Assembly (NCBI GenBank): GCA_029556545.1
Contig: JAKQEQ010000131.1
Location: 1-61,632, forward strand
Reading direction: 5' to 3'
From: Candidatus Hydrogenedentota bacterium
Lineage (GTDB): Bacteria > Hydrogenedentota > Hydrogenedentia > Hydrogenedentales > JAGMZX01
Length of the DNA: 61,632 nt
The notes under the pieces: model-generated
What the model saw: the letters and a program-made list of their open reading frames with translations, nothing else
The model's database searches: none
What the model was told of the DNA's origin: nothing
Program-made: the position numbers and the translations under genes
Shown here: piece by piece, positions 1 to 61,632 of the stretch
Numbering within the stretch: position 1 is the first letter of the stretch
Layout of the letters: every line of letters begins with the position of its first letter

Positions 1-884
1 ACGCCCATCACGTGCCACTTGCCCGGCACCGCGTGGCAGAAGGTGTGCACGCGGCCCCGCGGGTCCATCGTCACCTTGTCCGCGAACGCGAACGTCACGC
101 CGCTCGTGCCCAGCGTCGAAGACAGGACGCCCGTCCGCACAATACCGCAGCCCACGCCGCCCGCCGCTTGGTCGCCGCCGCCCGCCACCACCGGAATGCC
201 CGCCGGAAGGCCGGTCTTCGCGGCGGCGTCCGTCGAGAGCCTCCCGGTGACCTCCGGCCCCTCGAAAGCCCGCGGCAGGAACGCCGGATCGATATCGAGC
301 AGCGAAAGCAGTTCCTTGTGCCAGCAGCGGTTCTTGACGTCGAAGAGCAGCGTCCCCGAGGCGTCCGCCACGTCCGTCGCGAACTCGCCCGTCAACGCGA
401 AGCGAATATAGTCTTTCGGCAGCAGAACCTTCCGCACCCTCTCGTAGTGATGCGGCTCGTTCTCCCGCAGCCACAGAATCTTCGGCGCGGTGAACCCTGT
501 CAATGCCGGATTGGACACCATCTCGATCAGGCGCTCTTCCCCGACCTTCGACGTAATGTCCTCGCACTGCTTCGCCGTCCGCTGGTCGCACCAGAGAATC
601 GCCGGGCGCAGCACCTCGTTATCGGCGTCGAGGAAGACCGACCCGTGCATCTGCCCGGTCAACCCGACCCCCTTCACCTCCCGTGCGTCAATACGCGCCG
701 CGAGCTGCGAGAGCGCCTCGATAGCCGCGCGCCTCCAGGCGGCGGGGTCCTGCTCGGCCCAGCCGGGCCGGGGGCTGTGCAACGGATATTCGACCGTCGC
801 CGACGCCAACAGCGCGCCGGCTTCGTTCATGGCGATGGCCTTCGTACCGCTTGTCCCGACGTCCAGTCCCAGCACAATACTCAT
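1..884 (-). CDS. xylB: Xylulokinase, N-terminal part (cut by window edge)
   Basis: FGGY-family carbohydrate kinase that phosphorylates D-xylulose to xylulose 5-phosphate in the cytoplasm. The reading frame stays open to base 1, so about 294 N-terminal residues are visible and the C-terminus lies outside the window. Translation begins [16 protein letters not shown], the FGGY phosphate-binding opening, followed by [21 protein letters not shown], the substrate-side [12 protein letters not shown], and [11 protein letters not shown] around residue 245, all characteristic of xylulokinase. The ATG at 884 has AAGGAG seven bases upstream. It starts 20 bases after the stop of the MFS/spermidine-synthase-like gene, so the two are probably cotranscribed. 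A related FGGY kinase for another pentulose is possible, but the MHG motif favours xylulose. Confidence 0.93.
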
Positions 885-904
885 GGTGCAGACTCCTTCG
901 TTCG

Positions 905-3772
905 TCATTCTTCCGGATGCGGAACTTCAATCTCGTCCCGTTCATCCTGTCCATAGGGAACAGCGTCCAGGTCCTCTTGCGGCGCGCCGCCGAGTTCAAG
1001 GTAACGCTGATAGCTTGTCCGCGCGTTATCGTTCTTCTCCATCCCGAGGTAGCCCCGCGCAAGATACAGATGCACCGACGGCTCATCCCCGAGAAACGGC
1101 GCGATCTCCTGCAACAGCGACACGACCTTCTCGTGCTCGCGCCAGCGCAGCCAGAGCGGGCACTGGACCTCGATAAGTTCGCGCAGGTAATACCGGGCGT
1201 TGCAGTTGGCCGGGTCCATGCGCAGCGACTCGAGAAACAGCCGCGCCGCTTCCGCGCCGATATTCAGACCGCCGTAGTATTGTTGCAAAGCCGCCAAGTC
1301 GTTCCTGCGGGACTGATGGCGCCGCTCGATGGCGGCCAGCGCCTCGAAGGAAGGCATGCGGTCGGCGCGCATCTGTGCCGTGGGATGTTCAACCGCCGCT
1401 TCGAGAAGCGCCAGCGACTCCGCCACGGTGGACTGAAAGACAACCTTCGGCGCCTCGAATTCCGCCCAGGGCCGGTCGTCGGTCATGGTCCTGCCGCCCT
1501 GGCGGAACGCATCGACGCCCCCCTTGCTCAAGACAAACGACGCGAACACCTCCTCCACGTCGCACAGCCCCGCGTCCGCCAGCGTCTCGTGCACCTTGGG
1601 CCGCTCCAACCGGTCCCGCGCCTTTTCATAGTCGAGGTAAAGCGGTTGGTCCGATCCGATCAGAAACAGATCGGCGTTCACGAAAAACGCGCAGTACTCG
1701 CGAAACTCGACCGTGAACGTGTGGATCAGCGAACGCACGATCTCCGGATTCAGGCTGTGCAGCGGAACCCACTGGGAAACAATGCCTCCAGGCCGCAGCC
1801 GCGCGCGGCACAGTGCGTAATACTCGCGCGTGTAGAACGTGGACACTCCCGCCACGGCCAGCGGCATGGGCTCGAACGTGATCACGTCGTAGCGCCGGTC
1901 CGTCGTGAGCAGGAAGTTGCGCCCGTCGTCGATATGCATGCGGAGTCTCGGATTCTCGATCACGTTCAGGTTGTCCACGGCGAAACACGGCGCGGCCTCG
2001 ATCACGTCGGGAGATATCTCGACGGCGTCGATCGCCTCGAAATCGTGCAGCGCCAGCGCGCCCGCCGTGATGCCCGAACCGAAGCACATGAACAGCACCG
2101 TGTGCGGATCGCGGTCGAACAGCAGCGGCAGCACGCCCTGGAGCCGGTTCATCCGCACCCCCTTTTCGATGGACGCCGTCGCCTGCACGCGGTTGATCCA
2201 CAAGACGCGGTCCGCGCCCGCCGTTTCGTCCTCCGGCTCGCTCACAATCACGACGCCCTCGACGCCCTCTCGGTGGAAGATCACGCGATGGTCGGGCGGG
2301 AGGTAACCGACGCTGAGCGCGCGCGTCACGTCGACGGGCAGGGCCGCCCACGCCAGCACGATCAGCGGCGCGAGGATGACCAATATCGCCGCCCAACGCT
2401 GGCGCGCCGTGGTCTCGGGGCATGCCCGCATGAGGTACACCCCGCCCGCCACGAGCACCGCCGCAAGCAGCAGCGTGCTCTCGTGCGCGCCCAACAGCGG
2501 CAGCAACAGGAACCCGCCCGCTATCGCGCCAAGCACGCCGCCTATGGTGTTCGCGGCGTAGAGGCGGCCCACGTCGCGGCCCACGCGCGCCCGCGCGCCC
2601 GCCGCCGCCTTGACCGCCAGCGGAAACGCCATCCCGGAAAGAAAAGTCGGCACGAACAGCACCATGAACGACAGCCGGAACTCGCCCGTCATAAGCCGCA
2701 CCCAGTTCAGGCCGCCCGCCCGCTGCAACGCCAGAACGCGGTCCGGCAGCGCCGCGAACCAACTCAGCGAAAAGCAGCACGCCACGCCCAGCAGCGCCAC
2801 GATCCCGCCCAACAGCGCTACGCGCCGGCCAATCCGGTCCACGAACAGGGACACCGCGAGGCTGCCCAGCGCAATGCCGCACAACAGCGTGGTCAACATG
2901 GCCGTGTAGGCGTAGGTCGTCCCGAGGAAGACAAGCACCAGCAGGCGTGTCCAAATGACCTCCAGGGCCAGCATGGCGAAACCGACGATTGCGACAACCC
3001 CGGCAATCTTGATTGCCGGCGCGTCACCCGCCTCCTGCGACGCCGCGTCCGGTTCCCGTGTCGCCTCCGAAATCCGCGGAAACAGAAACGAGAGAAGGAC
3101 CGCACCAAGCCCGACCAGTACGTTGCCGATGGCGGCCAGGATCGTGGCGCGCAGGAAGCCCAGCGCCGGCAGCAACACGAACCCCGCGAGGAAGCAACCC
3201 GCCACCGCGCCGAAGGTGTTCACGCTGTACAACAGCCCGATACGGCGGCCAAGCACGCCTTGGTCCTGGTCGTCCGCGGGCCGGGCGCCCGCGCCGCTCA
3301 CGAACCGCGCGAGCAACGGCAGCGTCGCGCCCATGAAAAACACCGGCACGAACAGGAGCGCCGCCGCCAAAAGCGCCCGCGCCACGAGCCCTGCGGCCCG
3401 CCACCCCTGCAATACGCGCAGCAGCGGAATCGCCAGCGTCTCGACGGGACCGGTCGCGAAGAGAAACAGCAACGTCCACGCGCCGATGAGAATCTCGAAC
3501 GCGCCATAGACCACCAAGTGCCGCGACGTGCGGTCCGCGAGCCGCCCGCCCCACGCCCCGCCGAGTCCCAGCCCCAAGAAGAACACGGAGAGGACCGTGC
3601 TCACCGCATGCGCCGTCGTGCCGAGAAACAGGACCAGCTTGCGCGTCCAAACCACCTGATAAACCAACCCGCACGCGCCGGAAACGAAAAAGAACACCAG
3701 AACGCCCGCCAGCAGCGCTATCGTGGACAGCGTGGACGCGCCTTCCTCCGGCCTTTCGGCGGCTTCCGTCAT
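905..3772 (-). CDS. Fused MFS transporter-like / spermidine synthase-like protein with TPR tail
   Basis: A 955-residue membrane protein. Residues about 20-490 form a run of hydrophobic helices resembling a major-facilitator or spermidine-synthase-associated membrane domain. A Rossmann aminopropyltransferase-like domain follows ([49 protein letters not shown]). The C-terminal 150 residues look like TPR helices ([23 protein letters not shown]). This fused architecture is known from many environmental bacteria, usually labelled fused MFS/spermidine synthase, and its substrate is unknown. The glycine-rich motif is FGSG rather than the classical GGGDG, so genuine spermidine synthesis is uncertain. 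It precedes xylB by 20 bases on the same strand. The 294 bases upstream are a divergent intergenic region shared with the bacilliredoxin gene. Confidence 0.85.
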
Positions 3773-4066
3773 GCATTACCCCTTCAATGGGTGGGATACT
3801 ACCGACCCTGGGCGGCGCGTGTCCATACGAAGAACCGACGGGGCCGCGGAGACTTCGCGGATGGGAGGGAGGAGGTATCGGGCCGACTGGGGTCGATGGG
3901 TGTCGCCGGCAATCCGTCCGGAGGCTGCGGTCTTCAAGCGCGCTACGACCTCATTGCCGAACATGGCCCCTTTCGGCCGTGGGAATATTCGGGAATAAAC
4001 ACCGCGAAACAGGCGTTAGTCGGGACAAACAGCAGACCATCCCGAGTAACCAAAGAGGAGTCAACA

Positions 4067-4579
4067 ATGCCCCCGCTTTATGACCCGCAACAGGTTCGCC
4101 CCATGTGGGAAGAGCTTGCGAATGTTGGCGTCCGCCCCCTGACCACGCCCGAAGAGGTGGACGATGTCCTCGAACAGGCCGAGGGCACGGCCCTCTGCGT
4201 GATTAACTCCGTGTGCGGATGCGCCGCCGGCAACGCGCGCCCCGGCGTTTGCCTGGCGCTACAGAGCGACATCATCCCGGACTCGTTGATTACCGTCTTT
4301 GCCGGCATGGATTCCGAAGCCACAGCGCGCGTGCGCGCGTATATGCCGGACATCGCGCCTTCGTCGCCGTGCATCGCACTCTTCAAGAACGGCAAGCCAC
4401 TCCACGTCCTCGAACGACGCCACATCGAGGGCATGACCGCCGTCGAAATCGCGAACCAACTCCAGGAAGTTTTCCGCGCGCATTGCACCCGCCCCGGCCC
4501 CTCCGTCCCGCGCGAAGTCTTCGAGGCCAATGATCCCGCCCGCGTCTGCGGCAGCACGCTCAGTCCCTTCGGCGGCTGA
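4067..4579 (+). CDS. Bacilliredoxin, BrxA/BrxB family
   Basis: A 170-residue cytoplasmic thioredoxin-fold protein of the BrxA/BrxB (YphP/YqiW, formerly DUF1094) family, which removes bacillithiol from S-thiolated proteins in Firmicutes. The start MPPLYDPQQVRPMWEEL and the motif VCGCAAGNARPG, with the family CxC, are diagnostic, as is VFAGMDSEATARVR further on. The ATG at 4067 has AAAGAGGAG eight bases upstream, so the longer in-frame opening upstream is antisense to the previous gene and not coding. Length matches family members from outside Firmicutes, whose low-molecular-weight thiol partner is not established. It is transcribed away from the synthase gene and converges with the isomerase gene 24 bases downstream; no terminator is visible between them. 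Confidence 0.92.
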   Translation: MPPLYDPQQVRPMWEELANVGVRPLTTPEEVDDVLEQAEGTALCVINSVCGCAAGNARPGVCLALQSDIIPDSLITVFAGMDSEATARVRAYMPDIAPSSPCIALFKNGKPLHVLERRHIEGMTAVEIANQLQEVFRAHCTRPGPSVPREVFEANDPARVCGSTLSPFGG

Positions 4580-4603
4580 CTCCCCGACCGGCCTGCGGAT
4601 CGG

Positions 4604-5335
4604 CTACAGTCCCGCCACGGCCGCGCGCCAGTTCTCGATCCCGACCTGCATCCCGGGAACTGGGTCGAGTTCGTCCAGTTCATACTCGAAGACGATCGGG
4701 CCCGCAAACCCAATTTCCTGGAGCGCCCGCGCCGTGGCCGCCAAGTCAAGGTCCCCTTCGCCGACACGCTGTTCCTCGCCGCCATGGACCCAGTCCTTCA
4801 GGTGCAGGCTGTGTACCCGCGGCCCGAGCGCCGCAATGACCTCATGCGGCTTCTCGCCCGACCGGATGGCGTGCCCCGTGTCCACGCATGCGCCGATGAA
4901 CGGATGTCGCCCTTCAACCGCGCGCAAGGTGTCTTCCACCTTGTCGTAGCGCGCGCCGGGGCCGTGATTGTGTATCGCGATCTTGATCTCGAATTCCTCG
5001 CACAGCGCGTCCAGACTATCGAAAGCGTCCGCCGTGGGATCCGCTGTCAGGCACTCGACGCCCAGCGCCTTGCCGAACTCGAATTTCTTCCGGTTCGCCG
5101 CAGCGTCTGCCGTGAACGCCTCGACGCCGTAACAGGGAACCGTTACGTTCGCCGCGCGAAGGCTCGCAAGAATTCCGGGAAACGCGGGGTCCGACGCATC
5201 CGCCGGGAAATGGACCGCGCAAAACTCGATTTCGCGCAGGCCAAGCTCCGCGATACACCGCAACGCGCCCGCGAAATCGAACTTGCGGAAACTGTAGCTC
5301 TGTGCGCCCAGGCGGGACAAATCAAACCTTGCCAT
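4604..5335 (-). CDS. Sugar phosphate isomerase/epimerase family protein
   Basis: A 243-residue TIM-barrel protein of the xylose-isomerase-like (AP endonuclease 2) superfamily. Visible signatures are YSFRKFDFAGALRCIAELG, IAIHNHGPGARYD, CVDTGHA and VHSLHLKDW, which supply the His, Asp and Glu metal ligands typical of these isomerases, and EYELD near the end. I chose the ATG at 5335 (MARFDLSRLG) because GGAGGAG lies six bases upstream; a longer in-frame extension reads through a palindromic repeat. The gene follows a TAT-exported Gfo/Idh oxidoreductase by 70 bases on the same strand, a pairing common in Planctomycetes-type genomes and associated with inositol or ketosugar metabolism. The substrate cannot be read from the sequence. 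Confidence 0.88.
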   Translation of the reverse strand: MARFDLSRLGAQSYSFRKFDFAGALRCIAELGLREIEFCAVHFPADASDPAFPGILASLRAANVTVPCYGVEAFTADAAANRKKFEFGKALGVECLTADPTADAFDSLDALCEEFEIKIAIHNHGPGARYDKVEDTLRAVEGRHPFIGACVDTGHAIRSGEKPHEVIAALGPRVHSLHLKDWVHGGEEQRVGEGDLDLAATARALQEIGFAGPIVFEYELDELDPVPGMQVGIENWRAAVAGL

Positions 5336-5349
5336 AGTTAACTCCTCCG

Positions 5350-5376
5350 TCATGCCCGCGCGAGCGGGAATCCAGC
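5350..5376. repeat. Short palindromic intergenic repeat unit
   Basis: A CCCGC-gcga-GCGGG hairpin followed by AATCCAGC. It resembles the widespread bacterial CATTCCCGC...GCGGGAATCCAG intergenic palindrome. It sits between the isomerase and oxidoreductase genes. Only one copy is seen in this window. Confidence 0.5.
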
Positions 5377-5405
5377 GCAATCCGACGAAGCGCCAATACG
5401 CATGC

Positions 5406-6692
5406 TTACAGGTACTGCTCCAGCCGCCACGGCGCCCGATACGCGCGCGCCATAAGCGCGATCGCCTCCGCGTCGCCGACGATGGTCTCGCCGCCGGGAT
5501 CAAAGCGAATGCTGCGATTGAGTCGTGTCGCGATGTTGCCCAGGTGGCAAAGCGTCGCCGACTTATGCCCCTCGATCAGGGGCGCGTTGACCGATTCCTG
5601 ACCGCGAATGGCCTTCGCGAAGTTGAAAGCATGCGACACGTCGAGTTCGCTCGCCAGCTTGTCCTCCCGCTCCGCGTCTTTCTCCCGAGGATAGATGCTC
5701 CAGCCGCCGCGATCGATGATCATCGACCCCTTGTCCCCGCTGATTTCGCAGCAGTTCCCCTTGCCGCCGCCCGGCATAAACCGCGACCAATGCCGCAGCT
5801 CCCATAACAGCGTCAGGTCGGGAAACTGATACAGGACCGTCTGCGTGTCCGGCCATTCCTTCGCGTCGTTCACGACGTACTGCCCTCCGTAGCCCGCCGC
5901 TGAAGTGGGCAGGTCCAGGTCAAGAAGCCAGCGGATCACATCCAGCCAGTGCGCGCCCCAGTTCCCCATGTCGCCCGTTCCAAAGTCATACAGGAAATGC
6001 CAGTTGTAATGGTGCAACTCCCGGTTGTAGGGGCGCATGGGGCCGGGTCCGATCCACATGTCGTAGTCAAGGCCCGCGGGCGGTTCGTCATCCGGGATAA
6101 TGCGGGCCTCATGCCGCTCGGTGATGAACGATCCGCGCGCAAACGCCACCTTCCCCAACCCGCCCGACGCGATGAACTCCTTCGCCGCGGCGAAGTGCCG
6201 TCCGCTGCGCTGCTGCGTGCCCACCTGCACCACCCGGTCCGGATGTTTGGCGGCCGCCGCAACCATCGCCTTGCCGTCCGCGATGGTGTGCGACGCCGGC
6301 TTCTCGATGTACACGTGCTTGCCCGCATCCAGCGCCATCACCGTCATCAACGCGTGCCAGTGGTCCGGCGTTGCCACCACGACCGCGTCAATCGCGGGGT
6401 CTTCGAGCAAACGCCGGAAATCCTTCTCCCCTTTCGGCGCGGGCGCGGCCTTCCCTTCAAGCGCCTTCACGCCCTCGGCAAGCATCGCGTCGTCACAGTC
6501 GCACAACGCGACAATCGCGAACTGCCGCGTGCGCAGCATCGATTCCGCAACCTGCGGCCCCCGGTTGCGGCACCCGATGATGCCCACGCCGATCCGCTCG
6601 TTCGCCGCGAAGCCGCGCCCCCCGAACGTGGCGACAGCCGTTGCCGCGGTCGCAGCCTTGAGAAACGTCCGTCTCGATAGACTACTCACCAT
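5406..6692 (-). CDS. TAT-exported Gfo/Idh/MocA family oxidoreductase
   Basis: A 428-residue NAD(P)-dependent oxidoreductase. It opens with SSLSRRTFLKAA, a twin-arginine signal followed by a hydrophobic stretch ending near FAANERIG, so it is probably exported folded. The Rossmann domain starts GVGIIGCRNRG, the catalytic-loop motif YIEKPASH is present, and the C-terminal domain has WHFLYDFGTGDMGNWGAHWLD and EISGDKGSMIIDRGGW. The ATG at 6692 places the twin-arginine motif at residues 6-7; an upstream in-frame ATG lacks support. TAT-exported Gfo/Idh proteins are abundant in Planctomycetes and Hydrogenedentota and are thought to act on sugars in the periplasm; the substrate is unknown. It is probably in one transcript with the isomerase gene. 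Confidence 0.9.
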   Translation of the reverse strand: MVSSLSRRTFLKAATAATAVATFGGRGFAANERIGVGIIGCRNRGPQVAESMLRTRQFAIVALCDCDDAMLAEGVKALEGKAAPAPKGEKDFRRLLEDPAIDAVVVATPDHWHALMTVMALDAGKHVYIEKPASHTIADGKAMVAAAAKHPDRVVQVGTQQRSGRHFAAAKEFIASGGLGKVAFARGSFITERHEARIIPDDEPPAGLDYDMWIGPGPMRPYNRELHHYNWHFLYDFGTGDMGNWGAHWLDVIRWLLDLDLPTSAAGYGGQYVVNDAKEWPDTQTVLYQFPDLTLLWELRHWSRFMPGGGKGNCCEISGDKGSMIIDRGGWSIYPREKDAEREDKLASELDVSHAFNFAKAIRGQESVNAPLIEGHKSATLCHLGNIATRLNRSIRFDPGGETIVGDAEAIALMARAYRAPWRLEQYL

Positions 6693-6733
6693 CCGTGTTC
6701 CCTTTCTCGCTGTCGCCTTTCTGTCCAAAGGCC

Positions 6734-6782
6734 TCAATCCTCAATCCGCATTCCCCATTCCGCATTCCCCATTCCCCATTCT
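6734..6782. repeat. Period-7 tandem repeat (seven units)
   Basis: Seven consecutive 7-base units: TCAATCC twice, then alternating GCATTCC and CCATTCC, the last with one mismatch. It lies in the divergent intergenic region between the Gfo/Idh gene and asd. Confidence 0.75.
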
Positions 6783-6811
6783 TTATTTTCGAGTTTCTCT
6801 TACGGTAGAAT
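6782..6811 (+). promoter_or_regulatory. Possible sigma-70 promoter for asd
   Basis: A TAGAAT -10 box (6806-6811) lies 18 bases after a weak TTTATT -35 box (6782-6787), in a locally AT-rich stretch about 125 bases before the asd start. Only the -10 is convincing. Confidence 0.3.
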
Positions 6812-6935
6812 ACGGGCGGTCGGTAAAGCAACTGGGCCATCCATCCCGCAAGCCGCGCTTTCCTGTGCGCATAACGACGGGATTCTGACGAATAGCGCGG
6901 CAAGTTACGGCAAGGAATTACGGGAGAACCCTATC

Positions 6936-7940
6936 ATGACACCCAAATCGGTCGCGGTCGCTGGGGCCACGGGCCTCGTGGGCCGGCAGATGCTCGAAAT
7001 GCTCGATGAGCGAAATTACCCGATAAAGAACCTCAAACTCTTGGCGTCGGCGCGCTCGAAGGGCCGCACCTTGACCTTTAAGGGCGAAGAACTCCCCGTC
7101 GAGGTGCTTGCCGAGGACTCGTTCAAGGGCGTCGAGGTGGCGTTGTTCAGCGCCGGCGGCGGCACGAGCAAGAAGTTTGCGCCCTGCGCCGCCAAGGACG
7201 GCTGCGTCGTGGTCGACAATTCGAGCGCCTGGCGCATGGACCCCGAGGTCCCCCTCGTCGTGCCGGAGGTCAACCCTGACGACGTGAAGTGGCACAAGGG
7301 CATCATCGCGAACCCGAACTGCTCGACCATACAGATGGTCGTGGCGCTCAAGCCGCTCCATGACGCCGCCCGCCTCGAACGTGTCGTCGTCTCCACCTAC
7401 CAGGCCGTCTCCGGCGCGGGCAAGGACGCCGTCGAGGAACTCAAGGCCCAGACCCGCGATATCCTGGATGGCAAGCCCGCGCAACCCAAGGTCTTCCCGC
7501 ATCAGATCGCATTCAACTGCATCCCCCAGATTCCCCAGAGCGCGGCCTTCATTGAAAACGGCTACAGCACCGAAGAAATGAAGATGATCAACGAGACCAA
7601 GAAGATCATGGGCGACGATCGCATCCGCGTCACCGCGACCACCGTGCGCGTGCCCGTCTTCAACGGGCACAGCGAGTCCGTCAACATCGAAACCGAAAAG
7701 AAACTCACGGCGGCCCAGGCGCGTGAATTGCTCGCGCGCGCGCCCGGCGTTGTGGTGCAGGACGACCTCGAAGCGCAACAGTATCCGCTCGCGACCGTCG
7801 CCACCGGAAGAGGCGAGACCTTCGTGGGCCGTATTCGAGAAGACCTCTCGCACCCGCGCGGCCTCTGTTTCTGGGTCGTGTCCGATAACCTCCTCAAGGG
7901 CGCGGCCCTCAACGCGGTCCAGATCGCGGAATTGCTGTGA
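6936..7940 (+). CDS. asd: Aspartate-semialdehyde dehydrogenase
   Basis: A 334-residue cytoplasmic enzyme that reduces L-aspartyl-4-phosphate to aspartate 4-semialdehyde with NADPH. This is the branch step to lysine/diaminopimelate, threonine and methionine. It shows the NADP-binding start VAVAGATGLVGRQMLEML, VVDNSSAWRMDPEVPLVVPEVN, the catalytic cysteine motif IIANPNCSTIQ, VSTYQAVSGAG, and the substrate-binding RVPVFNGHSESVN. Length is normal for the family. The ATG at 6936 is preceded by GGGAGAA. It heads a plus-strand run that continues with lpxA, although a 211-base gap with a hairpin separates the two. Peptidoglycan diaminopimelate supply is its most likely essential role. Confidence 0.98.
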   Translation: MTPKSVAVAGATGLVGRQMLEMLDERNYPIKNLKLLASARSKGRTLTFKGEELPVEVLAEDSFKGVEVALFSAGGGTSKKFAPCAAKDGCVVVDNSSAWRMDPEVPLVVPEVNPDDVKWHKGIIANPNCSTIQMVVALKPLHDAARLERVVVSTYQAVSGAGKDAVEELKAQTRDILDGKPAQPKVFPHQIAFNCIPQIPQSAAFIENGYSTEEMKMINETKKIMGDDRIRVTATTVRVPVFNGHSESVNIETEKKLTAAQARELLARAPGVVVQDDLEAQQYPLATVATGRGETFVGRIREDLSHPRGLCFWVVSDNLLKGAALNAVQIAELL

Positions 7941-7944
7941 TGCG

Positions 7945-7961
7945 CGGCGGCCTCGCCGCCG
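7945..7961 (+). terminator. GC-rich hairpin after asd, weak terminator candidate
   Basis: A perfect 7-bp stem CGGCGGC / GCCGCCG with a CTC loop begins four bases after the asd stop. No T-run follows, so intrinsic termination is doubtful; it could act with Rho or protect the 3' end. Confidence 0.3.
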
Positions 7962-8151
7962 GATAAACGACCGAAAGCGACCGGGCCAAGCCGGGCGGTT
8001 CTGATTTTGCCTTGGCCCGACGCTTGAATTCCGGCTGCTTTTGTGTTATTTGAGTGGCGTTGCCCGCGGCTTTCGCGGGTGCGCGAATCAGGGTTACGCC
8101 CCATTGGCACGCCGATTGGGGGCCGGGGCGTCTTGTCTGCGGGAAAGCTCG

Positions 8152-8940
8152 ATGAGTATCCATCCGACCGCGATTGTGCATTCCAGCGCGGAATTGGCCG
8201 AAGACGTCGAAGTCCAGGCCTTCAGCATCATCGACGAGCACGTGCGCATTGCCGCCGGCACCGTCGTGGGGCCCCACTGCGTCATTACGGGACGCACGGT
8301 CATCGGCAAGAACAACCGCTTCTACAGCGGCGCCCAAATCGGCATCCTCTCCCAGGACCTCAAGCATAAGCCCGGTCTCATCGGGTACACCCGCATCGGC
8401 GACGGCAACCTCTTTCGCGAGTTCGTCACCATCAGCGCCAGCACGCTCGAAGACTCCCAGGACGAAGACCGCTTAACCAGCATCGGGGATCACTGCCTGT
8501 TCATGGCATGCACGCACGTCGGGCACGATTGCAGGGTCGGCAACCACGTCATCATGGCCAACTGCTCCGCTTTGTCCGGCCACGTGCAGGTCTGCGATTA
8601 CGTCACCCTCGGCGGGCTCGCGGGCGTGCACCAATTCTGCCGGATCGGCGCCCAAGCCTTCATCGGCGGCATGTCCCGCATCAGTATGGACGTGCCGCCC
8701 TACATGATCGCCGAAGGCCACCCCGCGCGATGCTACGGCCCCAACGTCGTCGGCCTCAAACGCCACGGCGTCGACAAGGACGCCCGAACCAACATCAAGA
8801 CCATGTATCGCCTGCTGTATCGGTCCGGCCTCAACACGTCGCAGGCACTCGAAGAGATCAAGAAGTCCGTCCCGGAGACCCCGGAACGGGAAACGTTGCT
8901 GTCGTTTGTCCTGAGTTCCACGCGCGGCATCCTGAAGTAA
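8152..8940 (+). CDS. lpxA: UDP-N-acetylglucosamine acyltransferase LpxA
   Basis: First enzyme of lipid A synthesis: it transfers an R-3-hydroxyacyl chain from acyl-carrier protein to the 3-position of a UDP-GlcNAc-type sugar. The 262-residue length equals E. coli LpxA. The left-handed beta-helix hexapeptide repeats run from about residue 5 to 190 (IHPTAIVHSSAELAEDVEV onward), followed by the helical tail. The HVGHDC motif places His125 at the same number as the E. coli catalytic base, and VHQFCRIGA and DVPPYMIAEG are conserved. The ATG at 8152 has GGGAAAG upstream; the frame extends further 5' but without conservation. It is followed after 65 bases by a GnnA-like oxidoreductase and then lpxB, so the sugar acceptor may be a 3-modified UDP-GlcNAc. 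Confidence 0.97.
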   Translation: MSIHPTAIVHSSAELAEDVEVQAFSIIDEHVRIAAGTVVGPHCVITGRTVIGKNNRFYSGAQIGILSQDLKHKPGLIGYTRIGDGNLFREFVTISASTLEDSQDEDRLTSIGDHCLFMACTHVGHDCRVGNHVIMANCSALSGHVQVCDYVTLGGLAGVHQFCRIGAQAFIGGMSRISMDVPPYMIAEGHPARCYGPNVVGLKRHGVDKDARTNIKTMYRLLYRSGLNTSQALEEIKKSVPETPERETLLSFVLSSTRGILK

Positions 8941-9005
8941 CCGCGCGCGCGGAAATACGGCGACGACGTCCGCCTCACCAGGTCCAAGTTAATGGGATAT
9001 ACCGC

Positions 9006-9962
9006 ATGGCCGCTATTCGCACCGGCGTCGTAGGCGTCGGACATCTCGGCTACCACCACGCGCGGCTCTACGCCGCCCTGCCCGATGCGGAACTCGTCGG
9101 CGTCGTCGACCCCGACGAGGCGCGCCGCACCCGCGCCGCCGACGATTTCACCGTCCCCGGATTCAGCGACGTCCATGCGCTAATCGAACTCGGCGTGGAC
9201 GCGGTCTCCGTGGCAACCCCGACCACCACCCATCACGACGCCGCCATCGCGCTGCTCCAGAACGGCATTCATGTCCTGGTCGAGAAGCCCATCGCGGCAA
9301 CGGTCAGCGAGGCCGAAACCATGGCCGCCGTCGCCCGCGCCCACGACGTAATCCTCCAAGTGGGCCACGTCGAACGGTTCAACGGCGCCGTGCTCGCGCT
9401 GTTCGACGCCATCAAACGACCCCGTTTCATCGAGTGCCACCGCCTCAGCGCCTATCCCAAACGCAGCACCGACATCAGCGTCGTCCTCGACCTCATGATC
9501 CACGACCTTGACATCGTCCTGGCCCTCGCCGGGCCCGAGGCGACGCTCCTTGACGCCGTCGGCGTCCCGGTATTCTCGGATCAAGAAGACATTGCCAACG
9601 TCCGCCTCCGGTTTGCCTCCGGCTGCGTCGCCAACCTGACCAGCAGCCGCGTCTCCGTCGAGCCGATGCGCAAGATTCGCATCTTCGAGGAAAACGCCTA
9701 TGTTTCCACCAACTACACGGACCAGGAAGTGATCGTCTATCGGAAGCGGCCCGGGCCCGTCCCGCCGGATGCGAATCCGATGGAACACATCAGCATCGAG
9801 CCGCTGCCCGTCAAACGCGAGGAACCGCTACGACTCGAACTCGCCTCTTTTATCGAATGCGCCCGATCACACGCCCGGCCTGTCGTCTCCGCCGACGACG
9901 GGATTCGGGTACTTCGCCTCGCCCAGGAAATCGTGGAAACCATTCGAAAACAACGGCTATGA
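9006..9962 (+). CDS. Gfo/Idh/MocA oxidoreductase between lpxA and lpxB (GnnA-like)
   Basis: A 318-residue cytoplasmic NAD-dependent oxidoreductase without a signal peptide. The Rossmann motif is GVVGVGHLGYHHARLY, the catalytic loop is VLVEKPIAATVSEAE, and VGHVERFNGAV and LDLMIHDLDIVLAL are typical of the sugar-nucleotide branch of the family. Its place between lpxA and lpxB matches Acidithiobacillus ferrooxidans, where GnnA oxidises the 3-hydroxyl of UDP-GlcNAc and GnnB transaminates it, giving amide-linked lipid A. No GnnB aminotransferase is present here, so either GnnB is encoded elsewhere or this enzyme has another role. I chose the ATG at 9006, where MAAIRTGVVGVG fits family starts. Function by context is an inference. 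Confidence 0.85.
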   Translation: MAAIRTGVVGVGHLGYHHARLYAALPDAELVGVVDPDEARRTRAADDFTVPGFSDVHALIELGVDAVSVATPTTTHHDAAIALLQNGIHVLVEKPIAATVSEAETMAAVARAHDVILQVGHVERFNGAVLALFDAIKRPRFIECHRLSAYPKRSTDISVVLDLMIHDLDIVLALAGPEATLLDAVGVPVFSDQEDIANVRLRFASGCVANLTSSRVSVEPMRKIRIFEENAYVSTNYTDQEVIVYRKRPGPVPPDANPMEHISIEPLPVKREEPLRLELASFIECARSHARPVVSADDGIRVLRLAQEIVETIRKQRL

Positions 9963-10028
9963 CCAGCTCATGAACACGACTGCCAAGACAATGACCGCTT
10001 ATCGGACCTCGGGAACCTTGGCCCGCCC

Positions 10029-10055
10029 CGTCCATCCCGTCCATCTCGTCCATTC
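10029..10055. repeat. Period-9 tandem repeat, minus orientation (three units)
   Basis: Units CGTCCATCC, CGTCCATCT and CGTCCATTC. The reverse complement belongs to the ATGGACGNN family also found near 49.7 kb and 54.25 kb. It lies in the 132-base gap before lpxB. Confidence 0.7.
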
Positions 10056-10094
10056 CCAGGCGCGCTCCCTCTTCACCATAGGCGGCTTCTCCCC

Positions 10095-11216
10095 GTGAAA
10101 CGCATCTTTCTCGTAGCAGGCGAAAGCTCGGGCGACGCCCACGGGGCGGCGCTCGTCCGCGCGCTGCGCGCACAGGCGCCTGACCTGATATGCGAAGGCC
10201 TGGGTGGACGGCAAATGGCCGAGGCCGGCATGACCCTGCGCCACGACCTTGCCGGCGAGGCCGTCATGGGCTTCTTCGAGGTGGTCCGTCACTTTCCGGC
10301 CATACGGCGGCTCTTTCTCGACACGGCGGCCTACATCGAGTCCTCGCGCCCCGACGCGCTGGTGCTTATCGACTATCCGGGCTTCAACATCCGGCTCGCG
10401 AAGCGGGCGCACGCCGCCGGAATTCCCGTTATCTATTACATCAGCCCGCAGGTCTGGGCCTGGAAAAAGCAGCGCATCCACACCATCGCCCGCTGCGTGC
10501 GGCGCATGCTCGTCATCTTCCCCTTCGAGCAGCCCCTGTACCAACAGGTCGGCGTCGACTGCGTTTACGTGGGCCATCCCTTGCTCGACCACGTCGCCGC
10601 CTACACCCCGCAACGGTGCTTCGAAGGCGCGCCGATCGTCGGGCTGTTACCCGGCAGCCGCGCACAGGAGATTGCCCGTCTCCTGCCCATCATGATCGAC
10701 GTAGCCCGCGAAATCCGCGCGCGCCACCCGGAAATGCGCTTCGCGGCCGCCGCCGTGGACGCCGCCCGCGCCGATCAGGTGCGCCGCATTGCCGGCGATT
10801 TCCCAATCGAGATCACGGTGGGCGGCATGTACGACATTCTGGCCGCGGCGCGCTGCTGTATGGTCGCGTCCGGTACGGCCACGGTCGAGGCGGCCCTCTT
10901 CGGCGCGCCCATGACCATCCTGTACCGCGTCAGCCCGCCGACCTACTGGCTGGCCCGTCTCCTGGTGGACGTCGAGCATATCGGTATGGTAAACATTCTG
11001 GCGGGGAGACAGATCGTTCCCGAGTTCATCCAGCAAGATGCTTCAGTCGGGCGCATTCTGCCCCAACTACTCGAATTGATTGACGACACTTCCGCGCGCG
11101 CGCGCATGGTCGAGGGTCTGCGCGGCGTGCGCGAGAAACTGGGCGCGGGCGGCGCGTCCGATCGTGCGGCGGCGGCGATACTCGAATGCCTCCAAGAGGA
11201 CCGACATGACGGATAA
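10095..11216 (+). CDS. lpxB: Lipid-A-disaccharide synthase
   Basis: Glycosyltransferase family 19 enzyme that condenses UDP-diacylglucosamine with lipid X to form the tetraacyl disaccharide core of lipid A, peripherally at the inner membrane. The 373-residue protein starts at a GTG and shows the family opening IFLVAGESSGDAHGA, then GLGGRQMAEAG, EAVMGFFEVVRHFP, YPGFNIRLAK, YYISPQVWAWKKQR, GHPLLD and VASGTATVEAALFGAPM. Its last 11 bases overlap the polA start, so the two are probably translationally coupled. lpxC, lpxD, lpxH and lpxK are not in the window. Confidence 0.97.
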   Translation: MKRIFLVAGESSGDAHGAALVRALRAQAPDLICEGLGGRQMAEAGMTLRHDLAGEAVMGFFEVVRHFPAIRRLFLDTAAYIESSRPDALVLIDYPGFNIRLAKRAHAAGIPVIYYISPQVWAWKKQRIHTIARCVRRMLVIFPFEQPLYQQVGVDCVYVGHPLLDHVAAYTPQRCFEGAPIVGLLPGSRAQEIARLLPIMIDVAREIRARHPEMRFAAAAVDAARADQVRRIAGDFPIEITVGGMYDILAAARCCMVASGTATVEAALFGAPMTILYRVSPPTYWLARLLVDVEHIGMVNILAGRQIVPEFIQQDASVGRILPQLLELIDDTSARARMVEGLRGVREKLGAGGASDRAAAAILECLQEDRHDG

Positions 11217-13926
11217 GCTGTATCTCATCGACGCCATGGCCTTTGCCTTCCGCAGCTTCTACGCGATTCGCGCGAACCTGACGGACGCCAAGGGCCGACC
11301 GACCAATGCCGTCTACGGCTTCGTGCGCATCTTGCTCAAGCTTATACGCGATCACGACCCCGCCTATCTGGCCGTCGTCTTCGATGCTCCCGGCGAAACC
11401 TTCCGCGACGCGATGTACGCCGACTACAAGGCCACACGGCGTGAGACGCCGCAGGCCCTGCTCGATCAATTCCCCCGCATGCACGAACTGGTCGAGGCCA
11501 TGAACATCGCCAAACTCTCTGTCCCCGGCGTCGAGGCCGACGACGTCATCGGCACCCTCGCCCGCATGGCCGAGGCGCGCAATCTCGACACCGTAATCGT
11601 CTCTGGCGATAAGGACCTCCTCCAGTTGGTCTCGGACAAGGTGACCGTCTACGACCCCGGCAAGGGCGACGCCGGCGCGTGGTATGGCCGCGATCAGGTC
11701 ATCGAGCGTTTCGGTGTCGCCCCGGAACGCGTCGTGGACGCCCTCGCGCTCATCGGCGACGCCGCGGACAATGTGCCCGGCGTGCGCGGTATCGGCGACA
11801 AGACCGCGAAGACCCTCCTCGAAAGATACGGCGGACTCGAAAACCTCTACGATCATCTGGACGAACTCAAGGGTAAACAGAAAGAACGCCTCGCGGAAGA
11901 CCGCGAACAGGCCTTCTTCAGCCGCGAACTCGTCACCATCCGCACCGATGTCCCCCTCGATATCGACGTCGATGCCTGCCGCCGCCGCGCGCCCGACCCC
12001 GAAAGCGTCATCGCCGCGTTCAACGCCCTCGAATTCCATTCGCTCGTCCAGGAACTGCTGCCCGGCCCACGCGACACCGGAGAACAGACCGCGTACAGCC
12101 TCGTCCTCACGGAGGACGAACTCGACCGCGTCATCGCGGAAATGCGCGCCGCCCGCGCCTTCGCCATCGATACGGAGACCACATCGAGCGACCCCATGCG
12201 CGCGGACCTCGTAGGCGTCTCCGTGAGCGCGCGCGCGGGCGTCGCGTATTACGTGCCGCTGGCTCATACGCCGGAGGCGCTCTGCATTCAACGCGACCCC
12301 GATGACCTCACCTCCATCGAGCAACTCGTCCCGCTGCCGAAGGAAACGGCGCTCGATCGACTGCGCCCCCTGCTCGCCGACGCGACGATCGGCAAGATAG
12401 GCCACAACATCAAATACGACCTCGTGGTGCTGGCGCGCGCCGGCGTCCCCATGGCCGGAATCGTCATGGACACGATGGTGGCCTCCTACTTGACAGACCC
12501 CTCGCGATTGAGGCACAATCTAGGCGAAGTCAGCCTCCAGTACCTCCAGCGCAAATTGGTCCCAATCACCGACTTAATCGGGAAGGGTTCCAAAGCTGTC
12601 ACCTTTGACTATGTTCCCGTGGACCGCGCGTGCCAGTATGCATGCGCCGACGCGGACACGGCGTTCCGGCTGGCGGCGAAACTCCGGCCGCTCTTGCGCG
12701 ATCGCGAACTCGAGCCGCTTTTCGAGGACGTCGAGATTCCGCTGATTCTTGTGCTGGCGCGCATGGAGCAACGGGGAATCATGCTGGACACCGGCGTGTT
12801 TGACACGTTGCGTCTCGAAATCGAGGCGCGTCTGGCCGGGCTGGAACGCGAGATAGTTGAATTAGCCGGAGAGTCGTTCAATATCAACTCTCCAAAGCAA
12901 CTCCAGGACATTCTATTCGGCAAGCTCGGCCTGAGGCCGTCCCGGAAGACGAAGACGGGCTACTCCACCGACGTGGACGCGCTCGAAGAACTCGCGCGCG
13001 AACATCCCTTGCCGGAAAAGGTCCTCGAGTACCGCACGCTCGAAAAGCTGCGCGGGACATACGTCGACGCCCTGCCCCGGTTGATCCATCCGGAAACGGG
13101 GCGCGTCCACACGTCCTTCAACCAGGCCGTGGCCGCCACCGGCAGGCTCTCGAGCAGCGATCCGAACTTGCAGAACATTCCGATCCGCACCGAGATCGGA
13201 CGCCGAATTCGGCAGGGCTTTGTGCCCGGCGCGGACGATATGCGCCTCATTTCGGCGGACTATTCGCAGATCGAATTGCGCATCCTCGCGCACCTGTCGG
13301 GAGATGAAAGTCTGAAACGCGCCTTTTTCGAGGACGGGGACATCCACCGGGATACGGCGTCGCGTGTTTTTGGCGTCGCGCCGTCCCAGGTTACCCCGGA
13401 CATGCGCCGCCAGGCGAAGGCCGTGAACTTCGGCGTCGTATACGGCATCAGCGCCTTCGGGCTCGCGCGCAATCTCGGCATCGCGCAGACCGAAGCCAAG
13501 AGATTTATCGACGCCTATTTCAGGCAATACCCGGGCGTGCGCGCCTGGCTGAACGATACCGTCGACCGCGCGCGTAAGGACGGTTACGTGACGACGCTCT
13601 TGCAGCGCCGCCGATACCTCCCCGAGTTGCAGAGTGGCGACGTGAACGAGCGTAAGGCCGCCGAGCGCGCCGCCATCAATACGCCCGTGCAGGGCAGCGC
13701 GGCGGACATTATCAAGCTCGCCATGCTGCGCGTCGACGCCGCGCTCGCGGCGGTGGGCGCCCGCCTGCTCTTGCAGGTGCACGATGAACTGGTCGCCGAG
13801 GCCCCGGCGGACGCCGCCGAAGCCGCCGCGGCAACGATGAAACGAATTATGGAAGAGGCTGTAACCCTCGATGTCCCGCTGACAGTCGACGTGGGAATCG
13901 GGTTGAATTGGGCGCAGGCCCACTAG
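11206..13926 (+). CDS. polA: DNA polymerase I
   Basis: A 906-residue repair and replication polymerase that removes RNA primers and fills gaps. The N-terminal 5'-3' exonuclease domain (residues 1 to about 290) has YLIDAMAFAFRSFYA, VSGDKDLLQLV and NVPGVRGIGDKTA. The 3'-5' proofreading domain appears intact: FAIDTETTS has Asp322 and Glu324, IGHNIKYDLVV follows, and YACADADTAF supplies the later Asp. The polymerase domain has SADYSQIELRILAHLSGD with Asp685, RRQAKAVNFGVVYGIS and QVHDELV with Asp860. I chose the ATG at 11206 because translation there begins at the conserved exonuclease start; it overlaps the lpxB stop by 11 bases. The rho gene starts 57 bases after its stop. Confidence 0.98.
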   Translation: MTDKLYLIDAMAFAFRSFYAIRANLTDAKGRPTNAVYGFVRILLKLIRDHDPAYLAVVFDAPGETFRDAMYADYKATRRETPQALLDQFPRMHELVEAMNIAKLSVPGVEADDVIGTLARMAEARNLDTVIVSGDKDLLQLVSDKVTVYDPGKGDAGAWYGRDQVIERFGVAPERVVDALALIGDAADNVPGVRGIGDKTAKTLLERYGGLENLYDHLDELKGKQKERLAEDREQAFFSRELVTIRTDVPLDIDVDACRRRAPDPESVIAAFNALEFHSLVQELLPGPRDTGEQTAYSLVLTEDELDRVIAEMRAARAFAIDTETTSSDPMRADLVGVSVSARAGVAYYVPLAHTPEALCIQRDPDDLTSIEQLVPLPKETALDRLRPLLADATIGKIGHNIKYDLVVLARAGVPMAGIVMDTMVASYLTDPSRLRHNLGEVSLQYLQRKLVPITDLIGKGSKAVTFDYVPVDRACQYACADADTAFRLAAKLRPLLRDRELEPLFEDVEIPLILVLARMEQRGIMLDTGVFDTLRLEIEARLAGLEREIVELAGESFNINSPKQLQDILFGKLGLRPSRKTKTGYSTDVDALEELAREHPLPEKVLEYRTLEKLRGTYVDALPRLIHPETGRVHTSFNQAVAATGRLSSSDPNLQNIPIRTEIGRRIRQGFVPGADDMRLISADYSQIELRILAHLSGDESLKRAFFEDGDIHRDTASRVFGVAPSQVTPDMRRQAKAVNFGVVYGISAFGLARNLGIAQTEAKRFIDAYFRQYPGVRAWLNDTVDRARKDGYVTTLLQRRRYLPELQSGDVNERKAAERAAINTPVQGSAADIIKLAMLRVDAALAAVGARLLLQVHDELVAEAPADAAEAAAATMKRIMEEAVTLDVPLTVDVGIGLNWAQAH

Positions 13927-13983
13927 TTCCTCTGTGGAGTGCGCAAGACCGCTTGCGCTACGAAAAAACCGGAAAGGTGGATC

Positions 13984-15435
13984 ATGGCTGAGAAGTCAAT
14001 GAGCGACAAACAACGTCAACGTCGGCCCATGCAGCCGAGACGCCCCAACCAGGGCGGACACGGAAACAATCGGCCGATGCACAACCGCGGCCGGCACAAC
14101 GCCCCCCCCTACCATGGCCGTCCCCAACGCGTGATGGACGTCGAGAACGAGGAGATCGCCGCGCCGCAGCCCGGCGGACCCGAAATCGCCATCCGAGACC
14201 TCAAGGCCATGACGATGCAGCAACTGCACGACACCGCCCGCGACCTCGGCATGGACGATTACGCGAACCTCAAGAAGCAGGACCTCATCTTCGTCGTGCT
14301 CCAGCGCAGCATCGAAAAGACCGGCTCCGTCTACGGCGAAGGCACCCTCGAAATCCTCCCCGACGGTTTCGGTTTCCTGCGCTCGCCCGACTACTCGTAT
14401 CTCCCCGGGCCAGACGATATCTACGTGTCGCCGTCCCAGATTCGCAAGTTCGCCCTCCGCACCGGCGACAGCATCCAGGGCCACGTGCGCCCGCCCAAGG
14501 AAGGCGAGCGCTACTTCGCCCTGCTCAAGGTCGAGTCCGTCAACGGCGAATCGCCCGAGGTCGCACGCGAGCGGCTCCTCTTCGACAGCCTTACCCCGCT
14601 CTTTCCCGACGAGCGGTTCCGCCTCGAAACCGTCACTGAGGAAATCGCCCCGCGCATCGTGGACCTCATCGCCCCCATCGGCAAGGGCCAGCGCGGACTC
14701 ATCGTCGCCGCACCGTTCACCGGCAAGACCGTGCTCCTCCAGAAGATCGCCAACAGCATCACCACGAACCATCCCGACACCTACATGTTCGTCCTGCTCA
14801 TTGACGAGCGCCCCGAGGAAGTCACCGACATGCAGCGCTCCGTCAAAGGCGAGGTCGTCGCGTCCACCTTCGACGAACCCCCCGAACGGCATATCCAGGT
14901 CGCCGAGATGGTCCTCGAGAAGGCGCGCCGCCTCGTCGAACACAAGCGCGACGTAGTAATCCTCCTCGACTCGATCACCCGTCTTGCCCGCGCCTATAAC
15001 GTCATCGTGCCCGCCAGCGGCAAGGTCCTCTCCGGCGGCGTAGACTCGAACGCGCTCCAGCGGCCCAAGCGCTTCTTCGGCGCGGCCCGCAAAGTCGAGG
15101 AAGGCGGCAGCCTCACCATCCTGGCCACCGCCCTCGTCGAAACCGGCAGCCGTATGGACGAAGTCATCTTCGAAGAGTTCAAAGGCACCGGCAACATGGA
15201 AATCCACCTCGACCGGCGCCTCATGGAGAAGCGCATCTTCCCCGCCCTCGACGTCCAGAAATCGCGCACCCGCCGCGAGGAACTCCTCCTCGAAACCGAG
15301 GAACGCGAACGCATCTACCTGCTCCTGCGCGTCCTGAGCCCCCTCGAAACCGCCGAGGCCACCGAACTCCTCATCGAGAAGCTCAAGAAGACCAAGAGCA
15401 ACAAGGAATTCCTCGCCATGATGCAGAAGATGTAG
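13984..15435 (+). CDS. rho: Transcription termination factor Rho, unusual P-loop
   Basis: Hexameric RNA-dependent ATPase/helicase that ends transcripts and limits antisense transcription. The 483-residue protein has a 50-residue basic, Pro/Gln/Asn-rich N-terminal extension, then the Rho N-terminal helical domain ([17 protein letters not shown]), an RNA-binding cold-shock fold ([22 protein letters not shown]) and the ATPase domain ([36 protein letters not shown]). The Walker A reads [11 protein letters not shown]. coli has APPKAGKT, so Lys181 (E. coli numbering) is Phe here, while the catalytic GKT lysine is kept. The ATG at 13984 has GGAAAGGTGG just upstream. The window contains few T-tract terminators, consistent with reliance on Rho. 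Confidence 0.97.
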
Positions 15436-15606
15436 GCGGACCTCCGAAGTCCGTTTGCGAATCGCGCGATTGGCTGCGCAGCGCTTCCAGTTCGTGGCGC
15501 GAAGAGAGATCAGCGCTTGCAGGAACGCGGTGTGCGAACACGGATGTGTTCGCCTCCGTTCTGTCGATGTTCGTGCTTCAGAATGCTGTCTTGAGGAAAC
15601 CGGACT

Positions 15607-17655
15607 ATGCACCGTCTCGTCTGGTGTGGCGTTGTGACGTGTTGCCTGCTGTCGTCTGGCGCGCGCGCCCAAAGCGGGGACGGCCCCGGCAAACCTGACG
15701 GATCGTTCACCCTGGCCCAGGACGGCCGCCCCGCGTGCGCCATCGTCATCGCGGAACACCCCACGCCCGCCGCGCGCTTGGCGGCCCTCGAACTCCAGTG
15801 CCACGTCCTCAAGATCACCGGTGCGGAATTGCCCATCCGAACCGACGGCGATCCGGCTGCGGGGCCGCGACTCCTGGTAGGGGAGAGCGCGGCCACGCGC
15901 GCCGCGGGATTCCGAGGTGCCGACTTCGCGCCGCAGGAATACCTCATCGCCTTTCGGCCCGAGACAATCATCCTGATCGGGCGCGACTGGGAGGATACGG
16001 AGGCGAATCGCGCCGAGTTTGGCCGCCCCATGAGTTGCGGCGACACGCTCGAGGCCACGCGCCACCGCATTGACTACTGGGTGACCGTGGGGTATCCCGA
16101 CCGTGGCACGGGCGAAATCGAGTTGCCCGGCGTCTATGACGACCAGGGAACCTGCTACGCGACCTATGATTTCCTCGAACGCTTCTGCGACGTGCGTTGG
16201 TACGGACCCAACGAGACGAGCATCATCCTGCCGTCCCAAGCGACCTTGACGGTCCACGGCGCGGACGTCCGCCGCGCGCCCGCCCTCAAGTATCGCGACG
16301 CCCTCTGGTCGGGCAATTGGCCCTTCATGCGGAAGCAGTGGGGGACCACAACACAGTCCGAAGTGCGCCTTTTCTGGCGGCGTCTCCGGCTCGGCGGCGA
16401 GAAATGGGCCGGCAACCACACCTTCCACCCCAGAACCATTCAAGCCATGTTCACGAATCCCGCGTACCAGGCGCAGGGACCCGGCAATGGAACGCAGCTC
16501 TGTTACTCCAGTCCCGTACTGGTCGATCAGGTGGCTCAAATGGCGCGCGACTTCTTCGACGGCAAGCAGAATCCGCCCGAGGGCTGGAAAGCCGTCGGCG
16601 ACTATTTCGCGATTGTGCCGGACGACAACGCGAAGTTCTGCCGCTGCGACGCCTGCAAGCAACTGCTGGCGTCCGGCAAGGACATGAACACCGGCCAGTT
16701 CAGCAGCGGCACGGTCAGCAATTACTTCTTCTCCTTCGTGAACGCCGTCGCGCGCGAGGTGCGCAAGACCCATCCCGACAAGTATATCGCCGCGCTCGCC
16801 TATTGGGACTACGCCCTGCCGCCGCGCGGATTCGTTATCGAGCCCAATGTGTCCATCGCGCCCTGCCTGCACACCTGCGTCTACGCCATCCACCAGGAAA
16901 TGCGCGAAAACGATCTCAGACTCTACCGCGAGTGGCTGCAACAGGCCAAGGCGCCGGTCTTTCTATGGAACTACTACCATCACCCGATGGAGCCAGCGCT
17001 CATCGACAAATGGAAGTGCTTCCCGAACGTCATGGTGCATGAAACCGCCAACACGATGCGCATGTTCATTCGAGACGGCGTCCGCGGCATCTTCATCTGC
17101 GGCGAACAGGACATGCTCGAAGGCTACGTCATCGCCAAAATCTGGGACGACCCCGACCAGGACGTGGACGCCATCCTCCGCGAGTTCTTCCAACGCTACT
17201 TCGGCGCAGCCGCCGACCCGATGCATCAATTCTACCGGCGCATCGAAGAAATCGCCTGCGATCCGGCCAACTACCCCCCGCCCCTCTACAGGAAAAACGG
17301 CATCGACTGGAGAAACGTCGCCTGGACCCATCTCGGCACCGCGGACCGCATGGAGGAGCTGGGCGCGCTCATGGCCCGCGCGCAAACCCTTGCGGAAACC
17401 GATATCGAAAAGCGCCGCGTCGCCCTCTGGCATGACGCCCTCTGGGAATGGATGCAGGAAGGACGTGCAGAAGCGGCAACCGATGCGATGATCTCTCGCG
17501 AGATGACGCGATATCTGGTCGGCTCGCTATGTGCCATTGCACCGGCGATGATCGTGTTGATCGGGATATGGCGCTTCGTCCAAGTCTACGTGGACAGATC
17601 GAGACGAGTATCGCAAGTCCGGTCGCTTGGCGCGGCTCGCGTGCATCGAAGGTGA
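15607..17655 (+). CDS. Secreted DUF4838 domain protein with C-terminal membrane helix
   Basis: A 682-residue exported protein of unknown activity. The N-terminus LVWCGVVTCCLLSSGARAQ is a signal peptide. An alpha-glucuronidase-like N-terminal fold follows (ELQCHVLKITGAELPI, TCYATYDFLERFCDVRWYGP), and the large DUF4838 domain covers about residues 290-560 (DDNAKFCRCDACKQLL, ALAYWDYALPP, FLWNYYHHP). DUF4838 proteins are common in Planctomycetes and Bacteroidetes polysaccharide loci and are thought to be glycosidase-related. The last 60 residues form one hydrophobic helix (YLVGSLCAIAPAMIVLIGIW) and an Arg-rich tail. That tail is unusual, lies at the border of a low-GC region, and may have been acquired by recombination. 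Confidence 0.85.
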   Translation: MHRLVWCGVVTCCLLSSGARAQSGDGPGKPDGSFTLAQDGRPACAIVIAEHPTPAARLAALELQCHVLKITGAELPIRTDGDPAAGPRLLVGESAATRAAGFRGADFAPQEYLIAFRPETIILIGRDWEDTEANRAEFGRPMSCGDTLEATRHRIDYWVTVGYPDRGTGEIELPGVYDDQGTCYATYDFLERFCDVRWYGPNETSIILPSQATLTVHGADVRRAPALKYRDALWSGNWPFMRKQWGTTTQSEVRLFWRRLRLGGEKWAGNHTFHPRTIQAMFTNPAYQAQGPGNGTQLCYSSPVLVDQVAQMARDFFDGKQNPPEGWKAVGDYFAIVPDDNAKFCRCDACKQLLASGKDMNTGQFSSGTVSNYFFSFVNAVAREVRKTHPDKYIAALAYWDYALPPRGFVIEPNVSIAPCLHTCVYAIHQEMRENDLRLYREWLQQAKAPVFLWNYYHHPMEPALIDKWKCFPNVMVHETANTMRMFIRDGVRGIFICGEQDMLEGYVIAKIWDDPDQDVDAILREFFQRYFGAAADPMHQFYRRIEEIACDPANYPPPLYRKNGIDWRNVAWTHLGTADRMEELGALMARAQTLAETDIEKRRVALWHDALWEWMQEGRAEAATDAMISREMTRYLVGSLCAIAPAMIVLIGIWRFVQVYVDRSRRVSQVRSLGAARVHRR

Positions 17656-18019
17656 ACGGTGCCTGGTAGATGTAGAGACGACCGAGGCGTCAATCTGCCC
17701 CGTCGCCCACCTGACCGTACTATGCCGGGAACTTGTCATGACACCCGCGGCCGACAATTGACAGTCAACGCCACGCATGATAGATTGAGTTGGCTCAACG
17801 GAGAACGGAAGGAAGTGGGCCGTGCCTCCGGGGCTCTGGCCGTTAGTTCTTGCTCCAATGGTTGGATGAATAGGTCTTACGGTCGGACGCCACAATCCAC
17901 GACACCCGAAACACGTGTCCAAGAGAGGTGGGGACCTCTCGTTCGCCGTCCACAAAGCCGGCGAAAGCGAACCCGGTAACGCCGTCACGGCGGTGCTGCT
18001 ACAAAGCGAGGGCCGACAA
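17656..18019. other. Intergenic region at the border of a low-GC island
   Basis: 364 bases without a convincing gene. Small open frames here have no recognisable product. Base composition becomes more AT-rich than the flanking housekeeping genes, and the region holds a clear promoter at 17758-17786, roughly 230 bases before the next start codon. Confidence 0.6.
17758..17786 (+). promoter_or_regulatory. Sigma-70-like promoter for the BNR-repeat gene
   Basis: A perfect TTGACA -35 box (17758-17763), a 17-base spacer and a TAGATT -10 box (17781-17786). This is one of the best consensus promoters in the window and reads toward the gene starting at 18020. Confidence 0.6.
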
Positions 18020-20686
18020 ATGGAAAACTCCACAGCATCCAAATCGGATCTTGCCACAGGCTTGGCCATTCTTGGCCTTGTTCTCGGGATATTGGCGCTA
18101 CTCGCCGCCTTTGTTCCAATCCTTGGTTCGTTTGCATTTTTTCTCGGAGTGCCCGCGGCTGCTGTATCGCTTGTCGCGCTTCTCATCGCGCTTGCCAGGA
18201 AAGCCCCTTCGGGTCTCTGCGTCGGCGCCCTTCTCGTATGCCTCGTGGCAAATGCCGTATCATGGTCGCAATATTCCGCAATCAAGAAGATGGGGGAGAG
18301 TAGCCAGGAAAATATCGAGCGAATGTTCGGCAAACCACAGGCTGCTCCGGCTATTGAGGATGTACTGAGGAGCTACCGAGACTTGCAGCAGTCGAACGCT
18401 CCGCATAAATCTCAAACCGTCACCATATCTGGACGTGTTTCCTTCGGCGATGAGGAACGACCGGTGCCATTGGCTCAAGTAAGCGCCGGGAACTTCTCAG
18501 CAGCGACAGACTTGGAGGGCAAATTCCAACTTGACGCTCCAAGTGATGCCAAAACAGTGGTCGTTGCCGCGGAGGGATTTCAGCCGTTGGAAACTGACTC
18601 GGACACCATAAGAGCAAGCATTGATCGGCCTCTCACGCTGCTGCCACTTGAACAAGCCGATGGTCTCATATGGAAGACGGTGGCGACCATTCAGATACAG
18701 GACCTGGGCCGTTACCTCGACGAGTTCATTCCTCGCATGGTCATAGCCAATAAGCACGTCTGGCTGTTCTACAAAGACGGATACTATCATTGTGCTCTTG
18801 GCCGAATGGCGGTTGCCAATGCTTGGCAATACTGCAAGTATCCGAAGGTTTGGGGCAGAAATATCGGAATATCGAACGGAATTGTCAAGGGAGACGCATT
18901 CATCGGATATAACGGCGGCGCCTACCATGGCGCCAGTGATATGTACACAGCCCGAATCACCGAATCGGGGGAACTTGTTGATTGGCAGCATCAGTTCTAT
19001 GAACCCCGCCTTGAACGAAGCGCGCTCCTTTGCGCATGGAACCGACTATACCTTCTCGGTTCGCAAAACTATGACCATAACAATTACTTCGGAATGACGA
19101 CCCTGAACGACAACATGACGGTGAATAAATGGCAATACTACTGGTATCTGCCGCAAGATACCTTTGTCACCCCGAACGCAACGGCCGACTTCTGGGGGAA
19201 TCATTTGTTTGTCGCAAGTGAGCAGGAATCAATCACGTTTGAGGTAAAGGAAGACGGAACGCTGTTCAATGGAGCCTTCAACCAGCGCTTTCCAGCTAAG
19301 CAAGGCTTGCTGCGCTTACTCTGCGTTGCCGGACGCGTTTACGTCTTCACCGCTGCCGGTACCGTCTACTGGGCGGACGTCACGGAGTCGCCGTCGATTT
19401 ACGAATGGAAGGAAATGCGGAGCGGTCTGCCCAGTATCAACTTTGATATCGTAGGCCGACCGAACTCTTGGTACGACGTCGCCAAGACGGAATCAGGGAT
19501 TCTGTATATCCACAACTACGGGAAGAAGGTTCGCCTCCAGAACAATCGCGAGACCGTAATCAACCTTCTTGATATCTACCATGCCACGATTCCCGCGTGG
19601 GCTACGACAAAAGAAGACGTCGGCAAGGTGTCCGTTGCGGTGTCTTCCGCGGAAGCGACTATTAAGCCGGAAAGCGAGATTCGTATTCTACGGCGTGACG
19701 TGTCCGACGGAAGACTTATCGCTTGGGATGATGTCCAGAAGCGTTGGGTATTTTCGACGGACGATGGAAACACGTGGTGGTTCTTCGAGTTCTCATACGA
19801 TAAGCGGAATGAGACAGAGTGGTTGGCCCTTGAGCAGTTTCCGGACACCCGTGAATGGCTGGCCATGCACCAGACGGGCCTGTACAAGGTCTCTTCGGAT
19901 TTCCTGAACTGGAAAAGAGTCGAGGGCGGATTGCCTGAGTTCCAACTGTCTACGACTAATTTCAACGAATGGCTTCCACAGTCGGCTCGAATCGCGATTA
20001 GTCCGGAAAATCCCAAGAAAGTCTTGGTCGCTTTGGACAGTGTGATCTATAAGTCTATTGATGCCGGACAACATTGGCTTAGAAGAGACAATGGTGTGCG
20101 CGGCGGAGACGAAGGGCTTCAAATCTCCTTCGTCCCTGGACATGAAGACCTATTGTTGGCGTCGTCAACATGGGGCCTCTTCATTTCTAAAAACGCTGGG
20201 GACGTTTGGATGGATTTCATGGAATGGGGAAAAAGCAACGGGTGGAGACTTGAAGGAATAAGCTTGGAAACTGGGAACCTGTATGATTGGGACTGGAATC
20301 TCGTCAGAACGCCAAGAATTGGTCTGGTTTATCTCGCTAAGCGAGATTGGGGAGACGGTATAGCGTGCGCAATGCTTGATTTTGAGAATAGTGCGTTCAT
20401 TCAATTGGCATCGGAACGTAATATCTACCCAGGCGCGTTGAGCGACTGTTCGTCCACTGGGGGGAATGGCGAATCCCTGCTTATAGGCGGCGAGGAGAGG
20501 CTTTTCGCAACTCACGATGCGGGAAAGACGCTTCTCTACAAGGAAAGTCCTAAAGAGGAGCAAGATACGGAGCCCCATTTTAGCTTTGCAAGGAATGAAG
20601 CGAATCCACTTGAAGTGTGGGCGGGCAGCCGCGGCTGTGTACTGCATTCTCAGGATGGTGGAAAATCCTGGAAGAAATTGAAGTGA
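18020..20686 (+). CDS. Membrane-anchored BNR/sortilin-type repeat protein
   Basis: An 888-residue protein of unknown function. Residues about 10-80 carry two or three hydrophobic helices (LATGLAILGLVLGILALLAA onward). Next comes a carboxypeptidase-regulatory-like beta sandwich around residues 135-200 (ISGRVSFGDEERPVPLAQV, TDLEGKFQLDA). The rest is a beta-propeller-like region ending in Asp-box/BNR-type motifs: FSTDDGNTWWF, KSIDAGQHWLRR, SKNAGDVWMDF, ATHDAGKTLLY and HSQDGGKSWKKLK. I chose the ATG at 18020, with GCGAGGG upstream. Base use is distinctly AT-richer than its neighbours: bases 18841-18900 have 28 of 60 G+C, against 37 of 60 in a sampled polA line. Horizontal acquisition is likely. 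Confidence 0.8.
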   Translation: MENSTASKSDLATGLAILGLVLGILALLAAFVPILGSFAFFLGVPAAAVSLVALLIALARKAPSGLCVGALLVCLVANAVSWSQYSAIKKMGESSQENIERMFGKPQAAPAIEDVLRSYRDLQQSNAPHKSQTVTISGRVSFGDEERPVPLAQVSAGNFSAATDLEGKFQLDAPSDAKTVVVAAEGFQPLETDSDTIRASIDRPLTLLPLEQADGLIWKTVATIQIQDLGRYLDEFIPRMVIANKHVWLFYKDGYYHCALGRMAVANAWQYCKYPKVWGRNIGISNGIVKGDAFIGYNGGAYHGASDMYTARITESGELVDWQHQFYEPRLERSALLCAWNRLYLLGSQNYDHNNYFGMTTLNDNMTVNKWQYYWYLPQDTFVTPNATADFWGNHLFVASEQESITFEVKEDGTLFNGAFNQRFPAKQGLLRLLCVAGRVYVFTAAGTVYWADVTESPSIYEWKEMRSGLPSINFDIVGRPNSWYDVAKTESGILYIHNYGKKVRLQNNRETVINLLDIYHATIPAWATTKEDVGKVSVAVSSAEATIKPESEIRILRRDVSDGRLIAWDDVQKRWVFSTDDGNTWWFFEFSYDKRNETEWLALEQFPDTREWLAMHQTGLYKVSSDFLNWKRVEGGLPEFQLSTTNFNEWLPQSARIAISPENPKKVLVALDSVIYKSIDAGQHWLRRDNGVRGGDEGLQISFVPGHEDLLLASSTWGLFISKNAGDVWMDFMEWGKSNGWRLEGISLETGNLYDWDWNLVRTPRIGLVYLAKRDWGDGIACAMLDFENSAFIQLASERNIYPGALSDCSSTGGNGESLLIGGEERLFATHDAGKTLLYKESPKEEQDTEPHFSFARNEANPLEVWAGSRGCVLHSQDGGKSWKKLK

Positions 20687-20698
20687 AGGGGACGAACG

Positions 20699-20782
20699 AT
20701 GGCCGATTACAAGTCGTGCCCCAACCGCGGGCGCGAAGCAAAGCAAACGCTCTCGACCAATTGGCTCCGACTGTCCAGTCTA
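20699..20782 (+). pseudogene. Possible 5' remnant of a zinc-ribbon gene
   Basis: Twelve bases after the previous stop, an ATG preceded by AAGGGGA opens MADYKSCPNRGREAKQTLST. It looks like a zinc-ribbon start in which the second cysteine of CPNCG has become Arg by a single base change (TGC to CGC). Resemblance stops after about 25 codons, where the sequence becomes the 3' end of the convergent beta-propeller gene. I read it as a gene truncated at the island edge. The match is by eye, so it could be chance. Confidence 0.4.
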
Positions 20783-20783
20783 G

Positions 20784-23582
20784 TCACCGCGGCAGCGTCG
20801 CCAGCCCTGAGTAGCCCAGCGGCGCATAGGCGAACCCTTCCCCGAACCGGATGCGCAACGGCGAAGCCATGACCTGCGTCAGATCGATCAAGGCCCCGTT
20901 ATCTTCGAAGTCGTACCGCGCCAGCGCGCGGCCCGCCACGTTCACGTATAGCGTCGCACCGTCCGCATCGATCAGACTCGCCCACTGATTCGATATTTTC
21001 GCGTTCGCGACCGCCTGGATGCCGCCGCCCGCGTCCACGCGCAACCCTAACACCTCGTAGCCGCCGTTCCACTGGTCCACAAACACCCACGTGCCCCGCG
21101 CAAGCAGCGATCCCGCCGACTCGGGCAGCGCGAACGTATCCACGAGCGTCGCGGTTCCGCCGCCGTTCCACCGCACCGATTTCACGCTCTGCTCAAGGGT
21201 GTCCATGATCCGGTATTGGTAGTCGCGGACGAGGAGCACGTCCCTATCCGGGTCGTAGCTCAGGTATTCGCCCGGCACGTTCGCCGCCGGGCCGATCGCG
21301 GGCGCGGCCACGTCGAGTTCGCGCACGTAGTACGCCGCGAGCGGCTGCCCGAACAGCGTAGAGCCCGCCGCCTCCTTCGTGTTAACGTACAACTTGTCGC
21401 CCGCGCCATTGACACTGACAATAAAGTCGTACGCCAGGCCGATGGTGCGCACCCACGCCCCCGATTCAAGGTTCACGACCGCGATCCCCTCGGAGGGCTG
21501 GCCGCTGCCGAAGACCACGTCATAACCCTCTTTCGTGCATCGCAGCGCGATCAGGTCGCCCGCCTTGAACACCGTATCGACCGGCTGATACCCCGGCCAC
21601 CACCAATAACCCGGCGCGATCATCTTCCCCGCGTCCGCGCGCCCCTCCGATCCGCCGACCGCTCCCGGCGATCCCGGTGCATCCTCCATGCCTCCGCCCA
21701 TCCACGGACGGTCCCACCAGTACCACCAACCCCAGAACGGGTTCACGTCCACGCGCCGGTCGACCCGCACCACCGGGTTCGCCGCATCGGCGCAATTAAC
21801 GATAACCACGCGGTAGAAGGACGATGTCTCGTCCCAGCCCGTGGCCACGACCACGAGTTCAGTTCCTCGTGCAAACGTGTTGACCACGTTCCCGACCTCG
21901 ATTTCCACTTCGCCGAGGGCCGCGCCCGCGCCGTCCACCGTCCGCGCCAACGTGGTCGCCGTGTCGAACCGCGAAATCACCTCGACGCCGAGTCCCGCGT
22001 CGAGCTCCTGAAAGTCCGCCACGTACTCCGCAAGCGTAATGCGATTCGTGACCGTCGGCGCATCGAGGTCGGAGGCGTCGATCACCGCAACCTGCTCCGT
22101 GGTCACGCCATAGTATCCGCCCTCATACGCAAACGATCGCAGAATGTGCCCGTCCAGGTCCACGTAGCCGTATTCTTCGAGGTCGTCCGGTGTCCAGCCG
22201 ACGAACTGCAAGCGATCGAAGCCGCCCGCCTCGTGGCTCCACCCGCTGAACGGCACGATCAGCATGTCATCGAGGACCGTGAACGCCTTCACGTCTTCGT
22301 AGGCGCTGGACCACGACCAGCCTTCGCCGAAGCTGACCGTCTCGATTTCGCCCGGCGCCGCCGGGTCGCTCACGTCGAATAGGCTCACCTTCACGCTCCG
22401 GCCCGCCGTGTCGTCCACGCCCAACGCGATCAATCGGTCGCCGCGCGGCTCGATATGCGTCGACCAGCCCGGCACTTCGAGCAGCCCCGCCACCGTCGGT
22501 TTCGTCGGGTCCGAAAGGTCGAGCACAAACAGCGGGTCCACCACGAAATACGTCACGATGTACCCGCGCGGACCGTCGAAGCGCGTCGCGAATAGCGTTT
22601 CGCCCGCCGCCTCCGGGATGGTCGCCTCGCCCAGCACCTCCAGCGCGTCCGGGTTGCTCAGGTCGATGGTCGTGACATACACGTCCCGTTGCGGCCACCA
22701 CGTATTCGACACCACACGCAACACCCCGTTATAGGCGTCCATCTTGAACCGGTCCGCCACCTGCCCATGCACCCGAATGGCGTCGCGCACCGCGATAAGC
22801 CCCGTCGCGTCGCTGATGTCGATATACGTGATCACCGCGTCGCCCGTGTGCCAGTCCGACGCCGCAATGAAAATCGCGAAGTTCGTCGCTTGGATCACGT
22901 CGCCGAACCCCGCGAAACTCATCTGGTCCGCCTCGTAAATGTTCTCCGGGTCGGCCACGTTGATGCTCGTCACCCACGACGCGCCGCTCTTGGTCTTCAT
23001 CACCACCTCACCGCCCACGGACCACTCGTACTCCGCGCTAATCGCGTACAGCACGTCCCCGACGATCCGGCTGTCCACGAAATCGCCCGCAAGCGCGATC
23101 TCGCCGATAATCAAAGGCTTCGCCGGATCCGCCACGTCGAGCACGTAGACCCGCGACTGAATGGCATACGTCAACACGTCTTCTTGCGCGACCACACCGC
23201 CCGCATACGCCACCAGCACGTACGCCCGGTTGCCCACAAGATACAGGTCGCGCGGATAGCCGTAGGTCGGCGCCTGAGCGACCAGCGTCTCCGTCTCAAG
23301 ATTGACAATGCTCAGCCCCCGATGTTGGTTCAACACGTACAGCCACTGCCCGTCCCGCCGGATCACGTCCGGCTCCACCACCTCCCGCTCCGCCCCTTCC
23401 CCTTCCGCGGCGGTGTCGTCCATGCCGCCCGGCTGCGCAAAAGGCGGCCCCCCCGTCAAGTTCGTATTGCGATACGGATCCGCGCTCAGGAACGACACAT
23501 CCCGCGGCGGGAACCACGGCGGACACCCCGCCAACACCCCGACCGCCAACACGGAAACGACGATCAAACCGCAACTTCGCAT
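20784..23582 (-). CDS. Beta-propeller domain lipoprotein
   Basis: A 932-residue predicted lipoprotein. The start MRSCGLIVVSVLAVGVLAGC has a lipobox (LAGC, Cys20). The mature part has many repeated blades of the form VYVLDVADPAKPLIIGEIAL, VTSINVADPENIYEADQM, VTTIDLSNPDALEVLGEA and LFVLDLSDPTKPTVAGLLEV, matching the beta-propeller family PF09826 (secreted proteins with YVTN/LVIVD-like blades). A Trp-rich insert (FWGWWYWWDRPWMGG, PGYWWWPGYQP) lies around residue 630-680. The start at 23582 is chosen because the lipoprotein signal follows directly; the open frame continues upstream into repeats. Probably a surface or periplasmic scaffold; no ligand can be named. It converges with the low-GC island gene. 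Confidence 0.85.
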   Translation of the reverse strand: MRSCGLIVVSVLAVGVLAGCPPWFPPRDVSFLSADPYRNTNLTGGPPFAQPGGMDDTAAEGEGAEREVVEPDVIRRDGQWLYVLNQHRGLSIVNLETETLVAQAPTYGYPRDLYLVGNRAYVLVAYAGGVVAQEDVLTYAIQSRVYVLDVADPAKPLIIGEIALAGDFVDSRIVGDVLYAISAEYEWSVGGEVVMKTKSGASWVTSINVADPENIYEADQMSFAGFGDVIQATNFAIFIAASDWHTGDAVITYIDISDATGLIAVRDAIRVHGQVADRFKMDAYNGVLRVVSNTWWPQRDVYVTTIDLSNPDALEVLGEATIPEAAGETLFATRFDGPRGYIVTYFVVDPLFVLDLSDPTKPTVAGLLEVPGWSTHIEPRGDRLIALGVDDTAGRSVKVSLFDVSDPAAPGEIETVSFGEGWSWSSAYEDVKAFTVLDDMLIVPFSGWSHEAGGFDRLQFVGWTPDDLEEYGYVDLDGHILRSFAYEGGYYGVTTEQVAVIDASDLDAPTVTNRITLAEYVADFQELDAGLGVEVISRFDTATTLARTVDGAGAALGEVEIEVGNVVNTFARGTELVVVATGWDETSSFYRVVIVNCADAANPVVRVDRRVDVNPFWGWWYWWDRPWMGGGMEDAPGSPGAVGGSEGRADAGKMIAPGYWWWPGYQPVDTVFKAGDLIALRCTKEGYDVVFGSGQPSEGIAVVNLESGAWVRTIGLAYDFIVSVNGAGDKLYVNTKEAAGSTLFGQPLAAYYVRELDVAAPAIGPAANVPGEYLSYDPDRDVLLVRDYQYRIMDTLEQSVKSVRWNGGGTATLVDTFALPESAGSLLARGTWVFVDQWNGGYEVLGLRVDAGGGIQAVANAKISNQWASLIDADGATLYVNVAGRALARYDFEDNGALIDLTQVMASPLRIRFGEGFAYAPLGYSGLATLPR

Positions 23583-23728
23583 GGCGAGACACTCCGTCGG
23601 AACCGCGACGCGGCCCCATCTCCATTCGCGACCGGGCGGGGCATACCCCCGTTCCCGGCCCATTGCACCATTATATACTACATCCCGATTCCCGGTTCGT
23701 TTCACGCCCGTCCGCAAAATCCCCCCGC

Positions 23729-23758
23729 CTCGTACTCCTACTCGTACTCGTACTCCGG
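23729..23758. repeat. Period-6 tandem repeat (five units)
   Basis: Units CTCGTA, CTCCTA, CTCGTA, CTCGTA and CTCCGG. The same unit recurs at 55126-55185 before tatD. Confidence 0.7.
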
Positions 23759-23764
23759 CCAGTC

Positions 23765-23813
23765 GGGGACTGGCACAAGCGAGCGAGTCTTCGAGCGAGA
23801 CGTGCCTGTCCCC
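23765..23813. repeat. REP-like palindrome, GGGGACTGGCAC type, copy 1
   Basis: Starts GGGGACTGGCAC and ends GTGCCTGTCCCC, which are inverted repeats with one mismatch around a 25-base centre rich in GCGAG/CTTCG. A related copy lies at 26452-26529. Such elements resemble REP sequences mobilised by RAYT-type transposases; no RAYT gene is in the window. Confidence 0.7.
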
Positions 23814-23822
23814 AATCCCCGC

Positions 23823-23876
23823 GATCCCCCCGATCCCCCCGATCCGTCCGATCCGTCTGATCTGTCCGATCCGCCG
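23823..23876. repeat. Period-9 tandem repeat (six units)
   Basis: Six 9-base units: GATCCCCCC twice, then GATCCGTCC, GATCCGTCT, GATCTGTCC and GATCCGCCG. On the other strand the unit GGACGGATC resembles the ATGGACGNN family. Confidence 0.75.
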
Positions 23877-23881
23877 CTCTC

Positions 23882-23917
23882 GTATAGGAGGTGGGGCGTC
23901 CCACCCTACATTATCGC
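23882..23917 (-). repeat. GATAATGT...CTCCTATA dispersed element, copy 1
   Basis: Read on the minus strand, this stretch shares GATAATGT, GGGACGC and CCACCTCCTATA with 57577-57620, differing at only a few positions over about 36 bases. It contains a GGTGGG/CCCACC hairpin. Confidence 0.7.
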
Positions 23918-24040
23918 GTGCGCCAGGCACCCCTCTTTGCCCTCCCCCAACGCCTTTCCTCACGTTTGCGTTTGCCCCGTCCTTGACATACCCGCGACTT
24001 CTTCACCAGTATGCCGCGAGAAAAAGAAAGGGTTTGGTCC

Positions 24041-26365
24041 ATGATTACTTCCACTTCTCTCCGCGCGCGACGGCTTGTCGCGTTGTTCCTCGCGATTTCG
24101 TGCATGGCGATGGCCCGGCCCGCGCCCGCCGCCGCCGCCGAACGCCTCTGGAAGCCCGTGCCCGATGCACCGTTTCTCCAAGAGATCGGGGAGAAGGTCC
24201 CGTCCGACGGCCCGGTCGAATCGCTCGCCATGCACGACGCCGCCCTTTACGCGGTGGTCGGCGGTCGCGTCCGCGCACTCCGGGGCGGCGCACTGGACTC
24301 CGTGCGCGGCGCGCCGGACGGCGTACACCGGCTCCGGGCGCTCGATGGCGCGCTGTGGGCCCTGGCCAAGGACGGCGTACACCGCTTCGCGGACGGCAAA
24401 TGGGAACAGATCGATAAGCGTATGTTTGTGGATGTTTGTGTGCATTTAGATGTGGTTTATGGCGCAATGCGTGACGCCCTCCTCCGCTTTGACAACGGGA
24501 AATTTGTCGATGCTGCCCCAGACGGCGGCTATCTCTCGAATGACTCCACGGTGTGGATGGAGGACTTCAGCCAGGTGCTGGACGACCCCGTGCGCATCGG
24601 GCCCATCGAGCGCCTCGCCTCCTACAGCGGCACGCTGTATCTCCTGAACCCGGGCCGTATCGCGCTCATCGACGCGACGACCTTCGTCGAGAACCCGGTG
24701 GACTGGGGCATGATGCCCTCGCGCGTCACGCGCGACATGCTGTCCCTGGGCAGTTGTCTCTACGTGGCGACGGACCGGGGCGTGGCGGTGCTGCGCGGCA
24801 TGGCCCTCACCGCGCTGCAAGGCAAGGACGGCCTGCCCTACGAAGACACGACGTGTCTCGCCCGGGGCTTCGACGGGGACCTGTGGATCGGCACGACGCG
24901 CGGCGCTATCCGCAAGACCGCCGACGAATTCCACTATTTCGGCGCGGACCACTGGCTCCCGGGCGACCGTGTCCACGACATCGCGGCGGGCGACCGCGTC
25001 GTGTACATCGGCACGGACCGGGGGCTCGCCGTGATTCGCTTCGAGCCCTACACGTTGCTCAAGAAGGCCGCGCATTTCGAGCGCCAGCTCGACGAATGGG
25101 GGCACAAGCGCCTGGGCTTCGTGCACAAGCTCTACTGGCTCGACGACGAAAACGGCTGGGTCCGCGAGGTCAGCGACAACGACGGCGGCCATACGGCCCA
25201 CTATCTCGCGGCGATGTGCTTCAAGTACGCCGCAACCGGCGACGAATCCGCGCGCGCGGAAGCGGTGGACACCTTCAAGGCCATGGTATGGCTCGAAGAA
25301 ATCACGCCGAAAGAAGGCTTCATCGCGCGGTCCATCTGGTCGGTCCAGGGCGACAAGGGCCAACGCGGTCGGCACGGTTCCGGCGGGCTTCCGGCCAAGT
25401 GGTATCCGACTGAAGACGGCCTCTGGTACTGGAAGGGCGACACGTCGAGCGACGAGGTCAACGCCCACATCTACTCGGTCGCCCTGTTCCACGATCTCGT
25501 CGCGCAAGGGCCCGAGAAAGCCCGCGCCGCAACGCACATCGCCCGGATCGCCACGCACATCATGGATAACGGCTGGGTGCTCCGGGACATGGACGGCAAG
25601 CCGACGCGCTGGGGCCGCTGGGACCCCGAGTATCTCTTGCGGCCTTACGGATTCGAGGCGCGCGGCCTCAACGGCATGGAGGCGCAGACCTACATGCGCA
25701 CGGCCTATGCGCTGACGGGCGACGACAAGTTCGAGCAGGGCTACCAACAATTGTTGCAGTGGCGCTACCACACCTACACGGTCCGCCAGAAGCTCACCTT
25801 CCCGCCCGAGTCCGTCGTCCCGTGGGACGACGAACTGGCGTTCCGGTGCTATCACCCGCTGCTGACCTACACCACGGACCCCGACATGCGGTCCATCTAC
25901 CTGCGGAGTCTCGAACGGAGTTGGGAAGTCATGCGGATGCAGCACATGCCCTTCTTCAACTTCACCTATGGCGGCCTCACCGGGAACGACTGCAAAATAG
26001 ATCGGGCCGTGAAGCACCTCCGCGAATGGTCGCTCGACGTCGTCGGCCACAGCTTCCGCAATTCGCACCGCGCCGACCTCGCCCCCGAGCCGGGATACGT
26101 ACCCTACGCCGGCGGCACCCGCGCCATGTCCCCCCGCGACACCGGGTCGGACTGGGGCGGCCGGTCCATGCTCTACTACGACGGCGGTTCCGGCGGGCGC
26201 GCCGTCGTACCGGCGGTCTGCTGGATCGAGGACTACTGGATGGGCCGCTACTACGGCTTTATCGAGGCGCCGGACACCAGCGACCCCGCATTGACCGCGT
26301 TGCCGCCGACCCCGCTCCGGCAACTCGGCGCCAAGCCCTACGATGGTCCGCCCCGCCCCGAGTAG
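24041..26365 (+). CDS. Secreted propeller / six-hairpin glycosidase-like protein
   Basis: A 774-residue exported protein of unknown substrate. The signal peptide is visible (ARRLVALFLAISCMAMARPAPAAAAE). Residues about 40-330 are short propeller blades of the two-component-regulator-propeller type (LYVATDRGVAVLRGMALTAL, DGDLWIGTTRGAIRKT, VVYIGTDRGLAVIR). From about 345 onward the sequence is helical and Trp/Tyr-rich with repeated Tyr-Leu-Ala and Tyr-Ala-Leu-Thr-Gly-Asp segments, as in six-hairpin (alpha/alpha-barrel) glycosidases. I chose the ATG at 24041, with AGAAAGGG upstream; an in-frame ATG ten codons earlier is an alternative. The combination of sensor-type blades with a hydrolase-like barrel is uncommon. 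The assignment of the second half is structural intuition. Confidence 0.75.
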   Translation: MITSTSLRARRLVALFLAISCMAMARPAPAAAAERLWKPVPDAPFLQEIGEKVPSDGPVESLAMHDAALYAVVGGRVRALRGGALDSVRGAPDGVHRLRALDGALWALAKDGVHRFADGKWEQIDKRMFVDVCVHLDVVYGAMRDALLRFDNGKFVDAAPDGGYLSNDSTVWMEDFSQVLDDPVRIGPIERLASYSGTLYLLNPGRIALIDATTFVENPVDWGMMPSRVTRDMLSLGSCLYVATDRGVAVLRGMALTALQGKDGLPYEDTTCLARGFDGDLWIGTTRGAIRKTADEFHYFGADHWLPGDRVHDIAAGDRVVYIGTDRGLAVIRFEPYTLLKKAAHFERQLDEWGHKRLGFVHKLYWLDDENGWVREVSDNDGGHTAHYLAAMCFKYAATGDESARAEAVDTFKAMVWLEEITPKEGFIARSIWSVQGDKGQRGRHGSGGLPAKWYPTEDGLWYWKGDTSSDEVNAHIYSVALFHDLVAQGPEKARAATHIARIATHIMDNGWVLRDMDGKPTRWGRWDPEYLLRPYGFEARGLNGMEAQTYMRTAYALTGDDKFEQGYQQLLQWRYHTYTVRQKLTFPPESVVPWDDELAFRCYHPLLTYTTDPDMRSIYLRSLERSWEVMRMQHMPFFNFTYGGLTGNDCKIDRAVKHLREWSLDVVGHSFRNSHRADLAPEPGYVPYAGGTRAMSPRDTGSDWGGRSMLYYDGGSGGRAVVPAVCWIEDYWMGRYYGFIEAPDTSDPALTALPPTPLRQLGAKPYDGPPRPE

Positions 26366-26451
26366 GCCCGGTCTTCGCCCTGCACAAGTGCGACAAGACG
26401 TAAACGCGCACGAAGCGCCTGCCGCATCGCGGCGACCACCAAGCCGCGTGC

Positions 26452-26529
26452 GGGGCGACTGGCACAAACGAACGGGGACTGGCACAAGCTTGCCGGCCCG
26501 AGGCGGGCGAGTCCCCGAGACGTGTCCCC
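26452..26529. repeat. REP-like palindrome, GGGGACTGGCAC type, copy 2 (with partial duplicate)
   Basis: A partial unit (GGGGCGACTGGCACAAAC) is followed at 26474 by GGGGACTGGCACAAGC ... GAGACGTGTCCCC ending at 26529. The inner part CCGGCCCGAGGCGGGCGAG differs from copy 1 but the ends match. Confidence 0.65.
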
Positions 26530-26553
26530 GAATCCCCAGCGGAGCGCGGCTGG

Positions 26554-26880
26554 GTGAATCCATTGGAGCTCCTGCGTTCGCCCCTCGTCGAGGCGTACAT
26601 GAAGAAACACGGGATCAAGTTGCCCGAGATACCGGAACAACACATCAAACTCTGGCGCTCCTGGGTGACAAAGCAAGACAGCCTGAAGGCGGGACTACGA
26701 ACGGGACTACGAGCAGAACCGCACGCGGACGACGCTTGCGCGCCCCATTCGAGCGACTACGCCCCCCAGGACTGGTACATCAGCATCACGGAGTTACTCC
26801 GGTCGATCCAATTCTTCAACACCGGCGCGTATTACCACTGCGACTACGGCGAAGACGGCTTCTGCCCCCGCGCGCCGTAG
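26554..26880 (+). CDS. Small hypothetical protein
   Basis: A 108-residue open frame with a GTG start (MNPLELLRSPLVEAYMKKHG) lying between two repeat clusters. The composition at both ends looks protein-like: helical IPEQHIKLWRSWVTKQ near the start and DWYISITELLRSIQFFNTGA near the end, with a Cys/Tyr-rich tail. The middle (residues about 46-65) is odd. There the +1 frame reads DYERDYEQNRT, more natural than the annotated frame, and the DNA has the direct repeat GGGACTACGA twice, so two compensating frameshifts are possible. No family is recognised and no signal peptide or membrane helix is visible. Confidence 0.5.
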   Translation: MNPLELLRSPLVEAYMKKHGIKLPEIPEQHIKLWRSWVTKQDSLKAGLRTGLRAEPHADDACAPHSSDYAPQDWYISITELLRSIQFFNTGAYYHCDYGEDGFCPRAP

Positions 26881-27000
26881 CACGGGCGTCCCGCCCGTGA
26901 TCTGGAACCCTCACCCCAACCCTCTCCCTCGGGGAGAGGGTGTTTTCCTGTGGCGCGGGCGTCCCGCCCGTGATCGAGGACCATGGGCAAGATGCCCGTG
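26881..27000. repeat. Cluster of CACGGGCG-type hairpin repeats
   Basis: Three related hairpins: CACGGGC-gtccc-GCCCGTG (26881-26899), GCGGGC-gtccc-GCCCGT (26954-26972) and CATGGGC-aagat-GCCCGTG (26982-27000), with a separate CCCTCTCCC palindrome between the first two. A degenerate further copy (CATGGGCGAGCCGCCCATG) at 27078-27096 abuts the ROK-like gene. Confidence 0.75.
26920..26946 (+). terminator. Intrinsic-terminator-like hairpin
   Basis: A perfect 9-bp stem CCCTCTCCC / GGGAGAGGG with a TCG loop, followed by TGTTTTC. It resembles a widespread repeat of similar sequence but is well placed to end transcription of the gene(s) before it. Confidence 0.5.
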
Positions 27001-27113
27001 CCTCGCGAAGCGTGGTCGCGTGGGGCGGCGCGCGGCTGCTATACTCGCGGCTTCCGGACGATATGATGGAATCGATCATGGGCGAGCCGCCCATGCCAGA
27101 CGGGGTATACGCC

Positions 27114-28508
27114 ATGCTCACGGGGTTTGTATTGGTACGTCCGCGCGTAGCGCCGCCGCTTGATCCGGGGTTTCGGCCCGCGGTTCTGGCCAACCACGCC
27201 TTTCTCGCGGAGGTGGAGAAGAGCGGCGGGGGCGTGCCTCTGGCGATCGCGATCGAACGCGGCGACGGCGCGGTGTCGCGCTATGAAACCCGGGTGTTCG
27301 CGGAGCGAAATCCGCGGGCGCGGGCGAACCTGATGTTCGCGGAGCGGCTTGTGAAGTTTCTCTTGTGGCAGCGCGGGGGCTGGAAGGTGTACGTGGGCGG
27401 GCCGCGCAACGTGGGCGATCACATCGCGCGCACGTACGCTCCGGAGGGCGCGCGCGCGTTCGACTATCGCTTCATGGGCGAGGAAGTCTACGAGCAACCT
27501 TTCACGGTTGTTCCTTGCGCGCCGGAGGAGGTCCCGCCCGAGCGGGAGACTGCCGTGTCGCTGGGGCGGCATCTCGAGGGTTGCCGTATCGGTTTGGACC
27601 TGGGCGCGTCGGACCGGAAGGTGTCGGCGGTGGTGGACGGCGAGGCCGTATACAGCGAGGAGGTGGTCTGGGAGCCGCGCAAGGCGACCGATCCTTCGTA
27701 TCATTATGACGAGATCATGACCGCGCTCAAGACCGCCGCGTCGAAGATGCCGCGCGTGGACGCGATCGGGGGCAGTTCCGCCGGGGTTTGGATCGATAAT
27801 CGGCCCATGGTGGCCTCGCTGTTTCGCGGTATCCCGAAGGAGCGCTTTGACGAAGTGCGCGACCTGTTCCAGCGGATTGGCCGGGAGTTCGGCGTGCCGA
27901 TCACGGTCGTGAACGATGGGGAGGTTACCGCGCTTGCGGGGTCGATGTCCCTCGAGGATAACGCGGTGCTCGGGATTGCGCTCGGTTCGAGCGAGGCCGG
28001 AGGATACGTGACGCCCGAAGGCAACATCACGGGCTGGCTGAATGAATTGGCGTTCGCGCCGGTGGATTTCAGCCCGGAAGCGCCTGTGGACGAGTGGTCG
28101 GGCGACGCAGGCGTGGGCGCGCTCTACTTCTCGCAGCAGTGCGTGTTCCGGCTTGCGCCGAGGGCCGGAATCGCGTTGCCGGACCGCGCGCTGGATGCCG
28201 AGCGCCTTGCCGCTGTCCAGGAACACCTCGCGGCGGGGCACGTGGGCGCCGTCGATATCTGGCGCAGTATGGGCGTCTACCTCGGGTACACTGTGGCCCA
28301 TTACGCCGACTTCTACGAACTGCGCCACGTGCTTGTGCTGGGGCGCTGCACGTCGGGAACGGGTGGCGCGCTTATCGTCGATGGCGCTCGGGAGATTCTC
28401 AAGACGGAATTCCCCGAACTCGCCGCCCGCATTAACGTTCAGCTTCCGGACGAAAAGGCGCGCCGCGTCGGACAATCCATCGCGGCGGCGAGTCTGCCAC
28501 GGATATAG
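27114..28508 (+). CDS. ROK-like / actin-ATPase-fold protein
   Basis: A protein of about 464 residues. The second half has the sugar-kinase/HSP70/actin fold of ROK proteins: phosphate-1 motif IGLDLGASDRKVSAVV near residue 160, IGGSSAGVWIDN, the ROK-type VVNDGEVTALAG, and the glycine-rich IALGSSEAGGYV. The Zn-binding CxCGxxGC motif of classical ROK glucokinases is absent, so kinase activity is unsure. The first 150 residues are an extra domain (FVLVRPRVAPPLDPGF, VYVGGPRNVGDHIART) that I do not recognise. The frame is open well upstream, but bases 27060-27100 belong to a repeat, so I prefer the ATG at 27114; 27063 is an alternative. A secreted sialidase-like gene follows after 35 bases. Confidence 0.75.
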   Translation: MLTGFVLVRPRVAPPLDPGFRPAVLANHAFLAEVEKSGGGVPLAIAIERGDGAVSRYETRVFAERNPRARANLMFAERLVKFLLWQRGGWKVYVGGPRNVGDHIARTYAPEGARAFDYRFMGEEVYEQPFTVVPCAPEEVPPERETAVSLGRHLEGCRIGLDLGASDRKVSAVVDGEAVYSEEVVWEPRKATDPSYHYDEIMTALKTAASKMPRVDAIGGSSAGVWIDNRPMVASLFRGIPKERFDEVRDLFQRIGREFGVPITVVNDGEVTALAGSMSLEDNAVLGIALGSSEAGGYVTPEGNITGWLNELAFAPVDFSPEAPVDEWSGDAGVGALYFSQQCVFRLAPRAGIALPDRALDAERLAAVQEHLAAGHVGAVDIWRSMGVYLGYTVAHYADFYELRHVLVLGRCTSGTGGALIVDGAREILKTEFPELAARINVQLPDEKARRVGQSIAAASLPRI

Positions 28509-28543
28509 GTTCCGAACGAGGTATGGCACACAAGGAGACGAGC

Positions 28544-29671
28544 ATGACTTTGAAGTACGCGATCTTCACCGGCGTCTGTTGTGGTGTGGTGATGTCAGGC
28601 ATTTCAACCCTTGGCTTCGCCCAGGAGAAACGTGTCGTGAAGCAAGCTCCGGCGCAATATGCGTCTCAGGCATTCGAGGATCGCGTCCGCGAGGCGGGCG
28701 GGCGCGTTGATTTCGTGTTCGGTGACGAGCGGCCGTTTGCGCAGTGTCACGCCTCGACGATCGTGCAGGCGCCGAGCGGCGAGCTGGTCTGCGCATGGTT
28801 CGGCGGGACCGAGGAGAAGAATCCGGACGTGGGCATCTGGCGATCGCGCTTCAGCGAGGGGGCGTGGTCCGCGCCGGAACGGGCCGCGAAGGTGAATGAA
28901 ACCGCGCATTGGAACCCGGTGCTGTTCCGCGACAAGGAAGGGGTCGTCTATCTCTTCTTCAAGGTGGGGCCGGACACAGACTATTGGCAGACGTATTGGA
29001 TGCGTTCGACGGACGGCGGCGCAACGTGGTCGGAGTCCGCGGAACTCGTGGCGGGCGACAAGGGCGGGCGCGGGCCGGTGAAGAACAAGCCCATCATTCT
29101 CTCGGACGGCGCGTGGCTCGCCCCGGCGTCCATCGAGTACGCGGGATGGCAGCCCTTCGCGGACCGGTCCACGGACGGCGGCGCGACGTGGGAGCGAAGC
29201 GAGTATTTCGCGATCGATAAGACCGACAAGACCTTGCGCGGCGCGGGTGCGATCCAGCCGACGTTCTGGGAATCGGCTCCCGGCACGGTGCATGCCCTGC
29301 TGCGGTCGGGGTCGGGGCGCGTGTGGCGGGCGGACTCGGAAGACGGCGGGAAGACGTGGTCGCCCGTGCGCGCCACGGAGTTGCCGAACAACAACAGCGG
29401 CCTGGACGTGATTCTGCTCGAAGACGGGCGGCTTCTCCTGGTGTACAATCCGGTGGGCATGAACTGGGGCCCGCGGACGCCGCTGACGCTGGCGGTGTCG
29501 CGAGACCATGGGGATACGTGGGAAAACCTGGCGCATCTGGAGGACGACCCCGACCTCAAGAGTGAATACTCGTATCCGAGCATCGTCCGGACCGATACGG
29601 GCGTTGCGATCTCGTACACATGGAACCGCCAGCGCGTGCGCGTATGGCAGATTCCGCTGGCCGCCTTGTAG
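28544..29671 (+). CDS. Secreted sialidase-like (BNR repeat) protein
   Basis: A 375-residue exported six-bladed propeller of the sialidase superfamily. It has a signal peptide (YAIFTGVCCGVVMSGISTLGFAQ) and Asp-box motifs MRSTDGGATWSES, DRSTDGGATWERS, DSEDGGKTWSPV and VSRDHGDTWENL. The opening CHASTIVQAPSGELVCAWFGG and the ending EYSYPSIVRTDTGVAISYTWNRQRVR are typical of the exo-alpha-sialidase-like family common in Planctomycetes and Bacteroidetes. The catalytic Arg triad of true sialidases cannot be confirmed by eye, so the substrate could be another uronic or nonulosonic acid. The ATG at 28544 has AAGGAGAC seven bases upstream, deciding against the in-frame ATG at 28523. Confidence 0.87.
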   Translation: MTLKYAIFTGVCCGVVMSGISTLGFAQEKRVVKQAPAQYASQAFEDRVREAGGRVDFVFGDERPFAQCHASTIVQAPSGELVCAWFGGTEEKNPDVGIWRSRFSEGAWSAPERAAKVNETAHWNPVLFRDKEGVVYLFFKVGPDTDYWQTYWMRSTDGGATWSESAELVAGDKGGRGPVKNKPIILSDGAWLAPASIEYAGWQPFADRSTDGGATWERSEYFAIDKTDKTLRGAGAIQPTFWESAPGTVHALLRSGSGRVWRADSEDGGKTWSPVRATELPNNNSGLDVILLEDGRLLLVYNPVGMNWGPRTPLTLAVSRDHGDTWENLAHLEDDPDLKSEYSYPSIVRTDTGVAISYTWNRQRVRVWQIPLAAL

Positions 29672-29753
29672 GCCGACGAGGCAACCGGGCTTGGGGCGGA
29701 AGCGCGAGGGCGCGGGTTTTGGGAAGCGGGCCGGCCTATGGTAGCATCCGTTC

Positions 29754-30125
29754 GTGGCGGAAGTGACGCAAAAATCAACAGCCCGGGCCGGGACCGGTCG
29801 GCGGCGGCAACGGATGCGGTTCAGGAAGGATCCTCATGTTTGGGGCCTCCTGTGCGGGTGTTCGGCGGCTGTGGCGGTGTTCGGTTATGCGATGTACGAG
29901 CAGTGGCCGCACGCGGTGGTCCGCCAGCCTGCCGTGGTGGTGGGCGCGTTGATTGCCTTCGTGGTTGGCTACGGCGTTGCCGGCGTGTGCGCATACCTGC
30001 TCATCGGGGTGCTGCGTAGGGAACTCGAGGCGCGCCGGACATCGACGCCGCATGCCGCCGCGAGCGGCGGCCCCTCCACGGGTGCGAAGCGCCGCCCCGA
30101 GGCAGTCGAGGAGACATCGGAATGA
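29754..30125 (+). CDS. Small two-helix membrane protein
   Basis: A 123-residue protein with a GTG start. A basic N-terminus (TGRRRQRMRFRKDPH) is followed by two predicted membrane helices (WGLLCGCSAAVAVFGYAMY and AVVVGALIAFVVGYGVAGVCAYLLIG) and a polar Pro/Ala/Arg tail. No family is recognised. Its stop overlaps the start of the parvulin gene by four bases (ATGA), so it is probably translated together with the downstream envelope genes and may work with them. Confidence 0.7.
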   Translation: MAEVTQKSTARAGTGRRRQRMRFRKDPHVWGLLCGCSAAVAVFGYAMYEQWPHAVVRQPAVVVGALIAFVVGYGVAGVCAYLLIGVLRRELEARRTSTPHAAASGGPSTGAKRRPEAVEETSE

Positions 30126-31225
30126 GTGCAGGTGCGTTTTCGCGGTGCTTGGCATGCATCCTGTGGATGATCGTGGCTACGTCGGCGGCCTGGAGTCAGG
30201 CGCCGGACCTTTCGCGCATGGACATCGTGCAGCGGTCCGTGCCGGACGGCCCCGTAGCCATCGTGCGCGGCACGCCGATAGACCGCGATGCGTTTCTGGC
30301 CTATTACGAGAACGAACTGGTCACGCTGGCCGAGATGACGCAGCAGCGCGAATTCCCCGACAGCGAGCGCGTGAAGGTTGGGATCGGCTGCCTCGCGAAG
30401 ATGGTGCAGCGCGAACTCCTGTATCAGGAAGCGAACAGGCGCAAGATCAAGGTGTCCGACGAGGTTGTGCGCAGGGCCTATGAACACGATCTCGCGACGT
30501 TGAAGGAACGCTTTCAGCGCAAGGACGGCCAGCCGATTACGGACGCGGATATCGTGAAGATCACCGGGCAATCGCTGGAGGCAATTCGGGCGTCGGTGCG
30601 GCGTTCGCTCTTGATCGACGCAGTCTCGGACCAGATCGCTGAAGAGCAGAAGGTGAAGGTGACCGACAAGGAGATCGAGCAGTTCCGAGCGGAACATCCC
30701 GAGTTGTTTGAGCGGCCCGCTTCGGTGCGACTGCGCCAGATCTTCATGCGCCCCAAGCCCAACCCGAAGACCGCCACGCCGGAGCAGTGGGCGGCGGCGC
30801 GCGCGGACATCGAGAAGGCGCTGGCGCGCGTGCGCGCGGGCGAGAATTTCGAGGCGGTGGCCCGGGCGGTATCGCAGTCGCCGGACGCGCCTAACGGCGG
30901 CGACATGGGCGAACTGCCGGTCGAGAATCTGCCGCCCTTCTACGGGGAAGCGATCCGGGGGATGAAGCCGGGGGACATCAGCGGCGTCATTCAGAGCGAG
31001 TATGGGCTGCATGTCGTACAGTTCATCGAGAGCAAGGGCGGGGCGCAGGTGTCGCTCGAAGAGGCCAAGCCGCGCATCAAGAGCGTGCTTGAACACTCGA
31101 AGGCGGAACTCGCGGTGGCCACCTGGTGTCAGCCCGTCGTGAATGACCCGACGCAGGTCAAGATATTCCTGCACCTCGAACGGACGCTCGCCTCGTTGCC
31201 GAAGTCCGAAACCAGCATGAAGTAG
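30122..31225 (+). CDS. Periplasmic parvulin-type peptidylprolyl isomerase (SurA/PrsA-like)
   Basis: A 367-residue exported folding catalyst. The N-terminal hydrophobic stretch (LACILWMIVATSAAWSQ) is a signal peptide. A SurA-N-like helical chaperone domain covers about residues 45-190 (AIVRGTPIDRDAFLAYYE, MVQRELLYQEANRRKIKVSD). One parvulin domain follows at about 200-310, with VRLRQIFMRPKP, ENFEAVARAVSQSPDAPNGGDMGELP and ISGVIQSEYGLHVVQFIE, the usual rotamase signatures. It probably assists outer-membrane or exported proteins. It sits four bases inside the previous gene and nine bases before an M23 peptidase gene, in what looks like an envelope-assembly operon ending with plsC. Confidence 0.92.
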   Translation: MSAGAFSRCLACILWMIVATSAAWSQAPDLSRMDIVQRSVPDGPVAIVRGTPIDRDAFLAYYENELVTLAEMTQQREFPDSERVKVGIGCLAKMVQRELLYQEANRRKIKVSDEVVRRAYEHDLATLKERFQRKDGQPITDADIVKITGQSLEAIRASVRRSLLIDAVSDQIAEEQKVKVTDKEIEQFRAEHPELFERPASVRLRQIFMRPKPNPKTATPEQWAAARADIEKALARVRAGENFEAVARAVSQSPDAPNGGDMGELPVENLPPFYGEAIRGMKPGDISGVIQSEYGLHVVQFIESKGGAQVSLEEAKPRIKSVLEHSKAELAVATWCQPVVNDPTQVKIFLHLERTLASLPKSETSMK

Positions 31226-31233
31226 GAGCGGAC

Positions 31234-33156
31234 ATGATTGGGTCCGCACTGTGCAGCGCCTTGTGCCTGTTCCTTTGCGCCGACAACGCCGCCTACCGCT
31301 GGCCGCTTGATCTGCCCCCGGAACTCACCGCGAGCTTCGCCGAGTACCGGCCCGGGCGGTTTCATGCGGGGATCGACCTGCGTACCGGGGGGGTGGGTCC
31401 GCCGGTGTACGCCGCGGCCGACGGATACGTCTCGCGTTTGCGTTGCTCGCCGTTCGGTTATGGCAAGGCGGTGTATCTGCAACTCGAAACGGGTCTGAGC
31501 GCGGTCTACGGGCACCTGGACGACTTCGCGCCGGAACTGCGCGACTACGTGCGGCGGGCGCAGCACCGCGCGAGGAATTACACCGTCGACCTCCAGGTGG
31601 AACCGGGTCTTCTCCGCGTGCAGCGCGGGCAGTTGATTGCGTATAGCGGCCAGACGGGTACGGGCGCGCCCCATCTGCATTACGAACTGCGCGATAAGCG
31701 CGAGTGGCCCGTGAACCCGCGGCTGCACGGCGTTACCTGGCCGGACAAGGACCGCCCCGTCATCCGGCAAGTCCTGGCGGCCCCGGACGGACCGGAATCG
31801 CGCGTCAACGGAGACATGGTCCCGGCGGTGATCGACGCGCGCGCCGTCGGCGCGGGCAGGTACACGTGCGCGCCGGTGCGCGCCTCGGGGCGGATCGGCT
31901 TCGCGTTGAACTACGTGGACCCCGGCAGCGGCGGCCGGTACAAACTGGGCGCGTGGCGGCTTTCGGCGCGCGCGGCGGACCGCGAATTCTTCCGGGTGCA
32001 GTGCGACGCTTTCTCTTATGATCACACGGGCGACGGCATCGTGGCGTTTCACCCGTTTCTTCTGAAGGAGGGGCATTTTCAACTCCTGTGGCGGTGGCCA
32101 GGCAACGATTCGGAGATGTACGCCCATTCGGCGGGGGCGGGATGGCTTGAAGTGCCCGAGGGAACAACCGAAGTCATTCTGGAAGTGGTGGATTTTCACG
32201 ACAACACCGCCACGATCACGATTCCGGTCACGTATGAGCCGCCGTCGCCGCTGGCTGTGACTGTCACGGGTCCCGCCGAAGGGCGCGGCGAGACCGCCAT
32301 CGAGTGTCTGGGCGAGTACCTTGTCGTCACGGTGCGCTTCACCGCGACGGAGCCGGAGCCGCCGGAAGGGATTATCGAATGTGATCAAGACATCGTTCGG
32401 CTGGCTTTTGTCCGGGTGAACGGGAGCACGTATCGGGCCGGCTGGAAACCGACGGTCTCGGGCCGCCAGGTCCTGCGCGTGCATCATCCTCGGGCGAAGA
32501 CGTTCACGCGCGAATTCGCCGCGTTCGTGCGCGGCACGCGGGCCGACGTGCAGTTAGGCGAGGTGACGGTGGGCGCCGAGCGGGATTCCGCCTATGGCGC
32601 GCTCTTTGTCGGCGCGGACCGGGTCGAGAACGACGGGCCGAAACCGACCGGCCTGCGGCGCGTCGGCCCGGTGTATCGCTTGTGGCCGGAGGACATACCC
32701 GTTGACGCGGCGATTCGCGTCATGGTGCCGCAACCGCCGGGATTGGACACGCGGAAAGGCACGGTCTACCGCGCCGGGGGCGGTTCGTGGTCGCGCGAGG
32801 GCGCGGAGTTTTCGAACGGCCTTGCCACCGTGAAGACACGCCGGCTCGGCCTGTTCGGGTTCCTTGAGGACACGACGCCGCCCGCCGTCAGCGACGTGAC
32901 GCCCGGTGCCGACGCGACGCTCGAGACGCGGCACCCGAGGATTACGGCGGCGATCAGCGATCGGGGCAGCGGCATCAGGGACTACGAGGTGACCTGTGGT
33001 GAACAGTGGCTCCTCACGGCGTATGATCCGGATCAAGGCCGCATCTCGTGGGAGCGGGACGAGGACCTGCCCGCCGGCAAGCAGGAGTTCGTGATTCGGG
33101 TGACGGATAACGCCGGCAACGAGACGCGCGTCACGCGCGCGGTGACGGTTCCGTAG
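31234..33156 (+). CDS. Secreted M23-family metallopeptidase
   Basis: A 640-residue exported protein. After a short signal (MIGSALCSALCLFLCADNA) the M23 (LytM-type) Zn peptidase domain occupies about residues 22-165. The ligand motif FHAGIDLR has His44 and Asp48, and HLHYEL has His147 and His149, so the domain appears catalytically complete. The rest is a series of beta-sandwich-like segments (FHDNTATITIPVTYEPPS; TDNAGNETRVTRAVTVP at the end, Ig-like). M23 enzymes cut peptidoglycan cross-links or act as LytM activators of amidases. It lies between a parvulin PPIase and an acyltransferase, consistent with envelope biogenesis. Confidence 0.92.
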   Translation: MIGSALCSALCLFLCADNAAYRWPLDLPPELTASFAEYRPGRFHAGIDLRTGGVGPPVYAAADGYVSRLRCSPFGYGKAVYLQLETGLSAVYGHLDDFAPELRDYVRRAQHRARNYTVDLQVEPGLLRVQRGQLIAYSGQTGTGAPHLHYELRDKREWPVNPRLHGVTWPDKDRPVIRQVLAAPDGPESRVNGDMVPAVIDARAVGAGRYTCAPVRASGRIGFALNYVDPGSGGRYKLGAWRLSARAADREFFRVQCDAFSYDHTGDGIVAFHPFLLKEGHFQLLWRWPGNDSEMYAHSAGAGWLEVPEGTTEVILEVVDFHDNTATITIPVTYEPPSPLAVTVTGPAEGRGETAIECLGEYLVVTVRFTATEPEPPEGIIECDQDIVRLAFVRVNGSTYRAGWKPTVSGRQVLRVHHPRAKTFTREFAAFVRGTRADVQLGEVTVGAERDSAYGALFVGADRVENDGPKPTGLRRVGPVYRLWPEDIPVDAAIRVMVPQPPGLDTRKGTVYRAGGGSWSREGAEFSNGLATVKTRRLGLFGFLEDTTPPAVSDVTPGADATLETRHPRITAAISDRGSGIRDYEVTCGEQWLLTAYDPDQGRISWERDEDLPAGKQEFVIRVTDNAGNETRVTRAVTVP

Positions 33157-33191
33157 CGCGGGCGGCACAAACAGGAGATCGAGGCAATCGA

Positions 33192-33950
33192 ATGGGCTTT
33201 TTGCGGGCATTGAGTCGTTACGCGTTTCTCACGGTGTGGTCGGTTGCGTTCGCGCTGGTATATGGCGCGCTGTGGCCGTTCACGCGGCGACCGGAGTCGC
33301 GTCGCCGCGCGCTGCGCCGGGCCATGCTCAAGGCGTGGGCGGGGGGCATGACCCGCGCGTTCGGTATTCGCATCGAAATTCACGGCCCAGTTCCGCAAAC
33401 ACCGTTTTTCCTCGTGGCGAATCATCTCAGCTACCTGGATATACTCGTGCTGGAGCGTTGTACCGGCTGCGTCTTTGTCGCGCGCGGCGACGTCGCGTCG
33501 TGGCTGGTGATCGGCGGCCTGCTCAAGTCCATCCACATGATCTTCATCAACCGCGCGGACAAGCGGGACACGGTCCGGGTGAACGAACTCATCCACCATG
33601 CGCTGGTCCTTAACGACTGCGTGGGCGTGTTCGCCGAGAGCCGCATCTCGCGCGGCATCGACGTCGAGCCGTTCAAGTCCGCGCTCATCCAGCCCGCCAT
33701 CGCGAACGGTGTTCCCATCCACTACGCAACGGTCAGCTACAAGAGTCTGCCCGGGGCGACGCCGGCCTGGGAAGTGGTGAACTGGTGGCAGCCAATCCCG
33801 TTCTTCACCCACCTGTGGCGGCTGCTCGCCGCTCGCGGCGTGCTTGCGGTGATTCGGTTTGGCGAAGAGCCTCTGACGGGAAATGATCGCAAGGCGCTGG
33901 CACAGGAACTCCACGCGGCCGTGCGCGCTCGCTTCGTTCCCGTTCAGTAG
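33192..33950 (+). CDS. plsC: 1-acyl-sn-glycerol-3-phosphate acyltransferase family protein
   Basis: A 252-residue inner-membrane acyltransferase of the PlsC/LPLAT family, expected to acylate lysophosphatidic acid to phosphatidic acid. The N-terminal helix is FLTVWSVAFALVYGALWPF. The catalytic HX4D motif is NHLSYLD with His78 and Asp83. The second block is IFINRADKRDT and the substrate-binding block is FAESRISRG, a variant of the usual EGTRS. It could instead be a lipid A or ornithine-lipid acyltransferase of the same family, so the symbol reflects the family. Its stop is one base from the stop of the convergent CPBP-like gene, leaving no room for a separate terminator. Confidence 0.85.
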   Translation: MGFLRALSRYAFLTVWSVAFALVYGALWPFTRRPESRRRALRRAMLKAWAGGMTRAFGIRIEIHGPVPQTPFFLVANHLSYLDILVLERCTGCVFVARGDVASWLVIGGLLKSIHMIFINRADKRDTVRVNELIHHALVLNDCVGVFAESRISRGIDVEPFKSALIQPAIANGVPIHYATVSYKSLPGATPAWEVVNWWQPIPFFTHLWRLLAARGVLAVIRFGEEPLTGNDRKALAQELHAAVRARFVPVQ

Positions 33951-33951
33951 G

Positions 33952-35178
33952 TTACGACGACTTCTTTCGAGGACGGCTCTTCGGTCTTGCGGGCGGTTCG
34001 GCCTTCGGCGTCTCGGCGGATTCAGCGGCCGGTGCCTTCCTGCGCGCGGGTCGAGACTTGGCGTGCTTCTTCGCGGGTAGCGGCGGTTCCACAACTTGTT
34101 GATCTTCTTGTATCGGCCGCGTCTCTGCTTCCTCGAACGCGACCCGCGCAATCGCCTCCGGCGCTGGTTCCTTCCGTCCTTTGTGCCCCTTAAGTCCTTG
34201 TCCGCTTCCCCAAGATGGCGAACCTGAGTCCGCCACCTCTTCCGTGGCCGCCTCGCCCCAGCGCCCCGGCAAGACGACCGCCACCAGCGCCGCGAGTCCC
34301 CATACGCCGAGGGAAGCCACGCCGAAGCTGCCGGTCCAGGGTTGGAGGTCCCGGGTGAAGAGATAACTCCACATGCTGAGGCCGCCGCCGTGCATCTGGC
34401 CCAGGAACCCGCCCAACACGACGGCCGTCAATCCCGCGCTCCGGTTTCGCCGCCAGATTTCTCCGAGAATGATGGACAGGAAGACGCTCATGCACAGAAA
34501 TCGCAGGAAGAACGAGCGCCCCTCGGCAAAGCGGCGTCCCTCGGGCCCGAATTCGACAAACCAATCGAGAATGACCGGGAAGAACCAGAGGCCCCAAAGC
34601 AGGCCGATCACGACGTAGGAAAACACGCGGCCCATGGGGAGCAGTCGTGGAAGGAGAAAGCCGCGCCAGCCCTTCTCACCGCCAAGCACCACCAGCGCAT
34701 AGACCGTGCCGCCCAGGACGATAGTCAGCAGAAACCCCATAACCAGGACCGTCGTCGTTACGCCGACGGAGGGTTGATCCAGCGTCTGCCCCAATTGCTC
34801 CATGTTGGCCCGCAGTTCATTGAATAGCTTGCCCAGCGTCCAGTCCGGCCTGATTTCCTCGTTCGAAAACGCGGGCGTCACGTACACGAGCGCCGTGTAG
34901 GACGCGACGAAGACCACGGGCGCGAGGAGGGCGGCGGGAAGAAAGATGCCCCACGTCATCGGCTTCGGGGGATCGATTGACGGCGCGGCCGCAGGCGCTG
35001 AGCGCAGCGCCATCCGCGCGGCTATCCACGGCAGGTAGAACAGCGCGATGAGCACGACCATGCCGAAGAACCCCAAGTCGCGCAGCGAGATGAAGTTGAA
35101 GAAGAACAACGCGCCTTGCAGAACCCAGCCAACGCCGAAGACAATGAGCAAGAATTTCCCGATACCTTTCGCGTCCAT
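33952..35178 (-). CDS. CPBP/Abi-like membrane protein with degenerate protease motifs
   Basis: A 408-residue integral membrane protein with about eight hydrophobic helices (GKFLLIVFGVGWVLQGALFFF onward) and a long basic Pro/Ala/Lys-rich C-terminal tail (AKSRPARRKAPAAES, SRPRKKSS). The stretch GGEKGWRGFLLPRL aligns with the EExGWRGFLLPRL motif of CPBP (Abi/Rce1-type) intramembrane proteases. The first Glu is Gly here, and the next motif reads LLWGLWFFPV where proteases have WHxP, so the catalytic His is missing. GQMHGGG may stand for the last His motif. It is therefore probably a non-proteolytic relative. The ATG at 35178 has AAGGAGT five bases upstream, ruling out the longer frame. Confidence 0.7.
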   Translation of the reverse strand: MDAKGIGKFLLIVFGVGWVLQGALFFFNFISLRDLGFFGMVVLIALFYLPWIAARMALRSAPAAAPSIDPPKPMTWGIFLPAALLAPVVFVASYTALVYVTPAFSNEEIRPDWTLGKLFNELRANMEQLGQTLDQPSVGVTTTVLVMGFLLTIVLGGTVYALVVLGGEKGWRGFLLPRLLPMGRVFSYVVIGLLWGLWFFPVILDWFVEFGPEGRRFAEGRSFFLRFLCMSVFLSIILGEIWRRNRSAGLTAVVLGGFLGQMHGGGLSMWSYLFTRDLQPWTGSFGVASLGVWGLAALVAVVLPGRWGEAATEEVADSGSPSWGSGQGLKGHKGRKEPAPEAIARVAFEEAETRPIQEDQQVVEPPLPAKKHAKSRPARRKAPAAESAETPKAEPPARPKSRPRKKSS

Positions 35179-35332
35179 GAGCACTCCTTTTCCCACTGTG
35201 GGTCCCGCCTGGGGCGCGGCGAAGCGTGACTTCGCACCGCAAGGCCGAGACGCGGTTTCACGACTCCAAAGAGGGAGGATACCGAATACCCTGCCAAATG
35301 CGCGGCGGGCAATGCAATAGCCCCTCGCCCGG

Positions 35333-38300
35333 CTACTCGATTCTCTGGTAAATAACGCGGTTATTGGCGGAAAGTTTGACAACCACCCCGTCGGCGGCGG
35401 CTTCCGCCGGGCAACGAAACAGGACGTCCTGCTGCTGGAACGGCCCGACGGACACGCTCGCTCGCCGCGGCTCGACGGTACTAACCCCCGTTCCCCAATA
35501 CGCGGGCGCGGCGATAACATCCACGTATCCCCGCGCGGGAAGGCCGGTCTTGTTGCGGACGGTCACGCGCAACTGGTTTTCCGAACGCCGCGCGTCGCAT
35601 TCGATCCGGTCCGGCGACTCGATCAGTGTGTCTCGGTACGTCACGCCGTCGATCTCCGTCCACGCGGCGACGCCGCCCGTGCCCGCGCTGTCTTTCTCGC
35701 GCAATAGCATCAACTCGTGGGCCGCATGGTCGCGCGGTCCCAGACCGTAGTACACCTGTCCCGGAACAGCCATCCAGCCGTCCGACACGGTGAGATAGAC
35801 CACGCCTTCGACGGTCTTGTCGCCCGCGAGATTGGCGACGTGGAGTCGGATCGGCGCGTCGGCATTGCCGAGGTCGCCGCGAAGAGTCAGCGCGACGCGG
35901 TTGGCGTGCACGGGGGCGGCGCCCGCGTTATGCGCCCAATAGCGGGCGTCCACGGAGCCGGACGCGGCAGCACGGGGCGCGAGATTTTCCGGGTCGCCGC
36001 GTCCAAAGCGCGCTTGCGGCAACAACCAAAAGCTTTCTATCGCGAACGGGCCGGTTTCGAAAGGCAGCACACTTTCCGCCGGGGTCAGCGGTTCAGCGAG
36101 ACTGTCCAGGGGCGTGGCGCGTTGGGCTTGCCGCAAGGGAGCGAACAGGCGGAGACTGCCCCGCCAAGGGCGTCCTGTTGCTTCGAAGCCGCGGACGATA
36201 ACGCCGTCGCGCGGGTGTGGCGCGCGTTGCTCGAAAGCCGCGGCGGCGTATCCGGCGGGCTTGAATGCCGTGACCACGAAGTCGTCATTGCTTACCTCGC
36301 AGAAGCTCAATCGCGCGGGCATGCGTCCTGGGCGAATCGCGCCTTCGACGGCGACCAGCGGCTCGTTGAACGCTTGCGCGGCGAGCGCGGGCGAGGCCTC
36401 GCGCCACGTCGATTCGAGCGGCAGCAGCGCGTAGCGAAACGTCAGCGCGCGCGGTTGCGGGCCGTGTTGTGGCCGGTCTCCTGACCGCGCCACCGGCCCG
36501 ACCGAAGGTCTCCACCCCTCTTCCGCGTCGTCGAGCGCGCTATCATGCGCGAGTAGCACGGCCAGCGTCCCGTCGGCTTCGAGGCTGCACAGGCGCGCGC
36601 CCTGAAAGAGCGCCGCCAGTCCGCCATCTTCTCGTCTCGGGACGCCTTCGCCCGCGTGGGCCGCCTCTGGCAGGGCCAACACGCCCCGGGCCAGCACGGA
36701 TTCCGCAGCGTCGCGCGCGAAGTTGGCGGTATGGTTCGGTGCGCCGCCGCCCAGCACGAGCGTGGGCGTCGGGGGAAAGCCCGGGGGCGTGTCGGTGCCG
36801 TAAAGGAGCGCGGCGGCCCCTTGCGTGAAGCGCTCGGCAAGCGCGGTGCGCGTGTTTTCCGGCAGCCGATCGAACAAGCGCCGCACGAGCGCGTTCTGGT
36901 CCGGTCCGCCGATGGCGATGTACATGCCCGCCCCGTGCGCGAGATCGTCGTTCAACCGGGCGAATTCCGTCGAGTCCGTCCACAACCCGGAAGGCGCGCG
37001 GGGCGCATCGGGGGTCATGGACGCGGGTATGCCCCGGCGAACGAGCGCGCGCTGCACCACGCGCGCCGCTTGTTCGAGGGCCGGGTCGTCGCCGTAGACG
37101 ATGCTTGCGGGGAGCATGGGAACACCGCCGTCCTGACCGATTTGGATATGGTCGCCAGGCGAGACGGCAACCCAGCGCCACGCGGGCGCGAGGGCCGTCC
37201 CCGAGGGATTGTCCAACCCGGCGGTCGTGAAATCGAGGTTGCCCGGACTGCGCCGCCCGACGACGGCTCCAAACCGTTCCCCAAATACGGGGACGCGCCC
37301 CGCGCCGCCTGCCGCGAAGGTGAGCGCGAGCATTCGGCCTTCGAGGTCCACCCCCTCGAAGGCGGTCTCACAGTCGATGCGGGCTACGTCGCGGTACAGC
37401 GTCATGCGCCGCACGACCTTGCCGCCGCGGAAGGGGGTCGTCACGGTAAGCTGCTGTATGTCGTCCACGACGACCGTCTCGACGGACTCGGGCGTCGCGG
37501 TGGCGTATTGCTTTTCGCCTGTGGTCCAGCACTCGCGGCCGCCGTCGGTCCGGGCGGGGTCCTCCCGCAGCGCGGCGATATGGTTCAGCAGACCGGGCGC
37601 GAATTCCTTACCTGAACGCTTGTCCACGAGACTGCGCACCGCGCCCGTGGCCGGATCGAGCGCGAGGAGCCATTTCTCATTCTCGATTTGCGGGTCCTTG
37701 CGGCGGGACGGCGCGGGGCTGCCGGCGGCGGTCATGTAGTACACGGCGTAACCGAGGGCCGGAACGTCGCGGGCGACAAAGCGCGCCCTGCCGCTCATTT
37801 CCGCGGCGCTGAGCGGGCGGAGATGGTCTACCAGCACGGGGAGCGTGTCCCCGCGCTCGTTCACGATGCGGACGCCGCCCGCGCGCGGCCACCGGAGTTC
37901 GATTTCGCATACGTCAGTACGCGGGCGGGCCGTGGCGTTGAACACGAGAACGGCGCGCGCGTCGGGTACGTTCCTTGGCGCGTTCGCGAGGGTGTCCGCC
38001 TGTCGCGCGAGATAATCGAGCGCGTTTTGCATGATTTCCTCGGCGGTCTCCGCCGCTTCGCGCAGTCCGGCCAGCATATCGACGCGGGCGCGACCGGAAC
38101 GCGCGAGCGTCAGGTACTCGGGGGCGCTCCAGAAGAGGAGTTGTCTCCATGCAAGATCAAGCGCGATTTCGGGATAGTCCGCGCCCGCCAAGGCCGCGCA
38201 CGCGGCGATCTTCTCCGCCTGAAGCAGCGTGCGTTCGACATCCGCGAACGCCTGCTTGAGTTCGGGCTGCGCCATGACTTCGCCGGGACGGCTCCGAGTA

Positions 38301-40123
38301 AGCAGCCGCGCCGACTCGGGCAGGCGCGCTGCCGCCTCCTGGTGCATAGTGCGGAGTTCCTCGAAGAAGGCGTGCGGCCCCGAGCCCGTGACCAGTACGG
38401 CGGGCACGCTGTGCTTCAGCGCGGCGCAATTTCCCAAATAGAACGGCTCCGGCGGCGGGATGACGCTCTCGATGACGAGCAGGTCGCTCGGGATGCCTTG
38501 ATCGAGCAGTTCCGCCCGTTGCAGCGAGATCGCTTCGCGCAACGACTCCAGGGTAGGCGGCCCCGGCCCGCGTCGCTTGTGGCGGTGCGGAAGCGTCTCG
38601 CCGTCGAGCGCGAGGTGCTGAAAAGCGGGGGGGAGTCCCGGAACATTCAAACTGCTCACTAGACCGGGCACGCCGGCGCGGCGCAACAGTTGCGGCGTCT
38701 GCGGCGCCACGGCGGGCGCATTCCAGGCGAAGTGGGTCTGGGATGTGTCGTCGAAGGCGGCGCGCGCCCCGAGCATGCCATACGCCAGATTGCGGACCAA
38801 TGTCTCGCCGTCCACGAGGCGTTCGTCCGGCGCGGCAAAGCCGGCGCGCGCGGCGCAGAGCCCCGTCCGGGCGGCGTTGCGAATCGTCGGCCACACTTCG
38901 GGCGCGGCGGCAAGCGCGGCGGTCCATCGCCACCCCTCGCCAAGATCGAATCCGTAGTCCGGCTCCTGGTCGATGAACGCGCCCTGCCGCCGGATCGCGG
39001 CGACGTACGCTTCGGTTTCCGCACTCTGGTCGAGCGATTCGGCCTGCGCGCGCTGTGCGCCGGTGACCACATACACCCTGCCACTTTGGGCAGGGTGCCG
39101 CACCATCACCGGCGCGGTGAATGTGGCGCTTGCCTCTTGGGTAGATAGCGTGACCTTCACCGCGACGGCGTCGCCCGTTTTCACGCCGTCGACTGGGGTA
39201 TCCAGCCGGACCTGCTGTTCCGTATCGCCCGGAAACGGTGGGACCGTGGCGGTCGATGCACTCTGGCCGGCGATTTCCGCCGTCACGCGGATGGGCGGGG
39301 AGGGCAGGCCCGTCGGATTGAACAATGTCACGAAGATGTCCTGGCGCGGCCCGGCGGCGCCGCCCGAGAACGTGCCCGGCGAATCGATGCGCGGGACATA
39401 CGTGATGTTGCCCAGACGCTCGACGGGCGCTAATTGCAGGGCGATCTCGAACCCGCTCTTGCCTTGCAGCAGCGTCCGGTTGCGGAAGACCTCGCGGCGC
39501 AGTGTCTGCACGCCGACATCTGCCGCGGCGGCGAGGGTCTCGTAGGCGGCGCCGGGGACCTGGAGCACTATCAGGTTCATGCCCGCGCGGAACGCGGCCA
39601 CGAAACGGTCCGCGCCGATCAGGGACAACGGCGCGGCGGTAATGTCCCGCAGCCGAAATCCGTTGAGCCACACGCGCGCGCCCAGAGGCGTGTGCAGGTT
39701 CACGTAGACTAATCGTTCCCGGTCGCTCTCGGCGTAGAACGCGGCATACGACACGCCGTCCGCCGCGTCCGGGAAGAACGGCGCGAGGTCCAGCGAAGCG
39801 TCCGCCGCGCCCGCGCGCTGCCAGACGGCCTTGCCGTCGTCCGTCTTGACTTCGAGCAGGTGGCGAGGGCGCGTCCGCGCAATGCCGCCGAGCGGCGCCA
39901 TGTAGTCGCGGTTGCCCAGCGCGGGCGCGCCGCGTCGTAGCGCCCCGGCGATGCCGCCCTCGACGTCGGGCCGAAACGGGCCGCAGACAAGCCAATGGGC
40001 GACCGAGCCGCGTTCGAGAATGTCGCTTAGCGCCTCCTGCGCTTCCGCGTTCGGCGGCGTCGCGAAGATCGCCACGAGAACGATCGTCAATAGAGCCATG
40101 ATTTTGTGGAAGTGCGTAGCCAT
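35333..40123 (-). CDS. Very large secreted GH38-like protein, catalytic motifs missing
   Basis: A 1596-residue exported protein. The signal peptide is IMALLTIVLVAIFATPPNAEA. After a sandwich domain with jelly-roll features (residues about 30-330) comes a GH38 alpha-mannosidase-like region (about 340-780), recognisable by FDLGEGWRWTAALAA, AAPDERLVDGETLVRNLAYG and TPQLLRRAGVPG, then GH38 C-terminal-like domains (VLVFNATARPRTDVCEIEL, NEKWLLALDPATGAVRSLVD). The HxD metal motif that starts active GH38 domains is absent, and the nucleophile motif (W-x-P-D-S-F in the active paralogue at 47051-49648) reads AWNAPAVAP around Trp467, with no Asp. I infer a pseudoenzyme, perhaps carbohydrate binding. The start at 40123 is chosen for the signal peptide; GTG 40174 is an alternative. 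Confidence 0.75.
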   Translation of the reverse strand: MATHFHKIMALLTIVLVAIFATPPNAEAQEALSDILERGSVAHWLVCGPFRPDVEGGIAGALRRGAPALGNRDYMAPLGGIARTRPRHLLEVKTDDGKAVWQRAGAADASLDLAPFFPDAADGVSYAAFYAESDRERLVYVNLHTPLGARVWLNGFRLRDITAAPLSLIGADRFVAAFRAGMNLIVLQVPGAAYETLAAAADVGVQTLRREVFRNRTLLQGKSGFEIALQLAPVERLGNITYVPRIDSPGTFSGGAAGPRQDIFVTLFNPTGLPSPPIRVTAEIAGQSASTATVPPFPGDTEQQVRLDTPVDGVKTGDAVAVKVTLSTQEASATFTAPVMVRHPAQSGRVYVVTGAQRAQAESLDQSAETEAYVAAIRRQGAFIDQEPDYGFDLGEGWRWTAALAAAPEVWPTIRNAARTGLCAARAGFAAPDERLVDGETLVRNLAYGMLGARAAFDDTSQTHFAWNAPAVAPQTPQLLRRAGVPGLVSSLNVPGLPPAFQHLALDGETLPHRHKRRGPGPPTLESLREAISLQRAELLDQGIPSDLLVIESVIPPPEPFYLGNCAALKHSVPAVLVTGSGPHAFFEELRTMHQEAAARLPESARLLTRSRPGEVMAQPELKQAFADVERTLLQAEKIAACAALAGADYPEIALDLAWRQLLFWSAPEYLTLARSGRARVDMLAGLREAAETAEEIMQNALDYLARQADTLANAPRNVPDARAVLVFNATARPRTDVCEIELRWPRAGGVRIVNERGDTLPVLVDHLRPLSAAEMSGRARFVARDVPALGYAVYYMTAAGSPAPSRRKDPQIENEKWLLALDPATGAVRSLVDKRSGKEFAPGLLNHIAALREDPARTDGGRECWTTGEKQYATATPESVETVVVDDIQQLTVTTPFRGGKVVRRMTLYRDVARIDCETAFEGVDLEGRMLALTFAAGGAGRVPVFGERFGAVVGRRSPGNLDFTTAGLDNPSGTALAPAWRWVAVSPGDHIQIGQDGGVPMLPASIVYGDDPALEQAARVVQRALVRRGIPASMTPDAPRAPSGLWTDSTEFARLNDDLAHGAGMYIAIGGPDQNALVRRLFDRLPENTRTALAERFTQGAAALLYGTDTPPGFPPTPTLVLGGGAPNHTANFARDAAESVLARGVLALPEAAHAGEGVPRREDGGLAALFQGARLCSLEADGTLAVLLAHDSALDDAEEGWRPSVGPVARSGDRPQHGPQPRALTFRYALLPLESTWREASPALAAQAFNEPLVAVEGAIRPGRMPARLSFCEVSNDDFVVTAFKPAGYAAAAFEQRAPHPRDGVIVRGFEATGRPWRGSLRLFAPLRQAQRATPLDSLAEPLTPAESVLPFETGPFAIESFWLLPQARFGRGDPENLAPRAAASGSVDARYWAHNAGAAPVHANRVALTLRGDLGNADAPIRLHVANLAGDKTVEGVVYLTVSDGWMAVPGQVYYGLGPRDHAAHELMLLREKDSAGTGGVAAWTEIDGVTYRDTLIESPDRIECDARRSENQLRVTVRNKTGLPARGYVDVIAAPAYWGTGVSTVEPRRASVSVGPFQQQDVLFRCPAEAAADGVVVKLSANNRVIYQRIE

Positions 40124-40440
40124 GCCTGGATTCGGTTTCTCCCGGTGGAACGTGTCACCGACCGAGACTCGCACAGGAAATCGCGGTCCTCGGTCGCTAC
40201 GGCATTCTTGCGAGCGGCAACGGGGAAGTCAAGCGCTTTCGAAGCGGCATCACGGCTTGGCCTTCCGGCCTCGCGGTGTCATCGTACGCGGCGCGCGCGT
40301 GTGTTTCCGCGCGAAGGAGGTGATATCGCGGGCGTTCTTGACTCCGGCGCGCTTGCGGCTTATCGTGATACGGCATGGCGGCGGCTGGGGAGCCGCGGTG
40401 GCCGCCGCTTCGGGACCATGAACGCGAAAGGGTGTATGCC
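40124..40440. other. Divergent intergenic region
   Basis: 317 bases between the divergent GH38-like and permease genes. It has no supported gene. A promoter for the permease lies at 40338-40366, and AAGGAGGTGATAT at 40314-40326 looks like a Shine-Dalgarno sequence but has no suitable start after it. Confidence 0.6.
40338..40366 (+). promoter_or_regulatory. Sigma-70-like promoter for the permease gene
   Basis: TTGACT (40338-40343), a 17-base spacer and TATCGT (40361-40366). A transcript starting near 40373 would leave no leader for an ATG at 40375, which supports the GTG start at 40441. Confidence 0.5.
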
Positions 40441-42288
40441 GTGTCAAGCGAACGTGAAGTCGGTGTGGTGGATGCGCTAGACAAGCTCTACGAATTCGAG
40501 CGGGAGCCGGTGTCGGAAGACAAGCTCCAACCGGGGCGGTACTTTGCGGGGCTGTTCGCCGGGGAACACGTGGCGGGGACCGAGTTCACCATCGGTGCGC
40601 TCTTCGTGGCCTGGGGCTTCAGCGCCTACGACATTTTCGTGGGGCTTGCCATCGGCAACCTGATGGCTGTGCTGACCTGGACGTTTATCTGCGCGCCCAT
40701 CGCGGTGCGCACGCGACTGACGCTCTACTGGTACCTGCGCAAGGTCGCGGGGCCGGGTACGACGATCATCTACAACATCTGGAACGCGTTTCTGTTCTGT
40801 ATTCTGGCGGGTTGCATGATTACCGTCTCGGCGTCGGCAGTGCGCATTCCGTTCGGCATCCCGCCCAATACCGAGTGGTATCCCACGGATTTCCGCTTCG
40901 TGCTCGTTGTGCTTGGCGTAGGGTCCGTAGTGGTGGTGCTCGCCATTCTGGGCTTCAAGCGGTTGGCGCAGTTCGCCTCGGTCTGTTCGCCGTGGATGGC
41001 GATTATGTTTCTGGCGGGCGGCGTGGTCATGTTGCCGTGGCTCGCCGCGCAGAAACTGGGGGGAGACATTTCCGGCTGGGGCGACTACTGGCGCTTGGCG
41101 AACGAGTACATCTGGATCGGCGTTCGGCCTGACGGGTCGGAGAAAGCGAGTTTCTGGGAGGTCGCGGCGTTCGCCTGGGTCTGCAATCTCGCCATGCACG
41201 GCGGCCTCTCGGATATGGCGCTGTTCCGCTATGCCAAGAGCCACTGGTACGGGCTATACTCCGCCTTCGGCATGTTCATCGGCCATTATTTCGCGTGGAT
41301 ATTCGCCGGCATGATGGGCGCGATTACCGTGCTTATGATTCAGGCGAACGTCGGGTTGCTGCCTCCGTCGGTGATGCGAGACGTGGCCGGGAATATTGAA
41401 TTCAAGAACGAGATCGCCGTGATCGCCCATGAGAAGGCCCTGGCAAGCGGGCAGGAGGCCGAGAGGCCCGCGCCGCGCACGGTAATGGAGGCGCAGATAG
41501 GCGATATCGATCCGGGGGCGATGGCGTTTACCGCGCTCGGGCTCGTCGGGATAATCGCCGTCATCATCGCGGGCTGGACCACGTCTAACCCGACTTTGTA
41601 CCGGGCGGGACTCGCCATGCAGGCCATCACGCCCGGATGGCCGCGCTGGGCGGTAACGGCCGCCGTCGGGGCGATCACGACCATCGTGGCCTGTTTTCCG
41701 TTCGTATTCACGAAGCTGCTCGACTTTGTCGGGCTCTACGGATTGCTGCTGGTGCCCGTGGGCGCCATCGTATTCACCGAGCACTGGATTTTCCCGCGCA
41801 TCGGGCTCACCCAACTCTGGTGCGAGAAGAAGGGACTCTTCATCAGTTGGCCCGCGCTCATCAGTTGGTTCGCGGGACTCGGCTTCGCGCTTGCCCTCAA
41901 CAAGGTTGGCGGTGTCAGCCTGTTCTACCTGTTTATCCCCACGTCGCTGCTTGCCATGGTGCTCTACACCGCATTGGCGTCGGTCATGGGCGCGCGCGAG
42001 AAGTTCCCCGAGGCCGAGGCTGCCGCGGACCGCGCCAAGGCGCGTAGACAACCGGCGGCTCCCGCGTCGCAGGCCGCGCCGCCGGGGGACCTGATGCTGT
42101 GGGTTGTCCGCGCGCTGGCCCTCGGCGCGCTCGCCGTATGCGTCCTGTGGCCCATTTGGATATTCCTGCAAGGGGGCGACGGCTTCGAGGCGCGGTTCCT
42201 GCTGTTCCGCAAGTGGCTCATCGTGCCGACCCTCGTCTATTTCGCCGCCGGCACCGCCTGGGCTGTCAAGCGCGATAAGGCGTCCTGA
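40441..42288 (+). CDS. NCS1/purine-cytosine-permease-like transporter
   Basis: A 615-residue inner-membrane protein with at least twelve hydrophobic segments. It opens with a cytosolic stretch (EFEREPVSEDKLQPGRYFAG), followed by GEHVAGTEFTIGALFVAWGFSAYDIFVGLAIGN in pieces typical of nucleobase:cation symporter-1 and codB-like permeases. Later segments include AFAWVCNLAMHGGLSDMALFRYA, IIAGWTTSNPTLYRAGLAMQ and GLYGLLLVPVGAIVFTEHW. The natural substrate in this lineage is not known; a nucleobase, allantoin or another small solute is possible. I chose GTG 40441 because AAAGGG lies nine bases upstream and the promoter position fits; an ATG at 40375 would add 22 residues. Confidence 0.82.
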   Translation: MSSEREVGVVDALDKLYEFEREPVSEDKLQPGRYFAGLFAGEHVAGTEFTIGALFVAWGFSAYDIFVGLAIGNLMAVLTWTFICAPIAVRTRLTLYWYLRKVAGPGTTIIYNIWNAFLFCILAGCMITVSASAVRIPFGIPPNTEWYPTDFRFVLVVLGVGSVVVVLAILGFKRLAQFASVCSPWMAIMFLAGGVVMLPWLAAQKLGGDISGWGDYWRLANEYIWIGVRPDGSEKASFWEVAAFAWVCNLAMHGGLSDMALFRYAKSHWYGLYSAFGMFIGHYFAWIFAGMMGAITVLMIQANVGLLPPSVMRDVAGNIEFKNEIAVIAHEKALASGQEAERPAPRTVMEAQIGDIDPGAMAFTALGLVGIIAVIIAGWTTSNPTLYRAGLAMQAITPGWPRWAVTAAVGAITTIVACFPFVFTKLLDFVGLYGLLLVPVGAIVFTEHWIFPRIGLTQLWCEKKGLFISWPALISWFAGLGFALALNKVGGVSLFYLFIPTSLLAMVLYTALASVMGAREKFPEAEAAADRAKARRQPAAPASQAAPPGDLMLWVVRALALGALAVCVLWPIWIFLQGGDGFEARFLLFRKWLIVPTLVYFAAGTAWAVKRDKAS

Positions 42289-42387
42289 TGCTCGTAGCCA
42301 AGACGAGGCGGGCGGTTCAGTCCGTGCGACTCGTCTCTGCTATTTGGGTTGAATGCGCCCGGACGTCTCATCGCAGTTCCGCGGCAT

Positions 42388-42417
42388 TTGGCGTGCGCGT
42401 GGGGGAGGTGCGATAAT
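42388..42417 (+). promoter_or_regulatory. Promoter of toxin-antitoxin module 1
   Basis: TTGGCG (42388-42393), an 18-base spacer and GATAAT (42412-42417), 18 bases before the antitoxin start. The same TGCGATAAT core precedes module 2, so it may include a shared operator. Confidence 0.45.
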
Positions 42418-42435
42418 AGCGGCGGGAGAATTGAC

Positions 42436-42672
42436 ATGAAAGAAGCGCTCAGAAGACAAGTGATTATCGGCAAAGGCGGCCACATCGAAATCCCGCCCGT
42501 CGACCTGCCGGAGGGGACGGAGGCGGAATTGGTGCTCCTTGTGCACTTGGCGGGCGAATACAAACGGACGTCATCGATCATGGATATGCGGGGTTTGTTA
42601 AGAGGGACCTATGGGACGGCAAGAGAAGCCGATGCCTATCTGCGCGCCGAGAGAGACTCATGGGAGGATTAG
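42436..42672 (+). CDS. Module 1 antitoxin, AbrB-like
   Basis: A 78-residue protein beginning MKEALRRQVIIGKGGHIEIP, the swapped-hairpin opening of AbrB/MazE-type DNA-binding antitoxins, followed by a variable toxin-binding tail (LLRGTYGTAREADAYLRAER). It overlaps the PIN toxin gene by 13 bases, the usual antitoxin-first arrangement, and is expected to bind the toxin and repress its own promoter. The ATG at 42436 has GCGGGAG seven bases upstream. It is paralogous to the module 2 antitoxin at 43324: both share MKE-LR, GQGG/GKGG and DLP-GT. Confidence 0.82.
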   Translation: MKEALRRQVIIGKGGHIEIPPVDLPEGTEAELVLLVHLAGEYKRTSSIMDMRGLLRGTYGTAREADAYLRAERDSWED

Positions 42673-43121
42673 CCGGCGTGCTACAGGGGTCTTCCTTGTA
42701 TCTGGACTCAAACGTATTTGTGTACTGGCTCGAAGACTATCCCGAATACACGGCGCTTCTGGAGCCCATTTTCGAGCGTATTGAAGCGCATAGGCTTCGA
42801 GCTTTTACAAGCACCCTGACCTTGGCGGAGGTACTGGTGAAGCCCCATAAAGACCGGCGGACGGAACTCGCGGAACAGTTTCGCGGGTACTTGTGCGAGT
42901 CGCCGGTGTTGGAGTTGTGCGAAGTATCGGTCGAGATTCTTGTACGCGCCGCCATAATCCGTTCCGCCAGTGCGCTCAAACTGCCGGACGCCATTCATGT
43001 CGCGACGGCCGACATGATGAAATGCGATGCGTTTGTAACGAACGATCAGCGGTTGCGTGCGCACTTAGGCGGCAGATGCGTCTTGCTCGATGATTACTTG
43101 ACGGACTCCGGACGGCCATGA
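42660..43121 (+). CDS. Module 1 toxin, PIN-domain ribonuclease (VapC-like)
   Basis: A 153-residue PIN-domain protein. The four acidic residues that bind Mg in VapC-type endoribonucleases are present: Asp16 in LYLDSNVFVY, Glu57 in TLAEVLVKP, Asp110 in KLPDAIHVATA and Asp129 in AFVTNDQRL. It is therefore likely an active RNase that cuts tRNA, rRNA or mRNA when freed from the antitoxin. Its stop codon overlaps by four bases the ATG of an ispG-like remnant (43118), so toxin and remnant are fused at the junction. The module lies downstream of the permease gene with its own promoter. Confidence 0.88.
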   Translation: MGGLAGVLQGSSLYLDSNVFVYWLEDYPEYTALLEPIFERIEAHRLRAFTSTLTLAEVLVKPHKDRRTELAEQFRGYLCESPVLELCEVSVEILVRAAIIRSASALKLPDAIHVATADMMKCDAFVTNDQRLRAHLGGRCVLLDDYLTDSGRP

Positions 43122-43213
43122 CCAACCTGATTCTCTCCCCCCGCCGCGAGACGCAGTCCGTCCGTGTGGGCGGGGTTCAGGTCGGCGGCGGCGTGCCGGT
43201 CGTCGTGGAGTAG
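43118..43213 (+). pseudogene. ispG 5' remnant A
   Basis: A 31-codon frame overlapping the module 1 toxin stop. Residues 9-30 align without gaps to residues 9-30 of the intact IspG at 44859 (15 of 22 identical by eye, including VQVGGG and PVVV) and better to remnant B (17 of 22). It ends in a TAG where intact ispG continues. A 29-base stretch (43165-43193) is identical to 44043-44071 in remnant B. Confidence 0.82.
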
Positions 43214-43275
43214 GGTGAAACGAAGCAAGTGGGCGGCAAGAGACATTTTCCTGCTATGTGCGGTCCGAAGATGAA

Positions 43276-43304
43276 TTGCCATACTGACTGCGACATGCGA
43301 TAAT
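43276..43304 (+). promoter_or_regulatory. Promoter of toxin-antitoxin module 2
   Basis: TTGCCA (43276-43281), a 17-base spacer and GATAAT (43299-43304), 19 bases before the antitoxin GTG. The -10 region TGCGATAAT matches module 1. Confidence 0.5.
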
Positions 43305-43323
43305 TAGGGCGGAGACAAGAGTC

Positions 43324-43545
43324 GTGAAAGAAACGCTTCGACAACGTGTCGTGGTCGGGCAAGGCGGCCGCATTCCGGTGCCTGACCTCGATCTTCCCGC
43401 GGGTACGGTCGCGGAAGCGGTGATTCTCGTCGAGAACGCCGCGCCCGGGCCGCACTCCACGCGAGATATGCTTGGCAGCGGGCCGGGTTGTTATGAGTCC
43501 CCGGAGGAGGCCGTGCGTTTCTTGAGGCGGCAACGCGAGGAATGA
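43324..43545 (+). CDS. Module 2 antitoxin, AbrB-like
   Basis: A 73-residue protein with a GTG start, beginning MKETLRQRVVVGQGGRIPVP, an AbrB/MazE-type swapped-hairpin DNA-binding motif, and ending in a charged helix (SPEEAVRFLRRQREE) likely to bind the toxin. GGAG lies 11 bases upstream. It is homologous to the module 1 antitoxin but clearly diverged. Its stop overlaps by four bases (ATGA) the original toxin start at 43542. The antitoxin appears intact although its toxin is frameshifted, so it may persist as an autorepressor or cross-neutraliser. Confidence 0.8.
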   Translation: MKETLRQRVVVGQGGRIPVPDLDLPAGTVAEAVILVENAAPGPHSTRDMLGSGPGCYESPEEAVRFLRRQREE

Positions 43546-43981
43546 GTTTCCTTGAAGCCATACGCGGCCCGATGTCTACCTCGACGCCAACATCATTGTC
43601 TATGTGATCGAGGGTTACGCCCCGTATAGGCCGCTCCTGGAACTGCTTCTCGAACGGTTCGAGACAGGCGAAGTCCAGCCGGTAACCAGTGCGTTGACTC
43701 TTGCCGAAGTCTTGGTGAAGCCCTTACGGGACCAGGCACGGGAATTGGTGGAAACCTATTACCGGCACTTGATGGTTTCGCCTGCAATTGAATTGGCCGA
43801 AATCTCAACAAGCGTGTTGTGGGAGTCCGCGCGGATACGGGCCTCAAGCGGCGCGCGACTTTATGACGCGATTCATGTCGCCACGGCGCGGCTTCGTGAG
43901 TGCGGGACATTCCTCACCAATGATCACGCTCTGAGGGTGGTCTGCCCGGACTTTTGTGTAATATTGGATAATTGGATATAG
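43542..43981 (+). pseudogene. Module 2 PIN toxin, frameshifted near the N-terminus
   Basis: The ATG at 43542 opens MSFLEAIRGP, but the frame is lost at the CCC run 43568-43570. One base on, the expected PIN start DVYLDANIIVYVIEGY is read, and the rest continues in that frame to 43981 (TLAEVLVKP, YDAIHVATA, TFLTNDHALR). A single missing C would explain it. In the second frame the first start codon is GTG 43604, after the catalytic Asp in YLDAN, so such a product would lack that metal ligand. Either the toxin is inactivated, the base is missing through a sequencing error, or translation shifts frame. It is homologous to the module 1 toxin. Confidence 0.8.
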
Positions 43982-44133
43982 TAATCGGCGCCATTTCCGA
44001 GTCTCGCATTACTGTCGTGCGCCACGAAACGCAGTCCGAGCATGTGGGCGGGGTTCAGGTCGGCGGCGGCGCGCCTGGCGTTGTACAATCGATGACGAAT
44101 GCGGACAGGGAGGACATTGATGCTACGGCGCGG
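43972..44133 (+). pseudogene. ispG 5' remnant B
   Basis: An open frame overlapping the module 2 toxin end. Translation from 44020 to 44133 aligns gap-free with residues 9-46 of the intact IspG (27 of 38 identical by eye), including VQVGGGAP, VVQSMTN and ATAR. Beyond 44133 the resemblance ends and the sequence leads into the module 3 upstream region. This remnant is longer than A, so the two have different break points. Confidence 0.82.
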
Positions 44134-44193
44134 TCAACGGCGGGTTTCCTCCGGCTGAGGGTATCGACGTTTTCATTGGGCGCGAGGACGGTG

Positions 44194-44216
44194 CATAATT
44201 GGCATAATTGGCCAAT
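44194..44216. promoter_or_regulatory. Possible operator/promoter of module 3
   Basis: A directly repeated CATAATTGG (44194 and 44203) runs into the palindrome ATTGGCCAAT (44207-44216), 55 bases before the ParD-like start. It could be the autoregulatory binding site; a TTGGGC at 44176 is not well spaced. Confidence 0.3.
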
Positions 44217-44270
44217 ATTTGCCATTCGTGCGGCTGACGAGTAGAATACACGCATGGAGGATAAACGCGG

Positions 44271-44537
44271 ATGCCAACGCTGAACATATCGCTTCCTGAC
44301 GCGATGCGCGTATGGATCGACGCGCAGGTAGCCGCGGGCGGTTACAGCACGGCCAGCGAGTACTTGCGCGAACTGGTGCGGACCGACCAGCGGCGGAAGG
44401 TCCAGGAGCGTATCGAGGCGCTGCTCGTCGAGGGTATCGAGAGCGGCGAGCCCATCGAGATGGATGACGCATTCTGGCGGCGGCGGCGGGCACAGTTGCG
44501 AGGGCAGAGCGCGAAGGCATCGCGGAAGCGTCGTTAA
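44271..44537 (+). CDS. parD: Module 3 antitoxin, ParD/CopG-type
   Basis: An 88-residue ribbon-helix-helix protein. The DNA-binding start TLNISLPDAMRVWIDAQV and GGYSTASEYLRELVR are classical for ParD antitoxins, and the C-terminal half (GEPIEMDDAFWRRRRAQLRG) is the toxin-binding arm. GGAGGATAAACGCGG lies just before the ATG at 44271. Its TAA stop shares one base with the ATG of the ParE-like toxin gene (TAATG), indicating coupled translation. It is unrelated to the AbrB-like antitoxins of modules 1 and 2. Confidence 0.9.
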   Translation: MPTLNISLPDAMRVWIDAQVAAGGYSTASEYLRELVRTDQRRKVQERIEALLVEGIESGEPIEMDDAFWRRRRAQLRGQSAKASRKRR

Positions 44538-44851
44538 TGCGCGCTGTTATTCGTCCACTCGCCGTTCGCGACCTGGAGGAACAGGCCGCGTACATCGCGC
44601 GTGATAATCCGCAAGCGGCTGTGCGGTTTCTGGATGCTGCGCGCCGCACGGTCGACTTCCTGATGCGTAATCCGAACGTCGGCGGCCCGCGTCCCGCGGG
44701 CATTCGCTTGAAGGACATTCGGATGTGGCCCGTATCGAGATTTGAACGCGACCTCGTCTTCTACAGAGTCGTGTATAATCAGCTCGAAGTTGTTCGTATC
44801 CTCCACTCGGCGCGGGACATCCCGGGAATCTTCGCCGAGTTTTCCGACTGA
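44537..44851 (+). CDS. parE: Module 3 toxin, ParE/RelE-type
   Basis: A 104-residue toxin of the RelE/ParE superfamily. It starts AVIRPLAVRDLEEQAAYIARDNP, typical of ParE, and ends in the basic/aromatic core FERDLVFYRVVYNQLEVVRILHSARDI with the C-terminal GIF motif common in ParE. ParE proteins poison DNA gyrase; RelE proteins cut mRNA on ribosomes, and the sequence fits ParE better. The stop at 44851 is only seven bases before the intact ispG start, with no room for a separate promoter. Expression of ispG therefore probably depends on, or is coupled to, this module. Confidence 0.9.
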   Translation: MRAVIRPLAVRDLEEQAAYIARDNPQAAVRFLDAARRTVDFLMRNPNVGGPRPAGIRLKDIRMWPVSRFERDLVFYRVVYNQLEVVRILHSARDIPGIFAEFSD

Positions 44852-44858
44852 GGCATAT

Positions 44859-46142
44859 ATGGTGCATCCAGCGACATCGTTGCGACATCGAACGGTTCCC
44901 GTGATGGTCGGCCGTGTTCAGGTCGGCGGCGGTGCGCCGGTCGTCGTGCAGTCGATGACGAATACGGACACGGAGGATGCCGAGGCCACGGCGCGGCAGA
45001 TCGTCGAACTGGCCGAGGCGGGCTCTGAACTGGTGCGGATCACGGTCAATACGCCGAAAGCGGCGGAAACGGTCCCGGAAATTCGCGACCGCGTGCGCGA
45101 TGCGGGCTGCGCCGCGCCGCTTATCGGTGATTTCCACTACAACGGCCACCGCCTGCTCACGAAGTATCCGCAATGCGCGGAGGCGCTCGACAAGTACCGT
45201 ATCAACCCCGGGAACGTGGGCCGCGGCAAGGCGCGGGACGTGCAGTTCGCGACGATTTGCGCGGTGGCGCGGGAGCACGGGAAGCCGGTGCGCATCGGCG
45301 TCAACATGGGTTCGCTGAACGAGGAACTGGTGCTGGCGAAGATGGAGGAGAACTCGCGGCGGGGGCTCGGGAAGTCGTCCGAGGAGATCATGAACGACTG
45401 CATGATCATCTCGGCGCTCGAGTCGACGGAACTCGCGCTGTCCTGCGGCCTGCGAAGAGACCAGATCATTATCTCGTGCAAGACAAGCGTCCCTGTGCAC
45501 CTCATTTCCTTGTATCGCGAACTGGCCGCGAAGACGGACCAACCGCTGCATCTCGGCTTGACCGAGGCGGGGATGGGTATCAAGGGGCAAGTCTGGTCCG
45601 CTACCGCGATGGGCATCCTGCTTGCCGAGGGCATCGGCGACACGATTCGGGTCTCGTTGACGCCGCGTCCCGGCGGCGACCGGCGGGAGGAGGTGTACGC
45701 CGCGCAGGAAATCCTCCAGGCGCTCGGCGTGCGTCAATTCGCGCCGAGCATCACGGCGTGTCCCGGTTGCGGCCGCACGACGAGCACGACGTTTCAGGAA
45801 CTCGCGGAGGAGACGATCGAGTACGTGCGCGCGCGCATGCCCGCGTGGCGAAAACAGTACGAGGGCGTCGAGACCTTGAAGGTGGCGGTCATGGGCTGCG
45901 TGGTGAACGGGCCCGGCGAATCCAAGGCGGCGAATATCGGCATTAGTCTTCCCGGCAACGGCGAGGCCCCGACGTGCCCGGTCTTCGTCGATGGCCGGAT
46001 ATACGCCGCGTTCTCCGGGACAAAGGAGGAACTGGCCGCGAAGTTTCGGGCGTTGCTGGAAGAGTACGTGGCTTCACACTATTCAAGGAAACCCGGCCAT
46101 GAAACGGAAAAGGTTCACGGAAGCCCGGGAGGCAGGTCTTGA
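44859..46142 (+). CDS. ispG: 4-hydroxy-3-methylbut-2-en-1-yl diphosphate synthase
   Basis: A 427-residue [4Fe-4S] enzyme of the MEP isoprenoid pathway that converts MEcPP to HMBPP in the cytoplasm. Signatures include VVVQSMTNTDTEDAEATARQ, RINPGNVGRG, IGVNMGSLNEEL, HLGLTEAGMG and the cluster motifs ITACPGCGRTTST and VMGCVVNGPGES. Length is that of the short bacterial form. The ATG at 44859 lies seven bases after the ParE-like stop and lacks its own promoter. Its N-terminus differs from remnants A and B upstream (HRTVPVMVGR against RETQSVRVGG), suggesting the present 5' end is a different allele. The next gene, a TAT-exported protein, overlaps its 3' end by 44 bases. Confidence 0.96.
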   Translation: MVHPATSLRHRTVPVMVGRVQVGGGAPVVVQSMTNTDTEDAEATARQIVELAEAGSELVRITVNTPKAAETVPEIRDRVRDAGCAAPLIGDFHYNGHRLLTKYPQCAEALDKYRINPGNVGRGKARDVQFATICAVAREHGKPVRIGVNMGSLNEELVLAKMEENSRRGLGKSSEEIMNDCMIISALESTELALSCGLRRDQIIISCKTSVPVHLISLYRELAAKTDQPLHLGLTEAGMGIKGQVWSATAMGILLAEGIGDTIRVSLTPRPGGDRREEVYAAQEILQALGVRQFAPSITACPGCGRTTSTTFQELAEETIEYVRARMPAWRKQYEGVETLKVAVMGCVVNGPGESKAANIGISLPGNGEAPTCPVFVDGRIYAAFSGTKEELAAKFRALLEEYVASHYSRKPGHETEKVHGSPGGRS

Positions 46143-47049
46143 TGCGGGATCGTACGAAGATCGGCTGTCGCGCCGTGCGTTTCTTGGCGCGGCGGGCGGG
46201 GCGGCGTTGACGATGCGCGCGTGGGCCGCAACGAGCGGCGCATCGAGCACGGCCACGCCGCCCAAGGCGGCGGAGACGTACGCGACGCAGGCCAAGGGCA
46301 TCCGCATATTGCCGGGCCAGTGGCGGCCCCATTACCCGTGGGAGCATATCGCGTGGGTCAGCCCGCCGTGGCCGAGCCAGGACTATATCTGGCTCGATTT
46401 TCCGGAGGCGGTCTTCACGAGCCAGGGGCTGCTGTTCCTTAGTCACGTGAACCCGCCTTTTCCGACGGTATTTTCGAACCTCGAACCCGTGCCTTGGGAG
46501 CGAATCCCGGACGGCGTGCGTTTCGAGCGCATGCTGCCCAACGGCATTGGCTTTGGCGGCGGCGTCACGCGAGCGAGCGACACCGTCGTCGCCCTTGAAC
46601 TGCACATCCGTAACGGAAGTCCCGAACCGCTGGCGGACATCACCTTGCAGACGTGCGCCTTTCTCCGCGCTATCAGCGAATTCGGGGACTACACCCTTGA
46701 GAACAAGTTCGTGCATGTGCCGGGTTCCGGCTGGGTATCCATGACGCGGGCGCTCGAGTTACCGCCCGGCGCGGAACGCTATCGCGTCGGCTGGCGCATA
46801 TCGGGAAAGGCCGTATCGGACCTGCCAGTGGCCGTCGTGGTGTCAAAGGAGACGGACCGTCTCATGGCGTTCACCTGGGGCGAGCACACGCTTTCGCTGG
46901 TGGGCAATCCGCGGCACCCGTGTGTCCATGCCGACCCGCAATTCCCCGACCTCGCGCCCGGTGACGCGGCGTCCATCCACGGCAGGCTGATCTTCTTCGA
47001 GGGGAAGCTGGAGGAGTTCGACTACTTGGCGATTAGCAGGAGTCTTTGA
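46099..47049 (+). CDS. TAT-exported protein of unknown function
   Basis: A 316-residue protein with an N-terminal twin-arginine signal (RLSRRAFLGAAGGAAL) and a probable cleavage site near MRAWAA. The mature part is beta-rich with conserved-looking GQWRPHYPWEHIAWVSPPWP, FLSHVNPPFPTVFSNLEPVPW and LENKFVHVPGSGW. It ends in GRLIFFEGKLEEFDYL. I do not recognise the family; similar TAT-exported proteins occur near glycoside hydrolases in related lineages. The ATG at 46099 lies inside the ispG 3' end (44-base overlap) with AAGGAA nine bases upstream, and the gene is one base from the alpha-mannosidase start. These three genes are likely on one transcript. Confidence 0.75.
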   Translation: MKRKRFTEAREAGLDAGSYEDRLSRRAFLGAAGGAALTMRAWAATSGASSTATPPKAAETYATQAKGIRILPGQWRPHYPWEHIAWVSPPWPSQDYIWLDFPEAVFTSQGLLFLSHVNPPFPTVFSNLEPVPWERIPDGVRFERMLPNGIGFGGGVTRASDTVVALELHIRNGSPEPLADITLQTCAFLRAISEFGDYTLENKFVHVPGSGWVSMTRALELPPGAERYRVGWRISGKAVSDLPVAVVVSKETDRLMAFTWGEHTLSLVGNPRHPCVHADPQFPDLAPGDAASIHGRLIFFEGKLEEFDYLAISRSL

Positions 47050-47050
47050 A

Positions 47051-49648
47051 GTGCGCTACCGCGTATTTGTCTACTTGTATGCATTCCTTGTGTGTGCCTT
47101 GGCCTTTCCCGATGACGGACGCGGCGCCGGGGAGCGGGCGGCGCGGCGCTGGGGGCCGTCCGAGGACCTCGGGCTATCGGAATACGCGATCAACCTTGTC
47201 GGCCACGCGCACATTGATCTGGCGTATCGGTGGCGTTGGAACGAGACGGTGCACCGCATCGCGCGTGACACGTTTCGCGGCGTGCTCGACCTGATGAACG
47301 AGGAGCCCGGCCTGACCTTCGCCCAGAGCCAGATGGCGCTTTACGACGCGATGAAGCGGGAGTATCCCGACATCTACGCCGAGATCAAGCGCCGCGTGGC
47401 CGAAGGCCGTTGGATTCCGGTCGGCGGCACGTGGGCCGAATCGGACATGATCCTGCCGGCGGGTGAGTCGTTCATTCGGCAGCGGCTCGTGGGCATGCAG
47501 TTCGCCCGCGAAGAATTCGGCATCACGGACATTGACGTGCTCTGGGTTCCGGACTCGTTCTGCGGGCATGCGAGCACCCTGCCCAATATCCTGCATCGCT
47601 GCGGCATCCGGTATTACGTGGTCGGACGCGGCGCGCCTCCGGCCACGCCAATCTTCTGGTGGCAGGCGCCCAACGGTCCGCGGATACTTGCTTACTCGCC
47701 CGCCGCGCCTTACGACTTCCGGCTCGGGATGCTGACGAGCGCCCGGCTGCGCGGGATGGAGGACTGGTTTAACCGGGCCAGCGGCGTGCGGGGGGCCATG
47801 GTGCTCTATGGCGCGGGCGATCACGGCGGGGGACCGCGAGCCGAGGACGTGGCGCGCAAACAGGCCATCGAACAGTGGCCCGGCGCGCCGCGGATGGTCT
47901 ACGACAACCCGATGGCGTATTTCGCGCGGGAAGTGAAGCCGTACGAAGACGCTTTTCCCGTTCACCAGGGGACCCTCGAAGGCGTGCCGAACCCGTCTTA
48001 TCTGAGTCAGGCGCGAAACAAGCAACTGAACCGGGAATGCGAGAACCTGCTGATGACGGCGGAGAAATTCGCCACGTTGGCGAGTTATTACCAGCGAAAA
48101 CCGGGCTATCCGCGTGTGGATTTCTTGGAGGCGTGGAAGAAAGTTCTGTTCAACCAATTCCACGACATTCTCCCGGGCACGTCGTTCGCGCGCGTATACG
48201 ACGACGCCGAGGCGGAATTGAACTGGGTCCTCGACGAAGGCCGAAACCTCCTCGCGGACGGCCTGGAGTACATCGCCACGCGCATCGACACGCGGGGAAG
48301 CGATATACCGCTTGTGGTCTTCAACCCGCTTTCGTGGGCGCGCACCGACGCGGTCGAGACGACCATCGATTTCCTCGAACCCACGGAGTTTTTCGCGATG
48401 TACGACGACCAGGGGCGGGAGATTGCGTGGCAACGCCTCTCGTCGGACGAGACGGGCCGCCGGTGGCGCGTAGTGTTTGTGGCGGAGGAGACGCCGTCGA
48501 TCGGTTACCGGATGTTTCGGGTGCGGCCCGGCGCGACGCCGTCCGCCATGACGACGCTCACGGCCTCCCTTGCCGCTATCGAGAACGAGTTCTTGCGCGT
48601 CACGCTCTCGCCGACCGGCGCCGTGGCAGGCATTTTCGACAAGCAGGCCAATCGCGAAGTGCTGAGCGGCGACGGGAATGCGTTCGCGTTAGTCGAAGAG
48701 GCCGGACTGAGTTCCTCATGGAGCGCGGTCCTCGGGCGGAACCAGCGCGGGCTGGAAGCGATTGGCAACCCGGAGCTTGTCGAGGCCGGCCCGGTGCGGG
48801 CGGTGGTGCGCCGTACTTTTCGTTCCGAGGACTCGCTGATTTCGGTGGACACCATCCTGTATGCCGGCGTGCCCCGCGTCGATTTCGAGTTGCGTGCGGA
48901 CTGGCGCGATAAGGACGCCATCCTGCTGGCCGCGTTTCCCACGAACGTCGACGATGGCGCGGGCTGCATCGAGCAGCCCTACGGTTTCGCGGAGGTGAAG
49001 CCGGACGGGGCGCGCCATTGCGCGCAGCAGTGGGTGGATCTGTCGAACGGCGACTACGGCGTCAGCCTGCTCAATAACGGCCGCTACGAGTTCTACCTCG
49101 ACGGCCAAACTTTGCGCATGGGCGTCTTGCGGGGCGGACGCGATATGGACCCACGTATGGACGAAGGCGAGCACCGGTTCCGCTATGCCCTCTATCCGCA
49201 CAGCGGGGATTGGCGCGATGGCGACACGGTGCAACAGGCCGGTCAGTTGAATCATCCGCTGATTGCCCTGCAGGAGTCCCGCCACGACGGGACACTGGAA
49301 GTGTGGGCTATGCGTCGTAGCGACTTCTCGTTGCCCCATGCGCATTCGTTCGTCAGCGTGTCGCCGAAGAACCTTGTGGTCCCCGTCGTCAAGATGCCGC
49401 AGGAGGACTGGACCGCGACCGGCTACCTCGTTGTGCGCGTGTTCGAGACGACCGGCCGCGCGACGCGGGGCGAATTGACGCTGCCGTTCAAGGTCCTGAG
49501 CGCGGTCGAGACCGATCATCTCGAAGAGACCGTGTTGGGCACGCCCGCCTTCGAGGACAGGAAAGTGATCGTTGATTTCGCGCCGGGCGAACTCAAGACG
49601 TTGAAAATCCGTGTTGCTGGGACGATGCCGCAGTCGGAGGGGAACTGA
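47051..49648 (+). CDS. Secreted GH38 alpha-mannosidase
   Basis: An 865-residue glycoside hydrolase family 38 enzyme expected to hydrolyse alpha-mannosides. The N-terminal hydrophobic stretch YRVFVYLYAFLVCALAFP is a signal peptide. The Zn-binding start motif LVGHAHIDLAYRWRWNETV has His52, His54 and Asp56. The nucleophile motif VLWVPDSFCGH has Asp168, and the third site MVLYGAGDHGGGP is intact. Helical middle and C-terminal beta domains follow (FNQFHDILPGTSFARVY, LVVFNPLSWARTDAVE). It begins at GTG 47051 with CAGGAG nine bases upstream, one base after the previous stop. In contrast to the large protein at 35333-40123 it looks fully active. Confidence 0.93.
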   Translation: MRYRVFVYLYAFLVCALAFPDDGRGAGERAARRWGPSEDLGLSEYAINLVGHAHIDLAYRWRWNETVHRIARDTFRGVLDLMNEEPGLTFAQSQMALYDAMKREYPDIYAEIKRRVAEGRWIPVGGTWAESDMILPAGESFIRQRLVGMQFAREEFGITDIDVLWVPDSFCGHASTLPNILHRCGIRYYVVGRGAPPATPIFWWQAPNGPRILAYSPAAPYDFRLGMLTSARLRGMEDWFNRASGVRGAMVLYGAGDHGGGPRAEDVARKQAIEQWPGAPRMVYDNPMAYFAREVKPYEDAFPVHQGTLEGVPNPSYLSQARNKQLNRECENLLMTAEKFATLASYYQRKPGYPRVDFLEAWKKVLFNQFHDILPGTSFARVYDDAEAELNWVLDEGRNLLADGLEYIATRIDTRGSDIPLVVFNPLSWARTDAVETTIDFLEPTEFFAMYDDQGREIAWQRLSSDETGRRWRVVFVAEETPSIGYRMFRVRPGATPSAMTTLTASLAAIENEFLRVTLSPTGAVAGIFDKQANREVLSGDGNAFALVEEAGLSSSWSAVLGRNQRGLEAIGNPELVEAGPVRAVVRRTFRSEDSLISVDTILYAGVPRVDFELRADWRDKDAILLAAFPTNVDDGAGCIEQPYGFAEVKPDGARHCAQQWVDLSNGDYGVSLLNNGRYEFYLDGQTLRMGVLRGGRDMDPRMDEGEHRFRYALYPHSGDWRDGDTVQQAGQLNHPLIALQESRHDGTLEVWAMRRSDFSLPHAHSFVSVSPKNLVVPVVKMPQEDWTATGYLVVRVFETTGRATRGELTLPFKVLSAVETDHLEETVLGTPAFEDRKVIVDFAPGELKTLKIRVAGTMPQSEGN

Positions 49649-49654
49649 GCAGGC

Positions 49655-49765
49655 ATGGACGAAATGGACGATAGGGACCTGATGGACGATATGGACGGTG
49701 CGCAGGCAGCCTCGATGTCAATCTACGTGCCCATGCCGTCCCTACTGTCCATATCGTCCTTTCTC
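49655..49765. repeat. Paired period-9 repeats in inverted orientation
   Basis: Five plus-orientation units of the ATGGACGNN type (49655-49699) face minus-orientation units (about 49728-49765). GGACGATATGGAC at 49685-49697 is the exact reverse complement of GTCCATATCGTCC at 49747-49760, so transcripts could fold into a long hairpin after the mannosidase gene. Confidence 0.7.
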
Positions 49766-49834
49766 CGAAACCGGCGTAAGCCATCCAAAGTCGAATAACA
49801 TCGCACAAGAAGGCTCATTCCGAAAGGTCCGTCT

Positions 49835-51115
49835 ATGAAACGCTTTGTTCTTCTCGCACTCGCGCTTGTCCTGGCTTTGCCAGCGTTCGCCACGTTCCGG
49901 GTTGGCTATGGCGAGCGTGACATTACGCCCGTGGAGCCGATGCCGATGTGGGGCTATGCCGCGCGCCGGGACGCGCTCTCGGAGGGAGTGCTGGACCCGT
50001 TGTACGCGAAGGCCGTGGTGATTGACGTGGGGGACGACAAACTCGCGTTGGTGGGGCTCGACCTTGGCCGCGGGCCGACGGAAGCGATGATGGGGGAGAT
50101 TCGCGCTGCGGTGAAGGCGGCGTCGGGCGTGAATTGGGTGTTGATTTCGGGTTCCCACACGCATCACGGGCCGGTGATCGAGCTGCTGGATGAGCCCGAT
50201 CGCGGACAGGGCAAGTTCGACTACGCGGTGACGTATGCAAAGGAGTTGCCGGGCAAGATTATCGAGGCGATCAATGAAGCCGCGGCGAGCACGGTCGATG
50301 GGCGCATCGGCTGGGGATCGCGCGATACGGACCTCAACCGAAACCGGCACACGAAAAAGACACCGAAGCCGCGCGACCCGGAATTGGCGGTGGTCCGCTT
50401 CGACGACCTTGAGGGCAATCCAATTGCCGTGATGGTCAACTTCGCGGCCCATCCCACAGTGCATAAGATGATGGACCTGCGCTTCACCTCCGAGTGGCCG
50501 GGCCACATGCAGGCATCCGTCGAGGATCGCATGGCGACGCATTGCTTCTTCATGCAGGGCGCGGCGGGGGACATGTCGGCCAACACCAGCGATGAGCGGC
50601 GCGGTATCGATGGATTCGGGAAGGCGATGGCGGACGTGGTGATCGAGATTGCGCGGGGTATCGAGACGCGCGAACCGGAACAGCCTGGCGTGCGGGGCAT
50701 GGAGGAGCAGTTTGCGTTCCCGATGCGCATTCAGATCGACCTGCCGGTGGTGCGCGGCGCGTTCAAGATGGCCTTCTTCCCGGAATTGGTCGAGGCGATG
50801 GTCGTCGAGTTCGCGGGCAACACGATTCGCCCGCGCATGACAACCCTCTTGCTCAACAACGAGCTGGCGTTCGTGAGCGGATCCGGCGAGTTCTTCTGCG
50901 AACACGCCAACCGGCTCAAGCGCGAGTCTAAGGCGCCGAAGACGCTCTGGATCGGTTACTGCAACGGGCACCACATGTATTTCCCCACCCGGGAAGCGAT
51001 CGAGGAAGGCGGTTACGGCGCGGACCCGATGGTGTCGTGGGTGCCCCCCGGTTGCGGCGAAGACATGATCACGAAAGCGCTCGAAAACATCGAGAAACTG
51101 CTTAGCGCGGAGTGA
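49835..51115 (+). CDS. Secreted neutral/alkaline ceramidase-domain protein
   Basis: A 426-residue exported protein with the N-terminal domain of neutral/alkaline non-lysosomal ceramidases. The signal peptide is FVLLALALVLALPAFA. Conserved parts include FRVGYGERDITPVEPMPMWGY, VLISGSHTHHGPV, VMVNFAAHPTV, CFFMQGAAGDMSAN, IGYCNGHHMYFPTREA and EGGYGADP. In ceramidases the His-His pair of SHTHHGP and the His of FAAHPT bind zinc. The ceramidase C-terminal domain is absent, as in the many short homologues of Planctomycetes-type genomes, so the real substrate may not be ceramide. The ATG at 49835 has GAAAGG upstream. It converges with the signalling operon, six bases apart. Confidence 0.9.
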   Translation: MKRFVLLALALVLALPAFATFRVGYGERDITPVEPMPMWGYAARRDALSEGVLDPLYAKAVVIDVGDDKLALVGLDLGRGPTEAMMGEIRAAVKAASGVNWVLISGSHTHHGPVIELLDEPDRGQGKFDYAVTYAKELPGKIIEAINEAAASTVDGRIGWGSRDTDLNRNRHTKKTPKPRDPELAVVRFDDLEGNPIAVMVNFAAHPTVHKMMDLRFTSEWPGHMQASVEDRMATHCFFMQGAAGDMSANTSDERRGIDGFGKAMADVVIEIARGIETREPEQPGVRGMEEQFAFPMRIQIDLPVVRGAFKMAFFPELVEAMVVEFAGNTIRPRMTTLLLNNELAFVSGSGEFFCEHANRLKRESKAPKTLWIGYCNGHHMYFPTREAIEEGGYGADPMVSWVPPGCGEDMITKALENIEKLLSAE

Positions 51116-51121
51116 TCGTAG

Positions 51122-52054
51122 TTACTTCCTGCGGTCGATGAGATAGTTCGAGCCGGGAAGCCCCTTGGCGATGCGCTTGACGTCGGCGGCGCGCGAAGTG
51201 AGTTCCGCAGTGTGTCGAATCGCCGTGCGGCCTGTGTCCACCACCGCGATCGTGCACGTCATGAGCGGGAATTGGCGGGGATTTCCCTGGCGGTCGGTCG
51301 AATCGATGCAACCTTTCTGCCGGTCGTCCTCATCGTAGAAGTTGGGCACGATCAGGTCGAAGCGTTCGAGGAACTGCTTGCAGGCGCGCTCGACCAGCGG
51401 AGACGGCGTGATGAAAAGAAAATCATCGCCGCCGACATGTCCCACGTAAGTTTCCGATCCGCCCAGCGCGTCGAGCGTGTGCGCGAGCACCCGCGCGGTC
51501 ATGCGCAGGACTTCGTCGCCCCGACTGAAACCGTATTTGTCGTTATACGGCTTGAAATGATCGATATCGAGATAGGCGAAGGCGAGCGGCTGCCCCGCCG
51601 CGAGGCGGCGCTCGATCTCCCGCATGATATTGACATTGCCGGGCAAGCCGGTCAGGGGGTTGGCGTTGACATCGCGCTGGGTACGGGCCAGGACCAGGCG
51701 AATCCGCGCCGCCAAGCCGTCCGCGTCACAGGGGCGAACCAGGAAGTCGTCGACGGGAATGCGGGTCCAATCCACCTGAGCGGGCGCGGCGTCGGGGGCG
51801 AGCAGCAGCACCACGGGCACATGGCCGAAGAGCGCGTCCGCTTTCAGGGAATCGAGCGTGCCGCCGCCGCGCAGCGGCGTATGGGCCTCGCTCATGAGAA
51901 TGATTTGCGGCGCTTGCCGGTGCATCTTCTCGATTAGTTCGTTCGTCGTGCATGCGACCGTGACGGTATGGCCGCGGTTTTCCAGAATTGCCTGTTCTTG
52001 TGCGCAGGCCGCGGGCGTTTCATCCACCAGCAGGATGGTCGCTTCGCCGCTCAT
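51122..52054 (-). CDS. REC-like/GGDEF protein, probable diguanylate cyclase
   Basis: A 310-residue cytoplasmic protein. Residues 1-120 resemble a response-regulator receiver domain (ATILLVDETPAACAQEQAIL), but the phosphoacceptor position reads IILMSEAHTP, where receivers have LLDIxMP, so the Asp is missing. A GGDEF domain follows (ANPLTGLPGNVNIMREIERR, FAYLDIDHFKPYNDKYGFSRGDEVL, VGHVGGDDFLF). The signature is GGDDF at residues 208-212, a conservative variant, so c-di-GMP synthesis is plausible but not certain. The ATG at 52054 overlaps the HDOD gene stop by four bases, which fixes the start. Confidence 0.88.
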   Translation of the reverse strand: MSGEATILLVDETPAACAQEQAILENRGHTVTVACTTNELIEKMHRQAPQIILMSEAHTPLRGGGTLDSLKADALFGHVPVVLLLAPDAAPAQVDWTRIPVDDFLVRPCDADGLAARIRLVLARTQRDVNANPLTGLPGNVNIMREIERRLAAGQPLAFAYLDIDHFKPYNDKYGFSRGDEVLRMTARVLAHTLDALGGSETYVGHVGGDDFLFITPSPLVERACKQFLERFDLIVPNFYDEDDRQKGCIDSTDRQGNPRQFPLMTCTIAVVDTGRTAIRHTAELTSRAADVKRIAKGLPGSNYLIDRRK

Positions 52055-52911
52055 GACGTGGGTTCCCGTCGCGCGAGCACGTCCACGCCCGCCGTGTACT
52101 CGGCCTCCGCGCCCTCGAGGATGCGGTCGATCTGCGGGAAGGACAGGCCAAGCGCGTGAAAGGCTTCGTGGTCGAGCGCGGGCATGGTCATGTCGCCTGG
52201 ATAGCCGTAACCCATGCCCCGGGCGAGAATGTTCGCCAAGTGCACGACGGCGGTAACCTCGCGGAAGTTCGCGGCGCGGGCCGGCGCGTGGTGGTAGACG
52301 AGGGGGTCGCTGAGGCGCAGCGGGAGGCGCCAATGTCGCGCAATCCATTCGGCCACCCGTGCGTGGTCCACGCCGAACACCTCGCGCTCCGCCTCGGCAA
52401 TGTGGAGCCGGTGTTCCTGGGCGGTCTGCCGCACCTGCGCGTAATCGTCCGGGGCAAGATACGTGAGCACCACCTTGCCAAGATCATGGAGCAATCCCGC
52501 TACCATGATCTCCTCCGCGTCCTTCATCCGGCGCTCCTTGGCGATGCGCCTGCTCAAGACCGCGCAGCCGAGGCTGTGTTCCCACAGGCCCTGGGCCTCC
52601 GTCGCCATCGAATCGAAAACCGCCGCCCCGAGCACGAGTCCCTTCACCACGTTGAACCCGAGCAGCACGACCGCGTGCGTCACGGAGGAAATGCGCCCCG
52701 GAAACCCGTATACGGGCGAGTTGACCAGGCGGAGCAGGCGCGCGCTCAGCACCTGGTCCTTCGCGATTACCTCGCCCACGTCCGACGCCGCTGCGGTGCT
52801 GCTTTCGACCATCGACGTCAGGACCTTGACCACGCCGGGCAGCGTGGGGAGGTTTGACAGGTCCTCGACGCGCCGCTCGATATCGGACGCCGTCATGGGC
52901 ACGGGCTGCAT
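52051..52911 (-). CDS. HDOD-domain signalling protein
   Basis: A 286-residue cytoplasmic protein made of one HDOD domain (LSNLPTLPGVVKVLTSMVES, VLSARLLRLVNSPVYGFPG, ISSVTHAVVLLGFNVVKGLV, VAGLLHDLGKVVLTYL). HDOD domains are non-enzymatic relatives of HD phosphohydrolases that act as signalling adaptors, often with cyclic-di-GMP proteins and pili or flagella. It lies in the middle of a three-gene operon: a small protein before it and the REC-GGDEF gene overlapping its stop. The start at 52911 is uncertain, because GGAG lies only two bases upstream; ATG 52896 or an intervening GTG is possible. Confidence 0.88.
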   Translation of the reverse strand: MQPVPMTASDIERRVEDLSNLPTLPGVVKVLTSMVESSTAAASDVGEVIAKDQVLSARLLRLVNSPVYGFPGRISSVTHAVVLLGFNVVKGLVLGAAVFDSMATEAQGLWEHSLGCAVLSRRIAKERRMKDAEEIMVAGLLHDLGKVVLTYLAPDDYAQVRQTAQEHRLHIAEAEREVFGVDHARVAEWIARHWRLPLRLSDPLVYHHAPARAANFREVTAVVHLANILARGMGYGYPGDMTMPALDHEAFHALGLSFPQIDRILEGAEAEYTAGVDVLARREPTS

Positions 52912-52942
52912 CTCCTGATTGATCCGGCGCGATGCGCCGCGT

Positions 52943-53245
52943 CTATACTTCGTGCATATGCAGCATATTGAGCCTTGCCTTGATGGCGGCCTTCAATTGC
53001 AGCAATATGGGATCATCGATGCCCTCGAAACGCTCTTCGAGCGCCTGCAGGCGGTTCTGAATTTCCGGCGCCTTGTCCTCCACCCCTTCGATGACCACCG
53101 CGGTGATGCCCGCGTTGCGCAGGCGCTCGATGGCAATCTCCGTCAGACAAAACCCCGGAGGACACAGCACCGCGCCGCTCGCGTTGATGACCGCTTTGGC
53201 GACAGTTTGCCCTGGGCGAAGTTGTGTGATGTCGACGAGTTCCAA
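52943..53245 (-). CDS. Small conserved protein heading the HDOD/GGDEF operon
   Basis: A 100-residue protein (ELVDITQLRPGQTVAKAV, LCPPGFCLTEIAIERLRNAG). It resembles the short beta-rich domain often found N-terminal to HD-GYP or next to HDOD proteins, where VDxxQLRPGM and LLPxGxxLT are typical, so a regulatory partner role is inferred. I chose the TTG at 53245 because GGAGG lies seven bases upstream and the product then starts exactly at the family motif; a longer frame starts at 53296. The C-terminal half is helical (EIQNRLQALEERFEG). Confidence 0.72.
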   Translation of the reverse strand: MELVDITQLRPGQTVAKAVINASGAVLCPPGFCLTEIAIERLRNAGITAVVIEGVEDKAPEIQNRLQALEERFEGIDDPILLQLKAAIKARLNMLHMHEV

Positions 53246-53449
53246 AAGGCTGCCTCCATACCCGCCGCAGGCTATTGTAATGGAGGCGAAGGGCAAGTTT
53301 CAAAGACGAGACGAGATCGCGCCGCCGCCACAGTCTGTGAACGTGATCACCGTGCCGGCCACGTCGTCGAGGCCGGGCGGCTTTTAATGGGACTCAAATA
53401 GAATACTAGTACGCATGACCACATTGCATCCGGTTTATTCTTCCCCGGG

Positions 53450-54193
53450 CTAAGGACGGGGCTCGCCTCCGCCTGCTATCTCCCTGATTACGAGTCCGGC
53501 TGCCGTCAGGCCCATGATCGCGGGCATATACGAAATGCTGCCTTGCGCCCACCGTTTGCGCCGCGCGTCCGGTTCGTCGGTCTTCCGGCAGGTCTTCCGG
53601 TTATCGCCGGAATAGACGCACAGGATGCCGCTCGTGATCCCTCGCGCACGCAGCCGTAATCGCACCGCCTTCGCCAAAGGGCAATCGCGCGTTCGGCTGA
53701 GGTCTCCGACCTTTATGCCGAGAGGGTCCAGCTTGTTTGCCGCGCCCATGCAACTTACGACGCGTAGCCCCCGTTGATGCGCCGCCGCCAGAAGCGCCAC
53801 CTTGGCCCGCACGGTGTCAATCGCGTCGATCACGTGGCTCATGCCGCCGTCGAGAAGGGCGCCGACCGTTTCCTCGTCCACGAAGTCGCGCGCCTCGATA
53901 ATTGCCGCTTCGGGATTGATGTCGCGCAGCCGCGCCGCCGCCGTGATCGTCTTCGGCTGCCCGACGGTGCTCCGCAAGGCGAATAATTGCCGGTTGAGGT
54001 TCGATGCTGAAATCTGGTCGAAATCGGCGAGGGTCAAGCGGCCAATCCCCGCGCGCGCCAACGCCTCAGCGGCATACGACCCCACGCCGCCGAGCCCGAC
54101 AACCGCGACGTGCGCCTGGCGCAGCCGTGCCATGCCGTCCGGCCCCACCAGTAACTCGGTGCGGCTGTACCAGGTCTCGTCTTCAGCGTGCAT
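53450..54193 (-). CDS. tcdA: tRNA threonylcarbamoyladenosine dehydratase
   Basis: A 247-residue E1-like enzyme that dehydrates t6A37 in tRNA to the cyclic ct6A form using ATP. The family signature is clear: the adenylation loop VAVVGLGGVGSYAAEALARAGIG, DFDQISASNLNRQLFAL, the later VIDAIDTVRAKVALLAAA and SCMGAANKLDP, then ILCVYSGDNRKT. The length is normal for TcdA (CsdL/YgdL). It does not obviously belong to the signalling operon; 204 bases separate it from the next gene. The ATG at 54193 begins MHAEDETWYSRTELLVG. Confidence 0.94.
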   Translation of the reverse strand: MHAEDETWYSRTELLVGPDGMARLRQAHVAVVGLGGVGSYAAEALARAGIGRLTLADFDQISASNLNRQLFALRSTVGQPKTITAAARLRDINPEAAIIEARDFVDEETVGALLDGGMSHVIDAIDTVRAKVALLAAAHQRGLRVVSCMGAANKLDPLGIKVGDLSRTRDCPLAKAVRLRLRARGITSGILCVYSGDNRKTCRKTDEPDARRKRWAQGSISYMPAIMGLTAAGLVIREIAGGGEPRP

Positions 54194-54233
54194 GCGCGGG
54201 TGTTACCTTGACCGGCCGGGTTGTAGGGACGAT

Positions 54234-54278
54234 ATGGACGGGATGGACCGAATGGACGATACGGACGGCGCGGACGGG
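54234..54278. repeat. Period-9 tandem repeat (five units)
   Basis: ATGGACGGG, ATGGACCGA, ATGGACGAT, ACGGACGGC and GCGGACGGG. Same family as at 49655 (plus orientation) and 10029 (minus orientation). It lies between tatD and tcdA. Confidence 0.75.
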
Positions 54279-54332
54279 CGCCGCGGCAGAGTAATGGCGC
54301 GCGCCGCCGTCGCGCCGTCCTGTGGACCGCAC

Positions 54333-55121
54333 TTACGGTGTGGCATGGTCTACCTCCGGAAAGCCGAACAGTCGGTACGCATTATCCGTGGTGCGCGCCG
54401 CGATTTCCTCCTCGGGCAACCCAAGGATGGCCGCGGCCCCCGCGAGATTATGCAGGATATTCGCGGGGACGTTCGGTCCTTCCCGCGCCTGCACCGGCGG
54501 CAGGTCCGGACTGTCGGTTTCGAGCAGGAAATGGCCGGGGTATATGCGATCGAGCACCGCCACCCGCTTGCGGCTCGGCTTGTACGTCAAGGCTCCGCCC
54601 ATCGAGAAGCGAATGCCGTGGTCCATGAGCGCCTCGGCGATCTCGACGCTGCCGGAGAACGCATGGACCAAACCGCCGCGCGCGGGCGCGCCGACCTGAT
54701 TGAGAATGCGGATCAGTTCGTTGAACGCGCCCCGGCAATGCAACACCACCGGCAGGTCGTTTTCCTTGGCAATGCTCAACTGCTCCGTGAACATGCGCTC
54801 CTGCAACGCCATCGGCGGCGTCTCGATCTTCGCGTCCAGGCCGATCTCGCCGATGGCCGACGCGCCCGCGGCGCGCGCCCCGCGCAGCGCGTCGAGAAGT
54901 TCAAAGTGCCGCGCCTCGGCGTACCAGGGGTGCACCCCCCACGCAAACGCCACCTCGGGATAGTAGCGGCCCAATGCCCGCGAAACGGGCCACTGCTCGG
55001 GCGTCACCGACGCGGTGACCAGCTTAACGACGCCGGCGGCGCGCGCCTCTGCGAGCAGGGCGTCCAATTGTCCGCGGAACTCCTCCGCTTCAAGATGGCA
55101 ATGTGCATCCACCAACCGCAT
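54333..55121 (-). CDS. tatD: TatD-family hydrolase
   Basis: A 262-residue metal-dependent hydrolase with a TIM barrel, related to TatD/YcfH nucleases that act as 3'-5' exonucleases in DNA repair or quality control. Signatures are MRLVDAHCHLEAEEF, AFAWGVHPWYA, AIGEIGLDAK, PVVLHCRGAF, VHAFSGSVEIAE and FLLETDSPDLPP, so the metal ligands are present. The ATG at 55121 gives the family start directly; the frame continues upstream only because a period-6 repeat encodes Thr/Ser/Asn. The closest family members (TatD or YcfH) cannot be distinguished by eye, so the symbol stands for the family. Confidence 0.9.
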   Translation of the reverse strand: MRLVDAHCHLEAEEFRGQLDALLAEARAAGVVKLVTASVTPEQWPVSRALGRYYPEVAFAWGVHPWYAEARHFELLDALRGARAAGASAIGEIGLDAKIETPPMALQERMFTEQLSIAKENDLPVVLHCRGAFNELIRILNQVGAPARGGLVHAFSGSVEIAEALMDHGIRFSMGGALTYKPSRKRVAVLDRIYPGHFLLETDSPDLPPVQAREGPNVPANILHNLAGAAAILGLPEEEIAARTTDNAYRLFGFPEVDHATP

Positions 55122-55125
55122 GTCG

Positions 55126-55185
55126 TTCGTATTCGTACTCGTACTCGTGATCGTACCCGTAATCATGCCCGTAATCGTACTCGCG
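55126..55185. repeat. Period-6 tandem repeat (ten units)
   Basis: Ten 6-base units (TTCGTA, CTCGTA, ATCGTA, CCCGTA and variants) directly upstream of the tatD start codon. Related to the array at 23729-23758. Confidence 0.75.
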
Positions 55186-55321
55186 CATCCCCCGCTCCCC
55201 GAAGGAGTAGGTTAAAGAATCATGGTCGAGATGCCCCGCGCGTCGAGAATCGTTATGATTGCGGCCAATCGCGGCGGCGGGAGCGGCGAGCGACAGACGG
55301 ACTGACGGGAGCAGACACAGC

Positions 55322-56674
55322 GTGGCGACAGCCTTATTCATTGCGCCGATAGCCTTCTATCTCTGCGCGGTGGCGGTGGTCACAGCGACCGCCCGCAGCC
55401 GTTCCGACGATGGCGACTATTTCTTCGCCGCGCGGAGTCTGCGCACGTTGCAGGCGTTCCTCTCCGTGGTTTCGTCTGAGACGTCGGTGGCGACGACGGT
55501 GGTCTTTCCGGCAGCGGGACTCGCGGGCGGCTACACGCTGGTCTGGCTGCTTGCGGGCTACATCGTGGGGCGCACGGTGGTGGCGCTGTTCTATCTGCGG
55601 ACCCTGTACGAGTCGTCGCGGCTGACCATCTACCAGACCATGAGCGGACATCATCGCGTGCTCGAGTCGGCCTACCTCGTGGCGAAGTACCTCTCGGGCG
55701 GCGCGCGCTATTTCATCGGCGGCTACGCTCTGAGTCAACTGTTGGGCGGGCCGGTATTGCTGTGGGTGGTGGTGACGGCGTGTATCGTCGCGGCCTATAG
55801 TTTGACCGGCGGTCTGCGCGCGGTGGTCATGATGGACCAGGTACAGAGCGTGCTGATCGTGGGCGCGGGGGCGTTTCTATGCGTGTATCTTATCGGGCGC
55901 GTGCCGGAAGGCGCCGTTGTGGCGCCCGCATTCTTCGACTGGGACGCGACGAGGTACACCTTTTCGCCTGTCCTCTTCCTGGGCGGGGTCGTGCTCTCGA
56001 TCGGGTCCCACGGCGCGGACCAGGACCTCCTGCTCCGTATTTTGTCCACGCGCAGCCTGCGCGAGGCGCAACGGTCCCTGATTCTGTCCGGCTTCGGCGC
56101 GGCGGCGCTCATTTCGCTGTACCTGAGCATCGGATTCCTGCTTCGCTTCCAGGGCGTCGACGGGCTCGATGCGAAGTCGCCGCTGGCCGATTTCGTGATT
56201 CGCGGGAACCTGCCGTTGCTCAAGGGGGTCTTTCTCGTGCTGCTCGCCGCGGCGGCCATGTCGTCGCTCGATTCGACCATCCATTCGACCGGCGCGGTCT
56301 GGAAATCGCTGATGCGCTCGACAGCGGCGGGCCGATGGTGGTCCGCGTGGTCGCTGTGCATCATGATCGGCTTCGCGGCGCTGTTTACGTCCCTTCAGCA
56401 TCGCCACCCGGACTTCCTCTCGCTGTGCATGGGGTCGATGAATTACGTGAACGGCGGCCTCATCGGCATCTTCACCGTTTTTACCTTCTTCCGGCGCTGG
56501 TTGACGGGGCGCGGCGTTGTGTCGGGGCTCGTTGTCGGGTTTGTCATCACGGCGGTCTGCGAATGGGCGTTCGCGGCGCCCGCGCCGTGGACCTACACCG
56601 TCCTGCTGGCGTCGGCGGGCGCGTTCACGGCGTGCATGCTGGCGAAATTGACGGAGGCGGACACCGCGTACTGA
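55322..56674 (+). CDS. Sodium:solute symporter family protein
   Basis: A 450-residue inner-membrane protein of the SSF (SLC5-like) family, importing a solute with Na+. About eleven to thirteen helices are visible. Family traits include DGDYFFAARSLRTLQAFLSVVSSETSVATTVVFPA at the start in pieces, YSLTGGLRAVVMMDQVQSVLIV, the motif SIGSHGADQDLLLRIL and LAAAAMSSLDSTIHS. The start is GTG 55322 with GGAG 11 bases upstream. It leads a plus-strand group with an aldolase and two dehydrogenases, so it probably imports the polyol or sugar they degrade; that is an inference. Confidence 0.85.
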   Translation: MATALFIAPIAFYLCAVAVVTATARSRSDDGDYFFAARSLRTLQAFLSVVSSETSVATTVVFPAAGLAGGYTLVWLLAGYIVGRTVVALFYLRTLYESSRLTIYQTMSGHHRVLESAYLVAKYLSGGARYFIGGYALSQLLGGPVLLWVVVTACIVAAYSLTGGLRAVVMMDQVQSVLIVGAGAFLCVYLIGRVPEGAVVAPAFFDWDATRYTFSPVLFLGGVVLSIGSHGADQDLLLRILSTRSLREAQRSLILSGFGAAALISLYLSIGFLLRFQGVDGLDAKSPLADFVIRGNLPLLKGVFLVLLAAAAMSSLDSTIHSTGAVWKSLMRSTAAGRWWSAWSLCIMIGFAALFTSLQHRHPDFLSLCMGSMNYVNGGLIGIFTVFTFFRRWLTGRGVVSGLVVGFVITAVCEWAFAAPAPWTYTVLLASAGAFTACMLAKLTEADTAY

Positions 56675-56800
56675 CCGTCCGCACGGCCCCTGTCCGGGCT
56701 TCTGAATCCCGCGTCTTCGCTTTGCTATAATCGGCTTTCCGCTCCAGACCGCAAGAGGCGGGGCGGAGTACCCGAACGCCTGTATGAGAGGGAGTCGCGG

Positions 56801-57559
56801 ATGAACGACGTGCTGCGGGAACTTGTTGGGATGTCGCGTTACCTGGGCGATCCGAGCCACCCATACGCCATCCTGGGCGAAGGCAACACCTCGGCCCGTG
56901 TGGATGAGGACACCTTCTACGTGAAGGCATCGGGCACGACGCTGGCCAACATCGCCGAAGGCGATTTTCTGCCCGTGTCCATCAGCCGGGTGACCGCGAT
57001 TCTGGATGATCCGAATGCGGGCGACGCGGACGTGGCGCGTGTGCTGCGCGAGGCTCTCGTGGACCGGGACGAAACGCGCAAGCCCTCGGTCGAGACGATG
57101 CTGCACGCGCTGCTCCTGCGGTACCCCGAATACCGGTTCATCGGCCACACGCATCCCGAGGCGACCAATGCCTTGCTGTGTTCCGTCCGCGCCGCCGAGG
57201 CTGTGGCGGGCCGGCTGTGTCCCGACCACATTGTCGTGATGGGCCACAAGTCGGTCTTCGTGCCCTACGTCGACCCGGGACTTGTCCTCGCGCGCGAGGT
57301 ACGCAGCCGCGTCGAGCAGTTCATCGACGAGGAAGGCGTGCTGCCCAAGTGTATTCTGCTTCAGAACCACGGGCTGATCGCCCTCGGCGACAAGCCGGCG
57401 GCGGTTACCGGCGTCACGGACATGGCGGAAAAGATGTCGCGGGTGCTCTTGGGCGCGTATGCGGCGGGCGGTCCGCGTTTCATGAGCGCGGAAGACGTCG
57501 AGCGCATCCACACGCGCCCGGATGAGCATTACCGGCAGAAACAACTGGCGAATCGATGA
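56801..57559 (+). CDS. Class II aldolase/adducin-type protein
   Basis: A 252-residue cytoplasmic metal-dependent protein of the L-fuculose/L-rhamnulose-1-phosphate aldolase superfamily. It shows ILGEGNTSARVDEDTFYVKASG, the Zn-ligand motif FIGHTHPEATNALLC, and the third ligand in LLQNHGLIALG. These cleave or epimerise ketose phosphates at the C3-C4 bond. The ATG at 56801 has GAGAGGGAG a few bases upstream. It follows a symporter gene by 126 bases and precedes two dehydrogenases. The substrate is not readable; fuculose, rhamnulose or ribulose phosphates are the usual candidates. Confidence 0.9.
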   Translation: MNDVLRELVGMSRYLGDPSHPYAILGEGNTSARVDEDTFYVKASGTTLANIAEGDFLPVSISRVTAILDDPNAGDADVARVLREALVDRDETRKPSVETMLHALLLRYPEYRFIGHTHPEATNALLCSVRAAEAVAGRLCPDHIVVMGHKSVFVPYVDPGLVLAREVRSRVEQFIDEEGVLPKCILLQNHGLIALGDKPAAVTGVTDMAEKMSRVLLGAYAAGGPRFMSAEDVERIHTRPDEHYRQKQLANR

Positions 57560-57576
57560 CCAAGGAGCGGGGGCAT

Positions 57577-57620
57577 CGCGTCCCCGATAATGTGGGGCGG
57601 GACGCTCCACCTCCTATAGG
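57577..57620 (+). repeat. GATAATGT...CTCCTATA dispersed element, copy 2
   Basis: Between the aldolase and dehydrogenase genes. It carries GATAATGT, GGGACGC and CCACCTCCTATAGG, matching copy 1 (23882-23917, opposite strand) except at a few positions. It lies just before the Shine-Dalgarno sequence of the next gene and could affect its expression. Confidence 0.7.
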
Positions 57621-57633
57621 AAAGGAATGTCTT

Positions 57634-59256
57634 GTGTCTAAACTCGAATCGCACAGAACGGGCCGCGTGCCGTTGCCCGCCCAATACCGCGCCTGGCAGG
57701 TGTTCGGGGCCGGCCTCGAAAACGTGGGCCGGGACGGCAAGCCGGTCACGCTCGAATTGCGGCCGCCCGCGGACAACGAGGTCCTGCTGCGCGTGGATGC
57801 GCTCGGCTTGTGTCTCTCGGACATGAAGATCATCGCGCAGGGGGGGAATCATCCCCGGCTGCGGGGGCGCGATTTGGCCACGGACCCGACGGTGCTCGGG
57901 CATGAGTGCGCGGCCACGGTGGTCAAAGTGGGCCGTCAATGGCAAGACACGTTCAAGCCGGGCGACCGCTACATCGTCCAGGCGGACATCTACTACAAGG
58001 GCGTGGGCTTCGCTTTCGGCTACATGATCCCCGGCGGCCTCGCGGAGTACACGTATCTCGATGAGCGCGCCCTTGCGGGCGACGAGGGCTGCTACCTGCT
58101 GCCCGTCCGCCCGGAAACCGGGTACAGCCAGTCCGCGCTCGCGGAGCCGTGGGCCTGCGTCGAGATGTCGTACTGCCTCGAAGAGCGGCTCGAACCGCAC
58201 GGCGACGCGCCGCTCGTCGTTGTCGAATCGCTCGATGAATCGTGTCTGGCCCGGTTCCCGCAAGCCGTTCATCTGCGGCACGACCTGGCCGGGCTGGACG
58301 CACTCGGCGACCGCGTTTTCGCCGACATCATCGTGCGCCATCCGACGCCGGAGATTGTGAACGCGCTTGCGAAGCGCCTCAACAAGAACGGGAACTTGTG
58401 GCTCGTCGGGAAACCTGGCGCGGCCGGTCCGGTAACGCTCGACGTCGGCGGCATTCATTATGAAAACAAGCGATTCTTCGGCGGCGGCGAGAATCTCGCG
58501 GAGGTCGCCGAGGCCAACCGGCGAAACGACCTGCTGCCCGGCGGCAGGGCCCTCTTCATCGGCGCGGGCGGCCCGATGGGCCAGATGCACGTACAGCGCG
58601 CCATCGAAAAGACCGACGGTCCCGCTCTCGCCGTCGTCACCGACCTTGACCGGGGAAGGCTCGACCATATCGTACACCGGTTCGGCGGCCTCGCCCAGAC
58701 CAGAGGCATAGACCTGGTCACTTTGGCCGCAACGGAGTTCGCCGCGCCGCAGGCCATGAATGACTGCATCCGCGAACTCGCGCCCGGCGGCTACAACGAC
58801 ATCGTGGTTCTTGCGCCGGTGCCCGCCCTGGTCGAGCAGGCCGTGACCATGGCCGCGGATAACGCCTTCGTGAACCTCTTCGCGGGACTGGGTATCGGCA
58901 CGCCAGCGAAGATTCCGCTCGAAGCGCTCTGTCGCGGCGTGAAACTCATCGGGTGCAGCGGCAGCCGCATCCGCGACCTGCGCAAGGTGCTGCAACTGGT
59001 CGAGGGGGGCGAACTCGACACGAACCGGAGCGTGGCGGCCATCGGGGGGCTCGATGCGGCGCATGACGGGTTGCAGGCGGTGAAGGACGCACGCTTTCCG
59101 GGAAAAACCGTCATATACACACAAATACCGACGTTTCCGCTCACGCCTTTGGAAAAGCTGGCCGATGCGCTGCCCGAGGTCGCCGCGAAGCTCAGTCCCG
59201 AGGGGGCGTGGACCAAAGAGGCGGAAGAGGCCCTGCTGGAGCACTATTTGCCATGA
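57634..59256 (+). CDS. Zinc-binding alcohol dehydrogenase family protein
   Basis: A 540-residue medium-chain dehydrogenase, longer than the usual 350. The catalytic domain has VDALGLCLSDMKIIAQGG (Cys metal ligand), VLGHECAATVVKVG and the substrate-side IPGGLAEYTYLDERALAGDEG and ALAEPWACVEMSYC. A Rossmann half follows (ALFIGAGGPMGQMHVQRAI, VVTDLDRGRL). The extra length is an insert of about 150 residues between the two. Such long forms occur beside sorbitol-type SDRs in polyol loci of gut and marine bacteria. The start is GTG 57634 with AAAGGA eight bases upstream. The gene ends by overlapping the SDR start by four bases (ATGA), so the two are translationally coupled. Confidence 0.85.
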   Translation: MSKLESHRTGRVPLPAQYRAWQVFGAGLENVGRDGKPVTLELRPPADNEVLLRVDALGLCLSDMKIIAQGGNHPRLRGRDLATDPTVLGHECAATVVKVGRQWQDTFKPGDRYIVQADIYYKGVGFAFGYMIPGGLAEYTYLDERALAGDEGCYLLPVRPETGYSQSALAEPWACVEMSYCLEERLEPHGDAPLVVVESLDESCLARFPQAVHLRHDLAGLDALGDRVFADIIVRHPTPEIVNALAKRLNKNGNLWLVGKPGAAGPVTLDVGGIHYENKRFFGGGENLAEVAEANRRNDLLPGGRALFIGAGGPMGQMHVQRAIEKTDGPALAVVTDLDRGRLDHIVHRFGGLAQTRGIDLVTLAATEFAAPQAMNDCIRELAPGGYNDIVVLAPVPALVEQAVTMAADNAFVNLFAGLGIGTPAKIPLEALCRGVKLIGCSGSRIRDLRKVLQLVEGGELDTNRSVAAIGGLDAAHDGLQAVKDARFPGKTVIYTQIPTFPLTPLEKLADALPEVAAKLSPEGAWTKEAEEALLEHYLP

Positions 59257-60041
59257 AACGCCTGGAAGGGAAGAAAGCGATTGTCACTGGCGCCGCCCAG
59301 GGGCTCGGCGCGGCCATTCTGGAGCGCCTTGCGGAGGAAGGCTGCGACGTGGCGGCGTGGGATATCCACCTCGAACAGGTGCTAAGCACCACGGCGGCTG
59401 TCGACCGGAAGACCAGCCGGCGCGTCAAGGGCTTGCAGGTGGACGTGACCGACGCGGCGGCGGTGCGCGGGGCGGTGGAGGAATCCGTGGCGTTTCTGGG
59501 CGGCCTGGACGTGATGGTCTGCAACGCGGGCATCCTCATCGCGGGGGATTCGCTTGAATTCGACGCGGGGCAGTGGCGGAAGGTGATCGACGTCAATCTG
59601 ACGGGCTACTTCCTGTGCGCGCGCGAGGCGGCGCGCGCGATGGTGGCGCGGGGCGGCGGATCGATCATCCAGATCAACTCGAAGTCGGGGAAGAAGGGGA
59701 GTTTCAAGAACAGCGCATATGCGGCGTCGAAATTCGGCGGCATCGGGGTCACGCAAAGCCTCGCGCTCGAATTCGCCGAGCAGGGCGTTCGCGTCAACGC
59801 GGTGTGTCCCGGCAATCTTCTCGATTCGCCGTTGTGGACGGAGAGCCTATTCAAGCAATACGCGCGGACCCAGGGGATTACCGAAGCGGAGGTGCGGAAG
59901 AAATACATCGACCAGGTGCCGATGAAGCGGCCCTGCGCCTACCGCGACGTGACGAATGTCGTCGTCTTTCTAGCGTCGGACGAATCCGACTACATGACAG
60001 GGCAGGCCATCAATGTTACCGGCGGTCAGGAAATGCGGTAG
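59253..60041 (+). CDS. Sorbitol-6-phosphate-dehydrogenase-like SDR
   Basis: A 262-residue short-chain dehydrogenase. The cofactor motif is VTGAAQGLGAAI, the catalytic pair is Tyr156 and Lys160 (SAYAASKFGG), and the region INSKSGKKGSFKNSAYAASK, followed by VNAVCPGNLLDSPLW, KKYIDQVPMKRPCAYRDV and GQAINVTGGQEMR, closely follows SrlD (sorbitol-6-phosphate 2-dehydrogenase). It would interconvert a polyol (phosphate) and a ketose (phosphate) with NAD(P). The four-base overlap with the alcohol dehydrogenase and the upstream aldolase and symporter support a catabolic operon. No PTS component is in view, so the free polyol rather than its phosphate may be the substrate. Confidence 0.88.
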   Translation: MKRLEGKKAIVTGAAQGLGAAILERLAEEGCDVAAWDIHLEQVLSTTAAVDRKTSRRVKGLQVDVTDAAAVRGAVEESVAFLGGLDVMVCNAGILIAGDSLEFDAGQWRKVIDVNLTGYFLCAREAARAMVARGGGSIIQINSKSGKKGSFKNSAYAASKFGGIGVTQSLALEFAEQGVRVNAVCPGNLLDSPLWTESLFKQYARTQGITEAEVRKKYIDQVPMKRPCAYRDVTNVVVFLASDESDYMTGQAINVTGGQEMR

Positions 60042-60122
60042 CGTGCCGCCTCTGCGCACCGACTCTGGAGTGCGCGTCACCGCGCCATGACGTTGTGGTC
60101 TGCGGCCTGCCCCGGAATTCCC

Positions 60123-61220
60123 TTACCGCTTGAGGATGCCGCCGCGGTCTTTGCTCAAGTGGACGCCCTGAAGCGTCATTTCGAGTTCATCCGGGTTGTC
60201 GGAGTTCCACATGGCCTCCTCCTTCGTGATCAGCTTCTGCTTGATCAGGCCCGCGAGGCTCATGTTGAAGGTCTGCATGCCGTCCGCCGCACCCGAGGCC
60301 AGCGCCACGGGTATCTGGCGCATATTGCCCTCGCGGATGAGCGCGGCGATGCCGGGGTTGTTGATCATGACTTCAACGGCGGGGATACGCCCCTTGCCGG
60401 AAGCCGCTTGCAGCAGGCGTTGCGCGATCGACGCCCGCAGTTGGAGCGACAACTGCGAACTTATCTGGGGTTGCTGATTCGACGGGAACATGTCGAGGAT
60501 GCGGTCCATCGTCATCATGGCGTTGGTCGTGTGCAGCGTGCTGAAGACGAGGTGACCCGTTTCCGCCGCCGAGATTGCGGCCTGGAATGTTTCTGCGTCG
60601 CGCATTTCGCCGACGAGGATAACGTCGGGGTCCTCGCGCATGGCGGCGCGCAACGCCACGTGGAAGTCCTTCGTGTCGATGGATATCTCGCGCTGCGTGA
60701 TGATGCTCTTCTTGTTCGTGTGCAGGAACTCGATCGGGTCCTCGAGCGTCACGATGTGTAGCCGCTTCCGCTGATTGATCCAATCGATGAGCGAGGCGAG
60801 CGTCGTCGATTTGCCGCTGCCGGTGGTGCCGGTGATCAGTACGAGGCCGCGCGGCAGGTTCGCGATCTTTTCCATGACCGGCGGCAGGTGCAGGCTCTCG
60901 AAGTCGAGTATCTTCCCGCGCACGTGCCGCATCACAATCCCCACGGAACCGCGCTGTCGCAGCACGTTCACGCGGAACCGCCCGAGCCCTGAAAGCCCCA
61001 AGGCCAGGTCGGCGTCGCCCGTGCGAAGGAACTGATCCTTCTGGCGATCGTCCATGATCTCGTCGAGGTACTGCAACGTATCCTGCGGCGTAAGCGACTC
61101 GGTGTCGATGAAGCGGATTTCGCCGTCAATGCGCACCGCCGGCGGACTGCCGACGGTCAGATGCGCGTCGGATGCGCCGTTCTGCACGGCATAGGCGAGA
61201 ATCTTCTTGAGCGTGATCAT
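60123..61220 (-). CDS. pilT: Type IV pilus retraction ATPase PilT
   Basis: A 365-residue hexameric ATPase that powers pilus retraction, twitching and DNA uptake at the inner membrane. It has the N-terminal PAS-like part (ILAYAVQNGASDAHLTVGSPP), the Walker A GTTGSGKSTTLA, the Asp box VTLEDPIEFLH, the Walker B region MREDPDVILVGEMRD, the His box ETGHLVFSTLHTTNA and the late motif IAALIREGN, a form of PilT's AIRNLIRE. PilT usually runs at about 345-365 residues. It stands alone here on the minus strand, and other pilus genes are outside the window. The signalling operon at 51-53 kb might influence it, which is speculation. Confidence 0.96.
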   Translation of the reverse strand: MITLKKILAYAVQNGASDAHLTVGSPPAVRIDGEIRFIDTESLTPQDTLQYLDEIMDDRQKDQFLRTGDADLALGLSGLGRFRVNVLRQRGSVGIVMRHVRGKILDFESLHLPPVMEKIANLPRGLVLITGTTGSGKSTTLASLIDWINQRKRLHIVTLEDPIEFLHTNKKSIITQREISIDTKDFHVALRAAMREDPDVILVGEMRDAETFQAAISAAETGHLVFSTLHTTNAMMTMDRILDMFPSNQQPQISSQLSLQLRASIAQRLLQAASGKGRIPAVEVMINNPGIAALIREGNMRQIPVALASGAADGMQTFNMSLAGLIKQKLITKEEAMWNSDNPDELEMTLQGVHLSKDRGGILKR

Positions 61221-61300
61221 GGCCCGTGTCTCCCGCTTTCGCTCCTTCGATTCGGCGGCATTAGTATAGCAGAGGCGGGCATTTCCCGCGCGCCTACGAA

Positions 61301-61366
61301 TTGCCTCACGAAAAATCTACCTGAAGGGGATTCGTTGCCTCATGAAGAAAATCTACCCGAATGGGA
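61301..61366. mobile_element. Left end of an insertion sequence: two direct repeats
   Basis: Two copies of a repeat of about 30 bases: 61301-61330 and 61335-61366, both with TTGCCTCA, GAAAA or AAAATCTACC, and GGGGA/TGGGA. This resembles the multiple transposase-binding repeats at IS ends. It begins just after the pilT promoter region and precedes a transposase start. Confidence 0.55.
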
Positions 61367-61378
61367 CGGGTATTTTAC

Positions 61379-61399
61379 CCTCCACGACAAGCGTGGAGG
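61379..61399 (+). promoter_or_regulatory. Hairpin before the transposase start
   Basis: Perfect 8-bp stem CCTCCACG / CGTGGAGG with an ACAAG loop, six bases before the transposase ATG. It overlaps the ribosome-binding region (GTGGAGG) and so may limit translation, as in other IS elements. Confidence 0.45.
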
Positions 61400-61405
61400 C
61401 GAGCC

Positions 61406-61632
61406 ATGAGGTTAACGATGAAAGCACGGAAGACGGTTACCAAGGTGTTCGCGACTCAGTATCAGCGGGCGTGCAAGGGTGATAAAGGGCTGCTCTTGAA
61501 TCAGTTTCTTGAGTCGACCGGCTATAATCGACATTATGCGGCCTGGCTGTTGCGGCATCACGGAAAGCGGGTGGCGTTAGGTCCCAACGTGGTGATGGAA
61601 GGGGATGTGCGGGTGCGTCTCGCGCGCTCGCA
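61406..61632 (+). CDS. Transposase/integrase-core protein, N-terminal part (cut by window edge)
   Basis: Seventy-five codons are visible before the window ends. The translation MRLTMKARKTVTKVF and the helix-turn-helix-like region RACKGDKGLLLNQFLESTGYN, then RHYAAWLLRHHGKRV, match the N-terminus of a family of DDE integrase-core transposases that open with MKARK-VTK and have LTGYNRKYA-type sequences. The exact IS family cannot be set from this part. Two direct repeats and a hairpin lie just upstream, and a GTGGAGG Shine-Dalgarno sequence precedes the ATG at 61406. The remainder lies outside the window. Confidence 0.72.
   Translation, partial: MRLTMKARKTVTKVFATQYQRACKGDKGLLLNQFLESTGYNRHYAAWLLRHHGKRVALGPNVVMEGDVRVRLARS

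Follow-up and report, generated by a model that had tools for sequence, protein, structure and literature searches.

A probable GH38-fold pseudoenzyme clade of Hydrogenedentota and its genomic neighbours

Genes at the locus and domain layout of P0001

The window, meaning the whole 61,632-nt stretch of DNA analysed here, is contig C122 of a 6.1-Mb genome (G000). On its minus strand, a frame of 1596 codons plus a stop runs from an ATG at 40123 and occupies positions 35333-40123, exactly as the initial annotation had drawn it; a GTG 51 bases upstream offers an alternative start that would give 1613 aa. Judged by the open reading frame, alignment and predicted structure, the product, P0001, is a GH38-fold protein without the GH38 catalytic residues, and we refer to it and its orthologues as clade A. 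Residues 1-28 (40040-40123) form a signal-like hydrophobic start, the only segment above threshold in a simple hydropathy scan, which suggests that P0001 is probably exported. Residues 30-230 (39434-40036) make up an N-terminal domain that shows the highest conservation within clade A in our comparison and that, from its sequence pattern, we take to be a jelly-roll module. Stretches resembling this domain (39434-40036, minus strand) also occur in four otherwise unrelated proteins, where they accompany a DUF4838 (L050), a GH20b domain (L100) or ankyrin repeats and an S41 peptidase (L101 and L102).

The GH38 part of P0001 consists of the barrel (residues 346-600; 38324-39088) and the alpha-mannosidase middle domain (residues 615-715; 37979-38281), both placed by Pfam match and alignment, followed by the C-terminal beta domains (residues 716-1380; 35984-37978), placed by Pfam match and structure. 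Within the beta domains, the model places an alpha/beta insert at about residues 1006-1180 (36584-37108), which is shared with a sister clade described below (clade B) and contains a glycine, G1072, that is invariant in 24/24 rows. A further C-terminal domain covers residues 1381-1596 (35336-35983); a NEW3-like domain (PF10633) was detected at the C terminus of some relatives and is absent from P0001 itself.

A second GH38 protein, P0002 (47051-49648, plus strand), has intact catalytic positions by Pfam match and alignment and served as a comparison protein. Its HxD motif is His54/Asp56, the nucleophile position is Asp168 and the fourth ligand is His371. The initial annotation had described an apparently active GH38 7 kb away with His52, Asp56 and Asp168; the distance (6.9 kb) and both aspartates hold, while the histidine needs correcting, since His52 is the one preceding the HxD His54. 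Directly downstream of P0001 lies a gene for a CPBP/Rce1-like membrane protein in which the first catalytic Glu is missing (33952-35178, minus strand; PF02517 and alignment); its start codon was chosen by us, and the longest frame begins at 35520. Elsewhere in the window are genes for a divergent 637-aa membrane protein with a permease-like reading and no Pfam match at 0.01 (40375-42288, plus strand), a neutral-ceramidase-like protein just after P0002 (49835-51115, plus strand) and a BNR sialidase-like protein (28523-29671, plus strand).

A GH38 fold with a degenerate active site

Pfam, NCBIfam and PDB searches with the single P0001 sequence only hinted at GH38, giving PF01074 at residues 369-487 (E 1.3e-3), PF09261 at 619-705 (E 1.7e-4) and PF07748 at 813-921 (E 7.8e-3), all below the Pfam cut-off. 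A profile built from 13 orthologues matched solved GH38 mannosidases with E 5.7e-20. Structure prediction, which the initial annotation had proposed as a check, was carried out for residues 335-1380 together with 14 orthologues (15 rows; of 16 long relatives, L093, with unknown residues, and L095, which is partial, were excluded) and returned a GH38 fold with a mean pLDDT of 82.7 and a pTM of 0.88. The best 40 Foldseek matches to this model were all GH38 alpha-mannosidases. By structural comparison the best 36 matches were alpha-mannosidases, led by 3lvt (Z 31.3, 745 aligned residues, rmsd 3.0), and the next match had a Z of 16.6. The predicted structure and the profile thus give P0001 the overall fold and domain order of the GH38 family, and the GH38 landmarks reported at first sight are real, being weak in the single sequence and clear with orthologues and structure.

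In Ams1 of S. pombe, the zinc ligands are described as H290, D292, D402 and H615, with D402 and D493 apparently acting as nucleophile and acid/base and D616 likely binding substrate (PMC7609781). In an alignment with the eight other GH38s of the genome, the corresponding H, D, D and H positions of P0001 are Q357 (codon 39053-39055), A359 (39047-39049), N468 (38720-38722) and P668 (38120-38122), these assignments resting on sequence alignment, which is loose in the loops. W467 (38723-38725) lies beside the nucleophile position, and E669 comes after P668. By this alignment P0001 has none of the four zinc ligands, and the nucleophile Asp is replaced by Asn. The alignment therefore bears out the missing HxD motif and nucleophile Asp that had been noted from the sequence, and adds the fourth zinc-ligand His, now Pro668, which the initial annotation did not mention.

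The same positions are degenerate throughout the clade. Among the 19 full-length rows of clade A, the four ligands are retained in 2, 1, 8 and 0, respectively; two ligands, the maximum, are found in 2/19 rows, one in 7/19 and none in 10/19. The nucleophile column holds Asp in 8/19 rows and Glu in 4/19. All four residues are present in each of the five clade B rows examined. The initial annotation had also raised the use of another active site, for which we found no support: the clade A barrel and middle domain contain no conserved His (at least 16/19 rows), and, set against the clade A profile, Ams1 D493 lies in an insertion, where the loop alignments are loose.

We also asked how the rest of the domain had fared. 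Between P0001 residues 346 and 1005, 38 columns carry the same residue in 12 or more of 13 comparison GH38s (five from clade B and eight from the same genome), and 23 of the 38 are retained in at least 13/19 clade A rows. Within this set, the first His survives in 2/19 rows, the HxD Asp in 1/19, the last His in 0/19 and the Asp that follows it in 4/19. G886, R956, N626 and G673 are also lost, along with some columns kept in 4-7/19 rows, so the loss is not limited to the ligands. Clade A also has its own set of near-invariant residues, namely R435 and R514 (both 19/19), D547 and W400 (both 17/19) and W467 (16/19). The nucleophile column falls outside the 38-column set because three other GH38-like proteins of the genome have Phe there; these proteins (L146, L145 and L144, on contigs C42, C151 and C101 of G000) keep HxD and the last His and carry the Phe in a GYTPFGYGQ-like motif.

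Compared with the GH38 alpha-mannosidases of E. faecalis (3lvt/5kbp), S. pyogenes (2wyh) and S. pombe (Ams1, 6lz1), P0001 has the fold in common over residues 335-1380, including the middle domain and many structural residues. It differs in lacking the zinc ligands and the nucleophile Asp and in adding the N-terminal domains, the alpha/beta insert and the C-terminal domain. Overall, loss of the active site in P0001 is well supported by the aligned sequences.

Distribution, descent and selection

Clade A was detected in 28 of the 68 Hydrogenedentota genomes searched (G000-G003, G006, G007, G009, G011, G013-G015, G019-G023, G026, G030-G034, G037, G061 and G063, with short fragments in G036, G044 and G046), several of the members being fragments. 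These genomes represent 9/11 families; none belongs to f5 or f8, for which one genome each was available. Clade B was found in 10/68 genomes (G012, G018, G033, G036, G044, G050, G054, G060, G061 and G067), all in family f4, and the two clades occur together in G033, G036, G044 and G061. The clade B proteins (1557-1605 aa) have the whole architecture of clade A and can be aligned with it over the full length, differing in that all four metal and catalytic residues are kept (5/5).

In a maximum-likelihood tree (32 rows), clade A formed a single group of 19 rows with support 100/100, and the five clade B rows were placed beside it, separate from eight other GH38s, with support 100/99; nine rows have unusual composition, and the fine branching inside clade A is unsure. 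The tree and the residue counts cover full-length members of the two clades and leave aside three of the genome's 12 PF01074 matches (C51, C55 and C167), the frame at C167 reading like another family, presumably GH57. Because sister clade B keeps all four residues, the simplest history would have the metal site lost once, at the base of clade A. The tree alone would also accommodate a gain in clade B; the zinc site is found in other GH38s, which makes loss in clade A far likelier.

An alignment-based scan of a wider contig collection recovered 19 relatives, of which 16 match clade A at length and three share the N-terminal domain only, two of the latter coming from Planctomycetota/Phycisphaerales; a scan of the same collection with P0001 alone found no relative. 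All 19 named records are metagenome-assembled genomes, mostly of Candidatus Hydrogenedentota, and one scan with two peptide patterns did not detect clade A outside Hydrogenedentota. The statement that the protein has lost its catalytic residues thus stands, and the search for orthologues with the same losses, suggested alongside it, extends it to 19 full-length members and to 9/11 families, with an intact sister clade. In the open-access literature listings searched we found no description of a non-catalytic GH38 clade.

Comparison with the G001 orthologue, from the same genus (NG86), gave a dN/dS of 0.18 (0.253/1.375) for the C-terminal part (802 codons) and of 0.21 (0.208/1.006) for the N-terminal part (447 codons), values for which dS exceeds 1 and is near saturation. 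We also observed a shift in where conservation is concentrated. In clade B the peak lies in the barrel (73%) and middle domain (80%), above the N-terminal domain (64%), whereas in clade A it lies in the N-terminal domain, with mean pairwise identities of 50% there, 40% in the barrel and 43% in the middle domain for the 13 closer rows, a figure that drops the six most diverged; over all 19 rows the values are 43%, 31% and 34%. With GH38 homology, loss of catalytic residues and purifying selection combined, P0001 is a pseudoenzyme of GH38 descent.

Neighbouring membrane proteins and a possible role

At the window locus, the gene downstream of P0001 scored 24.0 bits with PF02517 in the genome search (cut-off 22.4), and 4/5 neighbours tested exceeded the cut-off, supporting homology with the CPBP/Rce1 family; the 522-aa frame of the window gene gave no hmmscan match. 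A CPBP-like gene lies directly downstream of clade A in 10/28 genomes (G000, G001, G003, G014, G020, G026, G030, G033, G034 and G037), and the family was found in 32/68 genomes, some matches being weak and some possibly other CPBP proteins. The catalytic residues of MmRce1 are given as E140, E141, H173, H227 and N231 (PMC10811503). Among eight aligned CPBP-like proteins the first catalytic Glu is absent from all and the second present in all. A W-x-x-P segment, which we take to be motif 2, has no His in 8/8, and a His occurs in 1/8 at the column that we take to be motif 3, so that the eight proteins lack the catalytic residue set of an Rce1 protease. Four other CPBP candidates of the genome gave no usable alignment with these proteins, at least one of their frames probably being wrong.

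Upstream of clade A, many genomes encode a polytopic membrane protein (for example L096, 8397-9938), a gene that falls outside the window. Searches against Pfam and PDB profiles gave no useful sequence match, and the family was placed by predicted fold. The L096 model has a low overall pLDDT of 64.9, with most of the membrane part at 70-90, and superimposed on yeast Pmt4 with a Z of 20.1 over 309 residues, followed by Pmt2, oligosaccharyltransferases, ALG12 and ArnT. The best 41 matches were GT-C or GT-C-like and the next had a Z of 5.2; Foldseek gave no match below 0.001, the best being ArnT (E 1.6e-3). The upstream gene is thus predicted, from the model, to encode a GT-C membrane fold like that of Pmt4/Pmt2, OST/PglB, ALG12 and ArnT, the protein O-mannosyltransferases being the closest, from which it differs in lacking a useful sequence match and in the loss of an Asp in the first outer loop in 6/45 sequences. 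This Asp, mostly in PLGRD or PMGRD, is kept by the other 39 of the 45 sequences that could be read, L110 of the window's genome among them, and is missing from L071, L074, L089, L090, L236 and L238, four of them f11 members adjoining clade A. An acidic residue in the first outer loop of GT-C proteins is, we presume, catalytic.

The GT-C-like family is present in 57/68 genomes and lies directly or closely upstream of clade A in 16/28. It is directly upstream in 13 (G001, G003, G006, G011, G013, G014, G019, G022, G026, G030, G031, G034 and G037; in G003 the gene is a fragment located at the end of a contig), and in three more (G007, G033 and G063) it is on the same strand and no more than 2 kb away. 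It lies elsewhere in the genome in G000, where it is on a contig other than that of P0001, and in G002, G009, G015, G020, G021, G036, G044 and G061; in the clade A genomes G023, G032 and G046 it was not detected. The order GT-C, clade A, CPBP is found in eight genomes (G001, G003, G014, G026, G030, G033, G034 and G037), spanning two contigs in G001 and G030. The GT-C gene also occurs in many genomes that lack clade A and therefore does not depend on it; in such genomes we saw no common gene replacing clade A behind it, with crude longest-frame calling. In G064 (C156, 2753-4857) a CPBP-like match comes immediately after a GT-C-like gene with no clade A gene between, an adjacency that is unsure given that gene calling picked the opposite frame there. 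The linkage of clade A to a GT-C-fold gene and a CPBP-like gene is new here.

The catalytic loss is kept across the phylum, often beside a GT-C-like protein, and P0001 therefore probably binds rather than cuts. We favour the explanation that it is a pseudoenzyme with a glycan or glycoprotein as its ligand, acting within an envelope glycosylation module, to which as a whole we assign a probability of roughly 0.55. One part of this reading is much firmer, as P0001 is very probably not a GH38-type glycosidase; because the zinc site and the nucleophile were examined and are absent, it should not be classed with the active GH38 mannosidases. The initial annotation had suggested that the protein may bind rather than cut mannosides, and binding may well be its function; nothing here points to mannoside specifically.

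A plausible history would start from a common ancestor of about 1600 aa, from which clade B kept the zinc site while clade A lost the metal site at its base, became a pseudoenzyme and then came under purifying selection across Hydrogenedentota. A glycan or glycoprotein would be bound at the outer face of the inner membrane by the former barrel cleft, by the conserved N-terminal domain or by the two together, perhaps in a physical complex there. The partners would be the GT-C-fold glycosyltransferase-like protein and the CPBP-fold protein, the latter also without protease residues. Such an arrangement might work somewhat like SpdC-SagB of S. aureus, with the CPBP-fold protein holding a glycan-processing partner in place. 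SpdC, a CPBP-fold protein without protease residues, is described as a scaffold for the glucosaminidase SagB (PMC10581084), and LnsB and APH-1 are likewise discussed as CPBP-fold partners without such residues (PMC7387801). The likeness is that of a CPBP/Rce1-like protein without catalytic residues beside a glycan-related partner; SagB is an active enzyme in a complex, while the partner here is a GH38-fold protein known from gene adjacency. Against such a module stand the second Glu, kept in 8/8 CPBP-like proteins, the His at the motif-3 column in 1/8, the many genomes with the GT-C gene and no clade A, the low confidence of the GT-C model and the location of the GT-C gene on another contig in P0001's own genome. 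That P0001 is the glycan-recognition partner of the GT-C protein in particular is possible, at somewhat less than even odds. We are doubtful of a bolder version, a phylum-wide module of a protein-O-mannosyltransferase-like GT-C protein, a pseudo-mannosidase and a CPBP pseudo-protease, in which the dead mannosidase would read or quality-control surface O-glycosylation.

Other explanations have to be set against glycan or glycoprotein binding. The GH38 part could be a scaffold only, with the N-terminal domain as the functional part and a partner protein rather than a glycan as its target. The higher identity of that domain (50% against 40% for the barrel in the 13 closer rows) and the fusion of similar stretches to DUF4838, GH20b or ankyrin plus S41 in four proteins fit this reading, but the near-invariant R435, R514, W400, W467 and D547 exceed the needs of a bare scaffold, and we think it unlikely. 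It is more improbable still that P0001 remains an enzyme, acting through other acidic residues of a zinc-free barrel or through the alpha/beta insert or another domain. The acidic residue at the nucleophile column in 12/19 rows (Asp in eight, Glu in four) means that weak or different chemistry may persist in the clade, D433, E538 and D547 are conserved in the barrel, and the insert with its invariant G1072 is shared with clade B. However, P0001 itself has Asn at that column, the barrel and middle domain have no conserved His, the acid/base residue of Ams1 aligns within an insertion when set against clade A, and the N-terminal domain is better conserved than the barrel, the opposite of clade B. 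A decaying gene or an assembly error, which the weak single-sequence domain scores might suggest, is hardly credible given that another 18 full-length orthologues have open frames of 1534-1724 aa, that the genome-search rows listed for them show no internal stops and that dN/dS is 0.18-0.21.

GH38 is known as an enzyme family, and clade A represents a clean case of a glycosidase turned non-enzyme; its intact sister clade belongs to the same phylum, and four of the searched genomes contain both. These observations caution against a mannosidase annotation for clade A proteins. The linkage to a GT-C-fold gene and a degenerate CPBP gene provides a testable way into envelope glycosylation in Hydrogenedentota.
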